Shown here in pieces: positions 1 through 32,775 of a stretch of 32,775 nucleotides of DNA (positions are counted from its first letter, which is position 1; each line of letters begins with the position of its first letter). The DNA comes from Verrucomicrobiota bacterium. Lineage in GTDB: Bacteria > Verrucomicrobiota > Verrucomicrobiia > Chthoniobacterales > JACTMZ01. The notes under the pieces were generated by a model that ran no database searches, was not told the origin of the DNA, and saw nothing but the letters and a program-made list of their open reading frames with translations. Both the position numbers and the translations under genes were made by a program. The stretch spans positions 8,591 to 41,365 of the forward strand of contig JACTMZ010000076.1 of assembly GCA_014584375.1 (NCBI GenBank), written 5' to 3'.

Positions 1-132
1 AATCGCCGCAACCGGTGCGCGGCCCGATTTCCCCGCGCAAAGGGCATCCCATGTCGCTCTGGCGTTCGCACCAAGCGCCGTGATGCAGCCGACTCCCGTC
101 ACCGCCACGCGCCCAGGTGCAACGCGTTTCAT
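1..132 (-). CDS. beta-ketoacyl-ACP synthase (KAS II/FabF-like), N-terminal part, runs off window
   Basis: Reverse complement from ATG at 132 reads MKRVAPGRVAVTGVGCITALGANARATWDALCAGKSGRAPVAAI, typical of a KAS N-terminus (VAVTGVGxITxLG); ATGA overlap with the upstream dehydratase. Confidence 0.8.
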   Translation of the reverse strand, partial: MKRVAPGRVAVTGVGCITALGANARATWDALCAGKSGRAPVAAI

Positions 133-569
133 TTTACCGCCCCGCTTTCTGCCGAAGCGGCAACATGACGACTTAACAAAATCCGCCCTCGGGCCACCGT
201 ACGCGATTCCACGGTGCATTCTGCATCAAATCCGGCCAATGCGCCAAACTCCCTCTCCAAACGCACTTCGGTGCGAAGGATCGCTCCGGGACAAACGGCG
301 TCCACAACACGAAACCGCTCGATGCCTGCGAGAAAAAGCGGAGTCAGCGGCGGCTCGTCGCCAAGCGACATCCACAAGACACCGGCAGCCTGTGCGGCAC
401 ACTCCACCAACAGCACGGCGGGCATCATGGGACGACCGGGAAAATGATCGGCAAAATACGGGGCGTCGCCCCGAAGCTCCTTCCACGCAACACCAGCGGA
501 TGAACCACTTTTTTCAAAGCGATCTATAAAACTAAAGCCCGGTCCGTGGGGAGTAAGACGCTGCATCAT
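129..569 (-). CDS. FabZ-like hotdog 3-hydroxyacyl-ACP dehydratase
   Basis: HFPGRPMMPAVLLVECAAQAAG matches the FabZ active-site region (HFPGxPxMPGVLxxE); sits next to KAS and ACP genes. Confidence 0.82.
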   Translation of the reverse strand: MMQRLTPHGPGFSFIDRFEKSGSSAGVAWKELRGDAPYFADHFPGRPMMPAVLLVECAAQAAGVLWMSLGDEPPLTPLFLAGIERFRVVDAVCPGAILRTEVRLEREFGALAGFDAECTVESRTVARGRILLSRHVAASAESGAVK

Positions 570-1189
570 GGCTTGGCATGGACTGACGAATCATCCGACG
601 GTGCATTGCGACGCGGATTGAAAAACCTATATTCCAGCGAAATTCCGCGCGGCAATGTTATTGTCATGGTTCGCAAAAGCAGCGATTCCGCATCCACGCG
701 ATTCTCTATTTTTTCAGGCATTCGAATCGAACGGACGACAGGAGTGATTGTCACAACGAATTCGTCGCCCTCCCTGGCGACCCTGCGATCCACCGGATCT
801 TCGGAGCTTTCGGGCGTCCCCCGCAGAACATTGCGCAATGCCATCAGGGCACGGGCCGCCCCGTCGGATGAGGGTTTCCTGATGGGTGCTGCACCTCCCC
901 GCGAAAATTCCAGCGTATCACCCGACAAATGAAAAAAATCACCGGGCGGCTCCGAAAACGTGACGCGGAGTTCATCGGGTGCGCGATAAAAAAACTCCCC
1001 CCGACTCACCACCGGCTCCCGCATCCCGGACATGCGAACCGTTTGTTCAAAATCCGTCCGCAGGGTGCGTGTCGTCCTCTGCATTTTCACAAACCGACGC
1101 TCAAGAGCCTCGGCTTCGACGGTGGAAAGATTTTCGGCCCGCAGGGCAAGCGGCGCCAGAATCAGCAAAATCACAAGGAAGCGGTGCAT
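566..1189 (-). CDS. LolA-like outer-membrane lipoprotein carrier family protein
   Basis: Signal peptide MHRFLVILLILAPLALRAENL, then LRTDFEQTVRMSGMREPVVSRGEFFYRAPDELRVTFSEP, LolA-like. Start re-assigned from 1369 to 1189. Confidence 0.7.
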   Translation of the reverse strand: MHRFLVILLILAPLALRAENLSTVEAEALERRFVKMQRTTRTLRTDFEQTVRMSGMREPVVSRGEFFYRAPDELRVTFSEPPGDFFHLSGDTLEFSRGGAAPIRKPSSDGAARALMALRNVLRGTPESSEDPVDRRVAREGDEFVVTITPVVRSIRMPEKIENRVDAESLLLRTMTITLPRGISLEYRFFNPRRNAPSDDSSVHAKP

Positions 1190-1202
1190 GAAAAAAGTTC
1201 GG

Positions 1203-4200
1203 TCACCGCAGGCGGGCGAATTGAAACCATTGCTCGGGATGCCGCGCAAAGGCGGGAATAAGCGCGGCGGCGATTTCGCGCGTATAATGCTCGATGGTCG
1301 CCCGCCTGCCCGAAGACAGCCAGCGGGGCTCGATATAGGAAAGCGCTTCCATTTGATATTTTCCATCACGCTGTCTCACGATGGTTACGGGAATCACGGG
1401 GCATTTTGCAAGCAGCGCCAAAAGGGCGGGGCCGGTGGCAAAGGGCGCCTCTCCGTATGGAAATGCAACGGATACGGAATTGCCATCATGCGGACGATCC
1501 GCCACCGACGCGACAAATGCCCCTTCCCTTAAATGTTTGGCGATGGCAACGGCGGAAAATGAATCATCACCAACCACAAGCGTCTCGACGCCCCAGCGTG
1601 CCCGAAAATCAGCGCGCCATTCCGTAAGCCCCTCGCCCGGCTCCGGCAAGGTCAGGGCAACAATTGGAAATCCCATCTGCGCCATCACCATGCCTCCAAT
1701 TTCAAAAAAACCAAAATGCCCGGTGACAAGGATGCAGCCGCGCCCTTCGCTCCGCGCGCGGTTCAACAGCTCAACCCCACGACATTCACCAAGCAGACCA
1801 AGTACATCCGACGGCTTTTTCAGCAAAGCTAGACGCCCGTAGGTGGAAAAATTTTCAGCCTGATTAACAAACAGCCGACACGCCGCACCAAAGGTCGCCT
1901 TTGAAGGATCAAGAAGCGCAAGATTCTCCCGCACGGATCGAACGGTCGAAGGATGCGAAAGGACGTAAAAAATTCCTATCGACCGCGAAATTATCCACGC
2001 GCCCGGACCACCAACCAACCTTCTCCCCAAAAGAATCCAATCAAAAACACCACGCCGGTAAAGACGACGGTAAAACGCCCGTTCACGATAATCCGCCGAT
2101 CGCCCGAGCAAATACAATGTCGGCAAAAATACAAGGCACGCACTCACGGCCGCAATCACTCCCAAATCCATGATCAATCCAAAATTTCGCAACGCCGGCT
2201 GCCCAGTCAGCATTGGCGCGCCAAACCCAATGCAAGCGCTCAATCCCGTCAGCAACACGGGTGCGGCCAAATGATCGTAAGTCTTCGCCAAATCGCCTTT
2301 CTGATGCTCCAGCGCCAGCAGAATGTGAAGACTGTAATCCACGACCAGTCCGAATAGCAGCGGCATGCAAATGAGGGAAACAGGCGTCAACCGCGCGCCC
2401 GTCACATAAAGAAGACCTGTGAATATGGCGAGCGAAAGGGCCAGGGCGGCCAAATTCAATGTCACAAGACGCGCGGATCGGTGAACAAGGAAACAAAGGA
2501 TGACGATGCCCACAAGTATTGCGATGCCCAATGCCCCGAAATCGCGCTGCGCCAACACGGTGACCTCATTGGTAAGCGACACCCAACTGACCGGATAAAC
2601 CGCAACGCCAGCCTCCGTAATGCCGAAGCCACCTGCAGGAACCGGGCGCTCCGCCGCACCGGGAATCCTCACGAGCGCGAATGCCCCGCCGTCATCGCGC
2701 CCGGCCATCGTCGCAAGCACATCGTCAATCGCGGAAAATGGATGGCCTTCCCCGCGTTTCACCGCATCCAACGCATCAGCCATTCTCAGCGTCGGCGCGG
2801 ACCACTCCTCCCCCAACCCGGCGGCGTCAAACGCCCGCCTCAAATCATCGGCGGCACCCGACGGCCATGCGTCGGTGTTTTTTGCCGCATTGGTTTCGCT
2901 CGGAATGCGCCACACCTGGGCGGGTGCGGATGGATTTATCTCCCGCGCCAGCTCCGTCGCCGCCGCCCGCAATGCATCATGAGAAGGCCCCCGCAGAAGA
3001 TAAACGGCGTCTCCCTCGGCAGGATCGAGTTTTGCAAGCCACTGACGCCCGACAAATGCCGCGCTGCCCACAGGTTGCAGGCGCGACAGGTCGGAGTCGT
3101 AAAGCAAATCAGGACGCGTCCACGGGCGAGCCATCACCACCGCCGCCAGCACAATCAACGAAAGCACGGCTAGCAGTCCGCGATGTCGCAAAATCCATCG
3201 CGCCGAACATCCACTGGCCCGAAAAATTTCCGGCGGTGCCTCGGGCGGATGCTCCCGCAACACCCCACTCAACAGCCAGGTTGCCAGGAGGGCGGAGGCG
3301 GGAAGCCCCGTTCCCACAAGGACGGCGAGCTGACGCAGGGCGGGAAAGGACGAAAACGCCAGGAGAAAGAAGGACAGCGATGTGACAATCGCGCTGAACC
3401 AAATGCTCCGGCACAAGGTGCGCCACACTCCTGCGTCATTGCGATGCGGCGCGGCAAAATGATGATAAACCAGGATGCTGTAATCCATGCCGACACCGAG
3501 GAGAATCGAGGCGAATCCAATGCTGATCACATTCAGCCCCCCATACAAAACACGGGCGACCAGAATACCGCAAAGCATGGCGAACGCCTGAAAAAACATA
3601 ATCCATCCCAGCGGGCGCAGCGTCCGGTAAAACGCATAAAATATTCCCGACAGCAATGCGATGGCCACACCCACCATCAGCAGCATGTCCCGACGCATCT
3701 GACGCGAAATCTCCGCCGTGAACACGGGCGCTCCTGTCAGCAGCACCTTGCCGCGCCCCGCATCGCCCAACGCCGCATCCAATGCCGATTGAAGAGCATC
3801 GGTGAAAGCTGCGTCCTCGGCAGCGGAAGTCAGACGATGATCCGGCGTCACCCTCAGGAAACCCGCAGCATCCGGCAAAAACGCCCCCGCGCTCCCAGCG
3901 TCCCCACCGGCAATCAGACCCAATGGATCCATCCGCAGCCTCGCGATTTCCACCGGATCCACTGCGCCCGCCAGCCGGGACGGAAGGGCCTCAAGCCGGG
4001 TGCGCGCCTCGTCATAAGCCACGGATTTTGTCAGCGGCAAAAAAACCTCGGGAGGGGAATTTAAAAGAATCCACGCGGCGAAGACACCAATATTATCCGC
4101 GAAATCCTCCTCCGGAGCACTCACCCTTCCAACGCCATTCACCGCCTGAAGCGCAACACGTGCCTTTTCCAACCAGCGAACGCGTTCCTGGACGGACGAC

Positions 4201-4400
4201 GCCGGATCGGCAACGACAAAAACATTATCCTCCCCAGCCGCCAAACGCGAAAACCCGACGAGCCCGCGAACGCTCGGAAGCGAATCCGGAAGGGTCTGAA
4301 GAAGCTCCGTCTGCAGCTTTAGCGTCAACAAAGCCCACACTCCAAAGCCCATGACAAGCACGAGAAACGCCGCTTTGAATGGCGATCGGAATAATGACAT
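1203..4400 (-). CDS. MMPL/RND-family exporter fused to C-terminal LpxL/HtrB-like lipid acyltransferase
   Basis: Two MMPL-like halves (GVGMDYSILVYHHF and GLVVDYSLHILLALEHQ), then in the same frame an LpxL-like domain (VTGHFGFFEIGGMVMAQMGFPIVALT...EQWFQFARLR). Start re-assigned to 4400 (MSLFRSPFKAAF). Confidence 0.82.
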   Translation of the reverse strand: MSLFRSPFKAAFLVLVMGFGVWALLTLKLQTELLQTLPDSLPSVRGLVGFSRLAAGEDNVFVVADPASSVQERVRWLEKARVALQAVNGVGRVSAPEEDFADNIGVFAAWILLNSPPEVFLPLTKSVAYDEARTRLEALPSRLAGAVDPVEIARLRMDPLGLIAGGDAGSAGAFLPDAAGFLRVTPDHRLTSAAEDAAFTDALQSALDAALGDAGRGKVLLTGAPVFTAEISRQMRRDMLLMVGVAIALLSGIFYAFYRTLRPLGWIMFFQAFAMLCGILVARVLYGGLNVISIGFASILLGVGMDYSILVYHHFAAPHRNDAGVWRTLCRSIWFSAIVTSLSFFLLAFSSFPALRQLAVLVGTGLPASALLATWLLSGVLREHPPEAPPEIFRASGCSARWILRHRGLLAVLSLIVLAAVVMARPWTRPDLLYDSDLSRLQPVGSAAFVGRQWLAKLDPAEGDAVYLLRGPSHDALRAAATELAREINPSAPAQVWRIPSETNAAKNTDAWPSGAADDLRRAFDAAGLGEEWSAPTLRMADALDAVKRGEGHPFSAIDDVLATMAGRDDGGAFALVRIPGAAERPVPAGGFGITEAGVAVYPVSWVSLTNEVTVLAQRDFGALGIAILVGIVILCFLVHRSARLVTLNLAALALSLAIFTGLLYVTGARLTPVSLICMPLLFGLVVDYSLHILLALEHQKGDLAKTYDHLAAPVLLTGLSACIGFGAPMLTGQPALRNFGLIMDLGVIAAVSACLVFLPTLYLLGRSADYRERAFYRRLYRRGVFDWILLGRRLVGGPGAWIISRSIGIFYVLSHPSTVRSVRENLALLDPSKATFGAACRLFVNQAENFSTYGRLALLKKPSDVLGLLGECRGVELLNRARSEGRGCILVTGHFGFFEIGGMVMAQMGFPIVALTLPEPGEGLTEWRADFRARWGVETLVVGDDSFSAVAIAKHLREGAFVASVADRPHDGNSVSVAFPYGEAPFATGPALLALLAKCPVIPVTIVRQRDGKYQMEALSYIEPRWLSSGRRATIEHYTREIAAALIPAFARHPEQWFQFARLR

Positions 4401-4422
4401 GCAAAAAATCAAATGCGCGCGT

Positions 4423-5671
4423 TCAGCGCAGCGACTGTATGACAGGAACCAGCCCGAACCGATTTTGAACGCGGCAAATGAGGCGAAAAATCCCCAGCCG
4501 CACGCGGTCGGGAATTCCCGGCGTCACGGCGCCGCCGACCAGCCTGGCGATGCTTTTTGAAATTCCCAAAAATGGAGACGGACTCATAAAAACTTCAAAT
4601 CCGGACACCGTATAAAACACGCGGATTATTTTTGAATATTCATTCATCCAACGGACGACTTCCTTCGTATATTTTGTTTGTTCCGAAGATTTCAGTGCAC
4701 GATGCGATGCGTCAGCCTCGACAACGAGTGACGCGGCGAGCATCGCCGATTTCAAAGCCAGCGTCACGCCGGAGGAAAAAACGGGATCAAGAAATCCGGC
4801 GGCGTCGCCGACCAGCAAAACTCGCCTCGTGGCAAACGAGGAGAATCTCCAGCTGTAATCCCCGGTGGCGACCAGTGGCGACACCGCCCGCGCCCTCGCC
4901 ATGCGTCGCCGCAGAGCGAAAAATTTCATCCATTTTTCGTCCGGCTCCCGATCCCAGCCTTTCCGAAGGCAAAACCACACCGACCGACGTGCGGTCGCCC
5001 GCCAATGGAATAAACCAAAACCATGCGTCACGAAGCCGCACAATGGCAATGTGACCCGCAGCCTTTCCCAAATTTCTCTCCACACCCTCGAAATGACCAA
5101 ATATGGCGACGCGGCGGACAGGCAGTGTCGGCAGCCGCCGCAAACCGATGCGCGCTCCGGAAAAAGCAAGGCGTCCGCTGGCATCCAGCGCCCACCGCGC
5201 GCGCAAATCACAAGTGCCGTCAGACCCGGCATACTTCACCCGCACGGCGTCGGCGTCCTCCTCCAACGCAACAACCCGTGTTTGCTCCCGCACCTCACAC
5301 CCCCGCTCCCGCGCATGATCCAGCAAAAGCTGGTCAAAACTGGCGCGATCCACCTGATAAGAATACTCCCGCCCCGACCCCAGACTGTTGCCAAACCAAA
5401 AACGATTCGTCCGCGTTCCATCCCCACTGCAAAAATCCGCACCGTATTTGCGCAGATAACCGGCACTTTCGAGTTTTCCCCAAACACCCAACTCCCGAAG
5501 CGCATCGTTGCCATGCGGCAGCAATGACTCGCCTATGCAAAAACGCGGAAACTTTGCCTTTTCAAAAATGACAACCCGCAATCCGGCCCGCGCAAGCTGC
5601 GCACCTGCGGAAGCTCCGGCGGGCCCTCCGCCGATAATGACGACATCAGTTTCCTTTGGAAGAGAACTCAT
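4423..5671 (-). pseudogene. FAD-dependent oxidoreductase (halogenase/geranylgeranyl-reductase-like) split by an apparent +1 frameshift
   Basis: Frame A (start 5671): MSSLPKETDVVIIGGGPAGASAGAQLARAGLRVVIFEKAKFPRFCIGESLLP ... VGVVLPSERLG. Frame B: DEKWMKFFALRRRMARARAVSPLVATGDYSWRFSSFATRRVLLVGDAAGFLDPVFSSGVTLALKSAM... to 4423. The two halves join near 4930-4960 with a one-base shift. Confidence 0.72.
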
Positions 5672-5948
5672 TGTTGCGAGGGGCGGCTCCGTCGGCCAGA
5701 CGGCGGACAATATAATCGCGCAATACGCTCAGGCATTGCAACGCCTCCCGGGCCGAAGTCGGATCAGTAATGGCCACCCCGTATTCCTTTTCCACGGCAA
5801 TGATCATTTGAAGCGCATCGAGTGAATCAAGCCCCACGCTGTCCGGCCCAAAAAGCGGCGTCTCCTCCTGAATGTCATCGGCGGAAATCCGAATCATGCA
5901 ATTCTCCATCAGCATTTCCCTCAGTCGCTCAAAAGTCACATCGGCCAT
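5646..5948 (-). CDS. acyl carrier protein
   Basis: VGLDSLDALQMIIAVEKEYGV contains the phosphopantetheine attachment motif DSLD; about 100 aa. Confidence 0.82.
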   Translation of the reverse strand: MADVTFERLREMLMENCMIRISADDIQEETPLFGPDSVGLDSLDALQMIIAVEKEYGVAITDPTSAREALQCLSVLRDYIVRRLADGAAPRNNEFSSKGN

Positions 5949-6011
5949 AAACTTATCACTGTAAACAACGCCGCGACACAGGTAAAGCCCATCTGATCAG
6001 TTGGCTCAAAA

Positions 6012-7139
6012 ATGCTGACACGGTTGATGCAAAAGTATTTTGGACAAAAAATAACGCGGGAGCCTCATCCGCTCGTTCCTATCCACGCGATTAAGCCAGA
6101 ATCCCAATTATGGGTGCAACGGGCGCACGGCTGGCAAAAAATGCTCCGGACTTGCCAAGGCTACAAGGCTCCCTCAAAATTCCTTTATGTCGGAGAGGTC
6201 ACGGCGAATCTTCACCGTTTCAGCAGATACAACCTCAAACGCTCGGTAAGAAAGAAAAAGATGGAAATTACTACAGACATTTACCTTGGCGACGCAGGCC
6301 ATGAGCTAAAATCATTACCGAGCAATTATGTTGATCTCATCGTGACATCCCCACCCTATGCGGACCAACGAAAGAACACTTACGGCGGCATACATCCTGA
6401 CAAATACGTTCAATGGTTCTTGCCAATTTCTGAACAACTCTTGCGGGTGCTCAAGCCAACTGGAACCTTTATTTTGAACATTAAGGAAAAGGTGCTTGAG
6501 GGAGAGCGGAGCACTTATGTTATGGAACTAATTCTCGCAATGCGACAGCAAGGGTGGCTTTGGACAGAAGAATTTATTTGGCACAAGAAAAACTGTTACC
6601 CAGGAAAATGGTCAAATCGTTTTCGTGATGCGTGGGAAAGGCTTCTTCAGTTTAACAAGGATAGAAAATTTAACATGTATCAGGAAGAAGTGATGGTTCC
6701 AATGGGAAACTGGGCTAAATCACGGCTTAAGAATCTATCAGACACAGACAAAATCAGAGATAATTCAAAAGTTGGCAGTGGATTTGGCAAGAACATTTCC
6801 AATTGGTTGGAGAGGAAAAAAGCCTACCCTACGAATGTTCTTCACCTGGCAACAGAGTGCAGCAATAAAAATCACAGCGCAGCATTTCCAGAAGAACTCC
6901 CTGAATGGTTCATAAAGCTGTTTACAAAAGAAAATGATACAGTTCTCGATCCCTTTATGGGCTCAGGGACAACGCTAAGCGTCGCAAAAAAAATGAGAAG
7001 AAACTCCATTGGAATAGATATCGTACCAGAATACTGCGAAATGGTAAAAAATAAACTTACTCCAGTCGAGCTTTATCTATTAGAACCACAAGCAAAATAT
7101 GAAACGAATAAAGTTGTGCGAAGTAAAAGAATACGTTGA
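6012..7139 (+). CDS. type II DNA methyltransferase (beta-arrangement, SPPY catalytic motif, probable N4-cytosine); the core may start at 6261
   Basis: VTSPPYADQRKNTYGG (motif IV) precedes DPFMGSGTTLSVAKKMRRNSIGIDI (motif I). The core starts naturally at MEITTDIYLGD (6261); the 83 aa before it are of uncertain status. Confidence 0.85.
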   Translation: MLTRLMQKYFGQKITREPHPLVPIHAIKPESQLWVQRAHGWQKMLRTCQGYKAPSKFLYVGEVTANLHRFSRYNLKRSVRKKKMEITTDIYLGDAGHELKSLPSNYVDLIVTSPPYADQRKNTYGGIHPDKYVQWFLPISEQLLRVLKPTGTFILNIKEKVLEGERSTYVMELILAMRQQGWLWTEEFIWHKKNCYPGKWSNRFRDAWERLLQFNKDRKFNMYQEEVMVPMGNWAKSRLKNLSDTDKIRDNSKVGSGFGKNISNWLERKKAYPTNVLHLATECSNKNHSAAFPEELPEWFIKLFTKENDTVLDPFMGSGTTLSVAKKMRRNSIGIDIVPEYCEMVKNKLTPVELYLLEPQAKYETNKVVRSKRIR

Positions 7140-7833
7140 AAAAAACATCGGAATCTTCCATCAAAAACGAATTGAAAGTCTTGATAGTCTAAAACTTTCC
7201 AAAGTTCTAAAACGCAAGAACCCATATCTTTTTAAAGCAAAACATGTATTGACCTCTGATCAGATCATTCGAGGTATCGTTGATGCCCATATTTCCTCAA
7301 ACGAAGAAACCATATTTGGTGATTGGCTCGAAGGACTCGCAATTTTCATTAACAACAAAGTTTTCGGCGGCTATAAATCTGGCATTTCAGGCATTGACCT
7401 GGAATTTGACCATAATAGAGAAAGAAATATTGTAACTATCAAATCAGGTCCAAATTGGGGAAATAGTTCCCAAATAAAGAAAATGAGGGCAGACTTTGCT
7501 ACGGCAATGAGAACCTTGCGAACAAGTAATTCACAGTTAAAAATTGTTGCAATAAATGGTTGCTGTTACGGAAAAGATAATAAGCCCGACAAGGGAGATT
7601 ATTTCAAATATTGCGGTCAGGCATTTTGGGCGTTTATCTCTGGTGAAGCTGACCTTTATACTGAAATTATTGAGCCGCTTGGATATAAGGCAAAGGAAAG
7701 GAATGAAGAATTTGTAAAATCGTATTCCCAGATGGTCAATATATTCACAAAAGATTTTTCAAACATATTTTGCAAGAACAATGGAGATATTGATTGGGAA
7801 AAATTAGTTGAGTTCAATTCAAAGGCAAAATGA
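7099..7833 (+). CDS. probable type II restriction endonuclease (PD-(D/E)XK-like) partner of the methyltransferase
   Basis: Overlaps the MTase 3' end by about 41 bp; contains GIDLEFDHNRERNIVTIKSGPNWGNSSQIKKMRADFATAMRTL, a restriction-enzyme-like catalytic region; low GC like the MTase. Confidence 0.68.
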   Translation: MKRIKLCEVKEYVEKNIGIFHQKRIESLDSLKLSKVLKRKNPYLFKAKHVLTSDQIIRGIVDAHISSNEETIFGDWLEGLAIFINNKVFGGYKSGISGIDLEFDHNRERNIVTIKSGPNWGNSSQIKKMRADFATAMRTLRTSNSQLKIVAINGCCYGKDNKPDKGDYFKYCGQAFWAFISGEADLYTEIIEPLGYKAKERNEEFVKSYSQMVNIFTKDFSNIFCKNNGDIDWEKLVEFNSKAK

Positions 7834-7935
7834 GCTTGTTGCCTCAAAATTGAAGGACACCAAAGCCATCCGAGCGGGTTGCTCTGACCTCTTCTCCTAC
7901 ATCCTCCATGCAACACATGGACCACAGCCAAAACA

Positions 7936-8076
7936 AAAACCGGCTTTGGCCACATCATAGACGCCCGCCTCGCCTTCACCCTTCGCCACCACGGCGTCAC
8001 CCATTTCGCCACGGCGAACACAACACACTTTGAGGGATTTGGGTTTGAAAAGGTGTGGAATCCACTCAACCCTTGA
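7936..8076 (+). pseudogene. C-terminal remnant of a PIN-domain (VapC-like) toxin
   Basis: Frame from 7936: KTGFGHIIDARLAFTLRHHGVTHFATANTTHFEGFGFEKVWNPLNP*, the usual end of PIN domains (D..LA..L..HGV..FATxNxxHF.GFGF..VWNPL). No N-terminal half in frame. Confidence 0.6.
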
Positions 8077-8345
8077 AACGCTCAATTCAGGCCACTTCAA
8101 AACGACGGCACATGTATTATTCTGCAAAAGTTAGCGATTAGATTGGAGGGATGTCAGCAGGGTTCATTTGGAGGCGGATTTTGGCGGTGAGCCATTTTTC
8201 GTGTATTTTGCAGAGGGGAGCAGAGACAAGGCACAGGGAGGCTTTTTCGCTGCGGGCACCTTTTTCAAGAGCGCTGGGGCTGCGCCCCGGAAACCATTCA
8301 CATCATATTTTCGGCCTGATGTACCTTGGAAAGTTTCGTTGAGAA

Positions 8346-9125
8346 CTACACAACCGGAAGCGACGTCTCAAACCCTCGATCCCGCAACTCCTGCAGGAGG
8401 CGTTCCAGCATTCCTACGCGCGATCCGAGCGGCATGCCTGGAAGCTGGTTTTCATGAATCATCACAATGGCACCCGGACGAATCTGCGAAAGGATTCTGC
8501 GAAGTGCATTTTCCGGGCGATGAACCACGCCGTCGAATCCCGATGCGGACCATCCCATCATGCGCAATCCCGCCTTTTCCACTGCGGCATGAACGAAAGG
8601 ATTTGCCAAACCAGCGGGGGCTCGAAAAAACGAAGGGCGCACCCCGACCGCCTGTAAAACAGCCTCGGAACCGCCATGAATTTCCCTCGCAACACGCTGT
8701 GGGCAAGCGGCCCAAAATGTCCGCGCGGGATGCGAGTCCGTGTGGTTGTGAATCTGATGCCCCTCGGCAACAATGCGACGCGCCAAATCCGGATGCCGCC
8801 GCACGCGCTGACCGATGACAAAAAATGCAGCACGGGCTTCATATCGGGCGAGAACATCAAGGATGCCAGGCGTGTTGTCAGGGTCCGGGCCGTCATCAAT
8901 AGTCAGCCAAATTTCCCGTTTCTCCGTCGCGAAATCATAAATAACCGGACCAAACCACCCGGAGTTTCGCGAGAGGGTCGGCACGAGCAAAATTGTCGCA
9001 GAGGCAAGGGTCAGATGATGCGCGCGCACATAGCGACCTCTTGCAGCGGCCACCGCAGCTCCCGCCGCAAGGGCCCCCGCAGCCGCCAGAGTCAGGCTTC
9101 GACGCCAGGATGTGATTTGTTGCAT
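8346..9125 (-). CDS. polysaccharide deacetylase (NodB/CE4 homology)
   Basis: LTIDDGPDPDNTPGILDVL and HQIHNHTDSHPARTF motifs; N-terminal membrane segment. Start re-assigned to 9125. Confidence 0.85.
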   Translation of the reverse strand: MQQITSWRRSLTLAAAGALAAGAAVAAARGRYVRAHHLTLASATILLVPTLSRNSGWFGPVIYDFATEKREIWLTIDDGPDPDNTPGILDVLARYEARAAFFVIGQRVRRHPDLARRIVAEGHQIHNHTDSHPARTFWAACPQRVAREIHGGSEAVLQAVGVRPSFFRAPAGLANPFVHAAVEKAGLRMMGWSASGFDGVVHRPENALRRILSQIRPGAIVMIHENQLPGMPLGSRVGMLERLLQELRDRGFETSLPVV

Positions 9126-9898
9126 GAATGAAACTCCAAGGGCGGACGCCGCCGCAAACGCGCCAGTCGCGGTGCGATCATCAGCGATTTGAAAAACAAC
9201 AGGGCGTGAACCCACGCCAGCAGTGCATTGTCACGGACATAGCGAAAATGACTCACCCCGCCGGCTTCACGCGCCCGATAGCGGACCCGCGTCGGAATAT
9301 TCAAAGGCTGAACACCCCTCCAATAAAGCCGCACCGCCAATTGCGTGTCGAAATCAAATCGCCGTCCGCCGCGAATCGCCCTGAGAATGTCAATGGACGG
9401 ACGCACCGGATAAACACGAAATCCAAAAAGGGAATCGTTCACCCCGCCCCACCACGTTTCCAAATTTGCGAACCAATTTCCCACGCGGCGCCCATTGACC
9501 CGCACCGACGGCGCATCCCGGCCAAACACCGGAACACCAAGTATCATCGCTCCGGGATGCGTCCGGGCTGCGTCCATAAAGTGCGGAATATCCGCCGCCT
9601 CATGCTGACCGTCGGCGTCAAAAACCGCAGCATGCGAAAATCCCCGCGCCGCCGCAAATTCCAGACCTGAAAGAACTGCCGCCCCTTTCCCGCCGTTGAC
9701 CGCGCTCGTCAAAACATGCAGTCCCTCGGCATTTCGCGAAAAATCCGCGATCGCCTCTGCGCTTCCGTCGTATGAACCGTCCACCACCACAATCACGGGA
9801 CGCCAATGCGTCAACGCCTCTCGAACGGTTTCCACAAGCAGCGAGCCGGAGTTGTACGTCGGAATGACAACGCACCCGCAAAAAGATTCCGGGTTCAT
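9092..9898 (-). CDS. family 2 glycosyltransferase
   Basis: CVVIPTYNSGSLLVETVREAL...VVVDGSYDGSAEAI...GGKGAAVLSGLEFA...AVFDADGQHEAADI, the GT2 (GT-A) pattern. Confidence 0.88.
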   Translation of the reverse strand: MNPESFCGCVVIPTYNSGSLLVETVREALTHWRPVIVVVDGSYDGSAEAIADFSRNAEGLHVLTSAVNGGKGAAVLSGLEFAAARGFSHAAVFDADGQHEAADIPHFMDAARTHPGAMILGVPVFGRDAPSVRVNGRRVGNWFANLETWWGGVNDSLFGFRVYPVRPSIDILRAIRGGRRFDFDTQLAVRLYWRGVQPLNIPTRVRYRAREAGGVSHFRYVRDNALLAWVHALLFFKSLMIAPRLARLRRRPPLEFHSCNKSHPGVEA

Positions 9899-10701
9899 GA
9901 CGATTTCAACCGAACACCCCCGTCGTGTTCCACCAACGCATTGCGATAATACATTTCCACCCGTCGGGAAATCTCCCGGGGATCGTCTCCACGGGAGGGA
10001 TGAATGACCTCGCCAGCCGTAAGACGAAAGCGCAGCGGACATTTGGCCGGACGAAAAAATGAAAAGGCACGCCCGAAATACGTGGAATCACATTCAATAA
10101 AAACGGTTCTAATGGCCGCCGAGGCACGAATGGCCGCCAGGGCATATCCATGATGCAACGACCCGAGCGGAAGGGAAACGGTTCGGGTTCCTTCGGGAAA
10201 AATCAGGATGTTGGCACCGGCGACAAGCCTGCTTTCGCACGTCTTGAGCATCCGCAGTGGAGAGCTGTTGCACACATAATCGCACAACCGCGCCGCACCG
10301 CCCATGACCGGATCGCGAAGCAGCTTTGAATTCATCACACAATCAAGCCCCGGGATGCGGGAAATCAGCGCGACGGCATCCAACAGCGAAGGGTGATTGG
10401 GCGCAATCACCGTACGCCTCCACGTTTCGCAATCTTCAAACCCAACAAAATCCACCTCAAGCATGCGCCATCGCCGAAGCAGCTCAAAATAGCGGGAAAA
10501 CCGGCGTTGCAATCCACGTCGCTCCGCCGTTGTATCAACGGGTTGGGAGCCGCGAAAAATCCAGCGGGCCGAAAGCCAAAGTCCGGACGCGATAAAATAA
10601 AGATGAGCCGCCGTTTGAGCCGGATAGGAGGCCGACACCCCTTCCACGCCGTTCGGAACATCCCTGCTTTCCGGCACTGGCAATTCTGGCGTATGTTTCA
10701 T
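9895..10701 (-). CDS. PlsC-like 1-acylglycerol-3-phosphate acyltransferase family protein
   Basis: APNHPSLLDAVAL (NHxxxxD-type box) and FPEGTRT motif; ATGA overlap with the GT2 gene. Confidence 0.82.
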   Translation of the reverse strand: MKHTPELPVPESRDVPNGVEGVSASYPAQTAAHLYFIASGLWLSARWIFRGSQPVDTTAERRGLQRRFSRYFELLRRWRMLEVDFVGFEDCETWRRTVIAPNHPSLLDAVALISRIPGLDCVMNSKLLRDPVMGGAARLCDYVCNSSPLRMLKTCESRLVAGANILIFPEGTRTVSLPLGSLHHGYALAAIRASAAIRTVFIECDSTYFGRAFSFFRPAKCPLRFRLTAGEVIHPSRGDDPREISRRVEMYYRNALVEHDGGVRLKSS

Positions 10702-10773
10702 GAAAATGCGACGGCGGCAGCAGTATAAAAACCCCCTCATTCCCCTGCGACAATATTGTACGGCGGAGGGGAC

Positions 10774-11442
10774 ATGATGGAAAAGATGGAGAGCCCCGAG
10801 ATCGCCATTGCCCGCGCCTATCAGGGGGGACGCTGGTTGCGCGGCTACATTCGCGGCAAACTCCGCACCGATCCCGTCTTTGCCGCCGGAGCAGCAGCCG
10901 CAACGCACCACAGCGGTCCGATCATTGACCTCGGCTGCGGCTTGGGGCTCTTCGGCATGTATCTTCGAACACACGGCATCCGCCTTCCCTATCGGGGCTG
11001 CGATCTCAGCCTTTGGAAAATTCGCGCCGGAAACGACGCCTCAAGCCGACTCGGTTTTTCAGACTTTTCGCTCAAGGAGGGGGACATGACAACCTTCCCG
11101 CTCGACGGTGCTGCATGCGTGTGCGCGTTCGATGTTTTGCATTACCTGCCGCTTGCCGAACAGACGCGATTCATTGACCGCCTGGCGGATGCCGCCCACA
11201 AGGGAGCCGTTATTCTCCTGCGCACAGGCTCACGCGGTTGCGGATGGCGCTCGGCCTTCACCATGCTCGAGGAATTCTGGGCGAGAGGGACCGGATGGAT
11301 CAGCGGCGGACAAATCAATTTCCCGCGAGTGCCAGAGCTGACCGACGCATTTGAAAAGCGGGGATGCGAGGTCGAAGTTCGTCCTCTTTGGGGAAAAACG
11401 CCCTTTAGCAGCCACTGGCTGCAAGTCGCCGCGAAACATTGA
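10774..11442 (+). CDS. SAM-dependent class I methyltransferase
   Basis: IIDLGCGLGLFGMYL (motif I), CAFDVLHYL; SD-like GGAGGG just upstream; start at 10774. Confidence 0.78.
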   Translation: MMEKMESPEIAIARAYQGGRWLRGYIRGKLRTDPVFAAGAAAATHHSGPIIDLGCGLGLFGMYLRTHGIRLPYRGCDLSLWKIRAGNDASSRLGFSDFSLKEGDMTTFPLDGAACVCAFDVLHYLPLAEQTRFIDRLADAAHKGAVILLRTGSRGCGWRSAFTMLEEFWARGTGWISGGQINFPRVPELTDAFEKRGCEVEVRPLWGKTPFSSHWLQVAAKH

Positions 11443-12631
11443 CTCCCGGTGCCGCCATTAGTGTGGTGACAATGGCCATGATCACAAGCATGGTAAAAAG
11501 CGTCTGACTGATCAGCCCGGCATGAAGGGAAATATTCAGCAGGATCAGCTCCATAAGTCCCCGTGCATTCATTAGGGAAGCGACCATCAAGGCGTCCGAA
11601 CGACTCGATCCGCCAAATCGCGCCGCAACATAACAGGCCCCAAGTTTTCCGCCCACGGAGGCAAGAATAATCAAACCGCACACAAGCCACAGCATCGGCG
11701 AATCCACCAATGCAATGCTCGTGTTAAGACCCGAATAGGCGAAAAAAACGGGCAGCAGGAAAGCGGTCGTCAACGGGCCGGTCTTTTCTATAATTTTTTC
11801 CGCCTGTCCACCCCGCCGAACCGAAAGACCCAAAACAAAGGCACCAAACACCGAATACAGTCCGATCATATCCGTAAACCATCCGCCCAACATGAGAAAG
11901 ACGGCGGCAAAGCCCAAAGTCATTCCCTCACCGCAACGTTTTTCAAGCATCCCCCACACAGGCCGCATAAAAACAAGGCAAATCAGCGTGTAAAGCACGC
12001 CGCCGCCCAGCGCGACAAACAGCAAAAAGGGTGTCCCGGACATGCCACCCAACACGGCGGCCAGCAAAATCCACGCCACCACATCATCAATGCTCCCCGC
12101 CGCCAACCCGATGGTTCCCGTGAATGTTTTTGTCAGCCCATGCTCCGAAATAATGCGCGCAAGCACCGGAAATGCGGTGATCGAAATTGCGGAGCCCATA
12201 AACAACACGGCCAACAACGGCGAAACACCAGAATTGAAAAATCCCTCCATGCGCACCATCCACAATGCGAGCGCGGTGCCGAAAACAAATGGCGCCAAAA
12301 TGCCCGCCGCAGACACGGACAGCGCCTTTTTCCAATGCTCCCGCAACATGTCGGAGCGAAACTCCAGCCCAATCGTGAACATGTAGAGCGTAAGGCCGAT
12401 CTGCGCGATGGCGAACAGGATCGGACGTCCATCATCAGGAAAAAGCCATTCCGAAATTCCCGGAGCGACGGCACCCAGCAGCGAGGGGCCGAGAAGAACC
12501 CCCGCAATCATTTCGCCGATCACCGGCGACTGCCCCAGCCGACGCATGAGTTCTCCGCAAATCCGACACGCCGCCAAGATGATCGCAAGCTGCAAAAAAA
12601 TATGGGCGGCACTGGCAGTGGCTTCGTTCAT
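11405..12631 (-). CDS. CPA2-family cation:proton antiporter (KefB/NapA-like)
   Basis: GQSPVIGEMIAGVLLGPSLLG, many TM segments, FPVLARIISEHGLTKTFTGTIGLAAGSIDDVVAW. Confidence 0.85.
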   Translation of the reverse strand: MNEATASAAHIFLQLAIILAACRICGELMRRLGQSPVIGEMIAGVLLGPSLLGAVAPGISEWLFPDDGRPILFAIAQIGLTLYMFTIGLEFRSDMLREHWKKALSVSAAGILAPFVFGTALALWMVRMEGFFNSGVSPLLAVLFMGSAISITAFPVLARIISEHGLTKTFTGTIGLAAGSIDDVVAWILLAAVLGGMSGTPFLLFVALGGGVLYTLICLVFMRPVWGMLEKRCGEGMTLGFAAVFLMLGGWFTDMIGLYSVFGAFVLGLSVRRGGQAEKIIEKTGPLTTAFLLPVFFAYSGLNTSIALVDSPMLWLVCGLIILASVGGKLGACYVAARFGGSSRSDALMVASLMNARGLMELILLNISLHAGLISQTLFTMLVIMAIVTTLMAAPGVNVSRRLAASGC

Positions 12632-12749
12632 AAAAATTCGCGGTATCATTTTTATTTTTTTCCCATTCCCAAGAAAAAAAGGCGCACGGACACAAAATTT
12701 GCGGGGCCGCTGGAAATAACGGGCCATTACGCCTATGCTTTCCAGCCTT

Positions 12750-14126
12750 ATGCCCAAGGTGTACCTGAAAACCTACGGATGTCAGATGAACGAGCGCGAC
12801 TCGGAGCAGGTCGCGCAAATGCTCGTGGCGCGCGGATATGAAATGACCGGTGAGGCCTCCGAAGCGGATGTCATTTTGCTCAACACCTGCAGCGTGCGCG
12901 ACATGGCCGAGCAAAAGGCGCTCGGCAAAATGGGGATTCTCGGACGCCTGCAAAAGACGCGTCCGCACACCGTCTATGGTTTTCTCGGCTGCATGGCCCA
13001 AAGTCGGGGCGCCTCCCTGCTCAGCGATGTCCCCCACCTCGACCTCGTCGTCGGCACGCAAAAATTTCACCGCGTGGCGGATCACGTGGATGAAATTTTA
13101 CGCCGCAAAATGGCGCACGACACGGCGATGGACGACCTGCGTTTCCCCATTGTGGACACCGACGCCGAACCGGGATCGCAGGAAACCATCCGCGACCACG
13201 CCGCCGCATCCGCCGGTGCGTTTGTGTCCATCATGCAGGGCTGCAACATGCGCTGCACCTTCTGCATCGTCCCCGACACACGCGGCGGGGAACGGAGCCG
13301 GAGCATCACAAACATCACAGCTGAAGTCCGCGACCTGGTCTCGCGCGGCTGCCGGGAAGTCACGCTCCTCGGGCAAATCGTCAATCTTTACGGACGACAC
13401 GAATTTCCAAAGGAAAACGGGCGCAGTCCGTTTGTGCAATTGCTCGAAGCGGTCAATGACATTGAGGGTCTTGAACGCCTGCGTTTCACCTCCCCCCACC
13501 CCATCGGCTTTCGCGACGATTTAATCGGCTGCTTCGGACGTCTTTCCAAGCTGACCGAACATGTGCATCTACCACTGCAATCCGGCTCCAATCGCATCCT
13601 CAAGGCCATGCACCGGGGCTACACGGCGGAAAAATTTCGCGCGCTGGTGGAAAAACTGCGGACGCAATGCCCAAGTGTCGCCATCACCACGGACATCATT
13701 GTCGGATTCCCCGGCGAAACGGACGAGGACTACGCGGCGACGCGTGCCTTGACCGATGAAATCGGCTTCGACAATGCGTTTGTGTTTCGATATTCGCAGC
13801 GCAAGGACACACCCGCCGCCACAATGCCGGATCAAATTCCCGAGGATGTCAAAGAGACGCGCAATCACGATCTGCTCTCGGTGGTCAATCGTCACGCACA
13901 GCAAAAACTGCAGGATCACGTCGGTCGCTCCGTCGAAATCCTTTGCACCGGCCCCAGCCGTCACAACGACGCGCGGCTCACCGGACGCACACGCGGCAAT
14001 AAAATCGCGGTGTTTGAAGGCCCGGACAATCTCACCGGGAAGCTGGTGCAAATTGACATCGCCGAAGCCGCCGGATTCACCCTCTACGGAGAAAATCCGA
14101 GAGTCGAACAAAGTCGGATCGCCTGA
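12750..14126 (+). CDS. miaB: tRNA-2-methylthio-N6-dimethylallyladenosine synthase
   Basis: VYLKTYGCQMNERDSEQVAQML, radical-SAM CNMRCTFCIVPDTRGGERSR, C-terminal TRAM-like region. Alternative start at 12735. Confidence 0.93.
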   Translation: MPKVYLKTYGCQMNERDSEQVAQMLVARGYEMTGEASEADVILLNTCSVRDMAEQKALGKMGILGRLQKTRPHTVYGFLGCMAQSRGASLLSDVPHLDLVVGTQKFHRVADHVDEILRRKMAHDTAMDDLRFPIVDTDAEPGSQETIRDHAAASAGAFVSIMQGCNMRCTFCIVPDTRGGERSRSITNITAEVRDLVSRGCREVTLLGQIVNLYGRHEFPKENGRSPFVQLLEAVNDIEGLERLRFTSPHPIGFRDDLIGCFGRLSKLTEHVHLPLQSGSNRILKAMHRGYTAEKFRALVEKLRTQCPSVAITTDIIVGFPGETDEDYAATRALTDEIGFDNAFVFRYSQRKDTPAATMPDQIPEDVKETRNHDLLSVVNRHAQQKLQDHVGRSVEILCTGPSRHNDARLTGRTRGNKIAVFEGPDNLTGKLVQIDIAEAAGFTLYGENPRVEQSRIA

Positions 14127-14159
14127 TTTTCCGACGCCTTGCATGTCGTGCGTATTGAT

Positions 14160-14189
14160 TTGACGCACAGGGCGGGGATACGGGATAAT
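14160..14189 (+). promoter_or_regulatory. candidate sigma70-type promoter, TTGACG-N18-GATAAT
   Basis: TTGACG at 14160-14165, GATAAT at 14184-14189, ATG of fabI at 14198. Confidence 0.45.
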
Positions 14190-14197
14190 TTTCGGCT

Positions 14198-14974
<777 letters not shown>

Positions 14975-14981
14975 AAATCGG

Positions 14982-16358
14982 ATGGACACGCGGATTCTGG
15001 ACGAACTGCGCGAAGCTGCCGGAGCGGACAACGTTCACACCGACGCCGAAGAACGCGAGGCGGCGGCGGGTGACAAATGGTTTGCCCGCACCACGCCGGA
15101 TGCGGTGATTTTCGCCACTTCAACATCCTCCGTTGCAAAGGTGATGAAAATCGCCTCGCGGGAAAACATCCCGGTGACGGCACGCGGCGCGGGACACGGA
15201 TATGTGGGTGGATGCGTCCCCGCCTGCGGTGGAATCGTCTTGCGAACCGACCGCATGAATCGCATCAGGGAAATCAGCGCGGAGGATTTTGTCGCCGTGG
15301 TGGAACCCGGCGTCATCACGGGAGTCCTGCAGGAAGCCGTCGGAAAAAAGGGCCTTTTTTATCCGCCGGATCCGGCGAGTTTGAAGGATTGCTATATCGG
15401 CGGAAACATCGCCACCAACGCCGGCGGCCCACGCTGCCTCAAATACGGCGTGACGCGCAATTACATCCTGGGCTTGAAAGTGGTGCTGGCGGATGGAACC
15501 GTGGCTCGCATCGGCGGACGAACACACAAAAACAAGGCGGGATTTGATTTTTGCGGACTCTTCGCCGGGTCGGAAGGAATGTTGGGCATCATTACGGAAG
15601 CGACATTGCGCCTTCTGCCGCTGCCGCCTGCGCGGGCGGTGCTGTCAGCCGGATTTTCCGGAATGTCCGAGGCGGCGGCGGCCGTGCAGGCCGTGTTTAC
15701 GCACGGATTTTTGCCCAGTGCCGTCGAGCTGGCCGACCGCTTCACCCTCGATGCGGCGCGCGCATACGGCGGTGGAAAAATCGCCATTCCACCCGGCGCG
15801 GCGCATGTACTCGTCGAAACGGACGGACAGAAGGCTTCGGTAAAAGCCGATGCGGATGCACTGGCGGCACTGCTTCAAAATGCAGGCGCGCTCTCGATTG
15901 AAAGTGCGACGACAAACGACGGGTGCGAAAAACTGTGGGAGCTGCGCCGGACGTTTTCCGCATCCCTCAAGGCGACGGGATTAAAAAAACTCAACGAAGA
16001 TATCGTCGTACCGCGCGGGCGACTGGTGGAGCTTGTCGAATTCGGCGCCGAGCTTGGACGCAAATATGATGTGGCTGTGGCGTGCTTCGGTCACGCCGGC
16101 GACGGCAACATTCACGTGAACCTCATGGTGGAAAATCCGGATGATCCGGCGGTCAAGACAAGAATGGAAGTTGCGCTGGACGCACTTTTCACCGGCGTTC
16201 TCCAAATGGGCGGTTCCATCACCGGCGAACACGGTGTCGGCCTCGCAAAAAAACGCTGGTGGCCGCAGGCCGTTGATGCGGGATCTCACGAATTGCACCG
16301 CAGAATCAAAGCCGCCCTTGATCCCGCAAATTTACTGAATCCGGGAAAATTCCTTTAA
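14982..16358 (+). CDS. FAD-linked oxidase (GlcD / D-lactate dehydrogenase-like)
   Basis: VTARGAGHGYVGGCVPACGGIVL, GGNIATNAGGPRCLKYGVTRNYILGLKVVLADG, GHAGDGNIHVN, GSITGEHGVGLAKK. ORF-track start 14673 is spurious (overlaps fabI). Confidence 0.9.
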   Translation: MDTRILDELREAAGADNVHTDAEEREAAAGDKWFARTTPDAVIFATSTSSVAKVMKIASRENIPVTARGAGHGYVGGCVPACGGIVLRTDRMNRIREISAEDFVAVVEPGVITGVLQEAVGKKGLFYPPDPASLKDCYIGGNIATNAGGPRCLKYGVTRNYILGLKVVLADGTVARIGGRTHKNKAGFDFCGLFAGSEGMLGIITEATLRLLPLPPARAVLSAGFSGMSEAAAAVQAVFTHGFLPSAVELADRFTLDAARAYGGGKIAIPPGAAHVLVETDGQKASVKADADALAALLQNAGALSIESATTNDGCEKLWELRRTFSASLKATGLKKLNEDIVVPRGRLVELVEFGAELGRKYDVAVACFGHAGDGNIHVNLMVENPDDPAVKTRMEVALDALFTGVLQMGGSITGEHGVGLAKKRWWPQAVDAGSHELHRRIKAALDPANLLNPGKFL

Positions 16359-16367
16359 GCACTCCGG

Positions 16368-18713
16368 CTATCCGGTCCAAAGAACGCCCGTGGATTCGAT
16401 GCGAAGGGTGGCGGGTTCGAGGCGAAGACGCAGGTTTTCCACCGGCGCATCAGCAGCATCCGTCGGCGCGGGGATGGACGCGATGAGCGATTGCACTTCG
16501 CTTTCAATGGCATCGGCCTCGGCTTGCGCCGCCGCAAGCCGTTCCTGAACGGCCCCGACATCGGACGATTCCTTCATCGCACGGGACACGCCACGCGCGG
16601 CGGTTCCAGCGCGGGAAATGTTGCCGACGCCAAGCTTTCGCCCTCCAAAAAGTGCTTCAAGAATGGCGGTGCCGACGCTGATGGCCGTCTGTATTTTTGC
16701 AGCACCGGCCTGCGCCTGCTGTTGGGCGAGAGTCTGGTTGATGCGGGCAATTTTGGCGGCGGCAGTCTGAGCTTTGGCGGCATATTTTTCCCGCAAACGT
16801 CGGATCTCCGCGTCGCGCCGCTCCCGGGCATCCTGCTCCAAACGACGACGAAATTCATTCTCTCCCTCAAAAGGCGTGCCGATGATTTTTCCGCAGCGAA
16901 AAACGGTGATGTCAATCGTTTCCCCAAGCTGACGCCGGGACTCAACGGACCACGCGGCATGGGATGCGGAGGCAAGCAGAGAGGGCGACGCAGGAGAATA
17001 AACGGAGCCGCCGTGGGCGACCGGTGGGCGAACGGCGTTCGGAGGAGCGGCAACCGAGGCATTCTTCCATGCCGGGGAACCGTCGCCACCAATCGGAACG
17101 CTCAAAATGACATCCGACGTGGATTCTGCGACCGGACGACGACTGGAAAATGTGGCGCGTGCCTTGATGCCGAGGGACGGAAAGAGCGTCACGGGCGAAG
17201 CATCCACAACAAGCTGCCAAACACCGGGCTCGGCGACGGGAGGCTCTGGCAAAGCGGAGGCAACATTCGATGGCGGCGGCAGTTTTTCCTCCACATCGGG
17301 CGGACGGGCGGCATCCGTCAGAACACGAATCTGATCGCGCGTGAGCGGACCGCGCAGGTAGCTCATCGTCCAGCGGGTTTGAAAAGTGACGGGAGCGGAT
17401 AGATGAACACTGTTGAGCAAAAACACGCGTTTGCCGAGACCGTCGAGCAGGTCGGAAAGCGCGGCACGCGTGGCTCCCACACCCGCACTGGCGGCTTCGA
17501 GCCCTTCGAGGACCCGCTGTTTGTCACGATCCGTTTGCAGTCGTCCAATGAACCACGTGCCGCAGTTTGACAGCGCCTTGTAATCGAGATCGGCGGGATT
17601 TTGCGTGGCAAAAAGAAGGCCAAGGCCGAAAGCGCGGGCTTGTTTGAGGAGAAGAAGCAGGGGGCCCTTTGACGGAGGATTGGCTACGGGAGGGAGATAG
17701 CCGAAAATTTCATCCATGTAAAAGAGCGCGCGCAAGGAGGAGGTTCCGGGTTGCCGACGCATCCAGGCGATGAGTTCCTGCAGCAGGGTTGTGACAAAGA
17801 ACATGCGTTCCGCGTCGGAAAGATGTGCGATGCTCACGATGGCGAGCCGGGGCTGACCGGACGGCGTGTGCAAAAGCGAGGCGATGTCGAGGGGGCTTCC
17901 CTCGCGCCACAGGGCGAATCCTGGTGAGGCGAGAAGGTTGTTGAGGGCCATGACCAAACCGGACCGCTGCTTGGCGGGAAAAAAATCATCAAGCGCCAGC
18001 ACGCCGATTTTATCGAAAGGCGGATTTTGCACGAGGCCGATAAGAGCGGCGAGATCGGGGGAGTTTCCTGCACTCCAGGCATCCTGCAAAATGGCCGAAA
18101 GAAGGCTGAATTCGCGGCTGCGCAGCGGATCGGCATCCATGCCGAGAAGCCCGAGAAGGCCGGCGGACGTGCTCTGCACGCGTTCGGCGAGAAGCTCGGG
18201 ATCATCCAAAACCGATTTGTCCGGTGCGGAAAATGACCGCAAAAGGGAGAGCGGAATCCCCGCATTGCTGCCAGGCGTGTAAATGGCGATGTCGGCCTTT
18301 TCACGCAGCGTGGCGATACGCTCGGGCGACTGACCCCAATCCGCCAGACCCTTTTTCCATTTCTCCGCCTCCATGGCACCCAATTCCTCAATGCTGACGC
18401 CAGCCTTGCGCGCATCCTCCTCGTTGACCCAGGGTGCAAAATCTTCGCCGCGCATTTTTGGAAACGTCAGCAGCAAATTGCCGAGATCGCCCTTGGGATC
18501 CACAATGAGGGCGGGAATTCCGTCCATCGCAGCCTCCTCGAGCAGCGCAAGGCAAAGACCGGTTTTTCCGCTGCCAGTCATGCCCACACAAACGCCGTGG
18601 GTCGTAAAATCACGCGAATCACAAAGCACGGGATGGTCGGTGGGCTTGTTATCCGGCCCCATTTCGCGTCCGAGATAAAACTGACCGAGCTTTTCGTAAA
18701 TCGAGGGATCCAT
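16368..18713 (-). CDS. HerA-like (DUF87/COG0433-type) ATPase with C-terminal coiled-coil
   Basis: Walker A GMTGSGKTGLC; LIVDPKGDLGNLLLTFP; Walker B-like ALFYMDEIFGYLPP; FATQNPADLDYKALSNCGTWFIGRLQTDRDK. Confidence 0.82.
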   Translation of the reverse strand: MDPSIYEKLGQFYLGREMGPDNKPTDHPVLCDSRDFTTHGVCVGMTGSGKTGLCLALLEEAAMDGIPALIVDPKGDLGNLLLTFPKMRGEDFAPWVNEEDARKAGVSIEELGAMEAEKWKKGLADWGQSPERIATLREKADIAIYTPGSNAGIPLSLLRSFSAPDKSVLDDPELLAERVQSTSAGLLGLLGMDADPLRSREFSLLSAILQDAWSAGNSPDLAALIGLVQNPPFDKIGVLALDDFFPAKQRSGLVMALNNLLASPGFALWREGSPLDIASLLHTPSGQPRLAIVSIAHLSDAERMFFVTTLLQELIAWMRRQPGTSSLRALFYMDEIFGYLPPVANPPSKGPLLLLLKQARAFGLGLLFATQNPADLDYKALSNCGTWFIGRLQTDRDKQRVLEGLEAASAGVGATRAALSDLLDGLGKRVFLLNSVHLSAPVTFQTRWTMSYLRGPLTRDQIRVLTDAARPPDVEEKLPPPSNVASALPEPPVAEPGVWQLVVDASPVTLFPSLGIKARATFSSRRPVAESTSDVILSVPIGGDGSPAWKNASVAAPPNAVRPPVAHGGSVYSPASPSLLASASHAAWSVESRRQLGETIDITVFRCGKIIGTPFEGENEFRRRLEQDARERRDAEIRRLREKYAAKAQTAAAKIARINQTLAQQQAQAGAAKIQTAISVGTAILEALFGGRKLGVGNISRAGTAARGVSRAMKESSDVGAVQERLAAAQAEADAIESEVQSLIASIPAPTDAADAPVENLRLRLEPATLRIESTGVLWTG

Positions 18714-18753
18714 GGAAATGAAATATACAGTCGAAAGGCGGAGAAAAAAGATT

Positions 18754-20100
18754 TCAGCGTGATCGGCGGGCGTTTGCCGTCCGCGTCAGCTCCCAAACTC
18801 CGGGAAAAGCCGGAGCAAAATCCTGAGGGCGCTGATGTAGCCATGCGTCCACGGTGTGTGGCGAAAAAAACACGGCGTCCTCAATTTCCGCCGCCGGAAG
18901 AACAAAGGGGCCTTCGTGACGCGCGGTGAACGCCTCGACAAACTCAAATCCGGTTTCTTCACACGCGGAAATTTTTCCCAGGGGTTCAACGTCAAGCGAC
19001 GTTCCCAGCTCCTCCTCCGCCTCCCGCCGTGCGGCGGCGACATAGCTCTCGCCGGGCGCCAGATGGCCGGCGGCGCTCGAATCCCACAAAAGCGGCGCAC
19101 GATCCTTCCATGCCGAACGCTTTTGCAAAAGCACGTCGCCCCGACTGTTGAAAACCAGAACATGGGCCGCGCGATGGAGCAGATTCGCCGCATGGACAAC
19201 GCCGCGCGGCCTTCGTCCGATCACCCGATTGTTTTCATCCACAACATCAAACTCTTCGCCGTCATGCTGCGCCTCACCTCCACCCGCCACATCCAATGCC
19301 CGTGCAAGGTCAACCCATTGCGCAATGGATAAATTTTCCGCACGCACGCTTTCAGGAAGTGCATTCCCTTCGCACCATGCGCCCCAAACTTTGGCATCCA
19401 CACCGAGAAGCGAACGCAACTGCTTGCGTCTTTGCCCAAAGCCCCGATGCACCAATTCGTCAAAAAACGCAGCGCGCACAGGCGGGAAGACGCGCGGCGG
19501 GCGGCGTTCAAGCAAAACGAGGGCGGAGTTGACAGCCGGTCTCGGAAAAAAAACCTGTGGCGGTAGCGTGCGAATACAGCGCACGGACCACAGTCTCTGA
19601 ATTCTTACGGTCAGCGCACTGTAATCCCCTCCTCCCGGTTTCGCCGAAAGACGGGTGGCAAACTCGTCCTGCACGACAAAAGCCGCATGAGAAATCGGGG
19701 AAGACGGCCCCAAAAAGTTTCGAAGAATCGGCGAAGTGACGTTGTAGGGAAGATTGCCGGCCAGCGGAAACGGACCGCGCTGCATGAGCGGCCTCCAATC
19801 AAAATCAACGGCGTCGGCCACCATCGTTTCAACACGATCGTGTGGCAGATGATCGCGCAGCCATTCCGCGAGGCGTGTGTCCTTCTCGATCAGCAGAAGG
19901 TTTTCGCAGCGTTCGAGCAGCGGACGCGTCAGGGACCCGAGGCCGGGGCCGATTTCAAGGGCAAAGGGGACGGGAGTCGGAATGGCGGCGGCAGCAATGG
20001 CACGCGCCAAATTGCCGTCGTGAAGGAAGTTTTGTCCGAGTCCCTTTGACGGGCGGAGCGAGAGGCCATCGAGGGCGGCGTGGATTTCGGTCAGACGCAC
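18754..20100 (-). CDS. rsmA: fusion: RsmA/KsgA 16S rRNA dimethyladenosine methyltransferase + C-terminal Nudix hydrolase domain
   Basis: N-terminal GQNFLHDGNLARAI, ALEIGPGLGSLTRPLL, GNLPYNVTSPILRNF (RsmA); C-terminal perfect Nudix box GHLAPGESYVAAARREAEEELG (Gx5Ex7REUxEExGU). Confidence 0.88.
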   Translation of the reverse strand: MRLTEIHAALDGLSLRPSKGLGQNFLHDGNLARAIAAAAIPTPVPFALEIGPGLGSLTRPLLERCENLLLIEKDTRLAEWLRDHLPHDRVETMVADAVDFDWRPLMQRGPFPLAGNLPYNVTSPILRNFLGPSSPISHAAFVVQDEFATRLSAKPGGGDYSALTVRIQRLWSVRCIRTLPPQVFFPRPAVNSALVLLERRPPRVFPPVRAAFFDELVHRGFGQRRKQLRSLLGVDAKVWGAWCEGNALPESVRAENLSIAQWVDLARALDVAGGGEAQHDGEEFDVVDENNRVIGRRPRGVVHAANLLHRAAHVLVFNSRGDVLLQKRSAWKDRAPLLWDSSAAGHLAPGESYVAAARREAEEELGTSLDVEPLGKISACEETGFEFVEAFTARHEGPFVLPAAEIEDAVFFSPHTVDAWLHQRPQDFAPAFPGVWELTRTANARRSR

Positions 20101-20106
20101 GCCGGA

Positions 20107-21873
20107 TTAAAGTTCCAGAAGTTCGGGATAGCGGCGGCGCGCATGTTCGCGGCACATCTCCTCGATTTTGGCGGGATCGGGCATGGCGCCGACTTTTTCC
20201 GCCAGCTCGCGGCATTCCTGCATTTCGAGGCTCTGCACCACTTTTTTCACGCGAGGAACCAAGGATGCAGCCACGCTCAATTCATCCACACCGAGGCCGA
20301 GCAGCAGAGGAACCAGATGAATTTCACCGGCCATCTCACCACATACGCCAATCCAAATGTTGTTTTTACGGGCGGCGTCGGCGGCCATGGCGATGAGGCG
20401 AATAACGGCGGGATGCGTCGGTTGATAAAGCCCGGTGATGCGCTCGTTGCCACGATCCACGGCGAGGGTGTATTGCACGAGATCATTGGTGCCGATGCTG
20501 AAAAAATCCACTTCGCGGGCAAGATGGTCGGCGATAAGCGCGGCACCCGGCACTTCGATCATCGTCCCAATTTCCATGTTGTCATCAAACGCCCGGCCTT
20601 CATCCCGCAGCTCCCGCCGGCACTCATCCAACAAAACGTTGGCGCTCCGCAGTTCCTCAAGACAGGAAATCATGGGATACATCAGCCGCACCCGCCCGTG
20701 GGCCGAAGCGCGCAAAATCGCCCGAAGCTGCGTTTTGAACAGCGCGGGCTGATGCAGGCAAAGTCGAATGGCCCGACAGCCGAGAAAGGGATTGGGCTCC
20801 AGCGTCATGTCGGGAAGATGCGCAAGTTTGTCGCCTCCGATGTCCAGCGTCCGAATAATCGCGGCATGCGGCGCGCACTTTTCCGCCACAAGCCGATAAG
20901 CGTCATATTGCTCGTCCTCAGAGGGCGCTTCGTCCTTGTGCAAAAAAAGAAATTCCGTGCGAAACAACCCAATTCCCTCGGCGCCGCCTTCGGCGACTGT
21001 CGGAAGCTCCTCCGGAAGCTCAATGTTGGCCGAAAGGATGATGTGGCGTCCATCGCGAGTGTCCGAACGCGTTTCCCGAATGGAATCCAAAAGATGCTCA
21101 ACCTGAATCTTCCGCTGCTCAATCTGCCCGTATTCCGCACGGGTGCGGTCGGACGGATTGACGATCAGTTTTCCCGTGTAACCGTCAAGAAGGATGCGGT
21201 CGCCATTGACGAGTTCCGAACAAATGCCCGGCAGGGCAACAATGGCGGGAATGCCGAGCGAGCGCGCCATGATGGCGCTGTGCGAGGTGCGGCTCCCCTG
21301 CTCGGTGACAAATCCCCGCACAAGCTGGCGATTGATCAATACGGTGTCCGACGGCGTGAGGCAGTCAGTGACAATGATGTGCGGACGATCACACTGCTGG
21401 AGTCCGCCCCGGGATTGACCAAGCAAATGCCGAATGACACGCCGGGTGACATCCTCAATGTCCACCGCACGCTCCTGCAGGTAGGGATCGTCAATGGCCG
21501 CGAGGGTGCGGCAGTATTTTTCCGCCACCTGATGAAAAACATACTCGATGTTATGAAGATCGCGTTCGAGTCCGCGCAACGCCTCATCAATGAGAGTGCG
21601 ATCCTCCACAACCAGCAGGTGGGCGTCAAATATGCTGGCATTCTCCGCGCCAATGGCCTCGGCGATCTTTTCCTGTATGTCGAGAAGCTCCTGACGCGTG
21701 GCTATCAGCGCGGATTCAAAGCGCGCAATCTCACCAGGAATGTCATCCACCTGAATCTCACGAACGGGAATTTCCTCCTTACTCTGCCAATAGACAAAGG
21801 CTTCCGCCTCGGCGATTCCGGGCGAAACACCGAGTCCCTGCCAAACTGTGTCTGTCGGAGCGGACGTTCCCAT
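20107..21873 (-). CDS. ptsI: phosphoenolpyruvate-protein phosphotransferase (PTS Enzyme I)
   Basis: GSRTSHSAIMARSLGIPAIV (phospho-His), GIGLFRTEFLF, ANVLLDECRRELRDEGRAFDDNMEIGTMIEVPGAALIADHLAREVDFFSIGTNDLVQYTLAVDRGNERI. Confidence 0.95.
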   Translation of the reverse strand: MGTSAPTDTVWQGLGVSPGIAEAEAFVYWQSKEEIPVREIQVDDIPGEIARFESALIATRQELLDIQEKIAEAIGAENASIFDAHLLVVEDRTLIDEALRGLERDLHNIEYVFHQVAEKYCRTLAAIDDPYLQERAVDIEDVTRRVIRHLLGQSRGGLQQCDRPHIIVTDCLTPSDTVLINRQLVRGFVTEQGSRTSHSAIMARSLGIPAIVALPGICSELVNGDRILLDGYTGKLIVNPSDRTRAEYGQIEQRKIQVEHLLDSIRETRSDTRDGRHIILSANIELPEELPTVAEGGAEGIGLFRTEFLFLHKDEAPSEDEQYDAYRLVAEKCAPHAAIIRTLDIGGDKLAHLPDMTLEPNPFLGCRAIRLCLHQPALFKTQLRAILRASAHGRVRLMYPMISCLEELRSANVLLDECRRELRDEGRAFDDNMEIGTMIEVPGAALIADHLAREVDFFSIGTNDLVQYTLAVDRGNERITGLYQPTHPAVIRLIAMAADAARKNNIWIGVCGEMAGEIHLVPLLLGLGVDELSVAASLVPRVKKVVQSLEMQECRELAEKVGAMPDPAKIEEMCREHARRRYPELLEL

Positions 21874-21930
21874 TGGGTTTGCGTTTAACGAAAGGAGCGT
21901 TTCAGGTCAAAGCCCAATCGGTGCCTCCCA

Positions 21931-22533
21931 TCACCCGACACGCGGCGTGGTGATGTGCGGAGGCTTAAGATAAATGGGCGAAAGCCGCCCGGTTGACAAC
22001 GGAATCAGCGAGGGCGCCAGTCGCGCAAGAACAACGGCGTCGGGCCGTGCTGCAAAAAGTTTCTCCGCTCCGGCAATGACGCCAACACGAAAAATGGGAG
22101 CCGGAGAAACGCCGTCCGCCATTTGAAAAAATTCATCCCGTTTGATCAAACGCACCTCTCCGCGCAGGCAACGGTGCTCCACCTCGGCCAAATACACCAT
22201 CCCGCCGCGCGCATCACCGGCGGCAAAGTAACGCTCTTCGCGCACATCGAGCAAACAGGGCGACGGTGCGGCGACAATTTCAATGCCAAGAGCCCGCTGA
22301 AAGGATTCCGCCAAAGCGCAGGCCGTGCGCAGACCATTGTACGATCCCGGTCCGATTCCCACCGCCATGCGATCCAATCCTTCCCACGCCGGACGCAATT
22401 CCTCGAGCGCGGAAAACACCTCCGCCCCACGCCCGCGCGGAACATCCAGACGTCGAACATCCGTGATTTCTCCGTCCACCGCCACGGCAACACCGCCTTC
22501 GGCGGACGAAATATCGAGCGCAAGAATTTTCAT
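21931..22533 (-). CDS. tsaB: tRNA threonylcarbamoyladenosine biosynthesis protein TsaB
   Basis: MKILALDISSAEGGVAVAVDG, VGIGPGSYNGLRTACALAESFQRALG. Confidence 0.88.
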   Translation of the reverse strand: MKILALDISSAEGGVAVAVDGEITDVRRLDVPRGRGAEVFSALEELRPAWEGLDRMAVGIGPGSYNGLRTACALAESFQRALGIEIVAAPSPCLLDVREERYFAAGDARGGMVYLAEVEHRCLRGEVRLIKRDEFFQMADGVSPAPIFRVGVIAGAEKLFAARPDAVVLARLAPSLIPLSTGRLSPIYLKPPHITTPRVG

Positions 22534-22946
22534 GAACCGATTGTTATGACACGCCGTCCTTCGCCCTCGTCATCAATGCCGACCCTCACGGCGCCCGCCG
22601 GCAAAAGTTCCGGAAAACGATCGGCCCACTCGACGACAAGCATCCCGTCCGCCGCACCCAATTCATCCTGGGCGGCCGACCACACTTCCTCTGCGGAACC
22701 GGCCCGATACAAATCAAAATGAAAAATCGGACCGCGCGGCGTCGGATATTCATGGACGAGGGTAAACGTCGGGCTGGTCACCGCATCCGCCCCGCCCCAG
22801 CCCTCAACCAGTCCTCGAACAAAACATGTTTTTCCCGCACCAAGCCGACCGGTCAATGCCACAGCGGAACCCGGAGACAGGCGCCCTGCAAGAGCCCTCC
22901 CGGCCGCAATCGTTTCCTCCGGCGAGGCCGCAATAATGGTGGTCAT
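22530..22946 (-). CDS. tsaE: tRNA threonylcarbamoyladenosine biosynthesis ATPase TsaE
   Basis: ALTGRLGAGKTCFVRGLVEG, VTSPTFTLVHEYPT, FHFDLYRAGSAEE. Start re-assigned to 22946. Confidence 0.92.
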   Translation of the reverse strand: MTTIIAASPEETIAAGRALAGRLSPGSAVALTGRLGAGKTCFVRGLVEGWGGADAVTSPTFTLVHEYPTPRGPIFHFDLYRAGSAEEVWSAAQDELGAADGMLVVEWADRFPELLPAGAVRVGIDDEGEGRRVITIGS

Positions 22947-23030
22947 GATGCCGTGATCTATAACATTTTGTGTTGCGAGGGCCAATGCGCGCTTGCCTTT
23001 GGCGCCCGGGCTTTTGAGGATGCGCGATTC

Positions 23031-23918
23031 ATGGCAACCGCGCGCATCACATTTGTCAGACGTTTGGCGAGCACCCTGCTCATGTGGACCATCGGACTCG
23101 GCACCATCCTTTCCGGCTACGAACAGCTCTTTTTTGTCACAATCGCGGGACTCGGACTTCTGGGGTTGTGGGAATATTATGAAATGCTGGATCGGCGCGG
23201 CATTCCCAATTTCAAACTCACCGCGCTGATTACCGCAGCCATCTTTTTTATCGGCAGCTTTTACACATTTCGTTCCGCAGGGCCTGGCGAGACTTACGAC
23301 TTTGAAGTTGCAGTGCTCGTCCTGTTTCTCATGGTGGTCTTCGGACGCCAAATGTTCCGGCGCACGCGCGATAAAAATCCGCTGGAGACGATGGTTTACA
23401 CGTTGTTCGGACTTCTTTACGTCGCCTGGTTGTTTAATTTTCTGACAAAAATAGTTTACCTCCCACCGCGCGATGCGCTCGGTCAAACCACGGGACAATA
23501 TTACGTTCTCTACCTCGTGTTGGTGACGAAATTCAGCGACATGGGGGCATATCTCGTCGGCTCACTTTGCGGACGTCACAAACTGGTTCCCCACATCAGC
23601 CCCAAAAAAACATGGGAGGGTTTGGCGGGGGCCATTGCCATCGCAACAATCGGCAGCTTCGGTCTGTGGGCGCTGATCCCGCAACGACTGTCCATGTTTT
23701 CCGCAACATCAGTCGCAGTACTCGGACTGCTGCTCGGATTGGCAGCCGTGATTGGCGATCTAGCGGAATCCATTGTGAAGCGCAGTATTGACGCCAAGGA
23801 TTCCGGCGGACTCCTGCCGGGAATTGGCGGGGTGCTGGATTTGATGGACAGCCTGCTTTTCACCGCCCCCATTCTTTTCTTTTATATGCGCCTCGCCCCG
23901 CAATTGCCCCTGCCATGA
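23031..23918 (+). CDS. cdsA: phosphatidate cytidylyltransferase
   Basis: Multi-TM; SDMGAYLVGSLCGRHKLVPHISPKKTWEGLAGAIA and DSGGLLPGIGGVLDLMDSLLFTAP (CTP_transf_1 signature). Confidence 0.92.
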   Translation: MATARITFVRRLASTLLMWTIGLGTILSGYEQLFFVTIAGLGLLGLWEYYEMLDRRGIPNFKLTALITAAIFFIGSFYTFRSAGPGETYDFEVAVLVLFLMVVFGRQMFRRTRDKNPLETMVYTLFGLLYVAWLFNFLTKIVYLPPRDALGQTTGQYYVLYLVLVTKFSDMGAYLVGSLCGRHKLVPHISPKKTWEGLAGAIAIATIGSFGLWALIPQRLSMFSATSVAVLGLLLGLAAVIGDLAESIVKRSIDAKDSGGLLPGIGGVLDLMDSLLFTAPILFFYMRLAPQLPLP

Positions 23919-25081
23919 AACAACGGCGCATCGTTCTGCTCGGCGCCACGGGCTCCATCGGACGCAGCGCCTGCCGCGTCGCCGCAGAAATCCCGGATCG
24001 CATTCGCATCGTGGGAATGTCGGGCCATCGCAATATTTCGCAGCTCGCAAAAGAAGCCAATGCACTGCGCCCGCTTGCGCTCGCAGTTCCAAATGCACAA
24101 AGCGCGCGCGAATTACAATCGCTGCTGTCTTACCGCCCAAAGACAATTTTCATCGGCGAGGAGGGACTGTGCCAACTGGCGCAAATGGAGGAAGCCGACA
24201 TAATTCTGGTGGCCATCGTCGGCATGGGCGGATTGCGTCCGACCCTGGCTGCGCTGGAAGAGGGACGCGACATTGCGCTGGCCAGCAAGGAGGTGCTCGT
24301 GGTGGCCGGGGAAATCGTCATGGCGACCGCACGCACGCACGGATGCCGAATTCTGCCAGTGGACAGCGAGCACAACGCCATCTTTCAATGCCTGGAGGGG
24401 CGCGAAATTAAATGCGTCAAACGGCTGATTTTAACCGCATCCGGCGGCCCGTTTCGCACCTGTCCGGTGGAAAAACTTTCCGCCGTGACGCGTGAAGATG
24501 CGCTGCGCCATCCGACATGGCGCATGGGTGAAAAAATCACCATAGATTCGGCCACACTTTTCAACAAAGGGCTCGAAATGATCGAGGCCCGCTGGCTTTT
24601 CAACCTGCCGATGGACCGCATCAGCGTGGTGATTCACCCGCAGAGCATCATTCACTCAATGGTTGAATTTGTGGACGGATCGGTCCTGGCGCAAATGAGT
24701 CATTCCGACATGCGTTTTCCGATTCAATACGCCGTGACCTGGCCGGATCGCATTGCGGGAAGCCTGCCGCCTTTGGAATTTACCAAGCTTGGAAAATTGG
24801 AATTTCAGGAACCGCGTTACGATGTATTCCCCGCATTGAATTTGGCAAAGCAGGCGGCGGAACTCGGGGGAGCCGCGCCCGCCGCACTCAATGCCGCCAA
24901 TGAAACGGCTGTGACCGCGTTTCTAAACAATCAAATCAGCTTCCCGCAAATCTGGAAAATTGTCGCATCCGTTCTTGACCGCTTTCCAAATAGCGAAGCG
25001 GACAATTTGGAATCACTGCTCGCCGCCGACCGACTGGCCCGGGAAATGGCGACGGTGGAAATCGAAGGCGGGTCCGAATAA
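23915..25081 (+). CDS. dxr: 1-deoxy-D-xylulose 5-phosphate reductoisomerase
   Basis: RIVLLGATGSIGRSACRV, LASKEVLVVAGEIVM, LPVDSEHNAIFQCL, TASGGPFR, HPTWRMGEKITIDSATLFNKGLEMIEARWLF. Confidence 0.95.
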   Translation: MKQRRIVLLGATGSIGRSACRVAAEIPDRIRIVGMSGHRNISQLAKEANALRPLALAVPNAQSARELQSLLSYRPKTIFIGEEGLCQLAQMEEADIILVAIVGMGGLRPTLAALEEGRDIALASKEVLVVAGEIVMATARTHGCRILPVDSEHNAIFQCLEGREIKCVKRLILTASGGPFRTCPVEKLSAVTREDALRHPTWRMGEKITIDSATLFNKGLEMIEARWLFNLPMDRISVVIHPQSIIHSMVEFVDGSVLAQMSHSDMRFPIQYAVTWPDRIAGSLPPLEFTKLGKLEFQEPRYDVFPALNLAKQAAELGGAAPAALNAANETAVTAFLNNQISFPQIWKIVASVLDRFPNSEADNLESLLAADRLAREMATVEIEGGSE

Positions 25082-25225
25082 TTTCAACCGTTCGCATGAT
25101 GGCGATTATGGCGAAAAGCCTGGCATTCCCGTCCACACACCACCGCAAATCCCACGCTGTTTCCGTGCGTTTGCGGGCAATTGACTGTTGAAATCACCCT
25201 CCCGGCTCCATAGCATCCGCCAGCT

Positions 25226-26362
25226 ATGAGAACAGCCCTCATCTTCGCAGTGCTGTTGGCGTGCGTCTGCTTCGGCGGCTGCAAAAGACATGAATCCGCC
25301 AAAAACGCACGGGAAATTGTCATTGGCGAATTCACATCCCTCACCGGTGCCACCGCAAATTTCGGGCAGTCCTCCAACAAGGGAACCCGAATGGCCATTG
25401 ACGAAATCAACGCGGCGGGCGGGCTGCTTGGAAAACCCGTGCGGCTGATCACCGAGGACGATCAATCCAAGGCCGGTGAACCAGCCATTGTCGTTCGCAA
25501 GCTGATTTCCCGAGACAACATCATCGCCTTGCTGGGCGAAGCCGCCTCCTCCCGTTCGTTGGAAGCCGCACCGATCGCCCAGCAAAACAAAGTGCCAATG
25601 ATTTCCCCCGCCTCGACAAACCCCAAGGTCACCGAAGTCGGCGATTACATCTTCCGAATCTGCTTCATTGATCCCTTCCAAGGAACCGTTTTGGCAAAAT
25701 TCGCCCTCGGGCGCGGATGGAACAACGTCGCCATTCTCACCGACAGCAAGCAGGATTACGCAGTCGGACTCAGCGAGTTTTTCAAAAAATACTTCGTCAA
25801 TAACGGCGGAACAATTGTCAGCGAACAAAACTACAGCTCGGGCGACAAGGACTTTAAGGCTCAACTCACCTCGATCTCCGCATCAAATCCCCAGGCGATT
25901 CTTGTGTCAGGCTACTACACCGAGGCGGGATTGATTGCCCGACAGGCGCGGGAACTCGGACTGAATGTCCCCCTGCTCGGCGGCGATGGATGGGACTCAC
26001 CCTCGCTCGTTGATGTGGCCGGCCCCGCCATGGAGGGAAATTTTTTCTCAAATCATTTCTCCGCCGAGGATCAATCGCCCATTATCCAAAATTTTATTCG
26101 CAAATTTAAGGAAAAGTACAACGAGTCTCCCGACGCCCTCGCAGCCCTCGGCTATGACTCGGCCATGATTTTGGCCGACGCCATCAAGCGGGCGGGCTCC
26201 ACCGATCCCGAACCGCTGCGGGACGCCATCGCCTCCACAAAGAATTTTCCCGCCGTCACCGGAACAATCACCCTCGATGAAAAGCGCAACGCCAGCAAAC
26301 CGGCTGTGATTCTTACGATCAAGGACGGTGAGTTCCGCTACGTCGAAACCATTTCACCCTGA
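25226..26362 (+). CDS. branched-chain amino acid ABC transporter substrate-binding lipoprotein (LivJ/K-like)
   Basis: Lipobox CFGGCK; IGEFTSLTGATANFGQSSNKGTRMAIDEINAAGGLLGKPVRLITEDDQSK; first gene of the liv-type operon. Confidence 0.92.
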   Translation: MRTALIFAVLLACVCFGGCKRHESAKNAREIVIGEFTSLTGATANFGQSSNKGTRMAIDEINAAGGLLGKPVRLITEDDQSKAGEPAIVVRKLISRDNIIALLGEAASSRSLEAAPIAQQNKVPMISPASTNPKVTEVGDYIFRICFIDPFQGTVLAKFALGRGWNNVAILTDSKQDYAVGLSEFFKKYFVNNGGTIVSEQNYSSGDKDFKAQLTSISASNPQAILVSGYYTEAGLIARQARELGLNVPLLGGDGWDSPSLVDVAGPAMEGNFFSNHFSAEDQSPIIQNFIRKFKEKYNESPDALAALGYDSAMILADAIKRAGSTDPEPLRDAIASTKNFPAVTGTITLDEKRNASKPAVILTIKDGEFRYVETISP

Positions 26363-26368
26363 CCGATC

Positions 26369-27298
26369 GTGAGCTGGGAAAATCTCGGGCAACAACTCGT
26401 CAACGGGCTTTCGCTTGGCTCCATCTACGCCCTGATCGCCCTCGGCTACACGATGGTTTACGGGATTTTGCGCTTCATCAATTTCGCCCACGGCGACGTG
26501 TTCATGATTGGCGCCTTCGCCGGACTCTACTTCCACCGCTGGCTCTCGCCATTTCTTGCGGGACTGCCCAATCTGCTTTCCGCCCTGATCATTTTGTTTT
26601 GCTCCATGGCGGTGTGCTCTCTGCTCGGAGTGATCATCGAAAAATGCGCCTACAAACCACTGCGAAAAAAAGGCCGCCTCATCATGCTCATCACCGCCAT
26701 CGGCGTCTCGCTCTTCCTCGCTTACACGGCGCAACTCGCCTTCGGCGCCACACCGAGGGGATTTCCGCCGCTTATTGATGTCCACACATTCGGCGGAGGC
26801 TCAACACCCGCTGTCACCTCCGTGCAAATCATTGTTCTGGGCGTCACGGTTGCCCTGCTGTTGGGACTGCGCTTCATCGTGATGAACACCCGCACAGGAC
26901 TGGCCATGCACGCCCTGTCCCTCAATCCCACCGCAGCCGCCCTGATGGGGGTAAATGCCGACAGCGCCATTTCGTTCACCTTTGCGCTGGGATCCGCGAT
27001 GGCGGGTGCCGCCGGAGTTTTCTATGCGCTGTTTTATCCGGCCATTGACCCGTTCATGGGCCTTACGCCAGGCATCAAGGCATTCGTCGCCGCCGTGCTC
27101 GGCGGCATCGGCAACATCCCCGGCGCCGCACTCGGCGGTGTTCTGCTCGGAGTCATCGAAACATTCGTCGTCGCCTACAGCCCAAACATTGGAGTCTCCT
27201 CCGGATACCGCGATGCGGTCGCCTTTGTCATTCTCATCCTCATCCTGCTCTTCAAACCCTCCGGACTCCTCGGAAAACCGGAAAACGAAAAGGTCTGA
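26369..27298 (+). CDS. livH: branched-chain amino acid ABC transporter permease (LivH-like)
   Basis: GTG start; GLSLGSIYALIALGYTMVYGILRFINFAHGDVFMIGAF. Confidence 0.92.
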   Translation: MSWENLGQQLVNGLSLGSIYALIALGYTMVYGILRFINFAHGDVFMIGAFAGLYFHRWLSPFLAGLPNLLSALIILFCSMAVCSLLGVIIEKCAYKPLRKKGRLIMLITAIGVSLFLAYTAQLAFGATPRGFPPLIDVHTFGGGSTPAVTSVQIIVLGVTVALLLGLRFIVMNTRTGLAMHALSLNPTAAALMGVNADSAISFTFALGSAMAGAAGVFYALFYPAIDPFMGLTPGIKAFVAAVLGGIGNIPGAALGGVLLGVIETFVVAYSPNIGVSSGYRDAVAFVILILILLFKPSGLLGKPENEKV

Positions 27299-28269
27299 TG
27301 AAATTTTCCAAACTCCGACCGCTCCATTATCTGCTGCTCGCAGCAGCGGCGAGCCTTGCTGTTTCGCTTTTCTCCGATCAGCTCGACCCGTACTTCCTGC
27401 AAGTCCTCATTCTCATCGGCATCAACATCATTCTCGCAGTCAGCCTGAACCTCGTAATGGGACACACCGGGCAGTTCTCACTCGGCCATGCCGGATTCAT
27501 GGCCGTGGGCGCCTATGCCTCCGCTTCGCTGACGCTCTTTGCCGGGCCCGCCGTTTTAAGTTCGCTTGGGGGCGGTGTTGTGGGAACCACCCTCCTTTTT
27601 GCCGCAGCCCTGGCGCTCGGGGGCGCTGCGGCAGGAGTCGCGGGTCTGCTGGTGGGCATTCCGTCTCTGCGGCTGCGCGGGGACTACCTCGCAATCGTCA
27701 CCCTCGGCTTCGCCGAAATTATCCGGGTCATATTGCAAAACACCGAAGCCGTCGGCGGAGCACGCGGATTGTCCGGCATCCCGCAATACACCGATTTCTT
27801 TTGGACCTACACCCTCGTCGCCCTGACAATCTGCGTGATCGCCAGCCTAATCAATTCCACCTACGGACGCGGATTTCTCGCAGTACGCGACGATGAAATC
27901 GCCGCCGAGGCCATGGGAATCAACACGACAAAATACAAGGTCATTGCCTTCGTCATCAGCGCATTTTTTGCCGGTATCGCGGGAGCCCTTTACGCCCACG
28001 CCTACATGTACATCAATCCGGAAGGCTTCAATTTTCTTAAATCCATTGATGCCGTCATCATGGTCATCCTTGGCGGCATGGGCAGCACTCTCGGCGTTGC
28101 GGCCGCAGCAGTGCTAATCACGACGCTCAATGAATTTCTCCGCGAATTCGAAGCCTTTCGCATGGTTGTTTTCGCCCTTCTCCTCATCATCATGATGATC
28201 CTTCGCCCGCAGGGGCTGTTTGGAAATTTTCGCGGATTCCGCCGCAAACGTCCCGCCGTCAATTCATGA
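27298..28269 (+). CDS. livM: branched-chain amino acid ABC transporter permease (LivM-like)
   Basis: INIILAVSLNLVMGHTGQFSLGHAGFMAVGAYASASL; GDYLAIVTLGFAEIIRVIL. Confidence 0.92.
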   Translation: MKFSKLRPLHYLLLAAAASLAVSLFSDQLDPYFLQVLILIGINIILAVSLNLVMGHTGQFSLGHAGFMAVGAYASASLTLFAGPAVLSSLGGGVVGTTLLFAAALALGGAAAGVAGLLVGIPSLRLRGDYLAIVTLGFAEIIRVILQNTEAVGGARGLSGIPQYTDFFWTYTLVALTICVIASLINSTYGRGFLAVRDDEIAAEAMGINTTKYKVIAFVISAFFAGIAGALYAHAYMYINPEGFNFLKSIDAVIMVILGGMGSTLGVAAAAVLITTLNEFLREFEAFRMVVFALLLIIMMILRPQGLFGNFRGFRRKRPAVNS

Positions 28270-29042
28270 ACACTCTCCTGCGGCTCGAACAGGTCACCGC
28301 CCAATTCGGCGGACTGAAAGCCGTCTCCGATTTGAATTTCTCGATCCATGCGGAGGAAATGGTCGGCCTCATCGGCCCGAACGGCGCGGGAAAAACCACC
28401 GTCTTCAATCTCATCACCGGCGTCTGCCGCCCAACATCCGGCTCCATTGTTTTTGACGGACATTCCGTCGCGGGCCGCCGCGTGTATAAAATCACTTCCC
28501 GGGGCATCGCCCGCACATTTCAAAACATCCGCCTCTTCGGCTCCCTCACCGTCTTTGACAATGTGCGCGCCGCGCTGAACATGAGCATCAAACACGGCCT
28601 TGCCCATGCCCTGATGCGAAACAAAAGCTTTCTGACGGAGGAAAAGGAAATCGCCGCACGAGTCATGGAGCTGCTCGATATTTTCCATCTTGCCACGGAG
28701 GCTGACAAGGCCGCCACAAGCCTCCCCTACGGCGCACAGCGACGCCTTGAAATTGTTCGCGCGCTCGCCACAGGCCCAAAACTCCTTCTCCTCGACGAAC
28801 CGGCCGCCGGCATGAATCCGAGCGAGAAGATCGAACTGATGAATCTCATTCGCTTCATTCAGGAAAAATTTCGCATCGCAACCCTTCTCGTCGAGCACGA
28901 CATGAAAGTCGTCATGGGCATTTGTCATCGCATCGCCGTCCTCGACCACGGCGTTAAAATTGCGGAAGGCACCCCCGACGAAATCCGGCGCGACCCAAAT
29001 GTCATCGAAGCTTATCTTGGGAAGGAGGGTGCCCGTGCTTGA
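28266..29042 (+). CDS. livG: branched-chain amino acid ABC transporter ATPase (LivG-like)
   Basis: GLIGPNGAGKTTVFNLITG; SLPYGAQRRLEIVRALATGPKLLLLDEPAAGMNPSE. Confidence 0.92.
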   Translation: MNTLLRLEQVTAQFGGLKAVSDLNFSIHAEEMVGLIGPNGAGKTTVFNLITGVCRPTSGSIVFDGHSVAGRRVYKITSRGIARTFQNIRLFGSLTVFDNVRAALNMSIKHGLAHALMRNKSFLTEEKEIAARVMELLDIFHLATEADKAATSLPYGAQRRLEIVRALATGPKLLLLDEPAAGMNPSEKIELMNLIRFIQEKFRIATLLVEHDMKVVMGICHRIAVLDHGVKIAEGTPDEIRRDPNVIEAYLGKEGARA

Positions 29043-29745
29043 ACTCAATGACATCCGCGTAAACTACGGTGCCATCGCCGCGCTGCACGGTGTCACCCTG
29101 CGGGTTCCCAAAGGAAAAATCGTCACTCTCATCGGTGCCAACGGCGCCGGCAAATCCACCACACTCCGGGCCGTTTCCGGCCTCGTCAATGTTCGCTCCG
29201 GTTCCATCATCTTCGGCGGCGCCCCAATCACCAATCTGCCGCCGCACCACATCGCCGCACTCGGCATCGCTCACGTTCCGGAAGGACGCATGATTTTTTC
29301 CAATCTTACCGTCATGGAAAACCTGCGCATGGGCGCCTATCTCCGAAAGGACAAAGGAAATTTCCCCGGCGACATGGATTACATTTTTAGTCTTTTCCCA
29401 AGACTTGGGGAACGCCTTCGGCAATCCGCTGGAACGCTCAGCGGCGGCGAGCAGCAAATGCTGGCCATCGGACGCGCCCTCATGAGCAAACCCAAATGCC
29501 TCATACTGGACGAGCCCTCCCTCGGCATCGCCCCCATTTTGGTGCAGGCCATCTTCGAAAAAATCGTCGAAATCAATCGAACAACCGGTGTCACAACCCT
29601 GCTTGTCGAACAAAACGCCAGCATCGCGCTCGAAATCTCCCACTACGGATACGTCCTGGAAACAGGAAAAATCACCCTCCAAAACGAATCCACCGCCCTC
29701 CTCAAAAACAGCGAAGTCCGCACCGCCTACCTCGGTGCAGAATAA
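29035..29745 (+). CDS. livF: branched-chain amino acid ABC transporter ATPase (LivF-like)
   Basis: GTG start at 29035; TLIGANGAGKSTTLRAVSG; LSGGEQQMLAIGRALMSKPKCLILDEPSLGIAP. Confidence 0.92.
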   Translation: MLELNDIRVNYGAIAALHGVTLRVPKGKIVTLIGANGAGKSTTLRAVSGLVNVRSGSIIFGGAPITNLPPHHIAALGIAHVPEGRMIFSNLTVMENLRMGAYLRKDKGNFPGDMDYIFSLFPRLGERLRQSAGTLSGGEQQMLAIGRALMSKPKCLILDEPSLGIAPILVQAIFEKIVEINRTTGVTTLLVEQNASIALEISHYGYVLETGKITLQNESTALLKNSEVRTAYLGAE

Positions 29746-30007
29746 ATAAGGGAGTGTAAAAATTTTTCTGTGATATCGCTCTCCCTGCTTTGAACGCCCC
29801 TTCCGGAGGCGGCAGAGTGAAGGAAGGCGAGCGAAACGAACCGAAGCGTCACACGGCCACCGGAAGAGACGCGCGCAAAGTTCGCTGAGGGCAGGAGACC
29901 ACGGAGATACTCACGATGGGGCTGCAACGGCTTTACCTCTCCCCTGTCGAATTTGCTAATCTTGACCCCGATTATTTCACCGTCCTTATTAAGCTGATTC
30001 AAAAATT

Positions 30008-30271
30008 ATGAAAGATCACGCCTACATAGACTACGAGCTGGACGGCAAACGCTACCGTTGGGCTGGGGCTCTTGACTTCTACGAAGGAATCCCTTCGCTC
30101 GAAGCTGCCGTGGACTCGCTCATAGACGAAGGATGCCAAGGGAAAAATCCGAACTTTAAACTACCCGAAGATGCCATCCTGCGGGCAGGCGGACGCATTT
30201 TGGAAATCCACAGCATAAGGCCCGACGGAAGCATCGAAGCCGAAGACCTGCCAGACCTTTACATCCCCTGA
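30008..30271 (+). CDS. small acidic hypothetical protein (87 aa)
   Basis: ORF MKDHAYIDYELDGKRYRWAGALDFYEGIPSLEAAVDSLIDEG...; no family recognised. Confidence 0.45.
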   Translation: MKDHAYIDYELDGKRYRWAGALDFYEGIPSLEAAVDSLIDEGCQGKNPNFKLPEDAILRAGGRILEIHSIRPDGSIEAEDLPDLYIP

Positions 30272-30276
30272 TCCTT

Positions 30277-30465
30277 ATGACACCGCCAACCATTAACTAC
30301 GTCAAAGAAACCACCTGTGCCTTTCCTGTGCGAAAGCAAAAACTACCCGACGGCCGCTGGGTCGTCATGCTCGGGGAGCCCGTCCACCGCTGTCGCACCA
30401 ACCAAGCCGTCCGGCTAACTGGTATCCCAAGCAAAACACGGCACCGCTTAGCCGACTGTGGCGTA
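30277..30465 (+). pseudogene. degenerate HTH/excisionase-like small gene
   Basis: VRKQKLPDGRWVVMLGEPVHRCRTNQAVRLTGIPSKTRHRLADCG resembles a helix-turn-helix start, then the frame becomes implausible. Confidence 0.35.
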
Positions 30466-30548
30466 TTCGCTACGCCGCCGATCTGGAGGATGGCGATTTG
30501 CAGAAAAAATAGGAGAACGGCGAAACCGGACGCGGATCACGAAGGGTT

Positions 30549-30671
30549 ACCGAACCGCTCCACCGGGTGCGCGGCGCTGTCGTACTTTCAGGCTATCCGT
30601 GCGACCTCTACGACCGCCTATTCGCGGACTGGGAGGAGAGGCGAGCCCTCCGCGGCAGCAGCGCCGACCCT
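30549..30671 (+). pseudogene. C-terminal fragment of a D12-class (Dam-type) DNA adenine methyltransferase
   Basis: TEPLHRVRGAVVLSGYPCDLYDRLFADWEERRA matches the conserved LSGY..xLYD.L...W end of D12 methylases; catalytic N-terminal region absent. Confidence 0.55.
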
Positions 30672-31249
30672 CCACGCGCTCTGAAAAGTATGGGTTCGGA
30701 TGACCCTTTTCAATTTCGGCGTCAGAACTTTTCCATCAATTATCTCCGAAAAGGGTCTCACTCAATCTTCGGCAACACCACACTACCCCGTGACCCCCGA
30801 TAAATACTGCATCTCCAGCCCTCCGCTCAGTCCAATGTCATCCAGCACCTAGTACAACCCTTTTCCATATTTTTGGCCGGTCATGAGGGCGGCCAGTGTG
30901 GTTTCCTGTCGGGGCAACTCAAACACATTCAACAAAGAACCTGCGCAAGGCCAACCAAGTTGATTCGGATCTTCTGATAACCGTCGCGCAACTCCTCTCC
31001 TCCGAGTGCTCCTCGAGCTTTGCCAAGAATCTGCGGCTGCTCGTCGGTCATGGTTCAGGAACGCTCCTGCATCCTCCAAGGCCGCCCTTGCCAACATTGC
31101 GATAGCCGACTGAATCGCCAATGGATTCAAATCCAAAACCCTCGCCACACGCCTCGATAGGCGCACCCGTGTCGCCGCCAACATCCGCTCCATCTTCAAT
31201 TGCCCCGGTCTCCCTTCTGCTCAGACTCGCCATCAATTACTTCGTGTGA

Positions 31250-31272
31250 TGGCGACCCTAACGGGATTCGAA
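31250..31272 (-). repeat. isolated tRNA 3'-end fragment (T-loop to CCA), candidate attachment-site scar
   Basis: Minus strand TTCGAAT-CCCGT-TAGGGTC-G-CCA has exact tRNA spacing (7-nt T-loop, 5-nt T-stem, 7-nt acceptor, discriminator, CCA), but no matching 5' tRNA sequence is next to it. Confidence 0.55.
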
Positions 31273-31380
31273 TGGCGACCCCGCATCGTTGATTTTGCGG
31301 AAGTCTGCGTGTTCATGCGACTTACGACATTACCGCCAGTCGGCCCACAGGCAAGGTTTCGCACGGTTTACGGGCGAAAA

Positions 31381-32103
31381 TTATGATTTTTGCATTACGG
31401 GCGCACTTGGGCCGGTCTCTATCGTCACCGTCGTGCGCCGTTTGATGTCGGCCACAATCCATTTCGGTGCGGCTGCAAACAGAAGCATTTCAGCGTGGTA
31501 TGGCCTCTCCTGCTTTAGGGCTTCCTTGGCCACCTTCTTCATCAAATCACAGTATTCGAAATAGGCGGTTTTGTGCGAGCGGACCGTGAATGATCTTCCC
31601 GAAAGAGTCATCAAGGTATTCGCGTCGATGTCGGCTAACTCTGCGTTTCGTCCAAGGGGTTGCGGAAAGAGATTGGGCTTCTCCGTGTGGCAGAAGAGAA
31701 GCCAGTTGAGGGCAAAGATAACACGGGAGTCGTAGATGGAATAAGTGTCTGCCTTCTTGAACGAGGCAACTTTTGAAAGTGATGAGATCACCCCGAAAAT
31801 CTCCCGCGTCATCTTGCCTTCACAGAGTTGCCGTTCGAATGAATGAATCCGCCTCTGGTTTTCCGGGGTGTCCTTGAACGTCCTGATCCCGCCCCATTTC
31901 TGGATGATCCAAAAGTGAGATTTTCGATCCGTGTCATTTTCAAGAAGCGGAGCGAGATTCTCCTTCAGATAGAAATTCCGGCAGAATGAACCCTCGACGG
32001 TCTCGGGAATAGAAATCGGGCAATCAGGCGGCACATCCCATGAGAAGTGCTCCTCAATCGGCAAAGCTTGAGCGAGTTCAACAATTGCCTGCTCCAAGCT
32101 CAT
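31381..32103 (-). CDS. uncharacterised protein, ATGA-coupled to hsdM remnant
   Basis: MSLEQAIVELAQALPIEEHFSWDVPPDCPISIPETVEGSFCRNFYLKENLAPLLENDTDRKSHFWIIQKWGGIRTF... 240 aa. ATG at 32103 overlaps the hsdM stop TGA. The 451-aa ORF-track start is a frame artefact. Confidence 0.65.
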   Translation of the reverse strand: MSLEQAIVELAQALPIEEHFSWDVPPDCPISIPETVEGSFCRNFYLKENLAPLLENDTDRKSHFWIIQKWGGIRTFKDTPENQRRIHSFERQLCEGKMTREIFGVISSLSKVASFKKADTYSIYDSRVIFALNWLLFCHTEKPNLFPQPLGRNAELADIDANTLMTLSGRSFTVRSHKTAYFEYCDLMKKVAKEALKQERPYHAEMLLFAAAPKWIVADIKRRTTVTIETGPSAPVMQKS

Positions 32104-32680
32104 GGCGCTGCTTTTGCGCCTGCCCCGAGGCGGGCGAGGATACCCCGCAATTCCTCGTTCTTGGCGGCGATGAACTCCAGCAACTGCGCCGGGGTACGGG
32201 TGTCTTCGTCCGTTTTGGCGTTGGGATTGATTGCCTTCAGATCGAAGGCGGCATCTTCGACGGCTTGCGCCTTTGCATCGATTTCCCGGATCTCGCGCTC
32301 GGCATCCTTGATGCGTTCCTTCACGGCATCCTGCTTTGCGGTATCGGCCTTCGCGGATTTGAGGCGGTCCAGTTCTTCCTGATCCTTTTTGAGGCGGGCC
32401 TTGGGTTCGTTCGCGGTGGCCCGCAGCGCGTCGGCATCGTGTTTGGCTTTCCGGCGGCGCTCCGCGATGTCCACGGTCCAGCTTCGGTCGCTGTCGCCGC
32501 GTGACGGGAGGAGTTTGAAGAACTCGGCCAGCTTGTCGCGAGTGAACGGGGTCTTCTTGCCGACCTTCACGTCGGACAGGTCGTAATACCAGATGGTCTT
32601 GGTCTGCTGACCTTTGGTGAAGAAAAGGAGGTTGGTCTTCACCCCGGCCCCCGTGGCGCTGAAGACACCGGCGGTAAAGT
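32100..32680 (-). pseudogene. hsdM: type I restriction-modification methyltransferase subunit (HsdM), C-terminal part only
   Basis: AGVFSATGAGVKTNLLFFTKGQQTKTIWYYDLSDVKVGKKTPFTRDKLAEFFKLLPSRGDSDRSWTVDI is HsdM-like; family-like sequence stops abruptly upstream near 32670-32690. Confidence 0.72.
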
Positions 32681-32734
32681 TCCCCCGATTTGATGGACAA
32701 GCAGGGCGCAATACCATCAGAAAGGACTGCAAAC

Positions 32735-32775
32735 ATGCCAAAGACACATCCACGCTACGAAAAGGACTTCCGACA
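32735..32775 (+). CDS. possible IS transposase (OrfA-like) N-terminus, runs off window
   Basis: ATG at 32735: MPKTHPRYEKDFR, resembling IS OrfA starts; lies at the hsdM breakpoint. Only 13 codons visible. Confidence 0.35.
   Translation, partial: MPKTHPRYEKDFR

Follow-up and report, generated by a model that had tools for sequence, protein, structure and literature searches.

A displaced tRNA 3' end is a well-known scar of mobile-DNA insertion. In the Islander definition, the end of a tDNA island is a displaced 3' fragment of the tRNA gene to which a same-orientation rule applies (PMC4383910), and tRNA fragments are also discussed in PMC9897764. The DNA studied here, a window of 32,775 nucleotides, comes from a contig of 41,365 bases and covers 8591-41365 of it; window base 32775 is the end of that contig. 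The contig belongs to a metagenome-assembled genome (MAG) of 1.86 Mb in 193 contigs that is 89% complete, which was the genome searched throughout. The fragment at 31250-31272 of this window, on the minus strand, resembles the tDNA islands of Islander (PMC4383910) in being a displaced 3' fragment, in the same-orientation rule, and in the T-loop/T-stem crossover, because the shared block starts at the T-loop, within Islander class J. Its relatives further share tyrosine integrases and tandem arrays with the Islander cases. The locus differs from them in that the tRNA end and the integrase lie outside the assembly and the interval is open. The phenomenon is known, and this island is a fresh instance of it.

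The minus-strand letters of 31250-31272, TTCGAATCCCGTTAGGGTCGCCA, comprise a T-loop, the 3' strand of the T-stem, the 3' acceptor strand, a discriminator G, and CCA. The intact tRNA-Glu(UUC) gene of a genome of the same genus (G009), in which CCA is encoded, ends in the identical 23 nt. Using 23 or 21 nt of the tRNA 3' end to collect occurrences in relatives, we obtained 98 that are intact tRNA-Glu genes with the anticodon TTC according to ARAGORN. Exact matches among named records came mostly from Verrucomicrobia MAGs, many of them labelled Chthoniobacterales or Spartobacteria, and also from Chthoniobacter flavus Ellin428. The fragment is therefore identical to the tRNA 3' end of its genus and order, and it lies outside any tRNA gene. 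ARAGORN and Rfam detected no tRNA at 31250-31272, and the 5' acceptor strand GACCCTA was not found on the minus strand of the whole window; accordingly, the 23-mer is an orphan. Allowing up to 3 mismatches, it occurs once in the window, where shuffled sequences gave an expectation of 0, and once in the whole genome. We thus confirmed that 31250-31272 is the displaced 3' end of a Chthoniobacterales tRNA-Glu(UUC) without the tRNA body, and both the tRNA-like layout and the orphan state proposed in the preliminary description were borne out.

The assembly contains a tRNA-Glu(CUC) gene, on contig C18, and no intact tRNA-Glu(UUC) gene was found anywhere in it. Because the CUC anticodon cannot read GAA, a tRNA-Glu(UUC) gene must exist in this organism and be located in an assembly gap, so that its absence from the MAG reflects a gap and is not a refutation. 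Likewise, no tyrosine integrase of the island type was detected in the visible 1.5 kb to the right of the fragment or elsewhere in the assembly; of the five PF00589 matches in the genome, two resemble XerC and XerD, one resembles a partial integron-type integrase, and the other two appear to be remnants. A location of the intact tRNA or the integrase elsewhere in the MAG was accordingly rejected, the searches of the assembly being empty. On the contig itself no cognate intact tRNA in the same orientation was seen, and neither tRNA nor integrase is visible to the right of 32775 because the contig ends at the last base of the window.

For comparison, we used 213 genomes of the order Chthoniobacterales. 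The tRNA 3' pattern was present in 150 of them, mostly as intact tRNA, and approximately 30 distinct orphan fragments were collected. Ten pairs of a tRNA-Glu gene and an orphan on the same contig were found, with members 3 to 95 kb apart (4.8 kb in G002, 9.4 in G018, 9.3 in G032, 3.1 in G064, 95 in G072, 5.1 in G097, 9.7 in G135, 6.4 in G156, 7.8 in G168, and 3.9 in L116); the orphan of G064 has one mismatch and that of G097 covers a greater length of the tRNA. In all ten, the orphan is in the same orientation as the intact tRNA and 3' of it, an arrangement with a chance of 1/4 per pair, and a tyrosine integrase adjoins the tRNA (in G097, the fragment) in six. The 95-kb interval (G072:C60:177137-272158), in which an intact tRNA-Glu(UUC) with an adjoining integrase is followed downstream by an orphan in the right orientation, is a candidate for a large island or an array. 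The outer flanks of four orphans (L162, L208, L215, and L217) correspond to genes located 3' of intact tRNA-Glu in L091, L093, or L107, and the two sets represent a single site with and without an island. L018/L020 was rejected as a further empty/filled pair, since the 188 bp common to them reads as an integrase 5' remnant plus arm, not as chromosomal flank.

Individual islands in the relatives resemble the locus in different respects. The element at L157 (G002:C15), in the same genus, also occupies tRNA-Glu(UUC) and carries RCGACTTACG at +11; its integrase lies directly 3' of the tRNA, followed by cargo and then by the orphan, which is 4.8 kb from the tRNA and oriented as predicted. It differs from the window in its damaged-looking integrase frame, in cargo other than type I restriction-modification (R-M), and in an inner arm unlike that of the window. 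In the island at L163 (G032:C15), an R-M gene is the cargo nearest to the fragment, as in the window, and tRNA-Glu(UUC) is at the opposite end, 9.3 kb away. However, this R-M gene is of a type II, BsuBI/PstI-like kind, whereas that of the window is type I, and the island is complete, with the integrase beside the tRNA. The L077/L197 island end (G090:C143) has an inner flank that aligns in register with 31294-31396 of the window, but it carries AbiE-like genes instead of R-M, and a second integrase directly outside the fragment makes it a tandem junction.

Three signs connect the window with these islands: its inner flank, a 10-mer within that flank, and, on the outer side, a 9-bp inverted repeat. 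We compared approximately 31 orphan arms pairwise with the window, and the match of 31294-31396 (plus strand) to L077, from another genus, survived correction: its score was 45, whereas shuffles averaged 17.0 (sd 2.8) and 0 of 3000 reached that value, and the alignment begins 22 nt from the core in both sequences. With a profile of one common orphan-arm family the window scored within the shuffles, and the pairwise comparison alone picked out its arm, most clearly with L077. At 31317-31326 on the plus strand, GCGACTTACG is a candidate integrase arm site. At ten sites, each a tRNA or a fragment, the same 10-mer, RCGACTTACG, is placed on the outer side of the core at a distance of exactly 11 nt, and most of these sites have an adjoining integrase (among them L044, L077, L087, L156 with one mismatch, L157, and L209). 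The window has a single copy, on the inner side of the core and 44 nt from it, with 0.05 copies expected in the whole window. Since this motif was spotted post hoc, we regard it as supporting evidence only. Separately, the orphans L206, L207, L208, L213, L215, L216, and L217 form one family that has in common a conserved arm of approximately 110 nt on the inner side of the fragment, a recognizable signature of an island end.

The genes to the right of the fragment are consistent with island cargo. A minus-strand gene at 31381-32103 encodes 240 amino acids without an assigned function and overlaps the end of hsdM; the other 212 of the 213 order genomes contain no homologue, no family match was obtained, and a plasmid search with this gene found nothing. 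It is followed by the C-terminal part of the type I R-M methylase HsdM (32100-32676, minus strand; PADLOC MTase_I, E 2.2e-36; weak match to Pfam N6_Mtase), the 5' part of which is missing. This is all of the type I R-M system that is in view before a probable insertion sequence (IS) at 32677-32775 (plus strand) and the contig end, with neither hsdS nor hsdR visible. The sequence cutting hsdM at about 32676 is probably an IS and the cause of the contig break, and the contig stops inside it; the transposase nature of its frame from 32736 is inferred from 13 residues. The first 70 bp of this element recur at 81% on contig C72, which was rejected as the other half of the IS because just this similar leader is shared. 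In sister islands, a BsuBI/PstI-type R-M gene (G032) and AbiE (L116) were found, and such defence cargo is typical.

On this evidence, 31250-31272 is very probably attR, the distal end of an island that inserted into tRNA-Glu(UUC) and lies to the right. Carrying its own tyrosine integrase, a mobile island would have recombined with the chromosomal tRNA-Glu(UUC) gene at its T-loop/3' end; the island-borne copy of the 3' end would have restored the tRNA on the insertion side, and the original 3' end would have been displaced to the far side, where it is now found at 31250-31272. The island would extend rightward on the plus strand, which in terms of the tRNA strand is the 5' side of the fragment, and would contain the gene at 31381-32103 and the methylase gene, later broken by the probable IS. 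At its other end, past the end of the contig, an intact tRNA-Glu(UUC) on the minus strand would be expected, beginning GACCCTATCGTCCAG; this tRNA and an integrase beyond the gap, and also the integrase subfamily that acted, are what we infer from the relatives. The attR reading is based on the exact tRNA-Glu(UUC) 3' end without a tRNA, the geometry common to all ten pairs and the integrases in six of them, the in-register match to the L077 island end, RCGACTTACG at 31317-31326, the empty sites in relatives, the confinement of the 240-amino-acid gene to one genome, the defence cargo of sister islands, and the missing tRNA-Glu(UUC) in the assembly. Counted against it are that the genome of the window yielded neither an intact tRNA-Glu(UUC) nor an integrase nor an empty site, that the outer flank 29746-31249 resembles no tRNA 3' flank, and that the arm motif was recognized post hoc. 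The preliminary description had read the fragment as the distal end of an island to the right that includes the hsdM-linked genes, and the comparison with relatives supports its identity, mechanism, and direction; the intact tRNA and integrase that it predicted fall beyond the contig end.

On the outer side, 29746-31249 is debris. It contains a remnant of a Mutator-family (IS256-like) transposase gene at 31150-31230 (plus strand; Pfam Transposase_mut), of which 27 codons align to a transposase of G003:C46, and a 177-bp stretch at 30286-30462 that recurs at 97% identity at C106:17223-17399, near the end of that contig. Filled and empty pairs were seen for other islands of the class, and the outer flank of the window has no tRNA-adjacent homologue, matching none of the 3' flanks of intact tRNA-Glu in relatives. 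Further left, 25226-29745 is a branched-chain amino-acid ABC transporter cluster whose binding protein has best homologues just 36-41% identical, in other genomes of the genus; these transporter genes were for this reason dropped as an uninformative synteny anchor, and the cluster has perhaps itself been acquired. In a distant part of the window, 8103-8232 is 77% identical over 130 bp, on the opposite strand, to the 3' end of the same Mutator-type transposase gene of G003:C46 and the sequence downstream of it.

The fragment also has a partial second copy. ATGGCGACCC is present at 31249-31258 and 31272-31281, exactly 23 apart, and therefore TGGCGACCC at 31273-31281 (GGGTCGCCA on the minus strand) is a 9-nt direct repeat that abuts the 23-mer in register. 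The second copy reported previously is thus real, and the chance of a 9-nt match at one fixed offset is about 4e-6, assuming equal base frequencies. Because the L077 island end has other letters at this position, the partial repeat is peculiar to the genome of the window, where it may have arisen by slippage or be a relic of an earlier att half. A similar incomplete repeat adjoins tRNA-Glu in G009; there (L158, G009:C68, about 7966-8110), the tRNA 3' end and a palindromic flank 3' of the tRNA are repeated approximately 130 bp further on. In addition, the outer flank of the window forms a 9-bp inverted repeat (31227-31255) with the tRNA 3' end, resembling hairpins in the trailers of some of the order's tRNA-Glu genes; stems of this kind of at least 6 bp occur in about one-fifth of intact tRNA-Glu trailers versus 3% of shuffles.

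These flanking features bear on an alternative in which the fragment is the junction of a tandem array, serving both as attR of the right island and as the attachment site of a decayed left island, with the 1.5 kb of debris at 29746-31249 as that second island. L077 and L098 are examples of such use, with an integrase beginning immediately on the outer side of the orphan; debris with a transposase remnant and the genome repeat, as well as a copy at 31273-31281 that could be an att relic, would suit it. However, a scan of the window ORFs revealed no integrase remnant of this class to the left of the fragment, the outer flank lacks RCGACTTACG at +11, and no second fragment exists further left in the window, which makes a tandem array rather unlikely. 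It is a variant of the attR reading, not its opposite, and under both, 31250-31272 is a piece of an attachment site and has an island on its right. Less probable still is a dispersed copy formed without an integrase, by local duplication or as a repeat derived from the tRNA-Glu 3' end and moved by transposition or illegitimate recombination. The shorter tRNA 3' copy in the local repeat of G009, additional partial copies near the orphan of G002, and the transposase remnant adjoining the fragment would fit such an origin, but the 23-mer is the sole copy in its genome, and the end point at the T-loop together with the in-register flank homology to an island end fit the integrase-made class. Chance resemblance, for which nothing but the shortness of the 23-mer speaks, can practically be dismissed given its exact identity to a same-genus tRNA-Glu(UUC), the 0 shuffle matches expected at up to 3 mismatches, its rarity in the genome, and the flank homology with another orphan.

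The attR reading explains an odd 23-nt sequence and predicts the content of an assembly gap. More broadly, and tentatively, tRNA-Glu(UUC) might be an order-wide hot spot of Chthoniobacterales for a distinct tyrosine-integrase subfamily. This subfamily would be marked by a fixed arm, RCGACTTACG, placed on the integrase side 11 nt beyond the tRNA core, and it would mobilize islands of small size (frequently about 4 to 10 kb), among them several with defence genes such as R-M or AbiE, and pile them up in tandem. The window would hold one of these islands, with the arm motif on the distal side. A short literature search found no description of such a hot spot in Chthoniobacterales. The finding points to a hot spot for islands in a poorly cultured order of bacteria, and the fragment and the arm motif together provide a sequence tag useful for delimiting islands in fragmented MAGs.
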